A DNA stretch of 64,000 nucleotides. Source: Bacteroidaceae bacterium. GTDB taxonomy: Bacteria; Bacteroidota; Bacteroidia; Bacteroidales; Bacteroidaceae. Numbering within the stretch: position 1 is the stretch's first letter; every line of letters starts with the position of its first letter. A model generated the notes under the pieces. The model did not search any database. It was not told where the DNA came from and was given only the letters and a program-made list of their open reading frames with translations. Location: contig JAFTXN010000006.1 of the NCBI GenBank assembly GCA_017461605.1, positions 124,001-188,000 of the forward strand. Direction: 5' to 3'. Of the stretch, positions 1-64,000 are shown piece after piece. Position numbers and translations under genes: made by a program.

Positions 1-351
1 GCTGTTGCCGAAGCACACCAACGCTTGGAAGCCCTCAAGAACGAAGTGAACGAGAAGACCTCCGCACTGTCGCGCTTTGTTATCAACGACAGAGTGGTAT
101 ACACTTCGCTTTCGCAATTCCGCGACTCCTCTGCACGCCTCATCGCTTCGCAACTGATTGAGACGAAACAGAAGCTGCAAACCAACGAAAGCACTCTGCA
201 CAATCTCAGGAAGCAATACCACACCAAGCCATCGCCTCAACTGAGTCAGACAATCCTTTCCTTAGAGAGCGAAAACGAAAAGTTGTATCGCTCCGTTGCG
301 ACTTTGGAAAAGAACATGCGACAGGCCGAACTCAAGGCTCTTGCGCAATAA
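1..351 (+). CDS. Coiled-coil protein, C-terminal part (5'-truncated)
   Basis: The reading frame is open from base 1 to the TAA at 349-351, so the gene begins before the window; 116 residues are visible. They are rich in Glu, Lys, Gln and Leu with heptad-like spacing and no Pro-rich breaks, typical of a long alpha-helical coiled coil. No catalytic motif is visible. The stop lies 52 bases before the nucleoside phosphorylase start, so the two may share a transcript. The family cannot be named from this fragment. Confidence 0.75.
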   Translation, partial: AVAEAHQRLEALKNEVNEKTSALSRFVINDRVVYTSLSQFRDSSARLIASQLIETKQKLQTNESTLHNLRKQYHTKPSPQLSQTILSLESENEKLYRSVATLEKNMRQAELKALAQ

Positions 352-403
352 GAGCACACTGCTTGCAAAAAAACACAACACAAAACCCTCAAAGTTCTCA
401 GCC

Positions 404-1282
404 ATGAAAGAAAAATTCGAAGAGTCCGAACTCATTATCAATAACGACGGCAGCATTTTTCACCTGCACTTGCGTCCCGAGCAACTGGCCGACAAGGTGA
501 TTCTCGTGGGCGACCCCGGACGCGTTGCCCTGGTGGCCTCACACTTCGACAGCCGTGAGTGCGAAGTGGAAAGCCGCGAGTTTCGCACCATCACCGGTTC
601 GTACAAGGGAAAGCGCATCACCGTAATCTCCACCGGCATCGGGTGCGACAACATAGACATCGTAGTGAACGAAATAGATGCTTTGGCCAATATCGACTTT
701 GAGACACGATGCGTGAAGCCACAACTTAAGCGTCTTGAACTGGTGCGTATCGGAACCTGTGGCGGATTGCAAACTTACACCCCCGAAGGCACCTTTGTGG
801 CCAGCATCAAGAGCATTGGCTTTGATGGCTTGCTCAATTTCTATGCCGGCCGCGACGAGGTTTGCGACCTCGACACCGAACGTGCATTTACGGAGGCGAT
901 GGGCTGGCAGGGGCATCAGTGCATTGCCCATCCTTATGTAGCAAAAGCGCATCCCGAACTGATTGAGCGCATTGCCGGAAGCGACATGGTGCACGGCATC
1001 ACCATTGCTTGTGGCGGCTTCTACGGACCGCAGGGCCGCGAGTTGCGCCTCCCGCTGGCCGACCCTGAGCAAAACGACAAGGTGATGCACTTCCACCACG
1101 ACGGACTGGACATCACCAACTTCGAGATGGAGAGCAGCGCATTGGCCGGACTGGCGGCCCTCATGGGACACAAAGCACTCACTTGCTGCATGGTGATTGC
1201 CAATCGGCGAGCCGGAAAGGCCAATCCCAATTACAAGAACTCCATCGACGCACTCATCACCATGGTGCTCGACAGAATATAA
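404..1282 (+). CDS. Nucleoside phosphorylase (uridine phosphorylase-like)
   Basis: A 292-residue phosphorolytic enzyme of the PNP/UDP superfamily, expected to split a nucleoside with phosphate into free base and ribose-1-phosphate in nucleoside salvage. Visible signatures are the N-terminal phosphate-binding VGDPGR (about residues 36-41), the IGTCGG glycine turn (about 116-121) and the ribose-binding FEMESSAL near residue 240. The open frame extends upstream, but the ATG at 404 puts the conserved domain at the normal position and gives the usual family length. Uridine specificity is inferred from general resemblance; a purine substrate is possible. Confidence 0.88.
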   Translation: MKEKFEESELIINNDGSIFHLHLRPEQLADKVILVGDPGRVALVASHFDSRECEVESREFRTITGSYKGKRITVISTGIGCDNIDIVVNEIDALANIDFETRCVKPQLKRLELVRIGTCGGLQTYTPEGTFVASIKSIGFDGLLNFYAGRDEVCDLDTERAFTEAMGWQGHQCIAHPYVAKAHPELIERIAGSDMVHGITIACGGFYGPQGRELRLPLADPEQNDKVMHFHHDGLDITNFEMESSALAGLAALMGHKALTCCMVIANRRAGKANPNYKNSIDALITMVLDRI

Positions 1283-1309
1283 TCGAGGAGGCCGGCTTCA
1301 TTCTCCGGC

Positions 1310-1330
1310 ATACAATTATATATTATATAC
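1310..1330 (+). repeat. AT-rich junction motif, copy 1
   Basis: A match to a recurrent motif (consensus ATACAATWATWATATATA) found at several gene junctions in this window. This copy lies between the phosphorylase stop and the terminator hairpin at 1342-1383. Confidence 0.5.
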
Positions 1331-1341
1331 AGACAGCTACA

Positions 1342-1383
1342 AAAAGTGCCGCTCGCAACCTCAACATTGCGAGCGGCACTTTT
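1342..1383. terminator. Bidirectional intrinsic terminator
   Basis: A perfect 17-bp inverted repeat (1342-1358 with 1367-1383) around an 8-base loop, with A4 on the left and T4 on the right. It lies between convergent genes and can serve both. Confidence 0.88.
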
Positions 1384-1415
1384 ACTTTTACGACAAAGGC
1401 CACATTGATGCTGCA

Positions 1416-1967
1416 TCAAAGGCTCATTTCTTCAAACTTATAGCCCAAACGCTTCAGTTCGATGGCGGCTCCCACACGATAGACTGCCTTGCAAGCGCGT
1501 GCAAAGGCATGAAACGTCATCGGTGTCGAAGGCTCTATCTGTTCGCGACGAATGTGCTGGATGGCCGTCTCGGCCAAGCTGCGCATGACGTTTTCCAATT
1601 GGCGAGCCTCCTCCGAAGTAAGCGAAAGCCCCATGATTTTCTCCAGGATGTGCTCGTCCATATCATCAAAGCCCTGTTGACCATGGAAAATGCTGTAGGG
1701 CTTGGCGGCATAATACTCCCATGAATCATCCCAAAGGTGTGCCACGCCCATCCCGAGGTATCCGGCCCATGCCACCGACACCGTGGGATATTGTTGTACC
1801 TGCGGCACAGCGTCGGCCATATATTCGGGAGCCATCTTCTGCCAATGTTCATCAATATCGTCCGTAGCCAGCAACACGCGGTCGAGCACCCCACACGAAG
1901 TAGCCACACGCAGAAGTTCCTGCTGCAAGACCGTTTCGAAGCGTCTCAATTGTTCGTTGTTTATCAT
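1416..1967 (-). CDS. Conserved hypothetical protein, 183 aa
   Basis: A cytoplasmic-looking protein without signal peptide or membrane segment. The ATG at 1965-1967 is preferred to the upstream start at 2093, because the upstream extension overlaps the divergent ABC-F gene and looks non-coding. It is rich in Trp, Tyr, Glu and Met, with a central segment containing YLGMGVAHLWDDSWEYY. I recognise no catalytic motif and cannot assign a family. It is transcribed divergently from the ABC-F gene and ends at the shared terminator. Confidence 0.75.
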   Translation of the reverse strand: MINNEQLRRFETVLQQELLRVATSCGVLDRVLLATDDIDEHWQKMAPEYMADAVPQVQQYPTVSVAWAGYLGMGVAHLWDDSWEYYAAKPYSIFHGQQGFDDMDEHILEKIMGLSLTSEEARQLENVMRSLAETAIQHIRREQIEPSTPMTFHAFARACKAVYRVGAAIELKRLGYKFEEMSL

Positions 1968-2007
1968 AATAATCACTTTTGCAGGCCGCAAAGGTATGAA
2001 AATATCG

Positions 2008-2015
2008 TATCTTCG
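2008..2015 (+). promoter_or_regulatory. Possible -7 element of the ABC-F gene
   Basis: TATCTTCG is close to the Bacteroidetes -7 consensus TAnnTTTG and sits 19 bases before the ABC-F start. No correctly spaced TTTG -33 element was found, so the call is weak. Confidence 0.35.
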
Positions 2016-2034
2016 CGGCAAAACGAACGACAAT

Positions 2035-3672
2035 ATGATTTCAGTAGACAATCTGACCGTGGAATTCGGCGGCACCACCTTGTTCAAGGACATTACTTTT
2101 CAAATTAACGAGAAAGACCGCATCGCCCTCATGGGTAAGAACGGTGCAGGCAAGAGTACCTTGCTGAAAATCCTGGCCGGTGTGCGGCAAGCCACCCGTG
2201 GCACGGTGAACGTTCCGCGCGACTGCACCGTGGCTTATCTCCCCCAGCACCTGATGACGGAGGATGGACGAACAGTTTTTGAGGAAACCGCACAGGCCTT
2301 TGCCCACCTCAAGGAGACAGAAGCCGAAATAGACCGCATCAACAACGAACTGGCTACGCGCACCGACTACGAGAGCGAAGAATATATGCAACTCATCGAA
2401 CAGGTGGCAGCCTTGGGTGAGAAATTCTATGCCATCGACATGACCCATTTCGAGGAAGACATTGAGAAAACGCTGCTCGGTCTCGGATTTGAGCGCACCG
2501 ACTTCCATCGTCCCACCAGCGACTTCAGCGGTGGCTGGCGCATGCGCATCGAGTTGGCCAAACTCTTGCTGAAGAAACCCGACGTGTTGCTGCTCGACGA
2601 GCCTACCAACCACCTTGACATCGAGAGCATCGAGTGGCTCGAAGGATTCATTCGCGACAATGCCGGAGCCGTAGTGGTGATTAGTCACGACCGCAAGTTT
2701 GTCGACAGCATCACCACTCGCACCATTGAAGTAACAATGGGGCGCATCTACGACTATCGCGCCACTTATAGCCACTACCTCGAGCTGCGCAAGGAGCGCC
2801 GCCAGCAGCAGATGAAGCAATATGAGGAGCAGCAGAAGATGATTCGCGAAACCAAGGAGTTTATCGAGCGCTTCAAGGGTACTTATAGCAAAACCCTGCA
2901 AGTGCAGAGCCGCGTCAAGATGTTGGAGAAGCTCGAGCTCATCGAGGTGGACGACGAGGATACCTCGGCTTTGCGTCTCAAGTTTCCCCCGTCGCCACGC
3001 AGCGGAAGCTACCCCGTGCAAGCCGAAGGCGTGGGAAAGGCTTTTGGCGAGAAGCGTGTTTTTGCCAATGCCTCTTTCACCATCGAGCGCGGCGAGAAGG
3101 TAGCCTTTGTAGGCCGCAACGGTGAAGGAAAGAGCACCATGGTGAAATGTATCATGAATGAGTTGGAACACGAAGGCACTCTGACCCTCGGGCACAACGT
3201 GCAGACAGCCTATTTCGCCCAAAACCAAGCATCGCTCCTCGATGGCGAACTTACCGTGTTCCAAACCATCGACGACATAGCCAAGGGCGACGTGCGCCTG
3301 AAGATACGCGACATGCTCGGGGCCTTCATGTTCGGAGGCGAAGAGAGCACCAAGAAGGTCAAAGTGCTCTCCGGCGGAGAGCGCACACGCCTGGCCATTC
3401 TCAAGCTGTTGCTCGAACCCGTCAACCTGCTCATTCTGGACGAACCAACCAACCACCTGGACCTTAAGTCGAAGGATGTGCTCAAGCAGGCATTGCAGGA
3501 CTACGACGGCACACTCATCCTGGTGAGCCACGACCGCGACTTCCTCGACGGACTGGTGGACAAAGTCTACGAGTTCGGGCACGGCAAAGTGCGCGAACAC
3601 CTCTGCGGCATCTACGAATTCCTCGAAACGAAAAAGATGGACAGCCTGCGCGAACTGGAACAGAAGTCATAA
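2035..3672 (+). CDS. ABC-F family ATP-binding protein
   Basis: A soluble 545-residue protein with two ABC ATPase domains and no membrane segments, the ABC-F layout of ribosome-associated translation factors (EttA, Uup, YdiF group). Domain 1 has Walker A GKNGAGKST, signature FSGGW and Walker B LLLDEPTNHLD. Domain 2 has GRNGEGKST, LSGGERTR and LILDEPTNHLD. They are joined by a charged, Glu/Arg/Gln-rich linker typical of the P-site tRNA interaction motif. Start 2035 (MISVDNL) is chosen because the ATP-binding fold begins at once; an in-frame ATG at 1996 is less likely. Which ABC-F subfamily it belongs to is not decided. Confidence 0.92.
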   Translation: MISVDNLTVEFGGTTLFKDITFQINEKDRIALMGKNGAGKSTLLKILAGVRQATRGTVNVPRDCTVAYLPQHLMTEDGRTVFEETAQAFAHLKETEAEIDRINNELATRTDYESEEYMQLIEQVAALGEKFYAIDMTHFEEDIEKTLLGLGFERTDFHRPTSDFSGGWRMRIELAKLLLKKPDVLLLDEPTNHLDIESIEWLEGFIRDNAGAVVVISHDRKFVDSITTRTIEVTMGRIYDYRATYSHYLELRKERRQQQMKQYEEQQKMIRETKEFIERFKGTYSKTLQVQSRVKMLEKLELIEVDDEDTSALRLKFPPSPRSGSYPVQAEGVGKAFGEKRVFANASFTIERGEKVAFVGRNGEGKSTMVKCIMNELEHEGTLTLGHNVQTAYFAQNQASLLDGELTVFQTIDDIAKGDVRLKIRDMLGAFMFGGEESTKKVKVLSGGERTRLAILKLLLEPVNLLILDEPTNHLDLKSKDVLKQALQDYDGTLILVSHDRDFLDGLVDKVYEFGHGKVREHLCGIYEFLETKKMDSLRELEQKS

Positions 3673-3711
3673 GAATTCATACTCATTATTCATTATTAAA
3701 TAACACCGTTC

Positions 3712-4158
3712 ATGAACATCAAAGAACTTATTGAAAAAGCTCCTTCCGACTACCCGAAGTGCACACAAGCCAACTGCCCAGCAGCCGAGCAATGCTTACG
3801 CCACCTGATGGCACAAGCCACTCCCGAGAAAGCCATTGCTATCACAGTGGTCAATCCGAAAAACATCAAGCCCGAACTCGGGACGTCGTGCCCCTACTTC
3901 CACAGCACCCAACCCGTGCGCATGGCTCGCGGCTTCACACAAGCACTCAACAACGTGCGCCATGGAGAAGTGAAAAAGATTGTGGCAGAACTATCCGACC
4001 TTTTTGACGAACGCCTCTATTATCGCATGCGAAAAGGCGAGCGCACCATAAATCCTCAACAACAAGAAATCATTGCTGAAGTCCTGATCCGCCACGGAGC
4101 GGCACAGCCTGTGGAGTTCGACAGCTACGAAGAAGGTTTCAATTGGCTGCAACTCTAA
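3712..4158 (+). CDS. DUF6078-type small cysteine-containing protein
   Basis: A 148-residue soluble protein found, as far as I recall, mainly in Bacteroidales. Four Cys are grouped near the N-terminus (CTQANC and AEQC), with a further Cys in TSCPYF, which may bind a metal; that is inference. The C-terminal half is helical and rich in Arg and Glu. It starts 39 bases after the ABC-F stop in the same direction, so co-transcription is likely. The family name is a recollection, not a verified match. Confidence 0.7.
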   Translation: MNIKELIEKAPSDYPKCTQANCPAAEQCLRHLMAQATPEKAIAITVVNPKNIKPELGTSCPYFHSTQPVRMARGFTQALNNVRHGEVKKIVAELSDLFDERLYYRMRKGERTINPQQQEIIAEVLIRHGAAQPVEFDSYEEGFNWLQL

Positions 4159-4198
4159 ATATCTGACTCCTCAAAGCAGAAAACGACAAGCCGTTTTG

Positions 4199-4269
4199 GC
4201 AAAACTGGCAAGGCCTGCCAGTTTTTTGGCAAGCCTTGCCAATTTTCTGGCAGGCCTTGCCAGTTTTGC
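4199..4269. repeat. Nested intergenic palindrome, copy D
   Basis: Perfect 23-bp inverted arms (4199-4221 and 4247-4269) flank an inner 8-bp hairpin (4226-4233 with 4235-4242). All parts are variants of TTGGCAAGCCTTGCCAA. The layout (outer arms, A/T-rich joints, inner hairpin) matches the palindromes at 15007-15073 and 43240-43296, though the sequence differs. It could fold as a cruciform or act as a terminator after the gene ending at 4158. Confidence 0.75.
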
Positions 4270-4345
4270 TGACACGGGAGAAGAAAGTTATCCGAAGCCC
4301 ACCGGAAAATCACCCATCCCCCACACACTCCGACAGACACGCATC

Positions 4346-5155
4346 ATGAAAATCATCGAGCACTTCAGCCAAGCCAAAAATCCCCTCTCGGAGGGTGAGG
4401 ACGGGTGGATTGTCACCGAGCACTTTGCTGCCGTTATCGACGGGAGCACCAGCAAAGCACGACACCCCTTCAGCGATGGGCAGACACCCGGTCGCAAAGC
4501 CATGCTCGCCGTGCGGGATGCCATACGCACCCTGCAGCCCGAGGCACACCTGAACGAGGCACTTGCCCACCTCACTCATGCCATCCGTTGCATCGATACA
4601 GACGATGCGGCAATGCTTCCCGAGACGCGTCCCACCTGCTCGGCTGCTATCTATAGTGACTACAGAAAATCTGTTTGGCTTATCGGTGATTGCCAGTGCA
4701 TTGCAAACAATTTTCTACACCAAAACTCTAAATTAGTTGACCGCATTCTGACAACCATCCGAGCCGACATTTTGCACTACCTGTTAGCACACGGACACAC
4801 CGAATCCGAACTTCAAGAATACGACATCGGACGGCAATTCATCATGGACGCTCTGCGCGACCAGACAGGCTTTGCCAACGACAACACCCCATGCAACCCC
4901 TACACCTACCCCGTGCTCAACGGAAAACCCATACAAGCAGACCGTGTGGTTTGCATCAAGGTGCAAAGTGCCGAAATCGTATTGGCCAGCGATGGCTATC
5001 CTAGGCTGATGCCCACACTGTCGGCTTCTGAGGACGCACTACAAGCGCTGCTCCTCACCGACCCCTTGTGCATTCACAGCAATGCTTCCACCAAAGGTCT
5101 GACAGCCGGAAACACCTCCTTCGACGACCGAACGTATCTACGCATACTCATTTAA
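4346..5155 (+). CDS. PP2C-like phosphatase-fold protein, 269 aa
   Basis: Begins at ATG 4346, downstream of the palindrome. AVIDGSTSK near residue 30 and LASDGYPRL near residue 218 are placed like the two acidic metal-binding motifs (DG near the N-terminus, SDG near the C-terminus) of PPM/PP2C protein phosphatases. Between them is IGDCQC, recalling the GDS/GDA motif of that family. No membrane or sensor domain is attached. No kinase gene is adjacent, so a role as a protein phosphatase is inference; a related phosphohydrolase is possible. Confidence 0.6.
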   Translation: MKIIEHFSQAKNPLSEGEDGWIVTEHFAAVIDGSTSKARHPFSDGQTPGRKAMLAVRDAIRTLQPEAHLNEALAHLTHAIRCIDTDDAAMLPETRPTCSAAIYSDYRKSVWLIGDCQCIANNFLHQNSKLVDRILTTIRADILHYLLAHGHTESELQEYDIGRQFIMDALRDQTGFANDNTPCNPYTYPVLNGKPIQADRVVCIKVQSAEIVLASDGYPRLMPTLSASEDALQALLLTDPLCIHSNASTKGLTAGNTSFDDRTYLRILI

Positions 5156-5209
5156 GGACCAACGAAATAACATACACGATTTACCCAAACGCTTCAATAG
5201 ATATTTCAC

Positions 5210-5971
5210 ATGAGAATCTGTCTTATCCAAACCGATATCCGCTGGCTGGACACCCCAAGCAACATCAGCCAAGTACGTGACCTGATGGACGCCCATCCGG
5301 ATGCCGACCTCTACGTGCTGCCCGAGATGTGGAACACAGGGTTCGTAACCTCGCCCACCAAGCAAGAACACACCGGCAGCCAAGAAGCCATCGCATGGAT
5401 GCAGCACACAGCACACAGCAAGCAGTGTCACATCATCGGCTCCGTGGCTACGAAAGTGGAAGGACGCTTCCGCAACCGGCTCTACGCCTTCGGACCCGAC
5501 GGCGAAAAGGGCCATTATGATAAGCGACACCTGTTCGGCTACGGCGGCGAGCACCTCAACTATCAAGCCGGAAGACGGCGCGTGGTGGTGGAGTGCTGCG
5601 GCGCGCGCCTGCTGTTGCAAGTGTGTTACGATCTGCGCTTCCCCGTGTTCTCACGCAACAAGGGCGATTACGACATGGCCATCTACGTAGCCAGCTGGCC
5701 CGACAGCCGCCGGCATGTGTGGGACACCCTGTTACAGGCACGCGCCATCGAGAATCAGTGTTACGTGTGCGGTGTGAACCGCGTAGGCAGCGACCCGGTC
5801 TGCAATTACTCGGGCGGAAGTGCCCTCATCGACGCGTATGGCCGAACCGTGCTTGACCTCGGCAACGAATGCGGTGCACAAACAGCCGTCATCGACATGG
5901 AACGCCTGGCCGGCTTCAGAGAGAAATTCAACGTGCTGAACGATGCCGACCGCTTCGAGCTTACACTATAA
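5210..5971 (+). CDS. Carbon-nitrogen hydrolase (omega-amidase / YafV-like)
   Basis: A 253-residue nitrilase-superfamily enzyme that should hydrolyse a C-N amide bond in the cytoplasm. The Glu-Lys-Cys triad is visible: Glu in LPEMWNTGF (about residue 43), Lys in YDKRHLF (about 105) and the nucleophile Cys in QVCYDLRFP (about 140). The MWNTGF and HLFGYGGE segments resemble omega-amidases that detoxify alpha-ketoglutaramate. Length and single-domain layout are normal. It lies in a + strand run before rsmG. Exact substrate is inferred from family resemblance. Confidence 0.9.
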   Translation: MRICLIQTDIRWLDTPSNISQVRDLMDAHPDADLYVLPEMWNTGFVTSPTKQEHTGSQEAIAWMQHTAHSKQCHIIGSVATKVEGRFRNRLYAFGPDGEKGHYDKRHLFGYGGEHLNYQAGRRRVVVECCGARLLLQVCYDLRFPVFSRNKGDYDMAIYVASWPDSRRHVWDTLLQARAIENQCYVCGVNRVGSDPVCNYSGGSALIDAYGRTVLDLGNECGAQTAVIDMERLAGFREKFNVLNDADRFELTL

Positions 5972-6025
5972 CGCTTAAAGTTTGTAAAATCGAGCAGTAT
6001 GGCATAGGTTTTCCGAATAAAACAC

Positions 6026-6033
6026 TATTTTTG
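6026..6033 (+). promoter_or_regulatory. -7 promoter element for rsmG
   Basis: TATTTTTG fits the Bacteroidetes -7 consensus TAnnTTTG and lies 50 bases before the rsmG start. The nearest TTTG (5981) is too far upstream to be a normal -33 element. Confidence 0.45.
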
Positions 6034-6083
6034 CTTCGTAAAACAGTACAAAAACGAACATTCATCAGCAAAACAACGATATC

Positions 6084-6728
6084 ATGAGCGAAACGGCACA
6101 AGCGCAACTGCAAGCCATCTTCACCCATTTCCCCCACCTCACCGAAGTGCAGCGCCAACAATTTGAGGCGCTTGACGCACTATATCGCGACTGGAACGCA
6201 AAGATCAACGTCATTTCCAGAAAAGATATCGACAACCTCTATTCACACCACGTGCTCCACTCGTTGGGCATCGCCAAGGTGGCAAACTTCCGTCCCGGCA
6301 CCACCATTATGGACGTGGGCACCGGCGGTGGCTTCCCGGGCATCCCATTAGCCATCCTCTTTCCCGAATGTCGCTTCCTGCTGGTCGACAGTATCGGCAA
6401 GAAGATTCGCGTAGCAACTGATGTGGCACAGCAAATCGGACTCCGCAATGTACAAGCCGTACACCGCAACGTAATGGAGGAGAAAGGTAAGTTTCATTTT
6501 ATCGTCTCAAGAGCCGTGATGGACACTCGCGAGTTGGTGCGGCTGGTCAAGAAGAACATTTCGCGCGAACAACACAACGCGCTTCCCAACGGACTTATCT
6601 GTTTGAAAGGCGGCGACCTGTCTACCGAACTTGCACCTTTCAAGCACACCTGTGAAGTTTGGAATCTCTCAGACTTCTTCAAAGACGAATTCTTCGAGAC
6701 CAAACAAGTAATCTACGTACAATTATAA
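6084..6728 (+). CDS. rsmG: 16S rRNA (guanine527-N7)-methyltransferase RsmG
   Basis: A 214-residue SAM-dependent methyltransferase that makes m7G527 in 16S rRNA. The SAM-binding motif I is MDVGTGGGFPGIPLAI (about residue 75), preceded by the conserved N-terminal NVISRKD and followed by LLVDSIGKKI and the VSRAV motif near residue 140, all characteristic of the GidB/RsmG family. Start ATG 6084 gives normal length. Loss of RsmG is a known route to low-level streptomycin resistance in other bacteria. Confidence 0.95.
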   Translation: MSETAQAQLQAIFTHFPHLTEVQRQQFEALDALYRDWNAKINVISRKDIDNLYSHHVLHSLGIAKVANFRPGTTIMDVGTGGGFPGIPLAILFPECRFLLVDSIGKKIRVATDVAQQIGLRNVQAVHRNVMEEKGKFHFIVSRAVMDTRELVRLVKKNISREQHNALPNGLICLKGGDLSTELAPFKHTCEVWNLSDFFKDEFFETKQVIYVQL

Positions 6729-6735
6729 TATATAG
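6718..6735 (+). repeat. AT-rich junction motif, copy 2
   Basis: TACAATTATAATATATAG overlaps the last codons of rsmG and precedes the secreted esterase gene by about 30 bases. It matches the junction motif seen at several other places. Confidence 0.5.
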
Positions 6736-6763
6736 CAACCGCCTCTCGGTTTTCAGCAACACC

Positions 6764-8161
6764 ATGAACAAACTCGCACACTCAGTAACGACTCTCCTCC
6801 TGTGCCTCGGCATGACTCAACCAGCCTTGGCTACACACAACGAGCAAACCGGTAAAATCTCAGACCGGCAACTGAAGGACGCCTTTGCCAACTATCTTTC
6901 AGACGGAAGCCGAGCGCAACTCCCCACACAGACACTGCGCCATTCGCAGATAGAGAAACAGCAACGGCGCGTATGGAAAGCATGGTGCGAGGCCAATCAA
7001 GATTTTCAGGAAGAGAAACTCATTCCGCTCGCACTGCTCTCCGAAGACACCAAGAGCCAATGGCACCTGCCGGCATCGCTCGAACCGAATGCCGTGATGC
7101 CCTACTACTATGGCCGCAAGGGTTCCGTGAAGCCAGAATCCGGTTATCCGCTTTTTCTCTACCTGCATGGTTCCGGCGACAAGCACCAAGAATGGGCCAC
7201 CGGCCTATTACTGGCCAACCGCTTTGCCGATGCGCCATCAGTCTACTTCGTTCCGCAAATCCCCAATACCGGACAGCTATATCGTTGGTGGCAGAAGGCC
7301 AAACAATTCGCCTGGGAACGTTTGCTACGCCAAGCCTTGGTTTCCGGAGACATCGACCCCGATCGTATCTATTTGTTTGGCATTTCCGAGGGGGGCTACG
7401 GCAGTCAGCGTCTGGCATCTTTCTATGCCGACTATCTGGCCGGAGCCGGCCCGATGGCCGGGGGCGAACCACTGATCAACGCTCCGGCAGAAAATCTCTG
7501 CAACATAGCTTTCTCGCTCCGCACCGGCGATAAGGATTTCGGCTTCTTCAGAGAAACACTGACGCGTCTCACCGGCGAACGTCTCGACTCGCTGCAAGCT
7601 GCACACCCCGGACATTTCACGCATCAGGTGGAGCTGATTCCCGGACGCGGACATTCCATCGACTACTCCCCCACTACACCTTGGCTGAAGCAGTTCCGAC
7701 GCAACCCCTTCCCATCGCTGGTGATGTGGGAGAATTATGAAATGGACGGAAACAAGCGGCAAGGTTTCTACAACCTGAAGATGGAAGAGCAACCCGAATT
7801 GCAAGATGGCGGCCGTGCCTATATCACCATGAAAATCGAAGGCAACCACATCCACATCACGGCGCAGGAAGTGCAATATGCCACCACCGAGAGCCGGCAG
7901 GGCATTCCCATTCGCTTCGCTCGGACCTACACGCCGCTGAAAGGCGGAAAACTGCGTATCTTCCTTAACAGCGAATTGGTGGACTTGAAGAAAGAAGTTG
8001 TCATCACCGTCAACGGAAAGAAAGAACAACGCTTCACACCCCAAGCCACACTGAACGACATGATGAACAGCCTCGCCACCTTCGGAGATCCACGCCGCAT
8101 CTTCCCGGCTTCAGTGATGGTGCCGCTGAGTTGTTCGCACAATTGCATGCACACACAATAA
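6764..8161 (+). CDS. Secreted alpha/beta-hydrolase (putative esterase)
   Basis: A 465-residue protein starting with an export signal (MNKLAHSV, then a leucine-rich core ending at ALA-TH). The hydrolase domain shows the oxyanion segment YLHGSGD (about residue 132), the nucleophile elbow GISEGGYG (about 208) with its Ser, and a candidate catalytic His in GRGHSIDY. A C-terminal region of about 110 residues beginning near VMWENYEMDG looks like an added beta-rich domain. It probably acts on esters or peptides in the periplasm or outside. The substrate is unknown; it may be related to feruloyl-esterase or PHB-depolymerase-type hydrolases. Confidence 0.8.
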   Translation: MNKLAHSVTTLLLCLGMTQPALATHNEQTGKISDRQLKDAFANYLSDGSRAQLPTQTLRHSQIEKQQRRVWKAWCEANQDFQEEKLIPLALLSEDTKSQWHLPASLEPNAVMPYYYGRKGSVKPESGYPLFLYLHGSGDKHQEWATGLLLANRFADAPSVYFVPQIPNTGQLYRWWQKAKQFAWERLLRQALVSGDIDPDRIYLFGISEGGYGSQRLASFYADYLAGAGPMAGGEPLINAPAENLCNIAFSLRTGDKDFGFFRETLTRLTGERLDSLQAAHPGHFTHQVELIPGRGHSIDYSPTTPWLKQFRRNPFPSLVMWENYEMDGNKRQGFYNLKMEEQPELQDGGRAYITMKIEGNHIHITAQEVQYATTESRQGIPIRFARTYTPLKGGKLRIFLNSELVDLKKEVVITVNGKKEQRFTPQATLNDMMNSLATFGDPRRIFPASVMVPLSCSHNCMHTQ

Positions 8162-8174
8162 TATATTATATATA
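8155..8174 (+). repeat. AT-rich junction motif, copy 3
   Basis: ACAATAATATATTATATATA overlaps the stop of the secreted hydrolase and lies 10 bases before the start of the metallo-hydrolase gene. Confidence 0.5.
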
Positions 8175-8184
8175 CGAAGACACC

Positions 8185-8835
8185 ATGCTAAACGTACAAC
8201 GCTTCGTTTTCAACTTCATCGAAGAAAACTGCTACCTCCTTTGGGACGAAACCGGCGAGGCAGTGGTCATCGACTGCGGAGCATTCAGCGAAAATGAGCG
8301 CGAAGAAATTTCACGCTTCATCACCGAGCACAAACTCACACTGCGCCACCAGCTCTACACGCACGGCCACTTTGACCACATCTTCGGCGCACAACATCTG
8401 GCAGACACCTTCCACGTGCTGCCCACCCTACACCGCGATGAAGCCGACACCTATCGTGCAGCCACGGCTCAGATGCAGGCTTTTCTGCACCGCAGCCTGC
8501 CACTCACCCTCCCACCCATCGGATGTTTGCTTACTGATGGCGAGGCCGTCAGCTTCGGCACACACACTTTGCGCGTCATTGCCACACCCGGCCACACGCC
8601 CGGCGGCGTTTGCTACTATTGTGCCGAAGAAGCCCTCCTGATGAGCGGCGACAGCCTCTTCCTTTGCTCCATCGGCCGCTGCGACTTGCCCGGAGGCAAC
8701 GAGGCTTCCCTCATTTCTCACCTGCAGAACCGCATTTTGGTGCTCCCGGCCGAAACCACCGTGCTACCCGGTCATGGAGATGCCACAACCATCGGACACG
8801 AACAAAAGAACAATCCATATTTACAAACACTTTAA
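8185..8835 (+). CDS. Metallo-beta-lactamase-fold hydrolase (glyoxalase II-like)
   Basis: A 216-residue cytoplasmic metallo-hydrolase. The zinc-binding THGHFDH motif is near residue 66; further metal ligands are visible in ATPGHTPGG (about 134), the Asp of SGDSLF (about 156) and the C-terminal LPGHGD (about 198). This ligand pattern and the short length match the YcbL/glyoxalase II-like group, which can hydrolyse thioesters such as S-lactoylglutathione. Bacteroidales generally lack glutathione, so the true substrate is open. ATG 8185 is used because the fold begins there. The next gene starts 10 bases after its stop. Confidence 0.88.
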   Translation: MLNVQRFVFNFIEENCYLLWDETGEAVVIDCGAFSENEREEISRFITEHKLTLRHQLYTHGHFDHIFGAQHLADTFHVLPTLHRDEADTYRAATAQMQAFLHRSLPLTLPPIGCLLTDGEAVSFGTHTLRVIATPGHTPGGVCYYCAEEALLMSGDSLFLCSIGRCDLPGGNEASLISHLQNRILVLPAETTVLPGHGDATTIGHEQKNNPYLQTL

Positions 8836-8845
8836 TTACATTTTT

Positions 8846-10873
8846 ATGAAAACACAACTACTATCCTTCTGGTTGCTGTTAGCTCTCGGCTTCAGCACTT
8901 TGGCACAAGCTCAAGTGGCTCCCCCAAATCTTCCGAAGCCTGAGAAATTCATCGACGGCAAGTTTATCAAAGCTTCGGGCGAATTCTCCCCCACCGGCAA
9001 GCGCTCGCGCTCACTCATCGACGGTGCGCAGGAACCCAAATGGTTGACCAACCTACCTTGCGACTCCTCTATCTACAAATTCAAGATGTATGCCCCCGAC
9101 GGCGGCAGCACTTACTGGTACAGCACAGCCATCTTCAAAGATTTGACGGGCCGCTTTGTCGGCAACAAGGTTACGACCATCAAAACCTACGTGCCGGCCG
9201 GAGGCTTTGACCTCTCCGTTTACATCATGGACAACGAGACCGGCGAAACGCTGTGGTCTGCCTACGTAGGCAACGGATACCTTTCAGAAGTCATGATTGA
9301 CGTTCCCTGTGATTGGGTCATCGACAAACCGCGCGAGATATTGGTGGGCTACAGCATTGTCTACGATGATGGACTTTCCGAAGTCTATCTCGGAATTGTT
9401 CCCTGCTTCCGCAACTACACTTGGCTCATACAGTCAACAGACCCGGACTACACGCAAGGAAAAGTTTATAACTATTCCAATTATTACATGATGCTTAAGG
9501 GTTACACCTACTACTTTGGCCTGCCTTTCTACCTGGTAACCGAAGGTGATGCCGGTCTCAAGGACAATGGTATCGAAATCAACGGTGTTTCTCACAACCG
9601 CGTGTTCATGGGCGAGAAAGCCGACTTCACCACCACGTTCGTCAACTACGGATGCACGCCTATCAAGAGTGCACAGTTCGAATGCCGCTTGGGAGAAAAC
9701 ACAAGCGTTTACGAGCACAACCAGCCCGTTCCGTTCTTGGGTTCCGGCAGCTTTGAAACAAAAATCAGCACTGATGAAACTGCTGTACGCCTTCCGCTGA
9801 GTGTTACGTTGAAGTCGCTGAATGGTGAAGTACCTGCAGAGGAAATCAAAGAGGTTGGCAGCATCACCACCGTCGACCCCAAGCAGAGTCCGGAGCGCAC
9901 AGTTGTGATGGAAGAATACACCGGTACATGGTGCGGATGGTGTCCGCGCGGCTTGGTAGCCATTGATGTTTTGTCTGAAGAGTATGGCGACAAGTTCATC
10001 CCCATTGCCATCCACTCCGGCGACAACATGGAAGATGCTTCATTTGGTGGAGTTGCCGGCAACTTCTCCACCGGAAGTTTCCCCTCCAGCACCATCAATC
10101 GCGTCATCACCTGCGATCCTTATTACGGCACCGCCGGCGGTGATATGGGTGTGGACAACGATGTTAACAAAATCTTCGGCCGTCCCACGGAAGCCACTTT
10201 TAGCATTGACGACCTGAGCATCAGCGAGGACCTGACCAAGATCAATATCACAACCTCGGCCACGTTTAACATCACTTGCGCCGAAACTCCTTATGCCGTC
10301 TCTTACGTTCTCACCGAAGACGGTCTTACAGCTGCACAGACCAACTATTTTGCAGTCTACTCCAGCGAGTATGCCAGCAATCCCTATCTCGGTCATCTGA
10401 CAAAGCTCGGACAATATTACAAAGCCACTTTTGACCACGTGGGTCGCGCCGTGTATGGCACTTATGGCGTTGAAGGAAGTCTTTCCGGCACCGTTACTCC
10501 CGGTGAAACGAAGACACACTCTTACGAAATCACCGTACCGGAAAACATCAAGAACATCCACAATGTGCACATCGTGGCCATGTTGGTTGACACCTACACC
10601 GGAGAAATCATCAATGCTTCCAGCAGAAAGCTCGCTGAAGTTACAGGCATCAAGAGTGTTTCCGGAAATGCAGCCGCCGCAACCATCGAAGTGGGTGCCG
10701 GAAGCTTGAACATCAGCGCCCATAACGCCGTTGCCACCATCTACACTCCCGACGGTCGCACCGTGGTTTCACGTCGCGTGGATGGCAACATCGGTCTTCA
10801 CCTTCCCGCCGGCAGCTACATTGTCCGCGTGGACGATGGTAGCAACACCACGGTGAAGAAGGTTCAGTTCTGA
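8846..10873 (+). CDS. Omp28-related secreted protein with thioredoxin-fold and sorting domain
   Basis: 675 residues with a signal peptide (MKTQLLSFWLLLALGF, cleaved after AQA). Mid-protein, the segment EEYTGTWCGWCPRG (about residues 355-368) is the hallmark of Omp28-related proteins and has a CxxC thioredoxin-type active site. The C-terminal 75 residues (from GIKSVSG to VKKVQF) form a beta-rich region like type IX secretion sorting domains. The N-terminal 330 residues contain beta-sandwich-like repeats. It is likely exported to the surface and may exchange thiols or disulfides there; that role is inference. Confidence 0.82.
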   Translation: MKTQLLSFWLLLALGFSTLAQAQVAPPNLPKPEKFIDGKFIKASGEFSPTGKRSRSLIDGAQEPKWLTNLPCDSSIYKFKMYAPDGGSTYWYSTAIFKDLTGRFVGNKVTTIKTYVPAGGFDLSVYIMDNETGETLWSAYVGNGYLSEVMIDVPCDWVIDKPREILVGYSIVYDDGLSEVYLGIVPCFRNYTWLIQSTDPDYTQGKVYNYSNYYMMLKGYTYYFGLPFYLVTEGDAGLKDNGIEINGVSHNRVFMGEKADFTTTFVNYGCTPIKSAQFECRLGENTSVYEHNQPVPFLGSGSFETKISTDETAVRLPLSVTLKSLNGEVPAEEIKEVGSITTVDPKQSPERTVVMEEYTGTWCGWCPRGLVAIDVLSEEYGDKFIPIAIHSGDNMEDASFGGVAGNFSTGSFPSSTINRVITCDPYYGTAGGDMGVDNDVNKIFGRPTEATFSIDDLSISEDLTKINITTSATFNITCAETPYAVSYVLTEDGLTAAQTNYFAVYSSEYASNPYLGHLTKLGQYYKATFDHVGRAVYGTYGVEGSLSGTVTPGETKTHSYEITVPENIKNIHNVHIVAMLVDTYTGEIINASSRKLAEVTGIKSVSGNAAAATIEVGAGSLNISAHNAVATIYTPDGRTVVSRRVDGNIGLHLPAGSYIVRVDDGSNTTVKKVQF

Positions 10874-10897
10874 TTCGAACATTTCACATAAGACACA

Positions 10898-10932
10898 AAT
10901 TGAGGGAGATCCTTTCGGGGTCTCCCTCAATT
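10898..10932. terminator. Intrinsic terminator between convergent genes
   Basis: A perfect 12-bp stem (10898-10909 with 10921-10932) with an 11-base loop lies just after the Omp28-like gene and before the end of the convergent methyltransferase gene. Confidence 0.8.
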
Positions 10933-10968
10933 GTATTCAGATAACGCAGAAATGCTTTCCGAAAAATC

Positions 10969-12153
10969 CTACTCCACTTGCAACACCAGTCCCTTGAGAT
11001 ATTCGCCCTCGGGATGGTAGATGTTGATGGGATGGTCGGCCGGCTGGTGCAACTGATGCAAGATGCGAACATGGCGTCCGCTTTGGGCTGCTGCTGTAAA
11101 TACAGCCAAACGAAACTGATCCTTGTTGACGGCTTGCGAACAACTGAAGGTGAAGACGATTCCTCCGGGCTTGATTTTCTCAAAAGCAATGGCATTGAGT
11201 CGTGTATACCCTTTGAGCGCATTGCGCAGGGCCTCCTTGTGTTTGGCAAATGCCGGTGGATCGAGCACAATGAGATCGTAATCGTGGCCTGCGCGTTGCA
11301 GATATTTGAAAGCGTCTTCAGCAAAAGCCTCGTGGCGTGTATCCTCCGGAAAATTCAGTTCCACATTGGCTCGGGTGAGGTCGATGGCTTTCGAACTGCT
11401 ATCCACCGAATGCACCATGGTAGCACCACCACGCAATGCATAGACAGAAAATCCACCGGTGTAGCAAAACATATTGAGCACGCTTCGGTCCTTGGCGTAA
11501 TGCTCCAACAAGCTACGATTGTCGCGTTGGTCTACAAAGAAACCCGTCTTCTGTCCTTTCAGCCAATCGATGTGAAATTTCAAACCGTTCTCCGTAGCCA
11601 CATTGGCAGGAGAGCCGCCTCGCAGAAAGCCGTTCTCCTGGCCCAGCTCCGCCTTGTAAGGGAGCGTGGTCTCCGATTTGTAATACACATTGCGGATAGC
11701 GCCCTCGGTAGCTTGGATGATGGCATCGGCAATGGCTTCGCGCTGCACGTGCATACCCACTGAATGTGCCTGCATCACGGCTGTAGCTCCATAGACATCG
11801 ACCACGAGACCGGGCAGACGGTCACCCTCGCCATGCACAAGGCGGTACACATCATTGTCGCTGCGTCCGGCCAACTTCAGCACTCGGCGCAAACGATAGG
11901 CCTCGCGAAGGCGTTCTTCCCAAAAGGCATTATCGATGCTACGCTGTTCGAACGAAAGCACACGCACGGCAATCGAACCTATCTGATAGTGGCCCACAGC
12001 AATGAAGTTGCCCTGATCATCGAGCACTTGCACCAAGTCGCCTTCCTGCAAATCACGACTCTGCGCCGCAATGGCACCGGAGAACACCCAGGGATGAAAA
12101 CGGCGCAGACTCTCCGCCTTTCCGCGTCGCAGTTGTATGGTCTTCAAATCCAT
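10969..12153 (-). CDS. Class I SAM-dependent rRNA methyltransferase (RlmI-like)
   Basis: A 394-residue enzyme resembling RlmI, which makes m5C1962 in 23S rRNA. The N-terminal PUA domain is visible (RRFHPWVFSGAI, residues 19-30). The central region contains QKTGFFVDQRDNR (about 206), the SAM-binding VLNMFCYTGGFSVYA (about 226) and the catalytic-loop LDPPAFAK (about 297) followed by SCSQAV near 341. It is the last gene of an operon with an RNase D-like exonuclease and a DUF5063 protein, an order I recall from Bacteroides genomes. The modified nucleotide in this organism is inferred. Confidence 0.88.
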   Translation of the reverse strand: MDLKTIQLRRGKAESLRRFHPWVFSGAIAAQSRDLQEGDLVQVLDDQGNFIAVGHYQIGSIAVRVLSFEQRSIDNAFWEERLREAYRLRRVLKLAGRSDNDVYRLVHGEGDRLPGLVVDVYGATAVMQAHSVGMHVQREAIADAIIQATEGAIRNVYYKSETTLPYKAELGQENGFLRGGSPANVATENGLKFHIDWLKGQKTGFFVDQRDNRSLLEHYAKDRSVLNMFCYTGGFSVYALRGGATMVHSVDSSSKAIDLTRANVELNFPEDTRHEAFAEDAFKYLQRAGHDYDLIVLDPPAFAKHKEALRNALKGYTRLNAIAFEKIKPGGIVFTFSCSQAVNKDQFRLAVFTAAAQSGRHVRILHQLHQPADHPINIYHPEGEYLKGLVLQVE

Positions 12154-12167
12154 AAAATGTATTTCGT

Positions 12168-12818
12168 TTATGATATCTTCTTTTCTTCGTTTTCCTCTAC
12201 CGTCGGTCCAATGACACGATAAGCCCCCGAGGCTCTCAACTCCGACAACACATCATAGAGCTGCAGACAGGTGTAGGCATCGGTGGCCGCATATATTTTT
12301 TGGGAATCGCTCAGCGGATGTGCCTCCCAATTGCTGCGCTGTGCACGCTTGGAGATACGCATTCCAAACACATTGGCATAAAGTTTCTGCAGACTTCTAT
12401 CATCAATTCCCATGTCTGCCACATATTTTTGCAGGTCAATCCATCCCTGCGGTTGCAGGTCGTGCCTGCCACGTAGGGCCGACAGATCATCCGCCAGTGA
12501 GAGCCCGACCTTGAGCACCACCGGATCGGCCAGGAACTCGGCAATTTCGTCCGTGAGTCCGGTCATATTGAGTCTGAAAAGGAAGCACACTGAATGCGTA
12601 GACAGCTGAAGAAGAGCCACTTTGTGCATTTCGCCTTTTCTGAAAGCGGGACGCGTTTCGGTGTCAAAACCCACCATTTTCTCACGCCGCAACACATCAA
12701 GCGCCTTTCGGATTTCGGTTTGCGATTGCACTACCACGATTTTTCCGCCAAAAGTGAAGCGAGGCAATGTCTGTATGTAGGCTTTTTCGGTCTGCCGTAG
12801 CAAAGTTCGTGTCTGCAT
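12168..12818 (-). CDS. 3'-5' exonuclease (RNase D-like)
   Basis: A 216-residue DEDD-family nuclease. Exo I is seen in VGFDTETRP (about residue 43), Exo II in LKVGLSLADDLSAL (about 102) and Exo III in YAATDAYTCLQLY (about 180), the last with the Tyr spacing of DEDDy enzymes. No HRDC domain follows, so it is shorter than RNase D. The ATG at 12816-12818 is chosen over an upstream TTG; it lies 12 bases after the DUF5063 stop, consistent with an operon. Role in tRNA or other RNA 3' trimming is inferred. Confidence 0.88.
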   Translation of the reverse strand: MQTRTLLRQTEKAYIQTLPRFTFGGKIVVVQSQTEIRKALDVLRREKMVGFDTETRPAFRKGEMHKVALLQLSTHSVCFLFRLNMTGLTDEIAEFLADPVVLKVGLSLADDLSALRGRHDLQPQGWIDLQKYVADMGIDDRSLQKLYANVFGMRISKRAQRSNWEAHPLSDSQKIYAATDAYTCLQLYDVLSELRASGAYRVIGPTVEENEEKKIS

Positions 12819-12830
12819 GAGGCTCTGCAA

Positions 12831-13346
12831 TTATCGGTCACCAAAACGCACATCATGCAAGGCTCGCAACGCATTGAGCACTGTTTGTCCCCAATAAGTG
12901 GAGAACTGCTCACGCACTTCGTAGATAGCCACCTGCATCGACTCTTCATAGCCCTCTCGGAAGCACTCCACCAATTCGCGCAGCACTTGATAGAGATCGG
13001 CCAAGTCTTCACTGATGGTGCAGAGTATGGGCTTGTCGGAGAACTTGAAGTCCTCGACAAACACATCCAAGTATTCGTCAAACTCGCCCATGATGGTGCA
13101 AACCTGCGCCCGAATGTAGTTGTAGTCGTCCTCGGTTACGCGCTGCTCGTTGTAGCCCGGAACTTCGGGAACGGCATGCAGCAAAGAGCCTTTCAGATAG
13201 AGCATCGGCAGGAGACCACGCATCACATCGACAAACTCATTGCGCTCCGTTCCGGCCACCTGTTCCAAAAAACGACAATACTCTGTGCAGACACGCACAA
13301 AGTCGAGCACATTCTGCGAATACAAATAATTATCTTCGTGTTCCAT
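12831..13346 (-). CDS. DUF5063 domain protein
   Basis: A 171-residue acidic helical protein, first gene of the operon with the exonuclease and methyltransferase. Start MEHEDNY at 13344-13346 is preferred to a longer frame beginning at 13472, which would run through a terminator-like hairpin. A -7-like TAAATTTG sits at 13364-13371 just upstream. No catalytic residues are evident. Its conserved association with RNA-processing genes hints at a link to RNA metabolism, but the function is unknown. Confidence 0.75.
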   Translation of the reverse strand: MEHEDNYLYSQNVLDFVRVCTEYCRFLEQVAGTERNEFVDVMRGLLPMLYLKGSLLHAVPEVPGYNEQRVTEDDYNYIRAQVCTIMGEFDEYLDVFVEDFKFSDKPILCTISEDLADLYQVLRELVECFREGYEESMQVAIYEVREQFSTYWGQTVLNALRALHDVRFGDR

Positions 13347-13363
13347 TTTTTCAAGTTTGTCCG

Positions 13364-13371
13364 CAAATTTA
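13364..13371 (-). promoter_or_regulatory. -7 promoter element of the DUF5063 operon
   Basis: On the minus strand this reads TAAATTTG, a full match to TAnnTTTG, 17 bases before the DUF5063 start. No clear -33 TTTG is present at the usual spacing. Confidence 0.5.
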
Positions 13372-13442
13372 CAAAAAATCACATTAGCCGGCCGTCTTGC
13401 CATGGAGAATATAGGAAAACCACCGGTCCGCCACAGGAAACG

Positions 13443-13473
13443 AGTGCCGTCCGGCGATGATCCGGACGGCACT
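13443..13473. terminator. GC-rich hairpin downstream of the OmpA gene
   Basis: A perfect 12-bp inverted repeat (13443-13454 with 13462-13473) with a 7-base loop. It follows the OmpA-family gene on the minus strand. The T tract is weak, so termination is probable rather than certain. Confidence 0.55.
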
Positions 13474-13559
13474 TGCTATTGATGGATTGTTCTATCAGAA
13501 TGCTTATATCGCTCTGTCAGAATGTCTTGTCGGGATAATAGATCCGCTCCCCTCGCTTC

Positions 13560-14720
13560 TCACTGCAGCTTCACCGTAGCACGACGATTGTAGTAGTAGG
13601 GCGAAAGTGTGTCCACACCACCTTGTGCTTCCACCACGATGTTGTCACGCGGCACGCCCATGGCTTCGAGTTCGGCTGCCACGGTCTCGGCACGACGCCG
13701 GCTCAGCTGATAATTGTAATCGGCATTGCCGGTGCGACTGTCGGCATATCCGTTCACCAGCACCTTGCAATTGTTGTCGATGGCATACTTCACCAGATCT
13801 GTCAGATTGACGAGGTCTTTTCGGGAAGCAATCTTCGAAGATCCGAGTTCGAAGAAGACGGACATCGTGGGCGACACCACTTCTGTCACCTGTGCCGGCT
13901 CGCTCGGGATATAGGCCGGAAGTGTTACCTTACCCTCACTGCGCAAACGCTTGTTCTCCTCCTCGAGTTCGGCCATGGCCAACGCCATTGCTTCCATCTG
14001 TTCACGGTTCACGGCCATGAGTGCATCGACATCGGGAGCTTTCTCCCAATTGTGCTTGCCCAATCGATAGGTTACACCGATGGAGGCACCCACCAGCTTG
14101 TCCCAATGACGGCTGTGGCTCTTCTTGTGTTCGGACCAGCCATCGGCAGGGGCAGCATCGAAAGTGCCTTCCACCGCCGTGGCATAGATGTCGAGGAACA
14201 AGCTGACACGCTTGCCGACGCGGAAATTGTTGAGCAAACCGGCATTGTAAGAGAAGTCGTAATTTCCGTCACTCATGTTGTGCGCCACTCCGAGGCCCAC
14301 ATAAGGAATGAGATTCCATACGCGATTTTCCTTGTAGCCGAAGAGCAAATTGTGCACATCGAACATCACATCTTCATGCAGGTTCCAGTACTTGAATGCA
14401 TGGTGGTCGTCGGCGGCGTTGACCTGTTTGGCCCAAACGCCTTCCATCTTGGTGCGGAGGCCGATGCTCGGGGTAAACCACTTGCCCACCGAAACATCAA
14501 AGCCAAAGGTGCCTCGCTTGCTGCTGAAGGGATTTCCACCGATGCCGGATGCTTCCTGCGAACTGTAAGCCGCATTGAAATCACCTCCGGCGAAGATGTA
14601 CCAATTGGACCAAAAGGAGTTGGTGGCTACACTGTAACGAGAGCGAGGAACGTCCTGCTCTTGGGCTATGACTCCCACAGCAATGCTGAAGAGAGCGAGT
14701 GCTAACATCATCTTTTTCAT
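13560..14720 (-). CDS. OmpA-family outer membrane protein
   Basis: A 386-residue outer membrane protein. An N-terminal signal peptide (MKKMMLALALFSIAVGVIAQ) is followed by a region of about 190 residues with alternating hydrophobic residues, expected to form the membrane beta-barrel. A short coiled coil (about 220-245) leads to a C-terminal OmpA peptidoglycan-binding domain with VFFELGSSKI and the ligand-binding NGYADSRTGNADYNYQLSRRRA. It anchors the outer membrane to the cell wall. ATG 14720 gives the cleanest signal peptide; an in-frame ATG at 14726 adds two residues. A good promoter lies upstream at 14779-14810. Confidence 0.9.
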   Translation of the reverse strand: MKKMMLALALFSIAVGVIAQEQDVPRSRYSVATNSFWSNWYIFAGGDFNAAYSSQEASGIGGNPFSSKRGTFGFDVSVGKWFTPSIGLRTKMEGVWAKQVNAADDHHAFKYWNLHEDVMFDVHNLLFGYKENRVWNLIPYVGLGVAHNMSDGNYDFSYNAGLLNNFRVGKRVSLFLDIYATAVEGTFDAAPADGWSEHKKSHSRHWDKLVGASIGVTYRLGKHNWEKAPDVDALMAVNREQMEAMALAMAELEEENKRLRSEGKVTLPAYIPSEPAQVTEVVSPTMSVFFELGSSKIASRKDLVNLTDLVKYAIDNNCKVLVNGYADSRTGNADYNYQLSRRRAETVAAELEAMGVPRDNIVVEAQGGVDTLSPYYYNRRATVKLQ

Positions 14721-14778
14721 AATCATTTGTTTTTATAGGGTTACTGTGTCGACGGCATCAAACTTGTCCGCCGATGTT

Positions 14779-14810
14779 GCAAAGGTAGAGAAAAAGCATG
14801 CGCATGCAAT
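14779..14810 (-). promoter_or_regulatory. Promoter of the OmpA-family gene
   Basis: Minus strand reads ATTG-N19-TACCTTTG, one mismatch from the Bacteroidetes consensus TTTG-N19/20-TAnnTTTG. The -7 box is 59 bases before the start codon. Confidence 0.65.
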
Positions 14811-15006
14811 TAAGCAGTACTAAAAAGTGTAAACCTGCGCGCTTTTTCGCACTAATTAAACATTGGAACAGTAAACGGACATTTCATTTAAGAGTATGCA
14901 ACAATTGGAAAGGTCTGCATACGACGTATCGACTTGACATATAGAGAACAGACATCGGTCGGCAACACTCGTCGCGCAGACCATCGGAACACCACCCCAA
15001 TCTATA

Positions 15007-15073
15007 AAAATCTGCAAGGCGTTTAGAAAATTCTGCAGTGCTTGCAGAAAATCCTAAACGCCTTGCAGATTTT
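15007..15073. repeat. Nested intergenic palindrome, copy A
   Basis: Perfect 20-bp outer arms (15007-15026 and 15054-15073) enclose an inner 7-bp hairpin, TTCTGCA (15031-15037) with TGCAGAA (15043-15049), loop GTGCT. The core is almost identical to copy C at 43240-43296; where the outer arms differ, both arms change together. Located in the 408-base spacer between the OmpA promoter and the end of mutL. The rest of that spacer shows nothing else clear. Confidence 0.88.
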
Positions 15074-15128
15074 CGATCTTCGCAGAGGTGTTATAGTATC
15101 ATTGGGAGGGGGAATAGCCGGCTTGTTC

Positions 15129-16979
15129 TCAATCGAACATTCGCTCCACTTTCTCATTATCCAAAATGGTCAACACCAGCTTGCCGTTGGGGGTGTAGTT
15201 GGGCGTTTCGCAGAGAAAGAGTTTCTCCACGAGGTCTTCCATTTCCTCAGCCGACAGAGCTTGTCCCACGGGGATGGCCGACTTGCGAGCCAAGCCCAGC
15301 GCCATCACATGATGCACCTCTTCCTTCACCCCCACCTTGTCAACAGCATCGGTCACCAAGCCCTGTATCAGTTCCACGGGATTAAGCCCTTCCGTTCCGG
15401 CCGGTATGCCCGACACCGAGTAGTCGCCACCGCCCATGTTGGAGATTTCGAAACCAAGGATGGAGAGGTCGGAACTGATCTTATCGAGCACAGGCTGCTG
15501 CGAAGGAGGCAAACTAAACAACTGGGGGAACAGCAATCCCTGCACCACACCGGCACGCTCGTTGAGCTGACGGCGATAGGCATCATAGAGCACACGCATG
15601 TGCGCCCGATGCTGATCAATCAACATGAGTCCGGACTTGACAGAAGTGATAATGAAGCGACCTTTATACTGAAAGTATTCGGACGAACCCTTCTCCCAAT
15701 GCTGCTTGTCTGTGTGGCTCAAGTCGTCGTAGAGCTTGGGCGACGCATCTGCCGAAGCAACTTCTGTCTGACGAGCAATGTCATAGAGTTTCTGCCAATC
15801 CGTACTCGGACTGCCCGAACGCGGCATGTGCGTCGACGTGGGCACCGAACGAGAATGGCCTGTTGAGGAAGAGGAAAACGGATTGAAAGTGGGATCGATG
15901 CTCACAGTGGGAGGAGCCACATCGACCGAAGGATTAAAGACGGGAATGTCGGGACGATTTTCCGTGTCGAAATCGATAGTAGGCACAGCATTGAAGCGTC
16001 CAATAGCTTCGCGCACTGCAGCTTGCAGAATCTGCCACAGGGGTTGCTCATCCTGGAACTTTATCTCCGTCTTGGCCGGATGTATGTTTACGTCGATGCG
16101 CGCCGGATCGACCTCAAACTTCAAGAAGAAAGACACCTGCTCACCCTCGGGGATAATGCGCTCGTAGGCCGACTGCACAGCCTTGGCAAAATAGGGATGG
16201 CGCATGTATCTGCCATTGACAAAAAAGAACTGGTGCATTCCGCGTTTGCGTGCCGTCTCGGGCGTACCCACAAAGCCGGAGATGTTACCCAAGGGCGTTT
16301 CGACTTGCACCGGCACCAAGTGCTGATCAAGACGCTTTCCGAAAACACCCACAATGCGCTGCCGGAAATTGCCCACAGGAAGATTCAACATGGACGTGCC
16401 ATTGCTGTGCAGCGTAAAAGCCACATCAGGATGCGCCAACACAATCCGTTCGAATTCGGCAAGGATATTGGTAAGTTCTGTCTGATTAGACTTCAAGAAC
16501 TTACGTCGGGCCGGGATATTAAAAAACAGGTTACGAACGGCAAAGTTGGCACCTTCAGGACAAGCCACAGGCTCTTGGCTGACCACCCGACTGCCTTCGA
16601 TGGTGATTGCGATGCCTATGTCGTGTCCGCGCATCTTGGTTTTCAGTTCCACCTGAGCCACGGCAGCAATTGATGCAAGTGCCTCACCACGAAAGCCCAT
16701 GGTACGCAGCGCAAAGAGGTCGGCAGCCTCCGAAATTTTGGAGGTAGCATGTCGCTCGAAAGCCATGCGCGCATCGGTCTCGCTCATGCCCTTTCCGTTA
16801 TCAATCACCTGTATGCACGTTTTTCCAGCATCGCTGACCAACACCTGCACCTGCGTGGCACCGGCATCAATGGCATTCTCGACCAACTCCTTAATCACAG
16901 AAGAAGGTCGCTGAATGACTTCACCGGCAGCTATCTGGTTGGCAACGCTGTCGGGCAGGAGGTGAATGATATCGCTCAT
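15129..16979 (-). CDS. mutL: DNA mismatch repair protein MutL
   Basis: A 616-residue MutL. The GHKL ATPase domain shows [11 protein letters not shown] (about residue 30), DNGKGM and TSKI...[16 protein letters not shown], and the transducer domain carries the conserved [13 protein letters not shown] near residue 254. A Pro/Ser-rich linker (about 340-390) leads to the C-terminal dimerisation domain. The endonuclease motif DQHA(X)2E(X)4E of many MutL proteins reads [12 protein letters not shown] here, lacking both Glu residues. Last gene of the minus-strand guaB-ppiC-surA-ostA-mutL cluster; its start lies 23 bases after the OstA stop. Confidence 0.95.
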
Positions 16980-17002
16980 GGATGAATCGGATTTGGGGTG
17001 TG

Positions 17003-18649
17003 CTAATCCAATGTTTGCAGCGGCGCATTGCGTCGCACCGAAGCCTTCAACTCGGTTCCGGCGTGCTTAGGACGCCACTCAAACAGGTCATACTTGTCGC
17101 GCGGACGAATGTAGTCAAACCAGGCAAAACTCTCAAGAAAACAATGCTCACGCGGAGCCACCCCGATGGGATAGGTGCAACCTGTGGGTTCGGGGCCGGC
17201 CCATGCCCGCTTGAGTTTGCGATGGAGAATATAGGTGCGCATTTGCGGAGCTTCGGTGTAATTCTGATAGAGTATGAGGCTGTCTTTCTCCAACGGGTAG
17301 TAGATGACGCGGACGTTACCGTTGACATGGTTCTCGCGCATCTCGCCTTCCACAAAATAGGACTTCATCAACTGCCCCCCAACCTGGTTGTAGTGGAGAG
17401 AGTCGAGACGTTCCACGAGTAGGGCCTGGCGTTCCACATAAACACTGTCGATGGTCGAATCGTTGGTGAACACACTGATTTCCTCACCGATGACTTGCCT
17501 ATGGTCACTCCAGACGATCGGGTCACGAAAGAGGGTAAGTTTGCGTTGCTTCGAATTGAACACCAACGAGTCGCAAACGGCCTGCACATCGGTGCGGTAG
17601 GCTCGCACATGGAAGTAGCCATGCAGTACACGATAAACGGAATCGGTCTTCAGGTTGTAGGTGTAGAGGCGCAGGCTGTCGGCGTGCACAAAGAGCGTGT
17701 CCTCGCTGTTGGAATAATCCTTGGCCAATGCACTATCGGTGGCCAAAGCCTCACCAGTCAGTTCATTGTACCTGCAATAATGGCCCGTCAGTATGTTCTT
17801 GTTCTGCGTATCCTCATAATAGATGTTGCGAAAGAACGTTGCGACGCCGTTGGCCTTGTCGTAGTGTAAGCTGTCTCCTGACATGCGTCGGCCTTTGTTG
17901 AAAAGCTGCGGCCGATCATACAGCAGCGCACGCTGCGTGTCGGTGTTGTAGAGACCATGCTCGGTATAGATGCGGCTTTCGCCGGAGACCACATTGGAAG
18001 GTCCGCGCACGTCAGCCCATTTTGTGGCAAGGTCGTAGTGCAACGTGTCGGAGGTCAAAGTAAATTTGGGATTGACCAGCTGGACGTTGTAATTGAAGGT
18101 AGATTTTTTCTGCGACAGATAGTATTCTCCCCAGTCGGAAGTCAGTTCATTGGAACCGTCCACCAGTTTTCCGCCATCAAAGAAGTAACCGACGTCATAC
18201 AATCTGTCATAGTTCAAACTGTCTGTAGTGAGCACGGACTTGCGATGCGTCATCACCACATTACGACGGATTTGTGCCATCTGCACTTCACCATCGTAGA
18301 AGAGGTATTCGCCCACCAACGAGAGGGTGTCGCCTTGCAACATCTTCACATGCCCGAAAGCCTCAAACGAGTTGGTGTTTTGATAATAGACGGCACTATC
18401 ACAATACATCCGCATCCCATTGTGCAAGAACTCCACGTTGCCACTTGCCATTTGCGCATCGGGATGTGCGAACTGGTCGTGGCGAAGATTGTCGGCATGA
18501 ATGAGATATATTCTGTCGTCCGGCTTCTTCTCTGGTCGCTTATCATTGGGCATCGCAAATGCAATTGCCCGGGTCAACACCAATCCCAAAAGGATCAATA
18601 ATGCCGGGGCAAGCACTCGTCTGCTATATATATAATTATTGTATGCCAA
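17003..18649 (-). CDS. OstA-like protein (LptA/LptD N-terminal domain family)
   Basis: About 548 residues. An N-terminal hydrophobic segment ([14 protein letters not shown]) is a signal peptide or anchor. The rest is a long beta-rich stack of repeats with segments such as [30 protein letters not shown] and LTSDTLHYD, typical of the OstA/LptA jelly-roll that carries lipopolysaccharide across the periplasm. The start is uncertain: the listed start is TTG; an in-frame GTG at 18614-18616 is possible but would remove the positively charged RR. The AT-rich junction motif spans residues 2-9 of the longer form. It sits between surA-like and mutL genes. Confidence 0.85.
18623..18646 (-). repeat. AT-rich junction motif, copy 4
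   Basis: On the minus strand, a match to the recurrent consensus ATACAATWATWATATATA. It lies at, or just inside, the 5' end of the OstA-like gene. Confidence 0.5.
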
Positions 18650-18671
18650 AGAAAATGGTTTTATGGCCTAG

Positions 18672-20024
18672 TTACTTAACCCAACCGGGGTATCGGAAAT
18701 CGCAATTGCGCCAATTGGCATTGATGCGAATATAAGTGGAGCGTTGCTTCTCGCGTATCCATTTTTCCAAACACTGCTCACGACGCTCGTTGAGCACCAC
18801 TTCACGCAACACCTGGAAGTCCTCGGTGATGCTGGCACGATGGCCGGGAATGCGATTCTTGAGACGAATGATGGCGCAATACTCCTGACCTTTCTCGTTA
18901 ATCATACGGAATGGTCGGGAAATCTCTCCCACCTGCAGCCCCTCGACTACACGAGCCACATCCTGCGGCAGGTCTTTCATCTGGAAGCGCGAAGTGATTT
19001 CATTGCTCTCTTCCGATTTGTTCACCATGAGTCCGCGATTGTTGCGAGTGTCTTTGTCGTCCGACAGTGCCACCACAGCTTCGTCGAAAGTGAACTTACC
19101 GGCACGGATGTCGGTAGCAACAGAATCCAAGCGCGAAAGTCCAAGCGCGAACTCGCTTTCTTCGATTTCGGGCTTCAGAAGGATGTGACGCACGCGCACT
19201 TTATCGCCTTTACGGTCTACAAACTGGATGATGTGGAAACCAAACTCGGAGCGTACAATCTTGGACACCTTTTTCGGATCGTTCAGCGAGAAAGCTACGT
19301 TGGCGAACTCGGGCACCCACTGATTGCGGCCGTTGTAGCCCAGGTCGCCTCCCTGACGCGCGCTGCCGCAGTGTGAATAAAGACGAGCAAGGGTTGAAAA
19401 CTCGCTCTCGCCTTCGTTGACACGACGAGCGTATTCACGAAGCTGCTCCTCGATGCGTTCCACCTCTGCACGCGAAACTTCAGGTTGATAAGTGAGTATT
19501 TGTACCTCTACTTGCGTCGGAATGAAGGGCACACTGTCCTCCGGCACGTTCTTGAAGTATTCACGTACTTCTGCCGGCGTAACCTTGATATTCTTGGTGA
19601 GATTGCGTTGCACCATCTGCACCTTCTGATTGTCGCGCATGGTCTGCTTGAGCTGTTCGCGCAGCAAAGCATAAGGTTTACGAGCATAGGCTTCGATGTT
19701 CTCACGCGAACCGAAGTTCTGAAGGTAGAAGTTAAGTCGTTCGTCCACAGCTCGTATGATATCGCCTTCGCTCACCGTGATACTGTCGAGGTCGGCCTGA
19801 TGCAGATAGAGTTTCTGCAGGGCCAGTTGCTCGGGAATTTCACAATAGGGGTTGGCAAAGGGATTATTGTCCATCTCGGCACTGATGCGCGTCTCCTCAA
19901 CATCGGAGAGCAAGATGGCATTATCGCCCACCACCCATATCACTTCGTCCACGACGTTGCTTTGCGCCCACACGGGAGCTGTTGCAAGCCACATGAGGAG
20001 GGTGCTTAGGAAAGTCTTCTTCAT
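18672..20024 (-). CDS. Periplasmic peptidyl-prolyl isomerase (SurA/PpiC-type)
   Basis: A 450-residue periplasmic chaperone. The signal peptide (MKKTFLSTLLMWLATAPVWA) is followed by a SurA-type N-terminal helical domain (VVDEVIWVVGDNAILLSDV) and parvulin domains; the first has YSHCGSARQGGDLGYNGR (about residues 215-232) and GFHIIQ, the usual PpiC signatures. It should fold outer membrane proteins. ATG 20022-20024 is used because it begins the signal peptide. It lies between another PpiC gene and the OstA gene, fitting a role in outer membrane assembly. Confidence 0.9.
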   Translation of the reverse strand: MKKTFLSTLLMWLATAPVWAQSNVVDEVIWVVGDNAILLSDVEETRISAEMDNNPFANPYCEIPEQLALQKLYLHQADLDSITVSEGDIIRAVDERLNFYLQNFGSRENIEAYARKPYALLREQLKQTMRDNQKVQMVQRNLTKNIKVTPAEVREYFKNVPEDSVPFIPTQVEVQILTYQPEVSRAEVERIEEQLREYARRVNEGESEFSTLARLYSHCGSARQGGDLGYNGRNQWVPEFANVAFSLNDPKKVSKIVRSEFGFHIIQFVDRKGDKVRVRHILLKPEIEESEFALGLSRLDSVATDIRAGKFTFDEAVVALSDDKDTRNNRGLMVNKSEESNEITSRFQMKDLPQDVARVVEGLQVGEISRPFRMINEKGQEYCAIIRLKNRIPGHRASITEDFQVLREVVLNERREQCLEKWIREKQRSTYIRINANWRNCDFRYPGWVK

Positions 20025-20044
20025 TTTGGTTGTTTTGGTGAAAG

Positions 20045-20072
20045 GAAAGAGCACCTTGAAGAGTGCTCTTTC
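20045..20072. terminator. Hairpin between the two PpiC genes
   Basis: A perfect 10-bp inverted repeat (20045-20054 with 20063-20072) in the 91-base gap. The following T tract is interrupted, so it may attenuate rather than stop transcription, or stabilise mRNA ends. Confidence 0.5.
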
Positions 20073-20115
20073 GTTTTATTTATAGGCTGAACGAATTGTT
20101 TGCGAGCCTTTTGTA

Positions 20116-21621
20116 TCAATGGTTGTTGACTGTAGCCAGCACGTCTTCGTGGATTTCCACTTTATACTTGGCACGCAGCTCTTCCAACCAAGCCTTCATC
20201 ATCACATCCTGATAGTCGCTGATGACGAGGGACTTGACATCCAGATAGCTTGAGGGCTTCTTGAGCAATTTACCATAAGTCTCCACGATGGGAAATCTGG
20301 CCGGGCCTTTCACGTCACCTTTACCAAAGACTGCATAGTCAATATATCTGTTTTCTCCCTGCTTGGCCAAATATGGACCGGTGACAAACACTTGTGTCGA
20401 GTCACGGTTAATGGTTTTCTTGAGTTCGGCGCGCCAATCTCCGTCCGCATGTTTCTTCAGAATCTTCTGCACGGCTTTCTTCTGTGAGGGATCTTTGAGA
20501 AGAATCACAAAGCCTTTGAAGCGGGGTTCGTCCCATTGATAATTCTTCTTGTTCTTTTTATAATATGCAGCAAGTGCATCTGCATCCTTAGCTGCAGGAT
20601 CAAGCACCTTGAGCTTCGTTACTTCGAAAGCCAACGATCCATCGTGATATTCCTTGATGAGGTACTTCAGCTCGGGGCGACCGTCCACCTCTTCACGCAT
20701 CACGTTTTCAATCACTTGCTCGCGGGTTAGACTTCCGTTAGACGCTGCAACGAGCTGATTGATGCGATGTTCCATAGATGCTTCCTCTATGCCTTGACGC
20801 TTCAGAGCTTGAATGAGCTGCGAGCGAAGCGTCTCAAAACTCTCAAGTGCCTTGCGTTCCTTCATGAGAATGATGTGGTAACCAAACTGCGTGAGCACCG
20901 GTTGCGACATCTCGCCTTTTTGAAGTGCATAAGCTGTGGTTTCGAATTCCTTCACCGTGCTGTTGGGACCAATCCAAGGGAGCAAGCCTCCTTGGCGCGC
21001 CGACCCCGGATCGGACGAATGACGTTTTGCTATCTCTGCAAAGTCGGCACCGGCCTTAAGCACTGCATGGAGCGAATCTGCCTTTTGCTTGGCAGCTTCT
21101 GCTACGTCGGCAGGTGCATTCTGCGGCACAGGCACAAGGATGTGAGCAACACGCAACATATCCTGACCGGCGAGTGCTGTCTCGATTTGCTTATATTGCA
21201 GACGGGCTATCGAGTCGATGAAGACGGTGTCTACCAAGAAAGGTGTGAGCTGCATATCGCGGTTTGCGCGGAACTCCTGACGGAATGCTGCCACGGTGTC
21301 CAGACGTGCGTCGAGAGCGGCAGCCACCTTGAGACGATAGTCGATATACATCTCGGCGAACTCTCGGACACTCTTCTGCTCCACGGCACCTTCGATGTCG
21401 CGGTTTTTGTTGTATGCATATTCAAACTCTGAGCGTGTAACAGGCACACCGTTGATGGTGAGCACCACCGGGTCGTCATCGGAAGTACTGAACGTATATG
21501 TCTTTCCGATGTATGAAAAGCCGGGTACGGGTTCTATGGTTACGGCCTGCACTCCGACAACAGCCAAAAGCAACGCCGAGGCTGTGAGCAGCAGTTGCTT
21601 GCGAAACTGAAACTTTCTCAT
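20116..21621 (-). CDS. Periplasmic peptidyl-prolyl isomerase (PpiC family)
   Basis: A 501-residue exported foldase. It has a signal peptide (QLLLTASALLLAVVGVQA), a helical N-terminal region with NGVPVTRSEFEYAYNK, and a parvulin domain (about residues 140-250) with HSSDPGSARQGGLLPWIG and FGYHIILM. A second C-terminal region of about 240 residues, including YIDYAVFGKGD, looks like a degenerate repeat of the same fold. It is 91 bases upstream of the SurA-like gene and likely co-transcribed with it. Confidence 0.88.
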   Translation of the reverse strand: MRKFQFRKQLLLTASALLLAVVGVQAVTIEPVPGFSYIGKTYTFSTSDDDPVVLTINGVPVTRSEFEYAYNKNRDIEGAVEQKSVREFAEMYIDYRLKVAAALDARLDTVAAFRQEFRANRDMQLTPFLVDTVFIDSIARLQYKQIETALAGQDMLRVAHILVPVPQNAPADVAEAAKQKADSLHAVLKAGADFAEIAKRHSSDPGSARQGGLLPWIGPNSTVKEFETTAYALQKGEMSQPVLTQFGYHIILMKERKALESFETLRSQLIQALKRQGIEEASMEHRINQLVAASNGSLTREQVIENVMREEVDGRPELKYLIKEYHDGSLAFEVTKLKVLDPAAKDADALAAYYKKNKKNYQWDEPRFKGFVILLKDPSQKKAVQKILKKHADGDWRAELKKTINRDSTQVFVTGPYLAKQGENRYIDYAVFGKGDVKGPARFPIVETYGKLLKKPSSYLDVKSLVISDYQDVMMKAWLEELRAKYKVEIHEDVLATVNNH

Positions 21622-21669
21622 TGATTATTATAGGTTGTGTAGTGTTTGATAAGGGAAACTCCGAGATAT

Positions 21670-23151
21670 TTACTCATGGCGAGTATAGTTGGGGGCTTCG
21701 CTGGTGATGGTGATGTCGTGGGGATGACTCTCGAGCACACCGGCGTTGGTGATACGAGTGAACTTAGCATTGTGCAACTGCTCGATGGTGGCAGCGCCGC
21801 AATATCCCATTCCCGAGCGGAGACCTCCGACAAGCTGATAAATGACTTCCTGCACGGAGCCCTTGTAGGGTACACGTCCGGCAATGCCTTCGGGAACCAG
21901 CTTCTTCACATCGGCAACACCGGCCTGGAAGTAGCGGTCTTTCGAACCGTTCTCCATGGCTTCGAGCGAGCCCATGCCACGATAGGTCTTAAACTTACGG
22001 CCATTGAAAATAATGGTTTCACCCGGCGACTCCTCAGTACCAGCCACCAGCGAACCAATCATCACGCTGCAACCTCCGGCTGCCAAGGCCTTGACCACAT
22101 CGCCCGAGTAGCGCAAACCACCATCGGCAATGAGGGGAATGCCTGTGCCTTGCAGAGCACACGCCACGTCATAAATGGCTGAGAGCTGCGGAACGCCCAC
22201 ACCGGCTACCACGCGAGTGGTGCAGATGGAGCCGGGACCGATACCCACCTTGATGGCATCTGCGCCAGCTTCTGCCAACATGCGGGCAGCCTCGCCGGTT
22301 GCAATGTTGCCCACCACGATGTCCACACCGGTGAAGGCAGCTTTGGCCTCACGCAGTTTTTCGATTACCGACTTCGAGTGACCATGCGCTGTGTCGATAA
22401 CGATAGCATCGACGCCGGCATGGATGAGCGCCTCCATGCGCTGGAAAGTGTCAGCCGTTACGCCCACACCGGCAGCCACACGCAGACGGCCCTTGGCATC
22501 CTTACAAGCCATGGGTTTGTCCTTGGCTTTGGTAATATCCTTGTAGGTAATGAGACCCACCAATCGACCATCCTTATCGACCACGGGCAGTTTTTCGATT
22601 TTGTTTTCCTGCAGAATCTGTGCTGCTGCCACCAAGTCGGTCTGCTGCGAAGTGGTGATGAGATTTTCCTTACTCATCACATCGTCAATCTGCTTATCAA
22701 GTTCGCGCTCGAAACGCAGGTCGCGGTTTGTCACAATGCCCACCAGATGCATATCGTCGTCCACCACGGGAATACCGCCGATGTGGTATTCGCTCATCAG
22801 CTGCAAGGCATCGCGCACGGTCTTGCCGCGCTTAATCGTCACGGGGTCGTAAATCATTCCGTTCTCCGCACGCTTCACAATGGCCACCTGACGGGCCTGA
22901 TCCTCGATGGACATATTCTTGTGAATCACACCAATGCCACCTTCGCGAGCAATGGCGATGGCCATCGCAGCCTCGGTAACGGTATCCATGGCGGCCGTCA
23001 CAAAGGGGATTTGCAGCTCGATGTTGCGTGAGAAACGTGTGCTGAGCGACACCGTGCGCGGCAACACTTCTGAATAAGCGGGAACTAAAAGGACGTCATC
23101 ATAAGTAAGTCCGTCCATCACGATTTTGTCGGCAATAAAAGAGGGCTTCAT
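21670..23151 (-). CDS. guaB: Inosine-5'-monophosphate dehydrogenase
   Basis: A 493-residue IMP dehydrogenase, which oxidises IMP to XMP with NAD in guanine nucleotide synthesis. The N-terminal catalytic part carries [18 protein letters not shown]. Two CBS domains occupy about residues 95-210. The catalytic Cys loop is [20 protein letters not shown] (about 303-322), followed by the [11 protein letters not shown] phosphate-binding segment and the flap YRGMGS. Full length. First gene of the cluster running to mutL; its -7 element is at 23174-23181. Confidence 0.97.
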
Positions 23152-23173
23152 ACTTTTAGAATTTTATTGCGTG

Positions 23174-23181
23174 CAAATTTA
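23174..23181 (-). promoter_or_regulatory. -7 promoter element of guaB
   Basis: Minus strand TAAATTTG, a match to TAnnTTTG, 22 bases before the guaB start. No correctly spaced TTTG was found upstream. Confidence 0.45.
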
Positions 23182-23344
23182 TGTATTTTCCGCAAAAAAC
23201 CGCACGCTCCCCACCAAAAATAACACCTTGCTTCAGCTTTTTTATGAAGCTTCTCGCCACATGCATGCACCGCCCCGCTCCGCCGGCATCGTACATAGGA
23301 ACAAACAAAAGGCCGAAAAGATGCTGCGAAATGCAGGAAAAGTG

Positions 23345-23352
23345 TATCTTTG
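23345..23352 (+). promoter_or_regulatory. -7 promoter element for the HU-like gene
   Basis: TATCTTTG, a full match to TAnnTTTG. A start about 7 bases downstream would place the four palindromes at 23370-23451 in the leader of the transcript. No -33 TTTG at proper spacing. Confidence 0.5.
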
Positions 23353-23369
23353 TGGCACTCTTGATGAAT

Positions 23370-23451
23370 TATCATTAGGGTGATAAGAAATTATCATTAT
23401 AGTGATAAGAACGTATCACTATGGTGATAAGAACGTATCATTAAGGTGATA
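23370..23451. repeat. Array of four 16-bp palindromes, 22-bp period (array 1)
   Basis: Four units of the form TATCA-N6-TGATA start at 23370, 23392, 23414 and 23436, exactly 22 bp apart, separated by AGAAAT or AGAACG. A 22-bp period is about two helical turns, so all units face the same side of the DNA. The array lies between a -7 element and the HU-like gene. An inverted, nearly identical array is at 52014-52095. It may be an operator bound cooperatively, or an RNA leader of four short hairpins. Confidence 0.92.
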
Positions 23452-23534
23452 ATATAACGAGAAGCACTGCAACAAGCACTAAGGCACAATCAAACAAATA
23501 CTTAGAAGCATTCACAAAACTTATAAGAAACAAC

Positions 23535-24161
23535 ATGGCTATCAATTACGACATCTACAAAAACTCCGGATGCCTCAGAAGCAAGAGCGATCACCACCTG
23601 CGCATCATCGAGAACAAGACCACCACAAGCAACACGCTGGCCGAACACATTGAGAAGGCTTGCTCGCTCACCACCTCCGACGTCAAGGCTGCCCTGTCAG
23701 CCCTCGCCTCCTCCGTGCGCGACGAACTGCTGGCCGGCAACAGCATCCATCTGGAAGGACTGGGCTACCTGTCGCTCGCCATGGAGGGCGAAATCGAACC
23801 AGACTGCAACGGCCGACTCCGCGTGAAGCATCCACGCGTAAGCAATGTGCTCTTCAGACCCGAAAAAGCATTGATGCGAAAACTGCAAGACGCGCAGTTC
23901 ACCATCACAAAGCATGCCGGAAAGCACTCGCGCAACCTGAGCGAAACCGAAACCGAACAGATCATCGCCCGACTGCTCGAAAAGCGCACTTTCTTCACCG
24001 CACGCCAATTTGCCAACGCCTCCGACATGACGCAGGCCACAGCCTATCGCACGCTGCGCAAGCTGTTAGACAACGGGACACTGAAGAACATCGGCACACC
24101 CTCACGCATGATTTTCACCCATGCCGACAAGCCTTCCACCGACAGCGCCGAGACACATTGA
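23535..24161 (+). CDS. HU-like DNA-binding protein with C-terminal winged helix
   Basis: A 208-residue protein. The N-terminal ~120 residues resemble the HU/IHF-like domain common in Bacteroidetes (start MAINYDIYKN, core LAEHIEKACSLTTSDVKAAL, then the GNSIHLEGLGYLSL arm region). The last 70 residues contain a helix-turn-helix: RTFFTARQFANASDMTQATA followed by YRTLRKLLDNGTLKNIG, as in winged-helix regulators. The combination suggests a nucleoid-type protein with added sequence-specific binding. The upstream palindrome array is a natural candidate target; that is inference. Confidence 0.78.
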   Translation: MAINYDIYKNSGCLRSKSDHHLRIIENKTTTSNTLAEHIEKACSLTTSDVKAALSALASSVRDELLAGNSIHLEGLGYLSLAMEGEIEPDCNGRLRVKHPRVSNVLFRPEKALMRKLQDAQFTITKHAGKHSRNLSETETEQIIARLLEKRTFFTARQFANASDMTQATAYRTLRKLLDNGTLKNIGTPSRMIFTHADKPSTDSAETH

Positions 24162-24215
24162 CGAACAACTACCACACGACAATAATCCACTAAAACCCAA
24201 ACAGAAAGCATCGAC

Positions 24216-24407
24216 ATGAGCGACGGAAACTTTAACAGAAACCTACTCCCCTATCGCAACTACCAGAGCGGCCTGCGCGCAGGACGAGCCACCATGCGGA
24301 CACAAGCACTGAGAGCCCTCGAAGCACTGCTCGCCGTGCACTTCCCTCATCTGTCCGAGGACGAGCGTGCCACCCTCATGGCGGAGTTCAAACAGACATT
24401 GGAATAA
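24216..24407 (+). CDS. Small basic protein, 63 aa
   Basis: Follows the HU-like gene by 54 bases and ends just before a strong terminator, so the two form a unit. The sequence is Arg-rich in the first half (NYQSGLRAGRATMRTQAL) and helical, with an acidic C-terminus (LSEDERATLMAEF). No known motif. Codon use resembles its neighbours. It could be a partner of the HU-like protein; unproven. Confidence 0.7.
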   Translation: MSDGNFNRNLLPYRNYQSGLRAGRATMRTQALRALEALLAVHFPHLSEDERATLMAEFKQTLE

Positions 24408-24411
24408 ACAG

Positions 24412-24450
24412 AATCCCCTGCTTTCACCGTCATCAGTGAAGCAGGGGATT
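24412..24450. terminator. Intrinsic terminator
   Basis: A perfect 12-bp stem (24412-24423 with 24439-24450) followed by TTTT; lies between the small-protein gene and the convergent relA/spoT gene and can serve both directions. Confidence 0.85.
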
Positions 24451-24471
24451 TTCATATAAGTACATCTGATA

Positions 24472-26694
24472 TCAGCCGCGCGAAACAGCTTTGACGCCTC
24501 GCACGGTCCGTATTTTCTTAATGAGTGATGAGAGCACCTGCGTGTCATCCACCAACACCGTCAGAATGCCGCTGAACAGTCCGTCGTAACTGTCGATATT
24601 GATGCTTCTGAGCATGATTTTCTCTTCTTTCGAGATGATGGATGTGATATTGTTGACAATGCCCAAATCGTCTTGTCCCACCACGTGCAGCGTGATGCTG
24701 TATTTTCCACCACCCTTTCCGGCCCAACGCGCTTTCACCACACGATAGCCGAAACGCTCACGCAGCGCCGGCGCATTGGGACAATTGGTGCGGTGAATCT
24801 TGATGCCGCCGCCCGAAGTGACAAAGCCAAACACGTCATCGCCATACACAGGATTGCAGCAGCGTGCCATCTGAAAATCAATGCCCTTCAGATTGCGGTC
24901 GATGACCAACACGTCTTCTTCGCTCTTGGCTTGCTTCTCACGCTCCGCCACAAAGTTGTATTCCTCCGCCGACCGTGTGGCTGCCCTCTCGGCCAAGCCC
25001 ATCTCTCGACGCGACAGCTCTACGTACAGATCGATCAACTCGTTCACATCCACCCGTTCCTCAGCTATCGCCTTGAAGAATTCGCCCGACTCCTTGAAGC
25101 CTGCCTTTTTCACCAAGCGATTGATGTTGTCTTCGTCCCACTCTATCTTTCTGTTCTTTAGTTTTCGCTCCAACAACTCACGCGCCAACACTCCCTCACG
25201 GGCTTGCAACTCCTTGACCGATTGGCGTATCTTGGCCTTAGCGTGCGAGGATACCACCGAGGTGAGCCATTCCATCTTGGGAGTCTGCGTGCTCTGCGTC
25301 AGGATTTCCACCGTGGCTCCGCTCTCCAACTGCTGCCGAATGGGCACAGCCCGTCCGTTGACACGTCCACCCACACACCGGTTGCCCACCGCCGTATGGA
25401 TGTGATACGCGAAGTCGAGCACCGTGGCTCCGGCCGGCAATCGGAACAAGTCGCCCTTGGGAGTAAAAACATAGACTTCGTGCTGCTGTGTGTTTTCACT
25501 CAGACTCTCTGACAGCAAAGCCTCATCCCCATTTTCGAGTGCTGACCGTATATCTGCCAACCAGGCATCCACACCGCCCCCACTCTGCTTCACACCCTTG
25601 TAGCGCCAATGCGCCGCCAGTCCGTGCTCGGCCACCTCATCCATACGCTCGGTGCGGATTTGCACTTCCACCCATTTGTCTTCCGGCCCACGCACTGTGA
25701 TGTGCAGACTCTCATATCCGTTGCTCTTAGGCACGGTGATCCAGTCACGCAGACGCTTCAAGTTACTCTCATACTTGGCCGTAATAAGCGAAAAGGCCTT
25801 CCAGCACTGCTCTTTCTCCTTGGCCGGCGGCGCATCAATGATGATACGAATGGCAAACAGGTCGTACACACCATTGAAGCCGCACTGCTGCTTCTTCATC
25901 TTCTGCCAGATGGAGTGTATACTCTTGGTGCGGCCTTTCATGTGGTACTTCAGTCCTTCAGCATCAAGCATTTCGCGGATAGGAGCCGTGAAGCGTTCGA
26001 TGTAAGCATCACGACTCTTCTTGGTTGCGTTGAGGTTTTCCTTAATCATGTAGTAAGCCTCGCGCTCCATATACTTCAAGGAGAGATCCTCCAACTCGCT
26101 TTTCAGTTTGTACAGACCGAGTTTGTGCGCCAACGGAGCGTAGATGTAAGCCGCCTCAGTGGATACCTTCAGTTGCTCGTCATGCGCCTCGGTGTCCTTG
26201 ATGCATCGCATCACACTTACGTTCTCTGCAATCAAGAGCAACACCACGCGCATATCACCGGCCTGGCTTACCAGCAAATTACGAAAGTTGTCGGTACGCA
26301 TGGCCTCGGTTTTCACATCCAAGGCCTCCACACGGCGTATGGCAGCCATCGCATTAGCCACATGGTCACCCATGAGCTTGCGCACGTCCTCTTGGCGTTC
26401 GTCTACTCCGGCAGCATACAGCAAAAAAGCCTTAAGCACCACACCACGCAGGCCGATTTCACTCACAGCCAGTTCAATGGTTTGTAGTGCCAACACCACA
26501 CGGTTGATACCAAAAGCATCGCGAGGTACCCCATTGGCACAAGCCGCAGCAAGAAAATCATATAGCTTTCGCGCTTCTCCATACTCCATTCGGATATTTG
26601 GCAGACGCCACAAGACCAACAGACACCGCCGCAATTCGGCAGCCTCTTGCTGAGTGAAACCATATGAAATACTTGAAGATTTCAGTTGAGCCAT
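24472..26694 (-). CDS. RelA/SpoT-family (p)ppGpp synthetase, hydrolase domain degenerate
   Basis: A 740-residue long Rel-family enzyme. Domains in order: a pseudo-HD region (residues 20-185), the synthetase domain (about 210-390) with GRTKSIHSIWQKM, DLFAIRI and VEVQIRT, a TGS domain (about 420-480, FRLPAGATVLDFAYHIH), a helical linker with a Cys-containing segment (MARCCNPVYGDDV) and a C-terminal ACT domain. The HDxxED hydrolase motif of bifunctional enzymes is absent. The loop equivalent to RxKD reads RLRD. It should make (p)ppGpp in response to ribosome stalling but not degrade it. ATG 26692-26694 begins MAQLKSS; a longer frame to 26736 is less likely. Confidence 0.93.
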   Translation of the reverse strand: MAQLKSSSISYGFTQQEAAELRRCLLVLWRLPNIRMEYGEARKLYDFLAAACANGVPRDAFGINRVVLALQTIELAVSEIGLRGVVLKAFLLYAAGVDERQEDVRKLMGDHVANAMAAIRRVEALDVKTEAMRTDNFRNLLVSQAGDMRVVLLLIAENVSVMRCIKDTEAHDEQLKVSTEAAYIYAPLAHKLGLYKLKSELEDLSLKYMEREAYYMIKENLNATKKSRDAYIERFTAPIREMLDAEGLKYHMKGRTKSIHSIWQKMKKQQCGFNGVYDLFAIRIIIDAPPAKEKEQCWKAFSLITAKYESNLKRLRDWITVPKSNGYESLHITVRGPEDKWVEVQIRTERMDEVAEHGLAAHWRYKGVKQSGGGVDAWLADIRSALENGDEALLSESLSENTQQHEVYVFTPKGDLFRLPAGATVLDFAYHIHTAVGNRCVGGRVNGRAVPIRQQLESGATVEILTQSTQTPKMEWLTSVVSSHAKAKIRQSVKELQAREGVLARELLERKLKNRKIEWDEDNINRLVKKAGFKESGEFFKAIAEERVDVNELIDLYVELSRREMGLAERAATRSAEEYNFVAEREKQAKSEEDVLVIDRNLKGIDFQMARCCNPVYGDDVFGFVTSGGGIKIHRTNCPNAPALRERFGYRVVKARWAGKGGGKYSITLHVVGQDDLGIVNNITSIISKEEKIMLRSINIDSYDGLFSGILTVLVDDTQVLSSLIKKIRTVRGVKAVSRG

Positions 26695-26733
26695 AGTTTT
26701 ATACTTATTGAATGTGTTTATCCACTTTGGCGA

Positions 26734-26741
26734 CAAAGATA
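26734..26741 (-). promoter_or_regulatory. -7 promoter element of relA/spoT
   Basis: Minus strand TATCTTTG, a full match to TAnnTTTG, 39 bases before the start codon. No good -33 element seen. Confidence 0.45.
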
Positions 26742-26796
26742 GCGAAACGCGAGCGGAAAGTCAGGAAATGGGCCAACGAATTTACTTTATACAAAA

Positions 26797-26834
26797 AGAA
26801 ATCCGAAACATCTTGAAAGACATTTCGGATTTCT
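26797..26834 (-). terminator. Terminator downstream of tRNA-Asp
   Basis: A perfect 12-bp inverted repeat (26797-26808 with 26823-26834) followed on the minus strand by a run of T. It is 3 bases past the tRNA 3' end. Confidence 0.85.
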
Positions 26835-26837
26835 TTG

Positions 26838-26911
26838 CGGTATGGACGGGACTCGAACCCGCGACCCCCTGCGTGACAGGCAGGTATTCTAACCAGCTGA
26901 ACTACCACACC
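26838..26911 (-). tRNA. tRNA-Asp (GTC)
   Basis: A 74-base tRNA on the minus strand. The acceptor GGTGTGG pairs with CCATACC, with discriminator G as expected for Asp. The anticodon stem CCTGC/GCAGG encloses the loop CTGTCAC with anticodon GTC. The T-arm has the normal GGTTCGAGTCC. CCA is not encoded. Confidence 0.95.
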
Positions 26912-27002
26912 AACTCTTTGGTTGCAACGGTTATTTTTCCCGATTGCGAGTGCAAAAGTATGAGTTTATTTTCAAACATGCAAGAGCAAACAAGAGAAAT
27001 GT

Positions 27003-27545
27003 TTATATTTTTTTCAAATAAACGCTCACGGGATATGCCACAGCCCCCACTCTTACCCAGTCGGGCAACACCGCAACTTCCTGATAGCCTGCATGAAGGA
27101 ATAGATTCCGACAAGCATCACTGTTCACTTGCGCCACATGAGCATAGAGCATCCGGATGCGCAACATTTCTGCCGTATAACGCTCCAAAAGTTGCAATGC
27201 ACGGGCCGCATATCCTTGTCCGCGCTCAGAAGCCAACAACACCACCCCCACTTCTGCCCGAGCATGGCGCGGCTCATAGGATGTGATGTCTATCAGTCCC
27301 AAAGCCTTTTGGTCCGTTTTACGCATAATCAGCAAACGCAATTGCCTCTGCTCATAAAAATCAGCCGGCTGCGCCGCGATGTATTGTTTCAATGCATAAC
27401 GCGAATAAGGCACATCCACACATCCTTTCAGCCACAGCGATGTGTCGTTCTCAATGGTATAGAGCAGTTCCAAGTCCTCCGGTTCGAGCGCTCGCAACTT
27501 CACCACCTCATCTTCCAGATATGAAACATCGGTCAACATCTTCAT
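27003..27545 (-). CDS. GNAT-family N-acetyltransferase
   Basis: A 180-residue RimJ/RimL-like acetyltransferase expected to move an acetyl group from acetyl-CoA to an amine. Recognisable parts are VKLRALEPEDLELLY at the N-terminus, the GLIDITSYEPRHARAEVGV strand pair, the acetyl-CoA pyrophosphate loop ERGQGYAARAL (about residue 106) and the C-terminal NLFLHAGYQEV. Its ATG overlaps the TGA of the upstream glycosyltransferase (ATGA), so the genes are translationally coupled. The substrate may be a sugar or a protein terminus; not known. Confidence 0.88.
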   Translation of the reverse strand: MKMLTDVSYLEDEVVKLRALEPEDLELLYTIENDTSLWLKGCVDVPYSRYALKQYIAAQPADFYEQRQLRLLIMRKTDQKALGLIDITSYEPRHARAEVGVVLLASERGQGYAARALQLLERYTAEMLRIRMLYAHVAQVNSDACRNLFLHAGYQEVAVLPDWVRVGAVAYPVSVYLKKI

Positions 27546-28783
27546 TTACTTCGCTTTGCTTCGTAACGTTCGATGGTGCCGTCCTTGTGTTCAAACGCTT
27601 GGTCCTTAGTTATGATTACATCGGTGGCCATGTCGTAGGTTCCCAAGGTGTGTTTTCCCGCATCTTTTTGCAGAATATCCAACACACGATGCGTCGGGAA
27701 TGCTGCAAGATCGTACACCACGCAATGGTATTTTGCCACATCATTCTCCACAGACAGGTGCCCCTCCGGCAGGGTAGATGCATCACCTTCCACAAAGTCC
27801 ATCTTAAGCACCCATGCGTGTACCAACTCCTGCACTTTGCTGATGCTCTGCGCGCTACCGATGAACAGATAGCGTTTCTCGGCCATACGGCGATTGACCG
27901 ATAGGATTTTTCTGAAATCCTTGCACCACTGCCCAATGAGCGAAAGCAGTCCTTTCACCACGATGGCCAAACGAATGGGAAGCGAGACAAGCGGACTGAA
28001 ACGGTGAAAATGCTTATTGAAGAAGATTAGCATGGCATCATAGAACACATGCACATATCTGAAAGAACTGCGATGCGTACTCTCGCCCTTATAGTGAATA
28101 ATGGGAGTCGGCAGATAATAGTTGTGCAACCCGGCGAGAAGCAGTCTGTACGAAAGGTCTATATCTTCGCCATACATGAAAAAATCTTCGTCGAAGCTGC
28201 CATACTCTTCCAGGCACGACCGACGCACCATGAAGTAGGCTCCCGAAAGTATCTCAACCTGCTCGGCCTTGTTTTCGTCCAGGTAACGCATATAGTATTT
28301 TCCGAACTTACGCGAACGCGGAAACAATGAGCAAAGACCACTCATCTTGCAAAAAGCCGTCCAGGGAGTGGGCAGGCCACGGCGCGACTCAAAGGCAAAA
28401 CGCCCGTCAGCACCGAGCATCTTCACACCCAGTCCGCCCATGTCGGGATGAGCATCGGCAAATTGTAAACTGTCCTTTAGGGTGTTTTCCGTAATCAACG
28501 TGTCAGGATTCAGAAACAGCACATATTCACCGCAGGCCCGTGCCACAGCTTGATTGTTGGCACAACCAAAGCCCACATTGCGCGCATTCTGAATGAAGTG
28601 TACGTGCGGAAAATCCGATTGCGGAAAACGTGAACGCAGGTGCGGAATGGTGCTATCTTCCGAAGCATTGTCAACCACAAACACTTCGGTTGCAATTCCC
28701 TCCGCAGCTCTCAGCACAGAGCGAAGACATTGCTCCACAAAATGCTTCACGTTATAACTTACAATAATTACCGAGAGTTTCAT
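27542..28783 (-). CDS. Family 2 glycosyltransferase with C-terminal extension
   Basis: A 413-residue GT-A fold enzyme like dTDP-rhamnosyl transferases (WbbL/RfbF type). It has SVIIVSYNVKHFVEQCL, VVDNASEDS (about residue 37), NVGFGCANNQAV, the DxD-equivalent FLNPDTL (about 91) and EDFFMYGEDIDLSYR (about 195). After a hydrophobic segment near residue 270 comes an unusual tail of about 110 residues with YLFIGSAQSISKVQELV, which resembles a small nucleotide-binding fold. The ATG overlaps the previous stop by one base. It likely adds a sugar to a surface polysaccharide. Confidence 0.88.
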   Translation of the reverse strand: MKLSVIIVSYNVKHFVEQCLRSVLRAAEGIATEVFVVDNASEDSTIPHLRSRFPQSDFPHVHFIQNARNVGFGCANNQAVARACGEYVLFLNPDTLITENTLKDSLQFADAHPDMGGLGVKMLGADGRFAFESRRGLPTPWTAFCKMSGLCSLFPRSRKFGKYYMRYLDENKAEQVEILSGAYFMVRRSCLEEYGSFDEDFFMYGEDIDLSYRLLLAGLHNYYLPTPIIHYKGESTHRSSFRYVHVFYDAMLIFFNKHFHRFSPLVSLPIRLAIVVKGLLSLIGQWCKDFRKILSVNRRMAEKRYLFIGSAQSISKVQELVHAWVLKMDFVEGDASTLPEGHLSVENDVAKYHCVVYDLAAFPTHRVLDILQKDAGKHTLGTYDMATDVIITKDQAFEHKDGTIERYEAKRSK

Positions 28784-29244
28784 CACGCCTGATTTTTCGG
28801 TTCTTGCGATTGGGGAGCACGCATGGACTCAAACGTTGCCTGCGAGGGCCAACAGAAGAGAGAGGCCACGATCGTGATAAGGAAACAATAGAAGAACGTG
28901 CTACTGAAATCTGCCAAATAGTACACCAACAAGTTATACCAAATGGCAATGGCTACAAGCAGCGTCCGCACCAGGCAAAGAGTGGAATAAGTACGCAATG
29001 CCGATACCTCCTCCTGCCTCTGCACCGATTGCTTAACACTGCTGAAAGCCATCAGGCGCATCGAAACATAACTGCCAAGCAGCGTCAGCACAACGGCCAC
29101 AACCTGCAAGGCGTATGCCTGTTCAACATCCGGCTGGAAATACAATGTGGGCAGTTCTCCGCTTTCGAAAGCCAAGAACAGCAACGCCGTGATAAGCCAC
29201 ACAAAGAGATGCGTCCAACGCGGTATTTTTAGAGCTGTTTTCAT
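28783..29244 (-). CDS. Small integral membrane protein, 153 aa
   Basis: Four hydrophobic segments are visible (about residues 13-30, 45-65, 88-108 and 110-132), with a basic N-terminus (MKTALKIPRWTH) and a polar tail. I do not recognise the family. First gene of the operon with the glycosyltransferase and acetyltransferase, with overlapping stop/start junctions. Directly upstream are tandem repeated promoters (29266-29609). A role in exporting or modifying a surface glycan is inference. Confidence 0.72.
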   Translation of the reverse strand: MKTALKIPRWTHLFVWLITALLFLAFESGELPTLYFQPDVEQAYALQVVAVVLTLLGSYVSMRLMAFSSVKQSVQRQEEVSALRTYSTLCLVRTLLVAIAIWYNLLVYYLADFSSTFFYCFLITIVASLFCWPSQATFESMRAPQSQEPKNQA

Positions 29245-29265
29245 ACCTTTATAGATAAACGCCGA

Positions 29266-29551
29266 CAAAGTTAGTGCAAGGTGAGCGAAGTGCCAAATTT
29301 ATTTGAGCACTTCCGAGCCGCCGCCTAACTTGAACCGAACAAAGTGAGGAAAAAGTTAGTGCAAGGCGAGCGGAGGACAAAAGGAAAACTTATTTTTCTT
29401 TTTCATCCCGAGCCGCAGCCTAACTTGGGCGAAGTCAAAATTAGTGCAAGGCGAGCGAAGTGCCAAATTTATTTGAGCACTTCCGAGCCGCCGCCTAACT
29501 TGAACCGAACAAAGTAAGGAAAAAGTTAGTGCAAGGCGAGCGGAGGACAAA
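29266..29551 (-). promoter_or_regulatory. Four tandem promoters in an 85-bp repeat
   Basis: Four promoter cores occur on the minus strand at an 85-bp period: TAACTTTG (29266-29273), TAACTTTT (29351-29358), TAATTTTG (29436-29443) and TAACTTTT (29521-29528). Their TTTG -33 elements lie at 29294-29297, 29378-29381, 29464-29467 and 29548-29551, with spacers of 20, 19, 20 and 19 bases. The spacers share CGCTCGCCTTGCAC (one base changed in the first). The first core lies 22 bases before the start of the membrane-protein gene. Confidence 0.85.
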
Positions 29552-29609
29552 AGGAAAACTTGTTTTTCTTTTTCATCCCGAGCCGCAGCCTGACTTGGGC
29601 GAACCATCT
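29266..29609. repeat. Tandem repeat, four units of ~85 bp (ABAB, 170-bp period)
   Basis: Each unit carries the blocks AGGCGGCGGCTCGG (or AGGCTGCGGCTCGG) and CGCTCGCCTTGCACTAA on the minus strand. Units 1 and 3 are nearly identical, as are units 2 and 4, so the array is a duplicated 170-bp pair. The same blocks form the 86-bp repeat at 52261-52452 in the opposite orientation. The remaining 29610-29790 spacer holds nothing I can identify. Confidence 0.9.
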
Positions 29610-29794
29610 TTTTCCTCGGGCGGTAATAGCAGTTTCGCGCGTCGGAAATTTCATTTCGCGGCTTGAGAGTCTTCTTCCGCGCACCAAGAAACTTATCACC
29701 GGCTTGGTTTTTCTTTTTTGTACGCTTGTGATAACAAAGAATCCCTCACCCACTCCGCTTCGTTGGCACAACGAATCTCTGCCTGCTGAGGGCA

Positions 29795-29866
29795 AAAAAC
29801 GGGAACGCCTTGCAGAAAATTCTACAAGGCGTTCCCGTTTTTCTACAAGCACTGCAGATTTTGCTA
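29795..29866. repeat. Intergenic palindrome, copy B (rearranged)
   Basis: An 18-bp perfect stem (29795-29812 with 29825-29842, loop 12) is followed by CTACAAGCACTGCAGATTTT. The second half aligns with the reverse complement of copy C at 43240-43296 (shared CAAGGCGTTC, then CAAGCACTGCAGA). It may also end transcription. Confidence 0.75.
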
Positions 29867-29935
29867 CTCCCTATGGCGATATTGGGGCACTCCGAATGCA
29901 GCAAAACGGCATAGGATTGTTCACAGTCGAAATGC

Positions 29936-30400
29936 TCAAAACTTGCGGAACACCAGCCGGTTGTAATCCGAACAAAGGATGAGCTGTTTGCCGGTGAGTT
30001 TCTCCACGGCATAAGATGCACGGTTCGAACGGATATAAAGTGGTTCGAACACTGTAGTTGCAGGATCAGTGATCAGACTATCGCGATTGTCATAATGAAC
30101 ATACATTTCGGTCACGTCCAAGCGTCCCCCTTCGTGTCGGAAACGGGCAGCCGTATCAAACGTATAGCCATTGAGCGGCTGATGTTGGGAGTGAATCACG
30201 AGCAGGTCTAACTGAAAATTCCAATAGATGCCTTCTCCCTTTGTTGACTTTGCTTCCGCCCATCCACTCTCCGATGTAGCCGATTTCTCACTAACCTCCA
30301 TGAGTTGCCACATACCATCGAGCGCACCATTTACGGGCGTCTTCTCGCACGCTGTCATTGCGAGCACGGCCACAAAGGCCATCAAAAATATCTTTTTCAT
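29936..30400 (-). CDS. Lipoprotein, lipocalin-like, 154 aa
   Basis: The lipobox is clear (FVAVLAMTAC, Cys at about residue 18). The mature part begins with GALDGMWQLMEV, the GxW-type opening of lipocalin-like Bacteroidales lipoproteins, followed by alternating beta strands such as IYWNFQLDLLVIHS and a final KLTGKQLILCSDYNRLVFRKF-type strand pair. It starts 15 bases after the Wzi-like gene, so co-transcription is likely. Function unknown. Confidence 0.78.
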   Translation of the reverse strand: MKKIFLMAFVAVLAMTACEKTPVNGALDGMWQLMEVSEKSATSESGWAEAKSTKGEGIYWNFQLDLLVIHSQHQPLNGYTFDTAARFRHEGGRLDVTEMYVHYDNRDSLITDPATTVFEPLYIRSNRASYAVEKLTGKQLILCSDYNRLVFRKF

Positions 30401-30415
30401 AATCTGTGCTATCGA

Positions 30416-31930
30416 TTAACGGGTAAGAAATCCGGTCTTACTGATGGTCAGTTGGAAACCTGTGTTGTTGCCAATCTGAGTGCTTCGGTCGAGTGCAAAA
30501 GCAGCCTTCACGCTCCAGCCCTTCAAGTCGACGCGCCCCACACGAGGCAAGGCGTAGCTCACTTCAGCCAGGAAGCTGTTGGTATACTTCACATCATCAA
30601 ACGGAACGGCATAGCGTCCCCAACCTGACATGTAGCTGTAGAGCAACCGGTAGTGCAGTCCCGGCAACGGATCGCCTGACAGACCGAAGTGGTGCGCGAT
30701 GAAACGGTTTCCGGTGAAGGTGAGATTGTGTCCGGCATTGTAGAGCGGAGAGGTGAAAAGCGGGTTACCAAATGCTTGTCCCCAATGCTGCCATCCCTGG
30801 TAGAGGTTGTGATTGTAATAATTGTCGATGGCACTGATTTGATCGGGGATGGCTTCTGTGTGATCGTGATACACCGGACCGGACTGGTGCTTGGTGTGCA
30901 AATACTCATAGACTACGGACGAAACAAAGCGATTCTTCGGCAACTGCACTTCAGCTCCGATGAGTCCGTCTCTCCAGCCGTATTCCCAAAACATTTGGCT
31001 GTGGTCCTCAAAATAGTGGTCATAATAAGCACGAACGCTCCAATCTTTTCCTACATACTTCAAGCTGAGCAACCAAGAGCCTAAGGTGTTACCGGCAGCG
31101 TTGGCATAGTCGCCATCTGTGGCATCACTGCCCGTCCCAAGTGTAGCATCGACGAAGTCTCCTAAACCCGTACCCATCTGCAACGGCTCTGTCAGAACGC
31201 CGGTGCGACCGACGGCATTGTAGATGGTTCCGCCAAACATGCAAGCCATCTCCAAGCCCCCCTCGAACACCAAGGGGAATTTCTCTTCATTACCGATGCG
31301 CAAATATCCGGCTTTGCTATGAAAGAGTGCTTTCTTGGCATAATGCGCCCCGGCGGATACATAATCCTCCTGCCAACGTCCGTCTGTCATCCAGCCGTAA
31401 CCGATATGGCCTTTCAGGCCTACCCAATTGCTGCGACCTGTCAAAGAAATGTATTCCGGGAGTTCGAAGCGCACCATCGGCACGGGGCGTGCATTGATAC
31501 CCAATGTCTGACTGCCGGAGCTGAGTTCAGGGTTCTTCAGTTCTGCAGAGCGTTCCTTGCTTCCCACAGACAAGCGTACCTTCTTGTATTCAAAATCAGC
31601 ATAAGCCTGTTGCACGATAAAACTGCTTGTGAAGTTGTAAGCTGCCGCCAAATCGAGTCCGTAGCCGATGCGCCAATGACGAGCAGAGTCTACTTCTGTG
31701 GAACGAAACAAGCCGGCACGAATATAACCATTGTCACCGGTAACACTCGACAGCCCATATTTGTTGGCATTCAGCCACAAGGGCGATTGGTCGGAAGATG
31801 CGGTCAGCTGCACCTCAGCATCGTAGGAAATCCCCTTCCCCACTCCCTTGAAAACACTTTGTGCTCCGGCTGTCATCCCCACAAGGAGGCCGGACATGAG
31901 GAGCATCTTCATTCTTAGCGATATGTTCAT
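30416..31930 (-). CDS. Wzi-like outer membrane protein (capsule assembly family)
   Basis: A 504-residue outer membrane protein. After the signal peptide (MKMLLMSGLLVGMTAGA) comes a long run of amphipathic strands typical of a large beta-barrel, with short polar loops such as GLKGHIGYGWMTDGRWQ and GNRFIAHHFGLSGDP, and a C-terminal aromatic-rich strand. This matches the Bacteroidetes members of the Wzi capsule-assembly family. It is expected to bind or help place surface polysaccharide. A following lipoprotein is likely in the same transcript. Confidence 0.82.
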   Translation of the reverse strand: MNISLRMKMLLMSGLLVGMTAGAQSVFKGVGKGISYDAEVQLTASSDQSPLWLNANKYGLSSVTGDNGYIRAGLFRSTEVDSARHWRIGYGLDLAAAYNFTSSFIVQQAYADFEYKKVRLSVGSKERSAELKNPELSSGSQTLGINARPVPMVRFELPEYISLTGRSNWVGLKGHIGYGWMTDGRWQEDYVSAGAHYAKKALFHSKAGYLRIGNEEKFPLVFEGGLEMACMFGGTIYNAVGRTGVLTEPLQMGTGLGDFVDATLGTGSDATDGDYANAAGNTLGSWLLSLKYVGKDWSVRAYYDHYFEDHSQMFWEYGWRDGLIGAEVQLPKNRFVSSVVYEYLHTKHQSGPVYHDHTEAIPDQISAIDNYYNHNLYQGWQHWGQAFGNPLFTSPLYNAGHNLTFTGNRFIAHHFGLSGDPLPGLHYRLLYSYMSGWGRYAVPFDDVKYTNSFLAEVSYALPRVGRVDLKGWSVKAAFALDRSTQIGNNTGFQLTISKTGFLTR

Positions 31931-31991
31931 AACATTTTGGGATTTGGATTTTATACTCCGTCTTTCTATTTCACAAAACCCTGCAACATAG

Positions 31992-32039
31992 AAAAAAACA
32001 TAGCCGGCATTTCCACATACACATAGGAAACACCGGCTA
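31992..32039 (-). terminator. Terminator of rny
   Basis: TAGCCGG (32001-32007) pairs with CCGGCTA (32033-32039), extended by TTTCC/GGAAA inside. On the minus strand a run of seven T follows. Confidence 0.75.
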
Positions 32040-32052
32040 ATGAATACTGAAC

Positions 32053-33585
32053 TTATTTTGCGTAACTTACCGAGCGGGTCTCACGAATCACCGTAATCTT
32101 CACCTGTCCGGGATAAGTCATTTCGTCTTGAATTTGCTTGGCAATCTTTCCGCTCAAGTCTTCGACCTGCTTATCGTCCACCTTGTCGGCACCAACGATA
32201 ACGCGCAGTTCGCGACCGGCCTGTATAGCATAAGTCTTCGTTACTCCGGGATAGCTCATTGCAATGTTCTCAAGATCATTCAGACGCTTGATGTAAGCTT
32301 CCACAATTTCACGACGCGCGCCGGGACGAGCACCGCTGATGGCATCACATACCTGAACAATGGGAGCCAAGAGCGTGGTCATTTCCATTTCGTCGTGGTG
32401 CGAACCGATGGCATTGCATATTTCAGGCTTCTCCTTGAAGCGCTCAGCCAACTTAGCACCATAGAGAGCATGCGGCAATTCGTTCTCCTCATCGGGCACC
32501 TTACCGATATCGTGCAACAAGCCGGCACGCTTGGCTTTCTTGGGATTGAGTCCCAACTCCGCAGCCATCACCGAACAGAGATTGGCTGTCTCACGAGCGT
32601 GCTGCAAGAGGTTCTGACCATAAGAAGAACGGTATTTCATCTTACCTATGATGCGAACAAGTTCGGGATGCAAGCCATGAATGCCCAAATCGATGGTGGT
32701 ACGCTTACCAGTCTCGATGACTTCTTCTTCCACCTGCTTCTTCACCTTGGCAACCACTTCCTCAATACGCGCAGGGTGAATGCGACCATCGGCAATGAGT
32801 TGGTGAAGTGCCAAGCGGCAGATTTCGCGACGCACAGGGTCGAAAGCTGAGATAACAATGGCCTCCGGAGTGTCATCTACCACAATTTCAACACCTGTGG
32901 CAGCCTCCAATGCACGAATGTTGCGTCCCTCGCGACCGATGATGCGTCCTTTCACCTCATCATTGTCGATATGGAACACGGTAACACTATTTTCGATGGC
33001 GGTTTCGGTAGCCACACGCTGAATGCTCTGTATCACGATGCGCTTGGCCTCCTTGTTGGCAGTCATTTTGGCATCATCCATGATTTCGTTGATGTACGAC
33101 TGAGCATCGCTCTTGGCTTCATCCTTCAGCGATTCCACGAGGCGCTTCTTCGCCTCCTCTGCCGAAAGCCCGCTCAGCTCCTCCAACTTCTCACGCTCTT
33201 GTGCCTGCAGTTTCTCGAGCTCTTCCTCTTTGTGCGTCAGCATTTGCGCTTGATTGTTCAAGCGGTTTTGCGTGTTGTCGAGTTCTGACTTGCGGCGGCC
33301 CAATTCTTCTTGGCGTTGGTTAAGCCCAATCTCTCGCTGCTTCAACTTGTTCTCAACCTGCAAAATCTTCTGGTTGCGCTGCTGCACCTCCTTCTCCAAC
33401 TCTGCTTTCTTGTTGAGGAATTTTTCTTTCACCTCAAGGAGTTTTTTCTCCTTGATTACATTGGCCTCTCTTTCGGCTTCTTCAAGCGTTGCACGATACT
33501 TGTTTTTCAGCACATATCTGAAGAAACAATATCCGCACACAGCTCCAACCACCAAGCCGGCCACGATAAATATCACTACGTCCAT
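32053..33585 (-). CDS. rny: Ribonuclease Y
   Basis: A 510-residue membrane-anchored endoribonuclease that starts mRNA decay. An N-terminal membrane helix ([20 protein letters not shown]) is followed by a long coiled coil (about 25-190), a KH RNA-binding domain (about 200-265, with [18 protein letters not shown]) and an HD phosphohydrolase domain ([13 protein letters not shown], then SHHDEME). Full length for the family. It lies downstream of the zapA genes and a non-coding stretch that probably encodes 6S RNA. Confidence 0.95.
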
Positions 33586-33611
33586 TTCTTTTTGTTGTTA
33601 TTGTAAATAAA

Positions 33612-33806
33612 AATGCACCACGACCGCTCTTACCTCTTGTTGAGGCTTGGGCAGCAATGGTGCACGTTGTTTCTATTTTCGATTATTGAAAGAATGAAAC
33701 CGCTCATTGTGTTTGCCACTACATGGCTTCACAGTATTTTGTCTACGGTTCGTTCAAGGCTTTTGTAAATCTCACTTCGGATTTTTGGGAAAGGGCCTCA
33801 GCAACT
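33612..33806 (-). ncRNA. Probable 6S RNA (ssrS), between zapA and rny
   Basis: A 223-base non-coding gap in a tight operon. Minus-strand TTGCTGAGGC (33795-33804) can pair with GCCTCAACAA (33637-33646) with one mismatch, closing a ~170-base rod as in 6S RNA. It ends in a terminator-like hairpin, TGCACCA (33658-33664) with TGGTGCA (33614-33620), then a T run. The zapA neighbourhood is a known 6S location in other bacteria. The pairing is alternative to part of the terminator, so the call is moderate; it might be only a long terminator. Confidence 0.5.
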
Positions 33807-33808
33807 TG

Positions 33809-34105
33809 CTATTTACCCAGCACTTCCTCCATTTCCTTTGTGAGTTGTTCCAAAGTTTCCTGATAGGGGCCTTTGTCGTTATCTTCACCGGCTTGCAGCA
33901 CTCCGACCGCCAGTTCAAGCAATGCCATCGACATGTACTTCTCATACGGTTGGTGCAAGTAAGCCTGTTGATACTTGCTCAGTTTGCTATTGATCAGCTT
34001 CGCGGCTTTGCGGAAAATTTCCTCTTGGTCACGCCGCACCGTCACGGGATACATCTGATTCCCGATGAGGAGCTGAATCGTAAACTTATCACTCATTCCT
34101 TCCAT
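33809..34105 (-). CDS. zapA: Cell division protein ZapA
   Basis: A 98-residue ZapA-family protein that bundles FtsZ filaments at the septum. It has the N-terminal beta segment [16 protein letters not shown], then [15 protein letters not shown] and a C-terminal coiled coil ending in EVLGK. The start may be MEG (34105) or MSD (34096). It follows a coiled-coil gene by 12 bases. The assignment rests on the typical N-terminal pattern and length. Confidence 0.85.
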
Positions 34106-34117
34106 CGCGCTATCTTC

Positions 34118-34411
34118 TTAAACATTCAACAGCGCGATACACTTATCGACATCGCGCACCAGCTTTGACAATCTTGTTTTGGCGTTTTTCAGATCATTAT
34201 CGCCAATTTCTATCATCTTTGCCAGCTTCAGGTTGGCGTAGTCTCGGCGGACAGCTTCTGTTTCCGCCTTCGCCTGTTCCAGTTCCTTTTCTTTTTGATC
34301 CACCAATTCGTAAAGCTCGCGGTTTTCGGCCTCAAGCTCCTTGTATTGCAGAATCATCTGACGGACTCTGGTTTCAAACTTGCGTAACAGTATCTCTTCC
34401 TCCTTGGTCAT
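34118..34411 (-). CDS. Coiled-coil protein upstream of zapA (ZapB-like)
   Basis: 97 residues, almost wholly helical with heptad spacing (LLRKFETRVRQMILQYKELE onward). Such a protein precedes zapA in many Bacteroidales, and its size and coiled coil recall ZapB, the partner of ZapA. The function as a division protein is inferred from context only. Confidence 0.75.
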   Translation of the reverse strand: MTKEEEILLRKFETRVRQMILQYKELEAENRELYELVDQKEKELEQAKAETEAVRRDYANLKLAKMIEIGDNDLKNAKTRLSKLVRDVDKCIALLNV

Positions 34412-34483
34412 TTTCTTTCTAAAAAAGGACTACCCACAATGCCTATTTGCATTTCACAGAAGTGCTTACGGCATCTTGTTTCC

Positions 34484-34516
34484 GCAAAGGTAGATAATAA
34501 AATCCTGTCTTGCAAG
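34484..34516 (-). promoter_or_regulatory. Promoter of the coiled-coil/zapA operon
   Basis: Minus strand TACCTTTG (34485-34492) with CTTG (34513-34516) 20 bases upstream, close to the TTTG-N19/20-TAnnTTTG consensus; 73 bases before the first start codon. Confidence 0.5.
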
Positions 34517-34524
34517 AAAGTTTT

Positions 34525-35166
34525 TTATTTTTTCTCTTCCACATCTGCAGGTTTCGGCTCTTTCTTGGCCAAAGCCACGATGTTATAAACGTACTCGGTC
34601 ATCCACGATGCGCTGTAACCAAGCGTCTGCTGGTACTGGCGAATGACGATGCATGCCTTGCGCACCCCCTCGTCCTTCCATGTGTCTTTGGTCAGCACGT
34701 CGTTGACTGTCTTTTCGGTCATCGCACGCAGAGCTTTCTGCATAAAGCCGGGCACTCTGAACTTCCATTTCATCAAGTTGCCCATCAACATCATCAAGTC
34801 TTGACTAAAGCCCTGAAAACGGAACAAGTAGTTGCGAACATCATTCACGCTTTTGCAATTTTTCTTGATACTGGCATCTATTTCCTTGAAGAAGTCTTCG
34901 CTCAAGCCGTATATCTCCATGAGCATCTTTTGGCACTTTTTCTTTTCACCCAAACCGAGTTTATTGTTCACGGTGGGTACATGCAACGTCTGCTTGAAGA
35001 TGCGCAAATCGGGCAACGCAGCCAAATTACTGATACCCAGATTGGCAGCCATAACCGATTGGTAATAAACGCGTATTAGTGTCATGAAGTCCTCCATTCC
35101 TCCAACACGCCAACCTTGTTCGTTTGCTTTTACTTTTTTCTTAAATATATTAGAGAATATTCCCAT
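34525..35166 (-). CDS. Hypothetical protein, 213 aa
   Basis: A soluble, Lys- and Met-rich helical protein. It begins MGIFSNIFKKKVKANEQGW and ends with a charged tail (KKEPKPADVEEKK). No catalytic motif, signal peptide or membrane segment. I do not recognise the family. It lies 53 bases downstream of the DUF4827 lipoprotein gene in the same direction, so it may share that transcript. Confidence 0.72.
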   Translation of the reverse strand: MGIFSNIFKKKVKANEQGWRVGGMEDFMTLIRVYYQSVMAANLGISNLAALPDLRIFKQTLHVPTVNNKLGLGEKKKCQKMLMEIYGLSEDFFKEIDASIKKNCKSVNDVRNYLFRFQGFSQDLMMLMGNLMKWKFRVPGFMQKALRAMTEKTVNDVLTKDTWKDEGVRKACIVIRQYQQTLGYSASWMTEYVYNIVALAKKEPKPADVEEKK

Positions 35167-35219
35167 GATTATAAATGTATATGTATGCTGTTTTCAAATC
35201 TTTTTACGCCTTCCTCAGA

Positions 35220-35906
35220 TCAGCGGCCACGCTGATAACTGATTTCGTAGAAGCAAGGGTACACATTGCTCAAGGCATCACTTTGTCCCTCGGTACTTGG
35301 CAAGATGAGGCGCACCAATGCAATTTCCGAATCGGGAGAGGCTTGACGCCCCAAACGGATAAAGCTCAACGGGATAAGCCATCCGGAAGGCACGGACGAG
35401 GTGGAGTAAAGACTCTTCATCAGTCCGCTGGTAAATGAAGCAGTGAACACACCGAACGAATTGGAGCAGTTCATAATGTCCGGCGTGGTTTCGTAAGCCA
35501 ACACCTTGTTGGTACTCTTCAGACTATCACTTGCTATATCAAATTCGTAATAGCGGCAAATGATTGTGGCTGCCTGACCATTTTCAAGCTTCTGTCCGGT
35601 ACCTTTGCGCACAATCTGCATATATACGCCGGAACCCTTGAACAACACATACTCATTCTTCGATACATCTGTTGTGCTGTCATTAGCATAAAAATCCGAC
35701 TCACTAATTACATTAATGTTACCCGGGACATCCAATAGCACCACGCTATTTTCTGTATCCATCACTCGGCATCCTTTCTTCAGAAAGCTGCTGATTTGAG
35801 CTCTTTCGCGCTCTCTGCGCTCCGCATACGTATCATCCTCATCACAAGAGCAAAACACCCCCGATACACATACCAACGCTATAAGTAAGAACCATATTTT
35901 CTTCAT
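35220..35906 (-). CDS. DUF4827 lipoprotein (FKBP-like)
   Basis: A 228-residue lipoprotein. The lipobox is GVFCSC (about residues 16-21), followed by an acidic stretch. The globular part (about 90-228) has GSGVYMQIVRKGTGQKLENG, like the opening of FKBP-type folds, and ends with VYPCFYEISYQ. I recall this as the DUF4827 family of Bacteroidales. ATG 35904-35906 begins the signal peptide. A -7 element lies at 35937-35944. Function unproven; isomerase residues are not obvious. Confidence 0.75.
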   Translation of the reverse strand: MKKIWFLLIALVCVSGVFCSCDEDDTYAERRERERAQISSFLKKGCRVMDTENSVVLLDVPGNINVISESDFYANDSTTDVSKNEYVLFKGSGVYMQIVRKGTGQKLENGQAATIICRYYEFDIASDSLKSTNKVLAYETTPDIMNCSNSFGVFTASFTSGLMKSLYSTSSVPSGWLIPLSFIRLGRQASPDSEIALVRLILPSTEGQSDALSNVYPCFYEISYQRGR

Positions 35907-35936
35907 TCGTTTCTTGTTTTCTGAATTAAAGCGTGG

Positions 35937-35944
35937 CAAATGTA
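35937..35944 (-). promoter_or_regulatory. -7 promoter element of the DUF4827 gene
   Basis: Minus strand TACATTTG, a full match to TAnnTTTG, 30 bases before the start. No -33 TTTG at normal spacing. Confidence 0.45.
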
Positions 35945-35997
35945 GCAATTTATACTGATGTTTCTACCTTGCTTATGTGAAAAGATGTAGCAAACAA

Positions 35998-36034
35998 AAG
36001 CATCCGGAAACAAAAAGTGAGTTTCCGGATGCTT
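35998..36034 (-). terminator. Terminator downstream of the der-lipoprotein operon
   Basis: A perfect 14-bp stem (35998-36011 with 36021-36034) and a 9-base loop. It is 67 bases past the lipoprotein stop. Confidence 0.8.
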
Positions 36035-36101
36035 ATTATAAAAGATTTTCGCTGCGATCTTTCACACGCGAACATCATTGTCTATTTCCTATGATGGCTT
36101 C

Positions 36102-36527
36102 TCAACGAATGCGCCATTGGCCATTTTTCTTTACAACCGGGAAGAGAATTTCTTCCTCAGTGCTGTCCTTGTACGCAACATTGAGATAGACATTTACCAA
36201 GCTATCACCATTATGCGGTTCCATACGGTTTACCGTTACTGCACTGATACCGCCCTTTTCCTTACGCATCTTGTGCGCTTGCATCTTGAGCATAAACTGC
36301 ATTTGCTGACGATAGCTCATAGGCATGCTATCACACGAAACCATCGCAGCCACGTAGCCGGAATAATCGCCGTGGGCATACATATTATAGAGATGCACTA
36401 CCTCCTTTTCTTTCGGCAGGGCATCATCTCCTCCGATGTTGCCACATGAGCCCAAAGTCCACGCAAAAAACACAACCATGCACCATGTGCAACATTGACG
36501 AACCATTGACATATCTGAATGCTTCAT
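36102..36527 (-). CDS. Small lipoprotein, NTF2-like (DUF4878 type)
   Basis: 141 residues with a signal ending in a lipobox (WTLGSC, Cys about residue 28). The mature part has VVHLYNMYAHGDYSGYVAAM and ends with a beta-sheet tail (FPVVKKNGQWRIR), a pattern of NTF2-like Bacteroidales lipoproteins. It starts one base after the der stop, so it is in the same operon. Substrate or partner unknown. Confidence 0.75.
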   Translation of the reverse strand: MKHSDMSMVRQCCTWCMVVFFAWTLGSCGNIGGDDALPKEKEVVHLYNMYAHGDYSGYVAAMVSCDSMPMSYRQQMQFMLKMQAHKMRKEKGGISAVTVNRMEPHNGDSLVNVYLNVAYKDSTEEEILFPVVKKNGQWRIR

Positions 36528-36528
36528 A

Positions 36529-37842
36529 TTATTTCTGACGAATAAAGATGTTTATTGGCGTCCCACAGAAATTCCAACGCTCACGAATCTTGTTTTCCAA
36601 GAAACGGCGATAGGGTTCTTTTACGTACTGTGGAAGATTTGCATAAAATACAAAAGAAGGGATTTGTGTTGCCGGTAACTGCGCACAATACTTAATCTTG
36701 ATATACTTACCCTTGATGCTGGGAGGCGGATAAGCCTCTATGAGCGGCAACATCTCCTCATTAAGTTTTGAGGTGCTGATGCGTGACTTTCTGCTCTTGT
36801 ACACCTCCTTTGCCACCTCAAGCACTTTGAAAATACGCTGCTTGGTCAATGCAGATGCAAAGATGATGGGAAAATCAGAGAAGGGTGCCATACGACTGCG
36901 AATTGCATTCTCAAAATGTGTAATGACCTGCTGCGACTTGTCCTCCACCGTATCCCACTTGTTTACCACCACAACAATACTCTTGTTGTTACGCTGGATA
37001 ATCTGGAAGATATTCATATCCTGAGCTTCAATGCCTCGCGTTGCGTCTATGAGCAATATACAAACATCGGAGTTCTCAATGGCGCGAATGGAACGCATTA
37101 CCGAATAAAACTCAAGGTCTTCCGTCACTTTGTTCTTCTTTCGAATACCGGCGGTATCCACCAAATAGAAATCGAAGCCGAACTTATCGTAACGAGTCAA
37201 GATGCTATCACGCGTAGTTCCGGCAATATCAGTAACGATATGGCGATCTTCTCCGATGAAAGCATTGATAAGACTACTCTTTCCTGCATTCGGGCGACCC
37301 ACCACCGAGAAACGAGGAATGTCTGCCTCCACTTCCTCTATGGCAGCAGCCGGCATCTTTTCCAAAATCAAGTCAAGCAAATCGCCCGTTCCGCTACCTG
37401 TTGCTGCCGAGATGCAATAAGGATCGCCCAAACCGAGTGAATAAAATTCGGCAGCGGTATATCGGTCTTCGTTATTGTCTGTTTTGTTGGCACAAAGAAT
37501 TACAGGAATTTTTGTACGGCGCAGGATTGAGGCCACCTGCATATCCAAATCGGTTACACCGTTCTTAATATCAACCAAGAACAAGATCACATCGGCTTCT
37601 TCTGTGGCCAGCAATACCTGTTTGCGAATTTCTTCTTCAAAAATATCATCCGAATTCACAACCCATCCACCGGTGTCAACCAGAGAAAACTCGCGCTTAC
37701 CCCATTCACACTTTCCGTATTGACGGTCACGCGTGGTTCCGGCCTCGTCACTCACGATGGCTTGACGTGTACCGGTCAGACGATTAAACAGAGTGGATTT
37801 TCCCACATTGGGACGTCCCACAATGGCTACTAAGTTTGACAT
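36529..37842 (-). CDS. der: Ribosome-associated GTPase Der (EngA)
   Basis: 437 residues with two consecutive GTPase domains and a KH-like C-terminal domain, unique to Der, which matures the 50S ribosomal subunit. Domain 1 has [17 protein letters not shown] and NKTD; domain 2 (from about residue 176) has [17 protein letters not shown] and NKWD. The C-terminus contains [16 protein letters not shown] and FRENKI-like [18 protein letters not shown]. Full length. A conserved cluster places it beside era and fabH. Confidence 0.97.
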
Positions 37843-37930
37843 AAATAATCTCCCTCTTTATTTTTGATTTGCGGATTGGCTCTTCTGCCACATCCGTAAA
37901 GTATTTTTCTTTCTGTTCTACGAAAGCCCA

Positions 37931-38812
37931 CTAATCGAGCTTGTATCCATAGTTTTCCAAACGCCGCGTAGAGTTGCGCCAATCCTTATCCACCTTCACA
38001 AATATCTCAAGGAAAATGCTCTTACCAAAGAATTTTTCCAGCGTCTTGCGAGCCTCTGTTGACACTTTCTTTAGCGCCACACCTTGATGACCGATGATTA
38101 TTCCTTTCTGGCTCTCACGTTCCACGTATATCACTGTGCTGATACGTATGTTCTTCTCCGTTTCTTTGAATTGCTCCACCACGACTTCCACGGCGTATGG
38201 TATTTCCTTGTCATAATAGAGCAAAATTTTCTCACGAATAATTTCGGTAACAAAGAAACGGGCCGGTTTATCCGTCCACTGATCCTTGTCAAAATAAGGA
38301 GGACTTTCCGGCAATAGGCTCTTAATGCGCGACAACACATTGTCCACGTTGAAGCGCGCCTTGGCTGAAATAGGATATATCTCTGCTTCGGGCAAGATTT
38401 CCTTCCAAGTGGCCACAAGTGCTTCCAGTTCTTTCTGATTCGAAAGATCAATCTTATTAATTAGCAGAAGCACCGGCACATTCATCTTAACCACTTTGGC
38501 CAGAAATTCACTATTCTTATCGGGCTTTTCAATCACATCGGTAACATAGAGAAGCACATCAGCATCTTTTAATGCCGATTCGGAGAAAGCGAGCATGGAT
38601 TCTTGCAACTTGTAATTAGGCTTCAGAACGCCCGGAGTGTCTGAAAATACAATCTGGGCGTCTTCGGAGTTGATGATACCCATGATGCGATGGCGTGTGG
38701 TTTGCGCCTTGAATGTTGCAATCGAGATGCGCTCTCCCACAAGGAGATTCATCAAGGTCGACTTTCCCACATTAGGATTTCCTACAATGTTTACAAAACC
38801 CGCTTTGTGCAT
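37931..38812 (-). CDS. era: GTPase Era
   Basis: A 293-residue GTPase for 16S rRNA maturation and 30S assembly. GTPase motifs: [12 protein letters not shown] (about residue 11), DTPGVLKP (about 58), NKIDLSN (about 120). The C-terminal KH domain shows ESQKGIIIGHQGVALKKVST and ends in VDKDWRNSTRRLENYGY. Full length. It is followed by der after 88 bases and preceded by a terminator after fabH. Confidence 0.97.
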   Translation of the reverse strand: MHKAGFVNIVGNPNVGKSTLMNLLVGERISIATFKAQTTRHRIMGIINSEDAQIVFSDTPGVLKPNYKLQESMLAFSESALKDADVLLYVTDVIEKPDKNSEFLAKVVKMNVPVLLLINKIDLSNQKELEALVATWKEILPEAEIYPISAKARFNVDNVLSRIKSLLPESPPYFDKDQWTDKPARFFVTEIIREKILLYYDKEIPYAVEVVVEQFKETEKNIRISTVIYVERESQKGIIIGHQGVALKKVSTEARKTLEKFFGKSIFLEIFVKVDKDWRNSTRRLENYGYKLD

Positions 38813-38840
38813 ACCCTGTGTTACTATTGTGTTAGAATAA

Positions 38841-38873
38841 AAGACACGGATGCACGCTGACGCGCCGTCCGTG
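38841..38873 (-). terminator. Terminator after fabH
   Basis: CACGGA (38845-38850) pairs with TCCGTG (38868-38873), with a GC-rich inner part and a T-rich run on the minus strand. It would separate fabH from era. Confidence 0.6.
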
Positions 38874-38938
38874 CCTTGTTATTATTCGCAGTCTGATGTT
38901 TCAGTTTTAATGAAAGCTAAAGAACAATGCAGTTTGCT

Positions 38939-39937
38939 TTATTGAGCATTGTAGCCCCATTTCAGATATGCAGCCCCCCAAGTAAATCCGGCACCAAATG
39001 CCGTCAGCACAAGGTTGTCACCCTTCTTGAGTTGCTTCTCATAATCCCACAAAGCCAAGGGAAGCGTACCGGCCGAGGTGTTACCGTAACGCTGTATATT
39101 CAGCATCACTTTTTCCATCGGCAACTCCAGTCTATTAGCCACAGCCTCGATGATACGTACATTGGCCTGGTGAGGAATCACCCATGCGATGTTATCCTTA
39201 TTAAGCCCGTTGCGCTCAGCAATCAACGCACTGGCATCGCTCATGTTTGTAACCGCAAACTTGAACACTGTACGACCTTCTTGGTGCAAATAGTGCATAC
39301 GATGATCGATAGTGAAATAGCTGGGCGAGCAAACTGAACCACCGGCCTTCATGCAGAGGAACGGAAGTCCCTTACCATCGGTGCGGAGATAAGAATCCTT
39401 CCAGCCGAGATCTTCTGTGGTAGGTTCTACCAGAACCGCAGCAGCCCCATCACCAAAGATGGGACACGTTGCACGATCTGTGTAATCCACGATGCTTGAC
39501 ATCTTGTCGGCACCGCAAACCACAATTTTCTTGTATCTGCCACTCTGTATCATGCCGGCCGCCACATCCATGGCAAACAAGAAGCCACAGCATGCAGCCT
39601 GCATATCAATGGTAAATGCGTTTTTCATTCCCAAGCGCCCTACCACGATACTGGAAGTGGTAGGAAAATGATAGTCCGGGGTTGTTGTGGCCACCAACAA
39701 GCAGTCCACTTCTTGAGGATCGGTTCCAGTCTTCTCAAGCAACTGCTTCACCGCTTTACGCGCCATATAGCTGGTCCCCAATCCTTCTTCATTAAGAATT
39801 CGACGTTCCTTAACACCGATTCGAGTCATGATCCATTCATCATTGGTATCGACCATACGTGCCAATTCGTCGTTGTTAAGAATATACTCGGGCACATAAC
39901 CACCCACACCGGTAATTACTGCATTTATCTTTTCCAT
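38939..39937 (-). CDS. fabH: 3-oxoacyl-[acyl-carrier-protein] synthase III
   Basis: A 332-residue KAS III that condenses acetyl-CoA with malonyl-ACP to start fatty acid synthesis. The active-site Cys is in [12 protein letters not shown] (about residue 116), the His in [11 protein letters not shown] (about 255) and the Asn in [15 protein letters not shown] (about 287). TRIGVKERR near residue 40 is the usual N-terminal signature. Full length. It is downstream of rpmF and yceD, the standard order. Confidence 0.96.
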
Positions 39938-40033
39938 TTCTTCTGTCTTTTTGTCGGGCAGCGTTTATCACCATTTCAAGCGAGGCTTTCTCACCTCAGC
40001 ATGAAGCCGACCGACGATTGAGAATAATTAAAT

Positions 40034-40081
40034 GAAAAAAACGAGTAGACGAGCACCATCCTGATGGGTTCGTTCACTCGT
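40034..40081 (-). terminator. Terminator between rpmF and fabH
   Basis: ACGAGT (40041-40046) pairs with ACTCGT (40076-40081), with an inner paired part (ACGAG with TCGT, CCATC with GATGG), then seven T on the minus strand. Confidence 0.65.
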
Positions 40082-40108
40082 TAATTTCAATGCTTGCTTG
40101 CAGCCGTT

Positions 40109-40291
40109 TTATGCTTCTTCCTTCTCGATGGCCAACTTGCCACGATAGTATCCGCAAGTGGGACATACTGTGTGGTAGATGTGCCATGCACCGCAGTTGG
40201 CGCAGAGTGCCAATGTAGGAGCTACTGCCTTATCGTGAGTTCTGCGCTTCAAGGTACGAGTCTTCGACTGTCTTCTTTTAGGATGTGCCAT
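40109..40291 (-). CDS. rpmF: 50S ribosomal protein L32
   Basis: 60 residues. The start MAHPKRRQSKTRTLKRRTHD is the typical L32 opening, followed by two CxxC pairs (CANCG and CPTCG) that bind zinc. Full length. It lies 34 bases after yceD, the usual partner. Confidence 0.97.
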   Translation of the reverse strand: MAHPKRRQSKTRTLKRRTHDKAVAPTLALCANCGAWHIYHTVCPTCGYYRGKLAIEKEEA

Positions 40292-40325
40292 TGTCTTTTA
40301 TTCTTTATATTATTAGTAATTCTTT

Positions 40326-40820
40326 TTAGTATTCTTCGCTTTCTGTATCTTCGTCTTCCACTTCTTCCATCTTGATCTGCTCAAGCATTTCGCTGTTGCA
40401 GTCTTCGGGACGATGCACGCGCTGCATAGGTAGTGCCAATGCTATCATTTCGTAGAGTTCCCAAGCGTAGTTGTATTCTGTCGCTCTCGGAGAAATCATC
40501 ACCACATCGCTATCCGCCACTTCTGCAGCGAGCTCGTTATCCTCATAACATAAGCGGAGACTATCCTCACCCTCTACCTTCGTTTCCATTTCCTCCAAAC
40601 AGCGATCGCATAGCACTCGCACAGCACCACTGAAACTGAAGTTCAAACGAAAGATCTCGCCGGCTACTTCACGGACAACCATATTCACCTTTACTTCACC
40701 GCCCAAGATTTCATCCTGATCCAATTCCGAGAAGAATGCATCTCCCACGCTGAATTCCAGCGAGCAGGCGGTACGACTAATGTCCTTAAGGCTTATTTTC
40801 AGCTTGTCCACTCCATGCAT
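40326..40820 (-). CDS. YceD-family protein (DUF177)
   Basis: A 164-residue protein upstream of rpmF, as in most bacteria, where it is linked to 23S rRNA or L32 function. Cys residues in VLCDRCLEEM (about 68) and the acidic segment EDNELAAEVADSDVVMISP mark the family, and the tail is very acidic. A consensus promoter lies just upstream (40828-40859). Confidence 0.88.
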   Translation of the reverse strand: MHGVDKLKISLKDISRTACSLEFSVGDAFFSELDQDEILGGEVKVNMVVREVAGEIFRLNFSFSGAVRVLCDRCLEEMETKVEGEDSLRLCYEDNELAAEVADSDVVMISPRATEYNYAWELYEMIALALPMQRVHRPEDCNSEMLEQIKMEEVEDEDTESEEY

Positions 40821-40827
40821 AGCGGCT

Positions 40828-40859
40828 GCAAAGTTAGAATTTTCTCATAAGTTAGCAAA
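40828..40859 (-). promoter_or_regulatory. Consensus promoter of the yceD-rpmF operon
   Basis: Minus strand TTTG (40856-40859)-N19-TAACTTTG (40829-40836), a perfect match to the Bacteroidetes consensus. The -7 box is 8 bases upstream of the start codon, so the leader is very short or absent. Confidence 0.75.
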
Positions 40860-41011
40860 GTCATACAAGCATATTTTTTTACTATCGTCAACACTTAGGC
40901 AAAAACTTTGTCAGAAAACACGCTCAACTGCATAGAACCGGCGTAACCGCTACAACCATCAACCAATCCTCGCAAAGCATACCTATCGCGAAAGAAAGCT
41001 TTCTTATTTTT

Positions 41012-41042
41012 TTGAAAAAGGCAAAAAAGCCTGTATCTTGCG
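41012..41042 (+). promoter_or_regulatory. Promoter of tnaA
   Basis: TTTG (41012-41015)-N19-TATCTTGC (41035-41042), close to consensus. The leader to the tnaA start is about 90 bases. The rest of the 320-base gap 40821-41140 shows only the divergent yceD promoter. Confidence 0.6.
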
Positions 41043-41140
41043 AGCCAAAAGGAGAGCGATAAGCTTTGACTTGCTGCAACTGCATCGCCACATCGCCACC
41101 CATGGTCTGCACATTTTTAACCTTATAATACCTAATTACT

Positions 41141-42520
41141 ATGGAAATACCCTTTGCCGAATCTTGGAAAATCAAGATGGTGGAACCCATCCGAAAGAGC
41201 ACCCGCGAGGAGCGTGAGCGCTGGATGAAGGAGGCCGATTACAATCTGTTCCAACTGAAATCCGATCAAGTGTATATCGACTGCCTAACCGACTCCGGCA
41301 CCGGTGCCATGAGCGATCGCCAATGGGCTGCAATGATGATGGGCGACGAGAGTTACGCAGGCTCATCTTCGTTCTTCCAGCTGAAAGACACTATCGAGCG
41401 TCTGACAGGCTTCAACTACGTCATCCCGACCCACCAGGGCCGCGCAGCGGAGAACGTTCTATTCAGTCATTTGGTCACCGCCGGCGCCGTCATTCCCGGA
41501 AACTCCCACTTCGACACCACTAAGGGGCACATCGAAAGCCGCAAAGCCGTGGCGCTGGACTGCACCATCGACGAAGCCAAAAACACACAACTAGAAATCC
41601 CGTTCAAGGGCAATGTAGATCCGAAAAAGTTGGAAGAAGCCTTGCAACAATATGGCGACAAAATTCCGTTCATCATCATCACCATCACCAACAATACCGC
41701 CGGAGGACAACCGGTTTCGATGCAAAATCTTCGCGAAGTGCGTGCCTTGGCCGACAAATACGGGAAGCGTGTCATCTACGACTCAGCTCGTTTTGTGGAA
41801 AATGCTTATTTCATCAAGACACGCGAAGTGGGCTATGCCGACAAGAGCATCAAGGAGATTGTGAAGGAGACCTTTGCGCTGGCCGACGGCATGACGATGT
41901 CTTCCAAAAAGGACGGTCTTGTGAACATGGGCGGTTTCATAGCCACACGTCACGAGGACTGGTACGAAGGAGCCAAGAAGTATTGCATCCCCTTTGAGGG
42001 CTATCTCACCTATGGCGGAATGAACGGACGCGACATGGCAGCACTGGCTGTCGGATTGGAGGAAAACACCGAACTCGACAATATCGAGACACGCATCCGG
42101 CAGGTGCAATATCTCGCAGCGCGTCTTGACGAGTACGGCATACCTTACCAACGTCCCGTGGGCGGCCACGCCCTATTCATCGATGCCGACCGCGTGCTGT
42201 CGAATGTTCCGAAAGAGGAATTTCCGGCACAGACTTTGGCCATCGAACTCTATCTGGAAGCCGGCATCCGCGGTTGCGAAATCGGTTATATCCTGGCCGA
42301 CCGCGACCCCGTAACACGCGAAAACCGCTTCGGCGGACTCGACCTGTTGCGCCTCTGCATTGCACGTCGCGTCTACACTAACAATCACATGGACGTGATT
42401 GCGGCTGCACTGAAGAATGTGTACGATCGTCGCGACAGCATTAAGCACGGTGTGAAAATTGTTTGGGAAACCGAGCTGATGCGCCACTTCACTGTTAAAC
42501 TGGCACGCATCGAAGAGTAA
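41141..42520 (+). CDS. tnaA: Tryptophanase
   Basis: A 459-residue PLP enzyme that splits tryptophan to indole, pyruvate and ammonia. It has LTDSGTGAMSDRQWAAMM, the THQGR loop (about residue 96), NNTAGGQPVSM, DSARFVENAYF and the PLP-lysine SSKKDGLVNMGGF (about 256). The site that holds Arg381 in tyrosine phenol-lyase reads CEIGYILADRD, with Ile in place of Arg, which favours tryptophanase. It predicts an indole-positive organism. No tnaC-like leader with Trp was found. Confidence 0.93.
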   Translation: MEIPFAESWKIKMVEPIRKSTREERERWMKEADYNLFQLKSDQVYIDCLTDSGTGAMSDRQWAAMMMGDESYAGSSSFFQLKDTIERLTGFNYVIPTHQGRAAENVLFSHLVTAGAVIPGNSHFDTTKGHIESRKAVALDCTIDEAKNTQLEIPFKGNVDPKKLEEALQQYGDKIPFIIITITNNTAGGQPVSMQNLREVRALADKYGKRVIYDSARFVENAYFIKTREVGYADKSIKEIVKETFALADGMTMSSKKDGLVNMGGFIATRHEDWYEGAKKYCIPFEGYLTYGGMNGRDMAALAVGLEENTELDNIETRIRQVQYLAARLDEYGIPYQRPVGGHALFIDADRVLSNVPKEEFPAQTLAIELYLEAGIRGCEIGYILADRDPVTRENRFGGLDLLRLCIARRVYTNNHMDVIAAALKNVYDRRDSIKHGVKIVWETELMRHFTVKLARIEE

Positions 42521-42574
42521 GCAAAGCCTTTATTCATAAGGAAAGCCTCAACACATGAGCGCATTCCCTCCCTT

Positions 42575-42594
42575 ATAAATATATAATATTGTAT
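42575..42594 (-). repeat. AT-rich junction motif, copy 5
   Basis: The minus strand reads ATACAATATTATATATTTAT; the motif abuts the ATG of the bcp gene. Confidence 0.45.
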
Positions 42595-43063
42595 GAACAT
42601 CGGAGACCGCATTCCCGACATACTTGGCATCGACCAAGACGGAAAAGAGATCAAGAGTAGCGATTACCGCGGCCGCAAGCTCATTTTATATAGTTACCCC
42701 AAGGCTAATACGCCCGGGTGCACCGCAGAAGCATGCTCATTGCAGAGCCATAGGGCCGAACTCGAAGCGGCCGGCTACGCCATTCTCGGAGTAAGCAAGG
42801 ACAAATCGGCACTTCAGAAGAAGTTTGCCGAAACTCACGGACTGACTTTTCCACTCATCGCTGACACCGAGACCACCTTGCTACAGCAGTTGGGCTGCTG
42901 GGGCGAGAAGGTGGCTTGCGGACGGCGCACCATCGGGACGCTACGCACTACTTATCTTGTGAACGAAGAGGGCTTGGTCGAAAAAATATTCACACCCAAG
43001 GAAATCAAAACCAAGATTCACGCTGAACAAATCCTGAAGTACATTCATTCCGATAAAGAATAA
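42593..43063 (+). CDS. bcp: Thioredoxin-dependent peroxiredoxin (Bcp/PrxQ)
   Basis: A 156-residue peroxidase that reduces hydroperoxides with thioredoxin. The peroxidatic Cys is in TPGCTAEACSLQ (about residue 41), with the resolving Cys five residues on, the Bcp arrangement. The start MNIGDRIPDI and the RTTYLVNEEG tail also fit. It follows tnaA by 72 bases. trxB is in the same chromosomal region, a likely partner. Confidence 0.93.
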   Translation: MNIGDRIPDILGIDQDGKEIKSSDYRGRKLILYSYPKANTPGCTAEACSLQSHRAELEAAGYAILGVSKDKSALQKKFAETHGLTFPLIADTETTLLQQLGCWGEKVACGRRTIGTLRTTYLVNEEGLVEKIFTPKEIKTKIHAEQILKYIHSDKE

Positions 43064-43180
43064 CCATCGTCGGCCATATTACCGAAACAGAGACAAGCAC
43101 TTGCAGGCTGTACAGAATTGATAGCATGCTCTATACGGTCATCCTTATAAATTCCATAGCAGTACCCGACAACACTATCA

Positions 43181-43219
43181 AGAGCTGCCGAATGCCCCGT
43201 CTTCGGCAGCTCTTTTTTT
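43181..43219 (+). terminator. Strong intrinsic terminator after bcp
   Basis: A perfect 12-bp stem (43181-43192 with 43202-43213) followed by seven T. It is about 120 bases after the bcp stop; the 43064-43180 spacer has no supported gene. Confidence 0.9.
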
Positions 43220-43239
43220 CGTCCGCATGGTGTAAAATC

Positions 43240-43296
43240 CTGCAAGGCGTTCTGAAAATTCTGCAGTGCTTGCAGAAAATCGAGAACGCCTTGCAG
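43240..43296. repeat. Nested intergenic palindrome, copy C
   Basis: Outer arms CTGCAAGGCGTTCT (43240-43253) and AGAACGCCTTGCAG (43283-43296) are perfectly complementary. The inner hairpin TTCTGCA (43259-43265) with TGCAGAA (43271-43277), loop GTGCT, is identical to that of copy A (15007-15073). It lies in the spacer before ftsK. Confidence 0.88.
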
Positions 43297-43447
43297 AAAG
43301 TTGCGCTTCCGCAATAAAAGGAGCAGCCCCCACGAAGCGCATCACAAGCGACGACCCAAGAGTTCATCTCCCCTCACGAGGAGAACACATTTCCCGGCAA
43401 AAGATGTTTCGCTCCGTTTTTTTTCGCACACAAACCCATTGTAGCAC

Positions 43448-43478
43448 TTTGCCAATCGCACCGCTTAATGTATCTTTG
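43448..43478 (+). promoter_or_regulatory. Consensus promoter of ftsK
   Basis: TTTG (43448-43451)-N19-TATCTTTG (43471-43478), a perfect match. A short hairpin, AGGCCGGA with TCCGGCCT (43507-43526), sits in the ~105-base leader. Confidence 0.78.
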
Positions 43479-43589
43479 CCAAGCAAAAAAACAAACGAAC
43501 CCACTCAGGCCGGAGTCATCCGGCCTTGTGCCTTTTGTCTATAATGACGGTTCGTCTACTACCTATACACATCAAGACGTTATCACTCA

Positions 43590-46073
43590 ATGGCCAAGAA
43601 AACCACGACCACACATAAACCACAAAAAGCTGCCACGAAGAAAGGCGGCCCATCGAAAATAGGAAAACTGATGTCCAATTTCGGCAGTTGGAAGGAGTTG
43701 CTACAAGGCGACACCTTGCGCTTTGTCTTCGGGCTTCTGTTGCTCATCACTGCCCTGTTCATGCTGTTGGCATTTACTTCCAACTTCTTCACCGGTCACA
43801 TGGACCAAGCCGGCTGCGAGGCCGGTTCACTGGAGAACGCGGCAAACTATGGTGGCAACCTCGGAGCACGTGTAGCCTATTACTTCATGCACGACTGCTT
43901 CGGAGCATGCGCTTTCTTCATCCCAATCTTCATGATTTTCACCAGTATGAAGCTGATGCGTGCATACAAGGTGCGCTTATGGAAATGGTTTCTCAACTGT
44001 AGCATCTTGATGGTGTGGGGATCGATCACCCTGAGTCTGATCCAGAACACCCTGCTCAGCAATGCTGTCGACCTGCCTTTCCCTCTGGGTGGCGGACACG
44101 GCGACTACATTTATGCCGAGCTGAAGAAAGCCATCGGCACACCCATGACTTACATCCTCATGATAGCCTCAGCCATTTGCTATCTCATTTATATCAGCCG
44201 CGAGACCATCAACGTGGTACGTAAGTTGCTCAATCCGCAAGATCTCATCAAGAAACACCTTCCGCACAAAGACAAATCCACAAACGGGGAAGAAGAAAAC
44301 ACGGACAACGATCACGTTGTAAATGAGGAGGAAGAAGAAAGCGAACACACTCCCAACGATGACGTGCCCGTAACCGTGGAACTCAGTACCGAGACCGGCA
44401 ACGAGAGAGACACTGCTTTGGTGCTCGAAACACCCGAAGTTGAAGCAGCAACACCGACCGATAAAACCGAAGCCCCCACTCCGCAACCCGACTTCAACAT
44501 TGAAGCCGTAAACAAAGAGGAGGAAGCTGGTGGTAAAACCGTAGAAGATGTAAGCAAGCTTGAGCCATATGATCCGCGAAAGGACTTGGAATTCTACAAA
44601 TTCCCCCATCTCGACCTGCTGAAGAAATACGGCGAAGATGCTCCAACTGTCGACATGGCCGAACAGAATGCCAACCGCGACCGTATCATCTCCATTCTGC
44701 GCAGTTTCGGCGTGGAGATAGCCAGCATCCGCGCCACCCTCGGCCCCACCATCACCCTTTACGAAATAACCCCGGCCAGCGGTGTGCGTATCAGTAAGAT
44801 CCGAAATCTTGAGGACGATATCGCCTTGAGCCTCTCAGCCCTGGGCATCCGCATCATTGCCCCCATTCCGGGCAAGGGAACCATCGGTATTGAGGTCCCC
44901 AACAAGAATCCGCGCATCGTGTCGATGGAGAGCATCCTCAATTCCAAGAAATTCCAGGAGACAACCTTCGATCTCCCCATTGCTCTCGGAAAGACCATCA
45001 CCAACGAGGTATTTATGGTCGATCTGGCCAAGATGCCCCACTTGCTCGTGGCAGGTGCTACCGGACAAGGTAAATCTGTCGGCCTCAACGCTATCATCTC
45101 CTCCCTGCTCTACAAGAAGCATCCTGCCGAACTCAAATTTGTCATGGTCGACCCCAAGAAAGTGGAATTCAGCATGTACTCTCCCCTGCTCCACCACTTC
45201 TTGGCCAAGATACCGGGCGATGACGACGCTATCATCACCGACGTAACCAAAGTGGTGCAGACACTCAAGAGCCTCTGCCAGGTAATGGACAGCCGTTACG
45301 ACCTGCTCAAAGCCGCTCGCGCCAAGAACATCAAGGAATACAATGCCAAGTTCAAGGCTCGCCAGCTCAATCCGGAGAAAGGCCATGAGTTCATGCCCTA
45401 CATCGTTGTGATTATCGACGAGTTTGGTGACCTTATCATGACCGCCGGCAAGGAGATCGAGCTCCCCATTGCCCGTATCGCCCAATTGGCTCGCGCCGTC
45501 GGCATACACATGGTGATAGCCACACAGCGCCCCACCACCAACATCATCACCGGTACCATCAAAGCAAACTTCCCGGCACGCATGGCATTCCGTGTCAGCG
45601 CATCCGTCGACAGTAAGACCATTCTGGACCGACCGGGTGCTCACCAGCTCATCGGCCGAGGCGATATGCTCTTCTTGGCCGGTAGCGATCCGGTGCGTGT
45701 GCAGTGCGCATTTGTCGATACACCGGAAATTGAAGACATCAATGCCTTCATCGGCACACAACAAGGCTACCTCACTCCCTACGAACTGCCGGAAGTAATG
45801 GCTGAGGGCGACAATGAGGGCGGCAGCAAGGACATCGACATGAACAACCTCGACCCGATGTTTGCTGAAGCTGCACGCCTCATTGTGGTGCACCAACAAG
45901 GCAGCACCTCTCTCATACAGCGAAAGTTCGCCATCGGATACAACCGCGCCGGCCGCTTGATGGATCAGCTCGAGAGAGCCGGAGTGGTGGGTCCGGCACA
46001 AGGCAGCAAGCCCCGCGAAGTGCTCTGCGCAGACGAGTTGGCACTCGAGAATCTGCTCAGCGGTTTGATGTAA
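43590..46073 (+). CDS. ftsK: DNA translocase FtsK
   Basis: An 827-residue septal DNA pump for chromosome dimer resolution and segregation. N-terminal membrane helices (about residues 48-195, four visible) are followed by an acidic Glu/Asp-rich linker (about 230-310) and the motor domain with Walker A GATGQGKS (about 490), Walker B YIVVIIDEFGDL (about 605) and TQRP. The C-terminal gamma winged helix (TSLIQRKFAIGYNRAGRLMD) binds polar KOPS sites. Full length for Bacteroidetes. Confidence 0.96.
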   Translation: MAKKTTTTHKPQKAATKKGGPSKIGKLMSNFGSWKELLQGDTLRFVFGLLLLITALFMLLAFTSNFFTGHMDQAGCEAGSLENAANYGGNLGARVAYYFMHDCFGACAFFIPIFMIFTSMKLMRAYKVRLWKWFLNCSILMVWGSITLSLIQNTLLSNAVDLPFPLGGGHGDYIYAELKKAIGTPMTYILMIASAICYLIYISRETINVVRKLLNPQDLIKKHLPHKDKSTNGEEENTDNDHVVNEEEEESEHTPNDDVPVTVELSTETGNERDTALVLETPEVEAATPTDKTEAPTPQPDFNIEAVNKEEEAGGKTVEDVSKLEPYDPRKDLEFYKFPHLDLLKKYGEDAPTVDMAEQNANRDRIISILRSFGVEIASIRATLGPTITLYEITPASGVRISKIRNLEDDIALSLSALGIRIIAPIPGKGTIGIEVPNKNPRIVSMESILNSKKFQETTFDLPIALGKTITNEVFMVDLAKMPHLLVAGATGQGKSVGLNAIISSLLYKKHPAELKFVMVDPKKVEFSMYSPLLHHFLAKIPGDDDAIITDVTKVVQTLKSLCQVMDSRYDLLKAARAKNIKEYNAKFKARQLNPEKGHEFMPYIVVIIDEFGDLIMTAGKEIELPIARIAQLARAVGIHMVIATQRPTTNIITGTIKANFPARMAFRVSASVDSKTILDRPGAHQLIGRGDMLFLAGSDPVRVQCAFVDTPEIEDINAFIGTQQGYLTPYELPEVMAEGDNEGGSKDIDMNNLDPMFAEAARLIVVHQQGSTSLIQRKFAIGYNRAGRLMDQLERAGVVGPAQGSKPREVLCADELALENLLSGLM

Positions 46074-46107
46074 TTTCATCCTAAAAGAACAACAAAACAT
46101 ACATCTT

Positions 46108-46743
46108 ATGAAAACAAAAGTATTTCTCATAGTCCTCCTCGCCATGGGTTTGTATGCAGGAAACGCCTCCGCACAAACAGCTCGCAACATCCTCGACAAG
46201 ACATCGGCCAAGCTCAACAAAGGAGGCATACAAGCCGATTTCGAACTCACCACTTTCAAGGGAACAAGCCAACAAGGCGGAACAAGCGGAAGCATCAACG
46301 TGCAAGGAAACAAACTCCGCATCGAAGCTCAGGAAATGACATTGTGGTACGATGGCAAAACACAATGGACACTCATGAAAGGCACCAACGAAGTGAACAT
46401 CAGTACGCCCGAAGAGGAAGAATCGCAGCCCATGAACCCGTACGTCTTTGTCAATCTCTACAAGAAGGGCTACCACCTCTCAATGAAAGACGCTACCTAC
46501 CAAGGAACCGTTTGTCACGAAGTGCGCATGCTCGCACAAAATGCCCAAGCCCCCATACAGGAAATGCTCATTACCATCAGCAAGACCACCCTGCTGCCAC
46601 AGAGCATCCGTATCCGCCAGGGCAAAAACGGATGGACACGCATTCGCGTCAGCCGCCTCAGCACCGGTAAACACTGGAAGGAGGGACACTTCCGCTTTAA
46701 CGAGCAAGAGCATCCCGACATCGAAGTTATCGATCTGCGATAA
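46108..46743 (+). CDS. LolA-like outer membrane lipoprotein carrier
   Basis: A 211-residue periplasmic protein with signal peptide (MKTKVFLIVLLAMGLYAGNASA). It then has ARNILDKTSAKLNKGGIQAD and alternating beta strands, with QEMTLWYDGKTQWTL, the LolA-type fold that carries lipoproteins to the outer membrane. It starts 34 bases after ftsK, an order often seen (ftsK-lolA). The lack of strict LolA motifs leaves a related DUF4412-type protein possible. Confidence 0.8.
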   Translation: MKTKVFLIVLLAMGLYAGNASAQTARNILDKTSAKLNKGGIQADFELTTFKGTSQQGGTSGSINVQGNKLRIEAQEMTLWYDGKTQWTLMKGTNEVNISTPEEEESQPMNPYVFVNLYKKGYHLSMKDATYQGTVCHEVRMLAQNAQAPIQEMLITISKTTLLPQSIRIRQGKNGWTRIRVSRLSTGKHWKEGHFRFNEQEHPDIEVIDLR

Positions 46744-46778
46744 CGCGGCACCAACTCTCACCACAGACATCGAGAACA

Positions 46779-46799
46779 CATATAATAATTATATATAGC
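46779..46799 (+). repeat. AT-rich junction motif, copy 6
   Basis: ATATAATAATTATATATAGC lies 3 bases before the trxB start codon; it matches the recurrent junction motif. Confidence 0.5.
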
Positions 46800-46802
46800 A
46801 TT

Positions 46803-47741
46803 ATGGAAACAATCAGATGCCTCATCCTTGGCTCCGGCCCTGCCGGTTACACTGCCGGAATATATGCCGGCCGCGCCGGACTCTCACCCGTGATATACGA
46901 AGGTCTGCAACCCGGTGGCCAACTCACCACAACCACCGAAATCGAGAACTTCCCCGGCTATCCCGAAGGTATCGATGGCAATCAGATGATGGACGACCTG
47001 TGCCAACAAGCCAAACGCTTTGGTGCAGAAATCCGCTCTGCCATCGCTGTGAAAGCCGATTTGGAAACAGCTCCTTACACACTCACCTTCGATGATGGAT
47101 CCGTCGTAAAATGCCACACGCTCATCATTGCCACCGGAGCCACAGCCAAATACTTGGGTTTGGGAGACGAGGAAAAATATAAGGGTCAAGGTGTCAGTGC
47201 CTGCGCCACTTGCGATGGTTTCTTCTATCGTAAGAAGAATGTAGCCGTGGTCGGCGGTGGTGACACAGCCTGCGAAGAAGCCACCTATCTGGCCGGCCTT
47301 GCAGCAAAGGTATATCTCATTGTTCGCAAGAACTACCTGCGTGCCTCACAAGCCATGCAGGACCGCGTGTTCGAAAATCCCAAGATCGAAGTGCTCTTCG
47401 AGACCAACACCGTAGGTCTGTTTGGCGAGGACGGTGTGGAAGGAGCCCATCTCGTTCGCAAAAAAGGCACACCCGAAGAGGAAAACTTCGACATCGCCAT
47501 CGATGGATTCTTCCTTGCCATTGGTCACAAGCCCAATAGCGACTTGTTCCGCCCATGGGTCAAAACCGATGAAACAGGGTACATCATCACCGAAGGCATG
47601 ACGCCACGCACCGGTGTGCCTGGCGTATTTGCAGCAGGCGACGTAGCCGATCCACTCTATCGTCAGGCTATTACAGCTGCAGCCAGCGGATGCAAAGCAG
47701 CCATCGAAGCCGAACGCTATCTCTCTGAGAAAGGACTTTAA
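46803..47741 (+). CDS. trxB: Thioredoxin-disulfide reductase
   Basis: A 312-residue flavoenzyme that reduces thioredoxin with NADPH. The FAD site is ILGSGPAGYTAGIYAGRAGL (residues 8-27), the redox-active CATC is at about residue 136, the NADPH site is VVGGGDTACEEA (about 152), and FAAGDVAD (about 278) closes the FAD fold. Full length. ATG 46803 follows the AT-rich motif directly. Confidence 0.97.
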   Translation: METIRCLILGSGPAGYTAGIYAGRAGLSPVIYEGLQPGGQLTTTTEIENFPGYPEGIDGNQMMDDLCQQAKRFGAEIRSAIAVKADLETAPYTLTFDDGSVVKCHTLIIATGATAKYLGLGDEEKYKGQGVSACATCDGFFYRKKNVAVVGGGDTACEEATYLAGLAAKVYLIVRKNYLRASQAMQDRVFENPKIEVLFETNTVGLFGEDGVEGAHLVRKKGTPEEENFDIAIDGFFLAIGHKPNSDLFRPWVKTDETGYIITEGMTPRTGVPGVFAAGDVADPLYRQAITAAASGCKAAIEAERYLSEKGL

Positions 47742-47786
47742 CCCCTTTCTCTCGAAAAACCATTCGAAAATACAATTCAAACCATC

Positions 47787-47844
47787 AGAGTTGGCAATCA
47801 CCTCCCAGCGGCAAGAAACTTCTTGAACGGGAATTGCCAACTCT
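47787..47844 (+). terminator. Terminator of trxB
   Basis: A perfect 12-bp stem (47787-47798 with 47833-47844), a long loop and a T-rich tail. Confidence 0.65.
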
Positions 47845-47898
47845 TTCTTTTCCTCTCAACAATCCTCTTTGCCTCCCCCATCCCTCCACACTTCAATC

Positions 47899-48423
47899 AT
47901 GAAGCATCGCACACTCCTCCATACATTCATCCTGCTCATCACAATCATTGCAACAAGTTCCTGCCGCACACAGCAATCGGCTTCGCACATCGACTACCGC
48001 GCCTTGGTGCGTGCTGCCGACAAGTTAGGTTTCGACATTGAGGAACACGATGATCATGCCCTGATGCTTGAATCTGCTTCGTGGATAGGCACACCTTATC
48101 AATACGGTGGAAACACTCGTCATGGTGTCGACTGCTCAGGACTTACCTGCGCCATCTATCAGAACGTCTACCGCCTTCGGCTTCCACGCCGCAGCGTTGA
48201 TCAGCACAACCACTCGTTGTGTACCCCCGTGTCGGGCCATCTCAAGCAAGGCGACCTCCTCTTCTTCTCTTCCCAAAATAGTAATGGGCGTTGTGCGCAT
48301 GTCGGCATCTACCTAAAGAACAATAGCTTCATTCACGCCAGCAGCACACGCGGAGTTGTTGTTGACAATCTAACAGGGCGTTATTGGCAAAAACACCTCA
48401 TCGGTGCCAAGCGCAGACCCTAA
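47899..48423 (+). CDS. NlpC/P60-family lipoprotein (C40 peptidase)
   Basis: A 174-residue cell-wall hydrolase. The signal peptide ends in a lipobox (TIIATSSC). The catalytic Cys is in HGVDCSGLTC (about residue 76), and the His in CAHVGIYLKNNSFIHASS (about 135), with the acidic third residue nearby. It probably cuts peptide cross-links (Glu-mDAP) in peptidoglycan. ATG 47899 begins the signal; upstream frame is ignored. Confidence 0.9.
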   Translation: MKHRTLLHTFILLITIIATSSCRTQQSASHIDYRALVRAADKLGFDIEEHDDHALMLESASWIGTPYQYGGNTRHGVDCSGLTCAIYQNVYRLRLPRRSVDQHNHSLCTPVSGHLKQGDLLFFSSQNSNGRCAHVGIYLKNNSFIHASSTRGVVVDNLTGRYWQKHLIGAKRRP

Positions 48424-48508
48424 GAGGCTTTTCCTCGTTGCATTAGCCTGTGATTTTCACCAAAAGGCAGTTTCCACGCAACAAAACCGCGTTTTTTTAC
48501 GCCAAACC

Positions 48509-48539
48509 TTTGGAGCGTAAAAAAATATTACTACTTTTG
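48509..48539 (+). promoter_or_regulatory. Consensus promoter of the tRNA-Ser/tRNA-Glu operon
   Basis: TTTG (48509-48512)-N19-TACTTTTG (48532-48539), a perfect match, 30 bases before the first tRNA. Confidence 0.82.
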
Positions 48540-48568
48540 CACCGCATTCAAGAGAGATTGCAAGGATT

Positions 48569-48655
48569 GGAAGTGTGGGTGAGTGGCTGAAACCACCAGT
48601 TTGCTAAACTGACGTACGGGTTACCGTACCGGGGGTTCGAATCCCCCCGCTTCCG
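48569..48655 (+). tRNA. tRNA-Ser (GCT)
   Basis: An 87-base tRNA with a long variable arm, as expected for Ser. The acceptor GGAAGTG pairs with CGCTTCC, discriminator G. The anticodon loop TTGCTAA has anticodon GCT. The T-arm is GGGGTTCGAATCCCC. Confidence 0.93.
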
Positions 48656-48668
48656 CTAAGCCAATGGA

Positions 48669-48740
48669 GGCGCTTTCGTCTATCGGCTAGGACACATGCC
48701 TCTCACGCATGGAAGACGGGTTCGATTCCCGTAGGCGCTA
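48669..48740 (+). tRNA. tRNA-Glu (CTC)
   Basis: A 72-base tRNA. The acceptor GGCGCTT pairs with AGGCGCT (two wobbles), discriminator A. The anticodon loop CTCTCAC has anticodon CTC. The T-arm is ACGGGTTCGATTCCCGT. A decayed copy of its 5' part lies at 51811-51856. Confidence 0.93.
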
Positions 48741-48742
48741 CA

Positions 48743-48786
48743 AACAAGAACGAGCAACCAACATAAGTCGGTTGCTCGTTCTTGTT
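48743..48786 (+). terminator. Terminator of the tRNA operon
   Basis: A perfect 17-bp stem (48743-48759 with 48770-48786) and a 10-base loop directly after tRNA-Glu. Confidence 0.9.
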
Positions 48787-48801
48787 GTTTCTTCAAGTAA
48801 G

Positions 48802-48887
48802 CATCTGTCACTTTCTCATCGAACGCACTGTAATTCAATGGGCTTCTCGGTGACAGATGCGGTGACAGATGAGATGTTATCTGTCAC
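48802..48887. repeat. Four copies of GTGACAGAT(G), possible integrase arm sites
   Basis: GTGACAGATG occurs at 48850-48859 and 48862-48871 (12 bp apart); inverted copies CATCTGTCAC and ATCTGTCAC lie at 48802-48811 and 48879-48887. Such direct and inverted short repeats next to a tRNA resemble arm-type binding sites of tyrosine recombinases. No integrase gene remains here. The remaining spacer to 49060 shows nothing else. Confidence 0.6.
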
Positions 48888-49036
48888 TCTCCGCTTTGCC
48901 AAAAATCATAACACCTTGGTTTAGAATAGTTACTGGAGGTACAGACTTTGTCGTTATCTTTCACCATATCTATCACTATATCTAAACAACATTGGAGGGG
49001 GATTGGAAATGACTATCAAAAATTCCGTGATTTTTC

Positions 49037-49068
49037 ATTGATACTTCACTTGTCTTTTCATATATTTG
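49037..49068 (+). promoter_or_regulatory. Promoter of the WG-repeat gene
   Basis: ATTG (49037-49040)-N20-TATATTTG (49061-49068); full -7 match, one mismatch in -33. The start codon is 33 bases downstream. Confidence 0.6.
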
Positions 49069-49100
49069 CAAAATAAGGTTATTTTTTACACTAATTAATT

Positions 49101-51671
49101 ATGGCTATGAAAACGACACGTATTTTTTTCGCACTGCCGTTCTGCCTTTGTATGTTACTCTTTGCCGTACCATCGAGTAGCGATGCACAAATTCTGAAGA
49201 GGCTCAGTAAGGGATTGGAAAAGGTAAACAAGGGGCTGGAGAGAGTCAACAGGGGTTTGGGTGAGCTGACCAACCCTAATGCTTCGAGAAGTGAGAAGCC
49301 GGGAGCTGCAGGAAGTAATGCAGCGAATGCCTCGGCTACACCATCTACACCCGACACCCGCAATTGGAAGAAGGTGGAACCAACGTACAAAACACCTTTC
49401 ATTTCGGGAAACACAAAATTCCTGCAAGTGCCCAACCTCTATGACTATACAGTGGGCGATGTGCACGAAGGGGTCTTTTCCGTGAAAAAGAATTATAAGT
49501 ATGAGTTCTGGCGTGTGACGGGCAAGCGACTTTATGCCGACGAGTGGGAGCACCCAGAGTCGTCGTATGACTTTTTCCCCTATTTCAATAGCGGCGTGTG
49601 TCCGATGGTGAGCAGCAAACCTGCGGCTGATGGTAAAAAGCGCTGGCACTTGCTCTATCTGGACGGCAGTGTGAAGGAACTGGATCCGACGTACAAGGAA
49701 ATTACACACTTCAGCGACGGTCTGGCTATCGTGAAGCAAACGGTGAACTACAAGGACCAATATTTTTATATTAACGTGCGAGGCGAGAAGACCTTTCCCA
49801 ACATCCGCTTGAATGGCGATGCTGATGATGCTATGCGTCCGATGCGCAATGGTCTGCGCGCCTTTCGTGAATACAAGGAATGGAGCCAGGAGTTTCGCAC
49901 ACTGTATGCCTGGGGCTATATGGACGCCAACGGCAAAGTGGTGATTCCGGCAACATATATGAAGGCGACAGACTTCAGTGAAGGTTATGCTTGGGTGGAA
50001 AAGACATTGGGCGAACCACAACTGATTGATAAGACGGGTAAAGTAGTGTTTGCACCAGGAAAGTACAACTATTATTCAGACGTAGTGAATGGGAAATTCT
50101 ATATCCAACGCTCCAACAGTGACAATCTGGAATACTACGATATCACAGGCAAGAAATTGGCAGTATTCAACAACGGTATGCCTTTTTACGATGGCTATGC
50201 TTTTGTTGAAGTCGATGTGGATGGCGGCAACGATGGTGTGAAACTCATCAACAACAATTGCGAAATCGTTCGTCATTTCTCCTTTGAAGATTTCGTTGCC
50301 TACAATCTCGACAGAATGACTTTCTCTCCCCTTGGCACAGTGGTGTATAGCGATATGAACGACGCCTCAATACGCAACAACAAGGGCGATGTGCTTATCT
50401 CTGCTTGGGATGGTGAATGGACTGACCGTATTTCAGGTTTCAGAAACTTTACGGCTGATGGCTATGCTATAATGAAAAACATTTCGATGAACGATAAAAA
50501 ATATCATGGCATCATCAACACCACAGCAGAGTTGGAATGGCTCTTCTCGACCGAAGAGTATACAAAGGATTGGGGTGATTGGCCCATTGAACCAGAACCT
50601 GAGCCAGATGATTCAGTGGGGTTTGATGATCCGATCCCCGAACCTGTTCCACCAACTGACGGACCAATCGGCCCAAAGAACCGCGAGAAGCAACAATACA
50701 AAATCACTGTGAAATGCGAACCGGCCATGGGTGGAACGGCAAGCATCACACCTGCTAAAGTATTTCAGTATGGTGATATGACCACACTCACGGCAAAGGC
50801 TAACAAGGACTGGGGTATTACTCATGTGACCAGCGATGCAGAAGGCTATGCTGTGCCAAAATTAGGTGAACCATTTGCCGTAACGACTGATATGACGTTG
50901 ACTGTTCATTTCTTGGAAAAGGATACCACCGAAGCACCGCAACACACCACTGCGCTGCAAGGTACGCGACATAAGTTCCTCGAAAACAAAGAATGGTCGA
51001 TGGACACAGAAATCTATGCCGAAATCAGTGCTGAGCCTAACATATCTTCTCCCTATGGCGAAAACACTTATGGTTTCATCACAGCTATGGTCGATCCCAA
51101 CAAGCAGTTAGTAATGCCTGAGTTCACCGCTTACATCTTCACAGCCCCGCTCAAAGTTTGCGGTTATCAGTTCGACCGGCAGACCAACCGTCGCTGGATG
51201 GTTCTTGAGGGTGGTGCCTATGCTGTGGGCAACTTGCTGGTACACCCTGAGGGTGCCGGAATGATGGGCTTATACTTCACTGCCATCCTGGCACTCAACA
51301 ATCACAGCGATTTCCAATTGTCGCCACGCCGCTACCGCCTGGAAATGCTCGACTACAATGCTGAAACAGGCGAGTTCACCTGTGGCGCAATGCAAACCTT
51401 CGCGGCGAATTATGGTTGGTTGAATTCTGACGACAAACGTTTGGATAAGAAGACAAATGGGTTCTTTATGACAGCAACCGACTCAGGATTGCCGGGCGAC
51501 CTCTTCCAAGGTGCCAAGCTCAAGGTGGCGCCCAAACGCAACGACGTGCATTGGTATCCCTCCATCAAGTGGTACAAGGAAGACGAAGGTGCTATGCAAC
51601 AAGGCATCGAAAACCTCGGCAAGGCATACCGCACAATTCAGACAGACTATGATAAAGTCTTTGGCGAATAA
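49101..51671 (+). CDS. Large exported WG-repeat protein
   Basis: 856 residues with a signal peptide (about 1-30, ending SSSDAQ). An N-terminal Lys/Asn-rich stretch is followed by about 350 residues of WG-type repeats; a clear one is WGYMDANGKVVIPATYMKAT followed by DFSEGYAWV. A Pro/Glu-rich linker (about 495-530) precedes a small beta domain (YKITVKCEPAMGGTAS) like InlB-type B-repeats. The C-terminal 250 residues are unrecognised. Composition and isolation on a segment bounded by tRNA-Glu copies suggest acquired DNA. Likely a surface or periplasmic binding protein; function unknown. Confidence 0.8.
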   Translation: MAMKTTRIFFALPFCLCMLLFAVPSSSDAQILKRLSKGLEKVNKGLERVNRGLGELTNPNASRSEKPGAAGSNAANASATPSTPDTRNWKKVEPTYKTPFISGNTKFLQVPNLYDYTVGDVHEGVFSVKKNYKYEFWRVTGKRLYADEWEHPESSYDFFPYFNSGVCPMVSSKPAADGKKRWHLLYLDGSVKELDPTYKEITHFSDGLAIVKQTVNYKDQYFYINVRGEKTFPNIRLNGDADDAMRPMRNGLRAFREYKEWSQEFRTLYAWGYMDANGKVVIPATYMKATDFSEGYAWVEKTLGEPQLIDKTGKVVFAPGKYNYYSDVVNGKFYIQRSNSDNLEYYDITGKKLAVFNNGMPFYDGYAFVEVDVDGGNDGVKLINNNCEIVRHFSFEDFVAYNLDRMTFSPLGTVVYSDMNDASIRNNKGDVLISAWDGEWTDRISGFRNFTADGYAIMKNISMNDKKYHGIINTTAELEWLFSTEEYTKDWGDWPIEPEPEPDDSVGFDDPIPEPVPPTDGPIGPKNREKQQYKITVKCEPAMGGTASITPAKVFQYGDMTTLTAKANKDWGITHVTSDAEGYAVPKLGEPFAVTTDMTLTVHFLEKDTTEAPQHTTALQGTRHKFLENKEWSMDTEIYAEISAEPNISSPYGENTYGFITAMVDPNKQLVMPEFTAYIFTAPLKVCGYQFDRQTNRRWMVLEGGAYAVGNLLVHPEGAGMMGLYFTAILALNNHSDFQLSPRRYRLEMLDYNAETGEFTCGAMQTFAANYGWLNSDDKRLDKKTNGFFMTATDSGLPGDLFQGAKLKVAPKRNDVHWYPSIKWYKEDEGAMQQGIENLGKAYRTIQTDYDKVFGE

Positions 51672-51719
51672 ACCGATACGAGGCGGTACGAAATAACCAT
51701 TACCTCAGTTACCCACATA

Positions 51720-51750
51720 TCCCATGTTTGTGCTTGAAACAAACATGGGA
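51720..51750 (+). terminator. Terminator of the WG-repeat gene
   Basis: A perfect 11-bp stem (51720-51730 with 51740-51750) followed by TTTTTATTTAT. Confidence 0.85.
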
Positions 51751-51810
51751 TTTTTATTTATCGGTGTCCGACAAAAGACATCTGCCAATGGTCTGAGCCA
51801 AGGGGGGGGA

Positions 51811-51856
51811 CACTTTCGTCTATCGGCTATGACACATGCCTCACACGCTTGGAAGA
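51811..51856 (+). pseudogene. Decayed tRNA-Glu 5' copy (possible attachment-site remnant)
   Basis: It matches bases of tRNA-Glu from the acceptor through the anticodon stem (shared CTTTCGTCTATCGGCTA, then GACACATGCCTC) with four or five changes, then diverges. The upstream GAGCCAA also resembles the sequence before the true tRNA. The 3' half is lost, so it cannot be a working tRNA. It probably marks a duplication or an old integration boundary. Confidence 0.75.
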
Positions 51857-52013
51857 AAAGGTTTCTAATCAGAATTCTGCGCAAATACGGGCCTTTCGAC
51901 AAGAATCACCAAGCGTTCGGCACACCGTAAAGCGGATTTCGGAAGAAACAACAAGCACCGGGTCATGCCACGAAAGGCACTGCAAGGGGCAGCGAAACGC
52001 CTTCCGGATTTAT

Positions 52014-52095
52014 TATCATTAGGGTGATACGTTCTTATCACCATAATGATACGTTCTTATCACTATAATGATAATTTCTTATCACCCTAATGATA
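52014..52095. repeat. Array of four 16-bp palindromes, 22-bp period (array 2)
   Basis: Units of TATCA-N6-TGATA start at 52014, 52036, 52058 and 52080, exactly 22 bp apart. The reverse complement matches array 1 (23370-23451) in three units and their spacers with one base difference; the fourth unit is reversed. No gene follows it on the minus strand, so it has no obvious target gene. Confidence 0.92.
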
Positions 52096-52196
52096 ATTCA
52101 ACGAGAATGCTCGTCGGAAGTGGTTTTGGTGCTTGCAAAAAGGGGCGTAAAGGGGTGTAGAGGATTAAAGACTCATACCCCTCACCGCTTCGCGGA

Positions 52197-52217
52197 GCTC
52201 CCCGGCCTCAGGGGAGC
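52197..52217. other. GC-rich hairpin
   Basis: GCTCCCC (52197-52203) pairs with GGGGAGC (52211-52217). Lies in the 51857-52260 non-coding stretch; there is no T tract, so it is not a clear terminator. Confidence 0.4.
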
Positions 52218-52260
52218 AGCACCGTCCGGACTGTCCGCGGGCTGAAATGTTGGATTTTTA

Positions 52261-52452
52261 CTCGCCTTGCACCCTTTTGCTTACGCCAAAGTAGGCGGCG
52301 GCTCGGCAAGAAAAACAAAAAACTCTGCATTTTGTTTTGTACTGCGCTCGCCTTGCACCCTTTTGCTTACGCCAAAGTAGGCGGCGGCTCGGCAAGAAAA
52401 ACAAAAAACTCTGCATTTTGTTTTGTCCTGCGCTCGCCTTGCACTACTTTTG
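52261..52452 (+). repeat. Tandem 86-bp promoter repeat (two copies plus partial third)
   Basis: Copies begin at 52261, 52347 and 52433. Each has CTCGCCTTGCAC, then AGGCGGCGGCTCGG and a T-rich end containing TTTTGTTTTGT. The first two cores read CACCCTTTTGC and lack the TA of a -7 box; the partial third reads CACTACTTTTGC and completes a promoter. The same family forms the array at 29266-29609 in the opposite orientation. Confidence 0.9.
52422..52452 (+). promoter_or_regulatory. Consensus promoter of the ThiE-like gene
   Basis: TTTG (52422-52425)-N19-TACTTTTG (52445-52452), a perfect match. It is assembled from the end of one 86-bp repeat and the start of the next. The start codon is 31 bases downstream. 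Confidence 0.85.
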
Positions 52453-52483
52453 CAAAGAAATCTTAACATAGCAGTTTAGACGC

Positions 52484-53092
52484 ATGAAACTCATCCTAAT
52501 GACCACTCCCTATTTCTTTGTTGAGGAGCACCAAATACTGACGGCGCTTTTTGACGAAGGATTGGAGCTCCTGCATCTGCGTAAGCCGAACACCGAACCC
52601 GTGTATTCGGAACGCCTGCTCTCTCTGATTCCGGAAACGTATCGTCGACGCATCGTGGTGCACGACCATTTCTATCTGAAGAACGAATACAAGCTGAAAG
52701 GCATACACCTGAACAGTCGCAATTCCGAACTGCCCAACAACTACAAGGGACACATCTCATGCAGTTGTCACACGCCCGAAGAAGTGGTGGCACGCAAGAA
52801 GATGTGCGATTACGTCATACTCTCACCCATCTACAACAGTATCTCCAAGAGTGGCTACACCACCCCCTTCACCCCCGCATTGCTCAAGGAACTGGCCGGC
52901 AACAAAGTCATCGACCGCAAAGTAATGGCCTTGGGCGGTGTCGACCTTGACAACATCCGTGCCATCGAAGAGGCCGGTTTCGGAGGTGCCATCCTGCTGG
53001 GAGCTATTTGGAATCGATTCGACATCCATACCACACAGGATTTTAAGGATCTCATCAATCACTTCCGGAAAATCAAGAAAGCCATCGGATAA
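52484..53092 (+). CDS. ThiE/TenI-like thiamine phosphate synthase family protein
   Basis: A 202-residue TIM-barrel protein of the thiamine phosphate synthase/TenI superfamily. LHLRKPNTEP (about residue 30) occupies the pyrophosphate-binding area, followed by VVHDHFYL, GIHLNSRN (about 74), SCSCHTPEEV, DYVILSPIYNSISK (about 108) and the phosphate loop ALGGVDLDNI (about 148). True ThiE enzymes share these elements. No other thi genes are near, so it may be TenI-like or serve salvage. Confidence 0.85.
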   Translation: MKLILMTTPYFFVEEHQILTALFDEGLELLHLRKPNTEPVYSERLLSLIPETYRRRIVVHDHFYLKNEYKLKGIHLNSRNSELPNNYKGHISCSCHTPEEVVARKKMCDYVILSPIYNSISKSGYTTPFTPALLKELAGNKVIDRKVMALGGVDLDNIRAIEEAGFGGAILLGAIWNRFDIHTTQDFKDLINHFRKIKKAIG

Positions 53093-53127
53093 GTAAATTC
53101 AAAAACCATTATAAAGCTTTTCAAGAA

Positions 53128-54063
53128 ATGAGCAACAATTCTTTCATGGTGTTCTCCGGCACTAACAGCCGTTATCTTGCAGAGAAAATCTGCGCCGAGT
53201 TAAACTGCCCGCTGGGTAACCTCGTCGTTACGAAATTTGCCGATGGCGAATTCGAAGTAAGCTACGAAGAGAGCATTCGCGGTCGCGATGTATTCCTCGT
53301 ACAAAGCACTTTCCCCAACTCCGACAATCTGATGGAGCTTCTCCTGATGATCGATGCCGCCAAGCGTGCTTCAGCCAATAGTATCTGCGCAGTGGTTCCC
53401 TATTTCGGATGGGCTCGCCAGGACCGCAAGAGCAAGCCTCGTGTATCAATCGGTGCCAAGCTCGTAGCCGATCTGCTGAGTGTGGCCGGCATCGACCGCC
53501 TCATCACGATGGACCTCCACGCAGACCAGGAGCAAGGTTTCTTTGATGTACCGGTTGACCACCTGTATGCCTCAACCATCATGTTGCCCTACATCAAGAG
53601 CCTGGGCCTCGACAACCTTTGCATCGCCACCCCCGACGTTGGTGGTTCGAAGCGTGCATCTTCGTATGCCAAGTATCTGGACTGCCCCATGGTGCTCTGC
53701 AACAAGACACGTAAGAAGGCCAACGAAGTGGACAGCATGCAGATCATCGGTGATGTGAAGGGCATGGATGTAATCCTCGTCGATGACATCGTCGACACCG
53801 CCGGCACCATCTGCAAGGCTGCCGACATCATCATGGAGAATGGTGCCAACAGCGTACGAGCCATTGCCAGCCACTGCATCATGTCCGGTCCTGCCAACGA
53901 GCGCGTTGAAGCATCTTCGCTCAAGGAAATGCTCTTCACCGACAGCATCCCCTACAAGGGCAATTGCGACAAAGTGAAACAAATCTCCGTGGCCGGTCTC
54001 TTGGCAGAAACCATCCGCCGCGTGATGGACAACGAGAGCATCAGTTCACAATATCTCATCTAA
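53128..54063 (+). CDS. prs: Ribose-phosphate pyrophosphokinase
   Basis: A 311-residue PRPP synthetase, which makes PRPP from ribose-5-phosphate and ATP for nucleotide, His and Trp synthesis. It has KFADGEFEV, the ATP-binding RQDRKSKPR (about residue 94), the metal site MDLHADQEQGFFDVPVDHLY (about 128) and the PRPP loop LVDDIVDTAGT (about 216). Full length. It starts 36 bases after the ThiE-like gene; a terminator follows. Confidence 0.97.
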   Translation: MSNNSFMVFSGTNSRYLAEKICAELNCPLGNLVVTKFADGEFEVSYEESIRGRDVFLVQSTFPNSDNLMELLLMIDAAKRASANSICAVVPYFGWARQDRKSKPRVSIGAKLVADLLSVAGIDRLITMDLHADQEQGFFDVPVDHLYASTIMLPYIKSLGLDNLCIATPDVGGSKRASSYAKYLDCPMVLCNKTRKKANEVDSMQIIGDVKGMDVILVDDIVDTAGTICKAADIIMENGANSVRAIASHCIMSGPANERVEASSLKEMLFTDSIPYKGNCDKVKQISVAGLLAETIRRVMDNESISSQYLI

Positions 54064-54086
54064 TCTCTGCATCTCGCAGAAGAAAT

Positions 54087-54133
54087 AAAAAGCCTAAGAT
54101 ACACCTTTTCACAAGGTATATCTTGGGCTTTTT
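54087..54133 (+). terminator. Terminator of prs
   Basis: Long arms (54087-54107 with 54113-54133) pair with three mismatches or wobbles and end in a T run. Confidence 0.85.
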
Positions 54134-54203
54134 TCTCCTGCGAAAAGAGAAGAATCATCAATTCAGCTACTCAACTTAACCAATCTCACTAACACATCTC
54201 GCA

Positions 54204-56021
54204 ATGAAAAAATCAGTCCTCATGCTCCTGTTGGCATTTTCCTTGATGCTCTACGCTGAAAATCCGCCCCTGATGGGATGGAGCTCGTGGAACACTTACG
54301 GCTTCCAAATCAACGACTCCGTCATCAAGGTGCAAGCCGATGCCATGGTCAATTTAGGATTCAAGGAGAAAGGCTACAATCACATCAATATCGATGACGG
54401 CTTTTTTGGAGGGCGTGACAAGGAAGGCAATCTGCTTATCCACCCCACCCGTTTCCCCAATGGCCTGCGTCCCTTGGTCGACTACATCCACTCCCTTGGA
54501 CTGAAAGCCGGTATCTACTCTGATGCCGGAGCCAACACCTGTGCTTCCTATTGGGGACAGCCGCGCGACACCATCGGAATCGGTGTTGGACTTTATCAAC
54601 ACGATGCCGAAGACATGAACTTATACTTTAACGAACTCGATTTCGACTTCATCAAGGTCGACTATTGTGGTGCCGATGCCAACAACAACGCCGACGGTCT
54701 CGATCTCAATGTTGAGCAACGCTACAAGGAGATTAGCGAAGCCATCCGTGCCACCGGAGCTGAGGGCGTCACCTGGAACATCTGCCGCTGGGCTTTCCCC
54801 GGCACATGGGTGTGCGACATCGCAGACTCTTGGCGCACCACCGAAGATATCTATCTGGGCTGGAATTCGGTGAAAAGCATCATCAATCAGAGCCTTTACC
54901 TCTCCGCTTACACTCGTTATGGCCACTACAATGACATGGATATGCTCGAAGTGGGACGCGGACTGACGGAGGAGGAAGATAAGACCCACTTCGGTATGTG
55001 GTGCATCATGAGTTCTCCACTGCTCATTGGCTGCGACCTCAACGATATCAAGGGCAATGCCCTCAGCCTCATGCAAAACGAAGAACTCATTGCTCTCAAT
55101 CAGAACAAATTGGGCTTGCAAGCTTACGTAGTGAAGAAGGAGAACGGATGCTACTTCTTGGTTAAGGACATTGAGGAACTGCACGGCAAGAAGCGCGCCG
55201 TAGCCATCTACAACCCCGGCGAGAGCCAAGCCAGTGTCACACTCAAATTCGATCAACTCGATTTGGCCGGCAACGTCAATGTGCGCGACCTCTTCGAGCG
55301 GAGCGATCTCGGCACCAAGAGTGGCTACATGCGCGTAACTGTCCCGAAGCACGGCACACGCATCTACAACCTTGAAGCTGAAGAACGTCTCGAGCGTACC
55401 GTTTACGAAGCCGAGACCGGATGGCTCTCAGCCTATCAAGAACTGACCAATAACGAAGCGGATGGCACTGCCACCTATACTGAATCCGCCTCTTGCTCAG
55501 GTGGAGCCATGGTAACTTGGTTGGGCAACAAAGCCGACAACGACCTGCAATGGCGCAACGTCTACAGTTTCGAAGGTGGCAACTACACCATGAACCTCCA
55601 ATTCATCTGCAACGAGAACCGCACAGTGAAAATCAGCATCAACGGAGGAGAGCCGATTACTGCCACCCTCAATTCTGGCAGTTGGACAACTTCCAAATCT
55701 AAGAACTTCAACATTAGTCTCAACAAGGGCAATAACATCGTCCGCATCTACTCTGACCAAGGATGGATGCCCGACATCGACTGTATGAAGTTGACCCGCG
55801 TAATTCCCGATGCTACCACACTTCCTACCGCTGAAGTCAGCGACATCCAGGTAAAGGCCATGCAGAGCGGCATCATCATCAGCACAACAGTCCCCACTTG
55901 GGTGCAAGTAGCCGACATGGGCGGCCGTGTGCTCCACCGCAGTGAGGTGAATGGTAATCTCACGCTGAACCTCCCGCAAGGCGAATATATTGTCAACGAA
56001 AAGAAGGTGAGTGTGAGATAA
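54204..56021 (+). CDS. Secreted alpha-galactosidase (GH27) with CBM35-like and sorting domains
   Basis: 605 residues. The signal peptide (MKKSVLMLLLAFSLML) is followed by the GH27 domain (about 20-390), opening PPLMGWSSWNTYGF, with YNHINIDDGFF, GIYSDAG and the nucleophile Asp in FIKVDYCGAD (about residue 152); the acid/base Asp lies in ADSWRTTEDI (about 209). Residues about 395-530 form a beta-sandwich like CBM35 (YEAETGW...). The last 60 residues resemble a type IX sorting domain. It should release alpha-linked galactose from plant or host glycans outside the cell. Confidence 0.93.
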   Translation: MKKSVLMLLLAFSLMLYAENPPLMGWSSWNTYGFQINDSVIKVQADAMVNLGFKEKGYNHINIDDGFFGGRDKEGNLLIHPTRFPNGLRPLVDYIHSLGLKAGIYSDAGANTCASYWGQPRDTIGIGVGLYQHDAEDMNLYFNELDFDFIKVDYCGADANNNADGLDLNVEQRYKEISEAIRATGAEGVTWNICRWAFPGTWVCDIADSWRTTEDIYLGWNSVKSIINQSLYLSAYTRYGHYNDMDMLEVGRGLTEEEDKTHFGMWCIMSSPLLIGCDLNDIKGNALSLMQNEELIALNQNKLGLQAYVVKKENGCYFLVKDIEELHGKKRAVAIYNPGESQASVTLKFDQLDLAGNVNVRDLFERSDLGTKSGYMRVTVPKHGTRIYNLEAEERLERTVYEAETGWLSAYQELTNNEADGTATYTESASCSGGAMVTWLGNKADNDLQWRNVYSFEGGNYTMNLQFICNENRTVKISINGGEPITATLNSGSWTTSKSKNFNISLNKGNNIVRIYSDQGWMPDIDCMKLTRVIPDATTLPTAEVSDIQVKAMQSGIIISTTVPTWVQVADMGGRVLHRSEVNGNLTLNLPQGEYIVNEKKVSVR

Positions 56022-56057
56022 GCCTCAACAGCAAAGCAATCCATATCCGACTATGTC

Positions 56058-56112
56058 AAAAACAACCTACGGGGGAAGTCAAGACTAATTGATACCCCCG
56101 TAGGTTGTTTTT
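56058..56112. terminator. Bidirectional terminator between convergent genes
   Basis: A perfect 18-bp stem (56058-56075 with 56095-56112), A5 and T5 at the ends. It serves the galactosidase and, from the other side, the helicase gene. Confidence 0.92.
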
Positions 56113-56167
56113 GTCTGTGGTAATAAGCCCCATCAGCTGTCGCGCATCTCGACTCTTGCTCTTTCGA

Positions 56168-58561
56168 TTACAACACGCGGAAGCGAGCAAACTTCAGCAG
56201 CAGGGTTTTGGTGCCGACATTTTCAAACTCTACACAGGCCTTGGCACTTTCGCCCGAGCCTTCCAGACTCAGCACGCGACCTCTGCCAAAGCGTTCGTGT
56301 GCGATGCAACTTCCCACTTTGAGCGTTCCGCCACCCACCGAGAGCGATTGGGGCGCAGAGGTAGCAGAAGCCGAAGGTGTCACTTTGCGCCAAGTTCCTG
56401 CAGGTCGGGTGTTTGCACCTGCCGATGGTGAAGGTGCTGACACATTCGTGCGCGACGGCACACGGCTTACCGATGGGCGCGGAGTGGCCGGAGACATCGA
56501 TGACGAGGTGTTGTAACTCTTACGATCGTCTCTGCGCATGAAGAAGTCGTCGTCCGACGAGCGACGCGCAGTTCCTCCCCATTGCCGGTATGGATTGGCA
56601 TCGCGTTGCAAATATCGGTCATCTATCTCCCGAATAAAGCAACTCTCATTGGCAAACTCCAGCTTGCCATACCGAAAACGGCTCTTCGCAAAACTGAGAT
56701 AACAACGATGCTCGGCTCGGGTTACCGCTACATAGAAGAGTCGGCGCTCTTCCTCCATCTCACGCGGAAAGACGCGTGCCTGTTCGTTGGGAAAGAGGTC
56801 TTCCTCCAGTCCGGTAACAAACACGGTGTCGAACTCCAAGCCCTTGGCGGCATGCACCGTCATCAGCGTCACCTTGGGAGTACCATCATCACGTTCGTCG
56901 GCATCGGTAAGCAGGGCCACTTGTGACAGAAATTCCGTTAAGGGAACGAGCTTACGTCCCTCGGTTTCGAGCACATCTTCCTCATAACTCTTGATGGAGT
57001 TGAGTAATTCCTCCACATTCTCCCTCCGAGATAAGTTTTCCGGACTGTTGTCCACACTGATGTCTGCCCATATACCACTTGCCTTAACCATGTGGCGAGC
57101 CACCTCATAGGCACTCTCCGTTGCAGCCATCTCCATCCCGGAAACAATCAAATACTGAAACCCGTCCAGACGAGTCTGGGCCGACTTTCCAAGCGAAAGG
57201 CCATACGTCTCGGTACTGCAGAGCACTTCCCACGGACTGACGCCATGTTCGGCTGCTGCCATCATGATTTTCGAGAGTGTGGTGTTGCCGATACCACGGG
57301 CCGGCGTATTGATGATACGCTTGAAGGCCTCTTCGTCGTGTGGGTTGGCGAGCATTCGCAGGTAGGCTATCACGTCCTTGATTTCCTTGCGCTGATAGAA
57401 CGACAGGCCTCCCCAAATGCGGTAAGGAATGGCATGATGGCGAAAGGTCTCTTCGAACACACGGCTCTGCGCATTGGTACGATAGAGCAGCGCGATATCC
57501 TCATAGTCAGTACCCTCGCGGCGCACCAGCCGGCGTATTTCGCCGGCCACCTTCTCGGCCTCGTCCTTGTCGCTCTGTGTCTCAAAGACGCGAAGCTTCT
57601 CCCCCACTTCGTTTTCAGAGTAGATGGTTTTCTCTATCTGATGCACGTTTCCACGGATGATGCAGTTGGCAGCATTCACGATGGTCTGCGTAGAGCGATA
57701 ATTGCGCTCCAGTTTGATGACCTTCGCGGTGGGATACTGCGTAGTGAATTTCAGGATGTTGTCAATGTTGGCTCCTCGGAAGCCATAGATGCTCTGCGCA
57801 TCGTCGCCCACCACGCAGATGCACGACTGCGGATGCGTGAGTTGCCGAATGATGGCATGCTGTGCCGAGTTGGTGTCTTGGTATTCGTCCACCATGATGT
57901 GCACGAAGCGGTTGCGATAGTGCTCACAGACCTCGGGATGCCGGCGAAACAACAGATAGGTGTTAAGCAACAGGTCGTCGAAGTCCATGGCATTGGCCTT
58001 GCGACAACGCTCCTGATAAGCCGCATAGATATCGCGCACCTTGGGCATATTGTTGATGCTGTCGCGCTTATAGAGCGAGTCATCGGCAGCATACTGCTCG
58101 GGCAGCATGAGCAGATTCTTGGCTTCGGATATACGGTTCTGCACCACCGAAGCCTTATATACCTTGTCGTCAAGTTGCATCTCCTTCACCAAGGTCTTGA
58201 TGAGCGATCGGCTGTCGGAGGTATCATAGATGGTGAAGTCGGGACTATACCCCATGTATTGACTTTCGCGTCGCAGAATGCGAGCAAAGATAGAGTGAAA
58301 TGTTCCCGACCACAGGTTGCGTGTGGCTTCTGTCCCCACGATGTCGGCAATGCGGTTGTTCATCTCGCGTGCTGCCTTGTTGGTGAAAGTCAGTGCCAAA
58401 ATGTTCCAGGGCATCACACCTTGCTGCAGGAGATAAGCTATCTTATAAGTGAGCACACGAGTCTTGCCCGAGCCTGCGCCGGCAATGACCAGCGAAGGCC
58501 CATCCATGTGCTGCACCGCCTCAAGTTGGGACGGATTGAGTTGGGAAGAAAAGTCAAACAT
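56168..58561 (-). CDS. UvrD/PcrA-type DNA helicase
   Basis: A 797-residue superfamily 1A 3'-5' helicase for repair and replication restart. Motifs: LNPSQLEAVQH (Q motif), GAGSGKTRVLT (I), VDEYQDTNSAQ (II), VGDDAQSIYGFRGA (III), LERNYRS (IV), TVHAAKGLEFDTVFVTGLEE (V) and VAVTRAEHRCYL (VI). The last 130 residues are Ser/Pro-rich with a C-terminal Tudor-like segment (SCIAHERFGRGRVL), as in PcrA, which binds RNA polymerase. Full length. Confidence 0.95.
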   Translation of the reverse strand: MFDFSSQLNPSQLEAVQHMDGPSLVIAGAGSGKTRVLTYKIAYLLQQGVMPWNILALTFTNKAAREMNNRIADIVGTEATRNLWSGTFHSIFARILRRESQYMGYSPDFTIYDTSDSRSLIKTLVKEMQLDDKVYKASVVQNRISEAKNLLMLPEQYAADDSLYKRDSINNMPKVRDIYAAYQERCRKANAMDFDDLLLNTYLLFRRHPEVCEHYRNRFVHIMVDEYQDTNSAQHAIIRQLTHPQSCICVVGDDAQSIYGFRGANIDNILKFTTQYPTAKVIKLERNYRSTQTIVNAANCIIRGNVHQIEKTIYSENEVGEKLRVFETQSDKDEAEKVAGEIRRLVRREGTDYEDIALLYRTNAQSRVFEETFRHHAIPYRIWGGLSFYQRKEIKDVIAYLRMLANPHDEEAFKRIINTPARGIGNTTLSKIMMAAAEHGVSPWEVLCSTETYGLSLGKSAQTRLDGFQYLIVSGMEMAATESAYEVARHMVKASGIWADISVDNSPENLSRRENVEELLNSIKSYEEDVLETEGRKLVPLTEFLSQVALLTDADERDDGTPKVTLMTVHAAKGLEFDTVFVTGLEEDLFPNEQARVFPREMEEERRLFYVAVTRAEHRCYLSFAKSRFRYGKLEFANESCFIREIDDRYLQRDANPYRQWGGTARRSSDDDFFMRRDDRKSYNTSSSMSPATPRPSVSRVPSRTNVSAPSPSAGANTRPAGTWRKVTPSASATSAPQSLSVGGGTLKVGSCIAHERFGRGRVLSLEGSGESAKACVEFENVGTKTLLLKFARFRVL

Positions 58562-58575
58562 AGGATAATAAGCCT

Positions 58576-58594
58576 ATACAATAATTATATATAG
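58576..58594 (+). repeat. AT-rich junction motif, copy 7
   Basis: ATACAATAATTATATATAG in the 44-base gap between the CCA-enzyme stop and the helicase start. It is nearly identical to copy 4. Confidence 0.5.
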
Positions 58595-58605
58595 AGGCAA
58601 TGAAG

Positions 58606-60048
58606 CTATGCCTCGGCCACGGGTTTCAGACCGATACTTTCGGCCTTTTTCAATATGAATGCCAAGGCAGCTTCGCGCTCGTTGGGAATGTCGCCATTGA
58701 GCACTGCATCTTTGAGCGACGACTTGAGTTGCCCCACCACAGGCGAAGGCGAAAGCCCGAACATCTGCATGATTTCCAGTCCGTCAACAGGAGGCTGAAA
58801 ATTGCGGATGTGGTCCTTCTCCTCAATGTCGTGCAACTTGGTGCGCACCAGCTTGAAGTTCTGCAGGAAATTACGTTTGCGCACTTCGTTTTTGCTCGTT
58901 ATGTCAGCCTCACACAACAACATCAGATCCTCAATGTCATCACCGGCCTCGAAGAGCAAGCGTCGCACAGCACTGTCTGTTACAATCTCGTCGGCTATCA
59001 CAATAGGCCGCATGTGCAGCCCCACCAGTTTTTTTACATATTTCATTCGCTCGTCAAGCGGCAACTTCAACCGGCGAAAGAGTGAGGGAATCATCTTTTC
59101 ACCCAAGAAGTTGTGGTTGTGGAAGGTCCATCCCACCGCCGGTTCCCAGCGCTTGCTACGGGGCTTTCCTATGTCGTGCAACAGGGCGGCCCAACGCAGA
59201 TAGAGGTTGTCGCTTTGCCGGGCTACATTGTCGAGCACCTCAAGCGTATGGTAAAAATTATTCTTGTGTGCACGCCCGTTGCGGGTCTCCACACAGTCGA
59301 GTGCAGAGAGTTCCGGCAGAATCAGTTCCAGCAATCCGCAACGGTGCAAATGGTCGAAACCGATAGAGGGAACGGGCGAAGCCATGATCTTGTTGAGTTC
59401 GTCGATCACGCGCTCGGCACTGATAATCTTGATGCGCTCCTTGTTGCGACAAAGCGCTTCAAAGGTTTCGTCGGCAATGTAAAAGCGCAATTGCGTGGCA
59501 AAACGCACACATCGCATCATGCGCAGCGGATCATCGCTGAACGTGATATCGGGATCGAGCGGTGTACGGATATATCCTTCCTCCAAATCCAGCAGACCAT
59601 CAAAGGGATCTACCAGTTCGCCAAAACGCTCCCCGTTCAGACAGACGGCCATGGCATTGATGGTGAAGTCGCGCCGGTTCTGATCATCTTCCAGCGTACC
59701 ATCCTCCACAATGGGTTTGCGCGAATTGCGCTGATAGCTCTCACGACGTGCTCCCACAAATTCCACCTCGGTGTCGCGCCATTTCACTTGCGCTGTGCCG
59801 AAGTTGCGAAACACCGACAGATGACAGCGCTTGCGCCCTATGCTGTCAGCAAAAGCCTCAGCCATGGCCACCCCACTACCCACAACGACCACATCGATAT
59901 CGCTCGTGGGGCGTTGCAGAAACAGGTCGCGCACGAAACCGCCTACCACGTAGCATTCCATGCCCACGGCATCGGCTGTTTCGCTCAACTTTCGGAACAC
60001 CGGTTTGTCCAATGCAGCCACTATCTCCTCTTGCGTCAATTTTATCAT
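58606..60048 (-). CDS. CCA tRNA nucleotidyltransferase with HD domain
   Basis: A 480-residue enzyme that adds or repairs the tRNA 3' CCA end. The nucleotidyltransferase head has VVGGFVRDLFLQRPTSDIDV (about residue 29), RRDFTINAM (about 127) and DPLRMMRCVRFATQLRF (about 175). An HD domain follows (RWAALLHDIGKPRSK, about 280) with phosphohydrolase-type residues. ATG 60046-60048 is chosen over the upstream start at 60069, which sits inside the -7 region. Confidence 0.92.
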   Translation of the reverse strand: MIKLTQEEIVAALDKPVFRKLSETADAVGMECYVVGGFVRDLFLQRPTSDIDVVVVGSGVAMAEAFADSIGRKRCHLSVFRNFGTAQVKWRDTEVEFVGARRESYQRNSRKPIVEDGTLEDDQNRRDFTINAMAVCLNGERFGELVDPFDGLLDLEEGYIRTPLDPDITFSDDPLRMMRCVRFATQLRFYIADETFEALCRNKERIKIISAERVIDELNKIMASPVPSIGFDHLHRCGLLELILPELSALDCVETRNGRAHKNNFYHTLEVLDNVARQSDNLYLRWAALLHDIGKPRSKRWEPAVGWTFHNHNFLGEKMIPSLFRRLKLPLDERMKYVKKLVGLHMRPIVIADEIVTDSAVRRLLFEAGDDIEDLMLLCEADITSKNEVRKRNFLQNFKLVRTKLHDIEEKDHIRNFQPPVDGLEIMQMFGLSPSPVVGQLKSSLKDAVLNGDIPNEREAALAFILKKAESIGLKPVAEA

Positions 60049-60066
60049 AATAAGTCTTTGAAGAGG

Positions 60067-60074
60067 CAAAGTTA
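60067..60074 (-). promoter_or_regulatory. -7 promoter element of the CCA-enzyme gene
   Basis: Minus strand TAACTTTG, a full match, 18 bases before the start. It faces the divergent element at 60088-60095. Confidence 0.55.
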
Positions 60075-60087
60075 CGCAATAAATTCG

Positions 60088-60095
60088 TATTTTTG
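60088..60095 (+). promoter_or_regulatory. -7 promoter element of the lipoprotein gene
   Basis: TATTTTTG, a full match to TAnnTTTG, 18 bases before the lipoprotein start. Confidence 0.5.
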
Positions 60096-60113
60096 ACGCG
60101 AAAACTTACAACG

Positions 60114-60542
60114 ATGAAGACAAAATATCTACTTCTGTTCCTGCTGCTTGCACTCACAGCCTGCAAAAAGCAAGACGACAAAACAGCGCACTACTCCGAA
60201 GTTCGCGCAGAGATGGAAGTGCTGGGCGCTGAGAGTATCAGCAAAGCACGCTCCTTGTTGGCACAGGGAAACTATACCGCTGCCCGCGACACCATCCTAC
60301 AGATGAGAGTGAGCTATCCCATGGCACTGAGTGCACGCGAAGAGGGCATTCTGCTCATGGATTCCATCGACTTGGGCGAAGCACAGACACTATTGGCAAA
60401 CATCGATGCCCAACTGCACGCTGTCGAGGCTGCCGGCGCACTGCGCGACAGTCTGCAACAGGAATATGACGAACTTCATCAGAAAGTGAAATTTTTCCAA
60501 CGCAAATTGCGCTACGACAAGGAGAAAGCCCGCAAGCGCTGA
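60114..60542 (+). CDS. Coiled-coil lipoprotein, 142 aa
   Basis: The lipobox is clear (LLLALTAC, Cys about residue 17). The rest is helical, with a TPR-like stretch (ISKARSLLAQGNYTAARDTI, about 45-64) and a basic coiled-coil tail (KFFQRKLRYDKEKARKR). ATG 60114 begins the signal. Divergent from the CCA-enzyme gene. Function unknown. Confidence 0.8.
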   Translation: MKTKYLLLFLLLALTACKKQDDKTAHYSEVRAEMEVLGAESISKARSLLAQGNYTAARDTILQMRVSYPMALSAREEGILLMDSIDLGEAQTLLANIDAQLHAVEAAGALRDSLQQEYDELHQKVKFFQRKLRYDKEKARKR

Positions 60543-60572
60543 GACACCCCGTTCGCGATGTCATAAGAATAC

Positions 60573-60612
60573 AAGAAGCCGCAAACACTCATCAACGTGC
60601 TTGCGGCTTCTT
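60573..60612. terminator. Intrinsic terminator between convergent genes
   Basis: A perfect 12-bp stem (60573-60584 with 60601-60612) followed by CTTTTTT. Confidence 0.85.
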
Positions 60613-60669
60613 CTTTTTTCCTCTCTCACACAAGGCGGACCGCCATCGGCATGAGCATCACGCGCAGGG

Positions 60670-61422
60670 CTACACCTTCAGCCAATGGTCGATGAGTCTT
60701 CGGGCCAGGCTCACTTTTCCGGGAATGGGGGGCAAATTGTCGGCCGTAAACCAACCGCCTTTCCTCAACTCTGAGCGTTGCAGCGCAAGCACTCCGCCAT
60801 CGTATTCGGCCGTAAATCCGACCATCAATCCGCTGGGATAGGGCCACGGCTGCGAGTCGAAATAACGGATGTTGCGCACCGCAATGCCCGTTTCCTCCAT
60901 CACCTCGCGCTGCACGCACTCTTCCAACGTCTCTCCCGTCTCCACAAACCCTGCCACCAGACCATAATAGTCGCCCTTGAAGTTGCGACTCTGCACCATC
61001 AGCAGTTCGCGGCCCTCATTGCGCGTTACGGCCACGATGATGGCAATGGCCAATTGCGGCCACACCTCTTTGCCACAGTTGGTGCAGCGCTTGGAGATGT
61101 CGGTGTGCAACTTCATCGGTGCTCCACACACACCGCAAAATCGGGTATTGGCATCCCAGTAAAGTATCTCGGCAGCCTTGCCGGCCATATTGTAGACGGC
61201 TTCGGGCAGAAGGCTGAACGTTTCGCGTAGCCCCACCATGCAAAATCCCGGTTGCACCACGGGGGCATCCAGGCGCACGGCCCTGCACTCGCGTCCGTTG
61301 AGTGAGGGCAGCCGGTGCTGCTTGTGCCAAGCTTCGAGCCGGATGGGAGGCTGCTCTCCCATGGGCACTTCGTGAGCCTCGGTCAGCAACAGGTCGCCGT
61401 GGCAGAACATAAACCAATACAT
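60670..61422 (-). CDS. nudC: NAD(+)/RNA-cap pyrophosphatase NudC
   Basis: A 250-residue Nudix hydrolase. A zinc ribbon (CGVCGAP and CTNCGK, about residues 91-112) precedes the Nudix box GFVETGETLEECVQREVMEE (about 152-171), and the NudC-specific SQPWPYPSGLM follows (about 184). It hydrolyses NADH and can remove NAD caps from RNA in other bacteria. ATG 61420-61422 is used; an upstream in-frame TTG is unlikely. Confidence 0.92.
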   Translation of the reverse strand: MYWFMFCHGDLLLTEAHEVPMGEQPPIRLEAWHKQHRLPSLNGRECRAVRLDAPVVQPGFCMVGLRETFSLLPEAVYNMAGKAAEILYWDANTRFCGVCGAPMKLHTDISKRCTNCGKEVWPQLAIAIIVAVTRNEGRELLMVQSRNFKGDYYGLVAGFVETGETLEECVQREVMEETGIAVRNIRYFDSQPWPYPSGLMVGFTAEYDGGVLALQRSELRKGGWFTADNLPPIPGKVSLARRLIDHWLKV

Positions 61423-61438
61423 AGGTCGTAGTATCAAG

Positions 61439-61494
61439 AAAAAGCGAGATACAGGCAGAGGCCTCGCAGTGCCATCGTTCCGCCCGTATCTCGC
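61439..61494 (-). terminator. Terminator of the phosphohexomutase gene
   Basis: GCGAGATAC (61444-61452) pairs with GTATCTCGC (61486-61494), extended by GCC/GGC, and on the minus strand ends in a T run. Confidence 0.7.
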
Positions 61495-61518
61495 CGATGT
61501 AAACTTAGTATCTGTTGA

Positions 61519-63264
61519 TTAGATGCCGAGGCTCTTCATCACCTCGTCCACCTTCTTCATGGCTTCTTCGCGAGCGCCGGCGTAACACTTGGCACATCCC
61601 ATTTCGCCCTTCACCTCGACATAGAACTTGATCTTGGGTTCGGTACCTGAGGGACGCACGCTCACCTTTGTGCCATCAGCGGTGTACCACTGAAGCACAT
61701 TGCTCGTTTCGGGCATCGGCAGTTCGGAGGCATTGCCCTCGGCGTCATACTGCTTGAGCACAGCGTAGTCCTTGGTGCAAACCACCTGTGAGCCGGCCAG
61801 TTCCTTAGGACGATTGGCACGGAAGCCTTCCATCATGGCCTTGATCTCATCGGCACCGCTCTTTCCGGGCTTCACCACATTGATGGTCTTGTTGAGCGAA
61901 AGTCCATATTCCACATAGATTTCCATCAACACATCGTAGAGGGTTTTGCCTTGGTCCTTGGCCCACGCACAGATTTCGGCCAACAACGTACATGCCGATA
62001 CAGCATCTTTGTCGCGCACGAAGTCTTCGGCCATGAAGCCGTAGCTCTCTTCGCCACCACCAATGTACTGCTCCTTGCCCTCGGCGAGGCGCACTTCGCG
62101 TGCAATCCACTTGAAACCGGTATACACGTCGAGCATCTTGATGTTGTTCTTGGCTGCAATCTCCTTGATGAGTTCGGTGGTCACGATGGTCTTCACAACA
62201 AACTCGTTGCCCTGCATCTTACCCTGGGCCTTACGGTTCATGATGATGTAGTAGAGGAAAATCATGCAAGTCTGGTTGCCATCGATGAGCACCCATTCGC
62301 CCTTGTCGTCCTTGCAGGCCATACCCACGCGGTCGGCATCGGGGTCGCTGGCCATCACGATGTCGGCATCGAGCTGCTTGGCCAGGTTGAGCGCCATGGT
62401 GAGTGCTTCACCATTCTCGGGGTTCGGGCTTTGCACGGTGGGGAAGTCACCGCTCTTCACCATCTGTTCGGGAACGGTGTGAACGTTTTCGAAGCCCCAC
62501 ATCTTCAGTGCTTGCGGAATGAGCATCATGCCCGTGCCGTGCAACGGAGTATAGACAATCTTCAGATCCTTTTGACGAGCGATGCAAGCCGGGTCGATGG
62601 AGAGTTCCTTCACCTTGGCGAGGTAGATATCATCGATTTCCTTACCGATAACCTCGATGAGTGCAGGGTTGCCCTCAAACTTGATATCGGCCACACTGAC
62701 CTTGTTGACTTCGTCGATGATTCCCTTGTCGTGCGGGGCCAGCACCTGTGCACCATCATCCCAATAAGCCTTGTAACCATTGTATTCCTTCGGGTTGTGA
62801 CTGGCGGTCAAAATGATGCCGCTCTGACAACCGAGATGGCGAATGGCAAACGACATTTCGGGCGTGGGGCGCATATCTTCGAACAAGTACACCTTGATGC
62901 CGTTGGCCGAGAAGATGTTGGCCGAAGTCTCGGCAAAGAGGCGGCTGTTGTTGCGACAGTCGTGTCCCACAACAACGGCGATTTGCTCCAAGTCCTTGAA
63001 GTTTTTGTTGAGATAGTTGGAGAGTCCTTGCGTAGCAGCTCCCACGGTGTAGATGTTCATGCGGTTGGTGCCGGCGCCCATGATGCCACGCAGACCTCCC
63101 GTACCAAATTCGAGGGTACGGTAGAAAGAATCGATGAGAGGCGTTTTGTCCTCAGCCTCGATCATGGCCTTCACTTCGGCCTGTGTCTCTTTGTCATACA
63201 GGGGAGAGTCCACCCACTGCTGTGCCACTTCGGTGCACTTCTTGATCAATTCTTGATTTTCCAT
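61519..63264 (-). CDS. Phosphoglucomutase/phosphomannomutase family protein
   Basis: A 581-residue alpha-D-phosphohexomutase. It has TGGLRGIMGAGTNRMN (about residue 55), the phosphoserine loop TASHNPKEYNGYKAYWDDGA (about 143-162), the metal loop DPDADRVG (about 300), the sugar-binding GGGEESYG (about 389) and the phosphate-binding RPSGTEPKIKFY (about 517). It interconverts hexose 1- and 6-phosphates for glycogen and surface polysaccharide synthesis. Start ATG 63262-63264 (MENQELIKK). Confidence 0.94.
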   Translation of the reverse strand: MENQELIKKCTEVAQQWVDSPLYDKETQAEVKAMIEAEDKTPLIDSFYRTLEFGTGGLRGIMGAGTNRMNIYTVGAATQGLSNYLNKNFKDLEQIAVVVGHDCRNNSRLFAETSANIFSANGIKVYLFEDMRPTPEMSFAIRHLGCQSGIILTASHNPKEYNGYKAYWDDGAQVLAPHDKGIIDEVNKVSVADIKFEGNPALIEVIGKEIDDIYLAKVKELSIDPACIARQKDLKIVYTPLHGTGMMLIPQALKMWGFENVHTVPEQMVKSGDFPTVQSPNPENGEALTMALNLAKQLDADIVMASDPDADRVGMACKDDKGEWVLIDGNQTCMIFLYYIIMNRKAQGKMQGNEFVVKTIVTTELIKEIAAKNNIKMLDVYTGFKWIAREVRLAEGKEQYIGGGEESYGFMAEDFVRDKDAVSACTLLAEICAWAKDQGKTLYDVLMEIYVEYGLSLNKTINVVKPGKSGADEIKAMMEGFRANRPKELAGSQVVCTKDYAVLKQYDAEGNASELPMPETSNVLQWYTADGTKVSVRPSGTEPKIKFYVEVKGEMGCAKCYAGAREEAMKKVDEVMKSLGI

Positions 63265-63317
63265 AAGGGTATTTTGTATTAAAGTTAATTCTTCGGTCGT
63301 TCTCCGGCCACGGATTG

Positions 63318-63695
63318 TCACTCTTTGGGGAGCACCTCAATCCAATAGCCGTCTGGGTCATTGATGAAATAAAGCCCCATGTCATGATTTTCGTAGCACA
63401 CACAGCCCATCTCCTTGTGATAGGCACGTGTGGTGTCGTAATCACCGGGGACGCGCACGCAGAGATGGAACTCGCATTCGCCCAAGTTGTAAGGCTGAGG
63501 GTGGTCGCGCAACCAGGTAAGTTCCAAGCGGAAACCCGTTTCGGCATCGGCGAGATACACAATTGTGAAGGCACCTTCAGGTCCTTCGATCTTTCCACAC
63601 GGCCGAAGCCCCAGTGCTTTGTCGTAGAAGTCGATGCTGCGTTGCAGATCGGTTACGTTGATGTTGAAATGGTCAAAACAGGCTTTTACTTCCAT
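63318..63695 (-). CDS. VOC-family (glyoxalase I-like) protein
   Basis: A 125-residue protein with the glyoxalase I fold. It begins ACFDHFNINVTDLQRSIDFY, with metal-ligand His in FDHFN, then ELTWLRDHPQPYNLGECEFH (about residues 60-79), and ends DPDGYWIEVLP, with Glu as last ligand. This matches lactoylglutathione-lyase-like proteins. In a glutathione-poor genus, the substrate may differ. ATG 63693-63695. Confidence 0.9.
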   Translation of the reverse strand: MEVKACFDHFNINVTDLQRSIDFYDKALGLRPCGKIEGPEGAFTIVYLADAETGFRLELTWLRDHPQPYNLGECEFHLCVRVPGDYDTTRAYHKEMGCVCYENHDMGLYFINDPDGYWIEVLPKE

Positions 63696-63697
63696 AC

Positions 63698-63720
63698 CAT
63701 ATATAATAAATAATGCATAC
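63698..63720 (-). repeat. AT-rich junction motif, weak copy 8
   Basis: Minus strand GCATTATTTATTATATATGG just before the VOC gene start; a looser match to the junction motif. Confidence 0.3.
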
Positions 63721-63838
63721 TCAAAAACACGCCTTTTGCCCCCATCGCTCCTTAGAGCCACCGGACAAACGCGCATTCGTGATGTTTAACATTCGCAAAT
63801 GTAGAGATTTTTTTGCACGCACCAACAAATAAAAGTGG

Positions 63839-63846
63839 TATTTTTG
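63839..63846 (+). promoter_or_regulatory. -7 promoter element of the HAD phosphatase gene
   Basis: TATTTTTG, a full match, 62 bases before the start. A TTTG at 63812-63815 is 23 bases upstream, slightly long. Confidence 0.5.
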
Positions 63847-63907
63847 CCGCAAATGTACGAGCCGAAACAGTTCTCGCACTCGGCTTTGCCATCATTCGAC
63901 ACCCCAC

Positions 63908-64000
63908 ATGAAATACCGAGCCTTCATTTTCGACCTCGACGGAACCCTGCTCGACAGTCTGTCCGACCTGGCTGCATCCGTCAACTACGCGCTGCAAGCC
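63908..64000 (+). CDS. HAD-family hydrolase (phosphoglycolate phosphatase-like), 3'-truncated
   Basis: The first 31 residues are visible before the window ends. They hold the HAD motif I, FIFDLDGTLLDS, with the nucleophile Asp and the cap-region start SLSDLAASVNYAL, as in Gph. The full substrate and domain layout lie outside. Confidence 0.85.
   Translation, partial: MKYRAFIFDLDGTLLDSLSDLAASVNYALQA

What the first reader, a model, noticed from the sequence alone, without database searches (positions are those of the whole stretch)
29266..29609. An 85-bp repeat unit that carries a complete consensus promoter, iterated four times
Four promoter cores on the minus strand are spaced 85 bp apart with TTTG-N19/20-TAnnTTTK. 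The spacers are conserved (CGCTCGCCTTGCAC), not only the boxes. All face the operon of membrane protein, glycosyltransferase and acetyltransferase. The array is a duplicated 170-bp ABAB pair. It looks like a portable promoter cassette that can multiply in tandem and so tune expression, perhaps of a surface glycan. Repeat and box positions are seen; expression effect is inferred.
Basis: partly seen in the sequence, partly recalled or inferred. Interest (0 to 1): 0.8.

Follow-up and report, generated by a model that had tools for sequence, protein, structure and literature searches.

The report
Dispersed hairpin repeats that dock at promoters
This repeat belongs to a large family of DNA hairpins that sit flush against the start signal of dozens of genes in some gut bacteria, seem to supply half of each promoter, and have one arm that matches the local start signal, which hints at an undescribed way for promoter pieces to spread.

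Summary
The array is real: four units in ABAB order upstream of a membrane-protein/glycosyltransferase/acetyltransferase operon. It belongs to a dispersed family: 140 near-exact copies of one block in the own 2.06-Mb genome (control 2), in some 70 arrays; 93 of 301 sampled genomes of the GTDB family carry the motif. Arrays end at a TAnnTTTG -7 box shortly before a start codon, often of a housekeeping gene. Stems carry TTTG 19-20 nt before it (131 of 206). The -7 is intact in 61 of 67 terminal but 12 of 87 interior units (here 2 of 4): a portable promoter half, not a stack of promoters, and not glycan-specific. Units fold into a long imperfect hairpin (64 double-change cells; shuffles 19 +/- 3) whose far arm matches the local -7 bases; mispairs and loops point to the template strand as the selected fold. 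Between two related species stems and unit numbers turn over while the -7 site stays. Within one genus no Y1 transposase, reverse transcriptase or integron integrase tracks the family. How it spreads, and how the arm comes to match the host box, is open; transcription was not tested.

The parts
29266..29609 (-). four-unit array (ABAB), promoter side at 29266
29266..29332 (+). gene-proximal hairpin unit (template strand)
   Evidence: covariance model R1, 70.2 bits; DNA fold z -4.4, coding strand -3.6
29351..29427 (+). second hairpin unit (template strand)
   Evidence: R1 83.3 bits; DNA fold z -2.85, coding strand -2.4
29436..29502 (+). third hairpin unit
   Evidence: R1 70.5 bits
29521..29597 (+). 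fourth (distal) hairpin unit
   Evidence: R1 80.9 bits
29266..29273 (-). terminal -7 box TAACTTTG; its variable bases are complementary to those of the far arm CAAGTTA
   Evidence: sequence; row L099
29294..29297 (-). -33-like TTTG, 20 nt before the terminal -7 box
   Evidence: sequence; position rule
29274..29285 (-). gene-side box CTCACCTTGCAC of unit 1 (others at 29359-29370, 29444-29455, 29529-29540 read CTCGCCTTGCAC)
29313..29326 (-). far-side box AGGCGGCGGCTCGG of unit 1 (others at 29408-29421, 29483-29496, 29578-29591)
29351..29358 (-). interior -7-like box TAACTTTT (not consensus); the same at 29521-29528
   Evidence: sequence
29436..29443 (-). interior -7 box TAATTTTG (consensus)
   Evidence: sequence
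28783..29244 (-). downstream ORF, 153 aa, ATG 21 nt after the -7 box
   Evidence: Pfam scan covered 28783-29232 only, no family
27542..28786 (-). glycosyltransferase family 2
   Evidence: PF00535 2.4e-22
27003..27545 (-). GNAT acetyltransferase
   Evidence: PF13302 1.8e-14
52261..52452 (+). second array of the same family, ending in TACTTTTG (52445-52452); TTTG at 52422-52425
52373..52452 (-). hairpin unit of the second array (template strand); the other is at 52287-52365
   Evidence: R1 82.1 and 61.2 bits
52484..53092 (+). gene behind the second array: thiamine monophosphate synthase-like
   Evidence: PF02581 2.7e-15

Best explanation
The 85-bp unit is one copy of a family of interspersed DNA hairpins, found in many Bacteroidales, that dock directly upstream of the host's -7 promoter box. 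Seen in the sequences: the gene-side arm carries the upstream half of a sigma-ABfr-type promoter (TTTG, 19-20 nt, then the host's TAnnTTTG); the far arm is complementary to it, including the variable bases of the local -7 box; noncanonical features (one bulged base, an AA/GCn loop, a GA/GA pair of mismatches) are conserved; pairing errors and loops favour the fold of the template strand; stems are shared among loci and replaced between related species. Inferred: the family spreads as a non-autonomous, single-strand-hairpin element, by an unidentified enzyme or by hairpin-driven template switching. New units are placed at the 5' edge of the -7 box, so the gene keeps a working promoter because the unit brings its own -33 region. 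Tandem arrays record repeated additions at that spot, and only the last unit normally acts as the promoter.
For: Copies: block 1, 140 vs 2 in the reversed control; block 2, 100 vs 1. Position: -7 intact in 61/67 terminal and 12/87 interior own units; TTTG at spacing 19 or 20 in 131 of 206 distinct stems, 0 at 18 and 21. Hairpin: 96.0% of cells paired, 64 double-change cells (500 shuffles: 19.0 +/- 3.2; slid structures 5-13), covariation score 0.309 vs 0.092; of 400 arm-column pairs ranked with no structure assumed, the six highest are nested pairs of this fold (173 units). Far arm vs -7 bases: 57 of 72 own, 116 of 134 mainly from other genomes (2000 shuffles: mean 46, maximum 60). Template strand: mispairs A.C 82 vs G.T 13 on the coding strand; 183 of 206 units fold better on the template strand, 21 worse, DNA energies; GNA triloops 33 of 48 on the template strand, 0 of 48 on the other. 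Mobility: in the own genome, units with similar stems in different arrays share the far-arm bases in 28% of pairs, units with different stems in one array in 69%; orthologous promoters in G312 keep the -7 site but differ in stems and unit number; 0 to 122 motifs among 58 genomes of one genus.
Against: No mobilising enzyme found: Y1 transposase (PF01797) in 8/16 motif-rich and 20/42 other genomes, reverse transcriptase in 3/16 and 15/42. No target duplication and no single-unit insertion against a near-identical empty site was obtained. Fifteen of 72 own units do not match the -7 bases. In G312 the 'stems travel, bases stay' contrast is not seen: 50% for similar stems between arrays and 44% for different stems within one (106 and 9 pairs). 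One covariation measure is not striking: 7 pairs with double changes, shuffles 5.6, 56 of 500 as high. ORF starts within 120 nt follow 68 of 71 arrays but also 43 of 71 control positions. Transcription start sites were not tested.
Confidence: 0.55

Rival explanations
1. A resident regulatory structure: the template-strand hairpin extrudes from supercoiled DNA and pre-melts or marks the promoter (as in phage N4 or single-strand promoters, the latter recalled). The far arm co-varies with the -7 box because the whole hairpin is under selection at each gene.
For: Template-strand fold bias and GNA loops; the pairing reaches into the -7 box; four promoters whose -7 bases differ between the two species have matching arms in both (L131, L141, L144 plus strand, L153; seen part). 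N4 early promoters need a template-strand hairpin with comparable loop rules (passages of PMC4496689).
Against: Patchy copy number inside one genus, with 21 of 58 genomes lacking the motif, and orthologous ychF genes with a plain -7 box and no array (14 of 30 loci). Interior far arms also match the terminal -7 bases (41/56) although most interior -7 boxes are lost.
Confidence: 0.25
2. No dedicated element: tandem duplication plus ectopic gene conversion or template switching between the short boxes reshuffles hairpin promoters within a genome.
For: Within an array, units with different stems share the same gene-side box in 55% of pairs against 28% between arrays (own; G312 67% and 27%, 9 pairs within); an unusual TTGCGC box stands in both copies in L128 and in the array-less G312 counterpart. 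It would explain locus-matched arms with foreign stems.
Against: It does not explain first units at new promoters, nor why the same boxes, fold and docking recur in many genera with very uneven copy number. The one array-free G312 counterpart seen (first array of L132) shares no obvious upstream sequence, so it decides nothing.
Confidence: 0.12
3. One reading: an amplifiable stack of complete promoters that tunes a surface-glycan operon by copy number.
For: Array structure and orientation; two of four units here have the full consensus; at least five of 71 arrays precede glycan-type genes by reading.
Against: Interior -7 boxes are mostly defective (12/87 intact) and many downstream genes are housekeeping.
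Confidence: 0.05
4. The conserved fold belongs to an RNA made from the template-side strand (antisense or retro-mobile RNA).
For: Covariation with G.U-type pairs; with RNA energies too the whole unit folds better on that strand in 179 of 206.
Against: Upstream genes lie in both orientations (36 and 27, 8 unassigned, rough ORF rule); stem strand bias is stronger with DNA than RNA energies (184:15 vs 133:71); reverse transcriptase not found in 13 of 16 rich, partly incomplete genomes; only tRNAs in the window reach Rfam thresholds.
Confidence: 0.03

Closest known systems
REP / BIME / REPIN palindromes with RAYT (TnpA_REP)
   Same: High-copy intergenic imperfect hairpins, with a bulge in one group and a conserved motif before the hairpin (abstract of PMC8266576), often clustered
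   Different: Docked at -7 boxes; outer arm varies with the locus; no constant GTAG/CGTC tag; no flanking RAYT found; carries a promoter half
Integron attC sites (description recalled)
   Same: Bottom-strand hairpin with variable stem, conserved mispaired positions and an extra-helical base
   Different: No integron integrase over cut-off in 58 genomes; no cassette genes; no fixed GTT core; units abut
Phage N4 early promoters (template-strand hairpin)
   Same: Hairpin on the template strand, with G and A loop bases and the closing pair important (passages of PMC4496689)
   Different: Much larger hairpin, cellular genes, docks on a sigma-ABfr -7 box; extrusion and polymerase not examined here
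BrickBuilt MITE of Porphyromonas gingivalis
   Same: Bacteroidales intergenic tandem-repeat element with promoter activity (abstract of PMC4596501)
   Different: 23-nt units inside an inverted-repeat element, 19 copies in one strain; a hairpin including the host -7 box is not mentioned in the abstract
Mobile promoters of prokaryotes (recalled; the phrase 'putative mobile promoters' found 0 papers)
   Same: Homologous promoter sequence upstream of unrelated genes
   Different: Here only the upstream half seems to move and the -7 box stays with the host

Membership tests
REP/REPtron | High-copy intergenic imperfect palindromes | tested here: met
REP/REPtron | Constant GTAG or CGTC tag at the hairpin foot | tested here: not met
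   foot on the template strand is CAAAnnTA with variable nn
REP/REPtron | Cognate tnpA_REP gene flanked by the repeats | tested here: not met
   R1 (E <= 1) finds no hairpin beside the Y1 gene in 12 loci (10 genes; four genes from motif-rich genomes); its two hits in L365 are the typA array about 2.5 kb away. Y1 not found in 8 of 16 rich genomes. Other Y1 genes of these genomes were not examined
Integron attC | Integron integrase in the genome | tested here: not met
   0 of 58 genomes over the TIGR02249 cut-off; 57 of 58 have weaker matches, as expected of other tyrosine recombinases (genomes partly incomplete)
Integron attC | GTTRRRY / RYYYAAC core sites and gene cassettes (recalled) | tested here: not met
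   core bases vary (GATAGTG, GGTAGTG); units abut at about 84-86 bp
Integron attC | Bottom-strand hairpin with extra-helical base | tested here: met
sigma-ABfr promoter (Bacteroidetes) | TAnnTTTG at -7 and TTTG near -33 | tested here: met
   terminal units, as sequence only; consensus from passages of PMC7366714
N4-type hairpin promoter | Extruded template-strand hairpin recognised by the polymerase | not testable with these tools
   fold and loop bias only
MITE | Terminal inverted repeats with target-site duplication | tested here: inconclusive
   inverted arms present; 41 of 87 own interior junctions lack the TA of a second -7 box, 46 keep TA, 12 of these with a full box; no close empty-site pair

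The most novel reading that the evidence does not exclude
A chromosomal hairpin-promoter system: mobile DNA hairpins that build one arm to match the -7 box they land on, so that the template strand of dozens of promoters can fold from the -33 region into the start site. This would be a structured promoter used by the cellular polymerase and a mobile element that writes its host's start signal into itself.
Probability: 0.25. Interest if true: 0.92.

Novelty: new variant of a known kind. Interest (0 to 1): 0.76.

Why it matters
If right, a short hairpin has repeatedly taken over the upstream half of promoters, housekeeping ones among them, in gut Bacteroidales without breaking them, and its sequence carries a copy of the local start signal. 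That gives a direct handle on how palindromic repeats choose promoters, whether DNA structure acts in ordinary bacterial promoters, and how promoters are exchanged inside a genome. It also means that promoter regions in these mostly uncultured lineages evolve by exchange of modules.

Tried and rejected
RAYT/IS200-type partner: PF01797 in 28 of 58 genus genomes (26 over cut-off), no association with motif richness (8/16 vs 20/42). Beside the Y1 genes of the own genome and G184 other repeated stretches are seen; loose box matches occur near all four genes read, but no R1 hairpin flanks them. A script meant to classify Y1 motifs matched nothing.

Reverse transcriptase as mover: 3/16 rich vs 15/42 others. 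Integron: 0 of 58 over cut-off. Plasmid or phage carriage: no match in 72,556 plasmid records; four faecal 'Bacteriophage sp.' records in the phage set, the one opened being marked UNVERIFIED and without annotation; the only viral-contig hit (L305) lies inside a 960-aa ORF and looks like chance.

Pre-existing palindromic target: of 30 ychF loci fetched (58 genomes searched), 6 have arrays, 14 have a -7 box within 90 nt and no array, none of these with the palindromic left side, 9 have neither, and one (L310) was flagged as an array by a loose match that reading one search does not support.

Known RNA family: only tRNAs in the window. Class-wide search with R1: 3 of 198 genomes, all in the own family, but with strict filters and at most 24 candidates scored per genome, so absence is weak.

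Caveats on counts. One search listed only 100 of its 140 places. The set (169 motifs, 136 with a far arm, 134 counted) includes L163 of the own genome, several loci per genome, and loci whose contig lengths coincide with those of G312. In one search only the own-genome contrast is free of selection by the terminal motif. G312 stretches were chosen around known arrays. The output was cut in the middle; statements on it rest on the part seen. The 35 units were picked by me from the 60 printed of 106 available, all with near-consensus boxes and TAnnTTTG, which favours pairing. Richness counts were copied by hand; reversed-pattern controls are 0 or 1 per genome. The ORF control is weak (43 of 71).

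Full report
Observation. The four-unit ABAB array at 29266-29609 is real. All four units have TTTG 19-20 nt before a TAnnTTTK box on the minus strand, but only two have the full Bacteroidetes consensus TAnnTTTG. The consensus (TAnnTTTG at -7, TTTG near -33) is quoted from passages of PMC7366714. A second array of the same family lies at 52261-52452, ahead of a thiamine phosphate synthase-like gene.

Family. In the own genome (2,062,558 bases, 81% complete) the block GCTCGCCTTGCAC occurs 140 times with at most one mismatch (reversed control 2) and AGGCNGCGGCTCGG 100 times (control 1). The 200 places listed by the two calls fall in 78 clusters, some of them single boxes. Successive units are mostly 84-86 bp apart, or 73-74 with the short stem. 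In a draw of 301 genomes of the GTDB family, 93 have CTCGCCTTGCACTAnnTTTG with at most one mismatch, in 18 of 30 genera, with no match of the reversed pattern in the rows shown. Within one genus of 58 genomes the count of a slightly wider motif runs from 0 (21 genomes) to 122, the own genome.

Docking at promoters. In the own genome, where loci were fetched by the blocks and not by the -7 box, 61 of 67 terminal units are followed by TAnnTTTG, against 12 of 87 interior units; in G312 stretches it is 35 of 37 and 5 of 32. Of 71 arrays, 68 have an ORF of at least 70 aa starting within 120 nt, 2 to 87 nt after the box; the control is weak, since 43 of 71 other positions pass too. By my reading of the translations, with no family search, the genes include ychF, dnaG, topA, recA, typA, proS, leuS and argS, and at least five arrays precede glycan-type genes. 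Across 206 distinct stems TTTG occurs at spacing 19 (84) or 20 (47), none at 18 or 21, and 28 at 24. So the unit carries what looks like the upstream half of a promoter and uses the -7 box that follows.

Hairpin. Ranking all 400 pairs of far-arm and gene-side-arm columns by corrected mutual information, with no structure assumed, in 173 distinct units, the six best pairs are nested Watson-Crick pairs of one hairpin. On an alignment of 35 units with the structure stated, 96.0% of cells pair, 64 cells have changes on both sides (500 shuffles: 19.0 +/- 3.2, none as high) and sliding the structure drops pairing to 33-44%; the number of pairs with double changes, 7, is less striking (shuffles 5.6, 56 of 500 as high). 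The 35 were picked from 106 units with near-consensus boxes. The far arm matches the two variable bases of the -7 box in 57 of 72 own units and in 116 of 134 units mainly from other genomes (2000 shuffles: mean 46, maximum 60). Between the own genome and G312, four promoters of matching genes seen have different -7 bases (L131, L141, L144 plus strand, L153), and the far arm matches locally in all eight cases.

Which strand. On the coding strand the stems contain 82 A.C and 13 G.T mispairs, which is the reverse on the template strand. With DNA energies 183 of 206 units fold better on the template strand and 21 worse; with RNA energies 179 and 27. Of 67 small hairpins between units, those with triloops have GNA on the template strand in 33 of 48 cases and never on the coding strand; GNNA tetraloops 12 of 18 against 1. 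The units are related, so these are not independent tests. In phage N4 early promoters the template-strand hairpin also depends on its closing pair and on loop G and A (passages of PMC4496689). Upstream genes lie in both orientations (36 and 27, 8 unassigned, by a rough ORF rule), so one consistent antisense transcript is unlikely.

Turnover. At the orthologous promoters seen the 600 nt downstream are 72-92% identical (one 80-nt match 99%); the -7 site is usually kept, while stems are often replaced and unit numbers differ. One own array (L132, first) has no counterpart in G312, where a plain TAACTTTG stands. In the own genome, units with similar stems in different arrays share far-arm bases in 28% of pairs, whereas units with different stems in one array share them in 69% (different stems, different arrays 19%); in G312 these figures are 50%, 44% (9 pairs) and 16%. 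In the own genome, then, stems travel between loci and the -7-matching bases stay; in G312 the contrast is not seen. At ychF, 14 of 30 genus loci have an ordinary -7 box 24-54 nt from the start codon and no array, none with a palindromic left side, which speaks against the matching arm being a remnant of the target.

Mechanism. The observed features (docking, promoter half, template-strand hairpin, turnover, locus-matched arm) are best joined by a mobile hairpin that adds units at the 5' edge of the -7 box. In 24 of 87 own interior junctions TTGCAC is followed directly by ACTTTSGC (41 of 87 lack TA), as expected if a new unit enters exactly before TAnnTTTG; 46 others keep TA, so this is not the only junction type. 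How the arm acquires the local bases is inferred only: fold-back copying at insertion, copying from the resident unit with a switch into a foreign stem, or selection afterwards. Searches for an enzyme were negative.

Novelty. Text searches for Bacteroidetes promoters with repeats (26), mobile promoters (27, 59), Bacteroidales REPs (37), Prevotella tandem repeats (38), the block sequences (58; one unrelated wheat paper) and REPIN/RAYT in Bacteroidetes (80) showed no description of this family in the listings; those of 38 and 59 were cut (25 of 58 and 12 of 3,743 papers listed), and the library lacks most subscription papers. PMC6006769 (passages) mentions Bacteroidetes TnpA_REP genes of subclass 2.6 flanked by atypical secondary structures; the figure is not held, so a relation cannot be excluded. 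The four Y1 proteins read have a QKEHH- or QAEHH-type tyrosine motif, like the one given there for subclass 1.2. CGTC-tagged repeats are reported for Bacteroidetes too (passage of PMC3733652).

Noticed in passing
window 29843-29858, 15032-15047, 43260-43275: A second dispersed palindromic repeat around CTACAAGCACTGCAGA (3 matches with up to 2 mismatches, 0.02 expected); similar stretches lie upstream of many arrays and look terminator-like.
   Followed up: partly
window 23370-23452 and 52025-52095: Two tandem arrays of a 22-bp unit of similar sequence (TATCATTATGGTGATAAGAAAG / TGATACGTTCTTATCACCATAA); the second lies about 165 bp before the second hairpin array.
   Followed up: no
L142 and L150: Divergent promoters that appear to share one central stem with gene-side arms on both sides, so that one palindrome would serve two start sites.
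   Followed up: no
L365 and L367: Y1 transposase-like genes with their own repeated stretches alongside, different from the hairpin family.
   Followed up: partly
L368, just upstream of the Y1 gene: In G099 the Y1 gene is preceded by TTGCACTACCTTTG, the end of the gene-side arm plus a -7 box, but without a hairpin unit.
   Followed up: no
L102, L142, L150: Near-identical start regions of a protein rich in KPKPKP repeats stand behind three different arrays.
   Followed up: no
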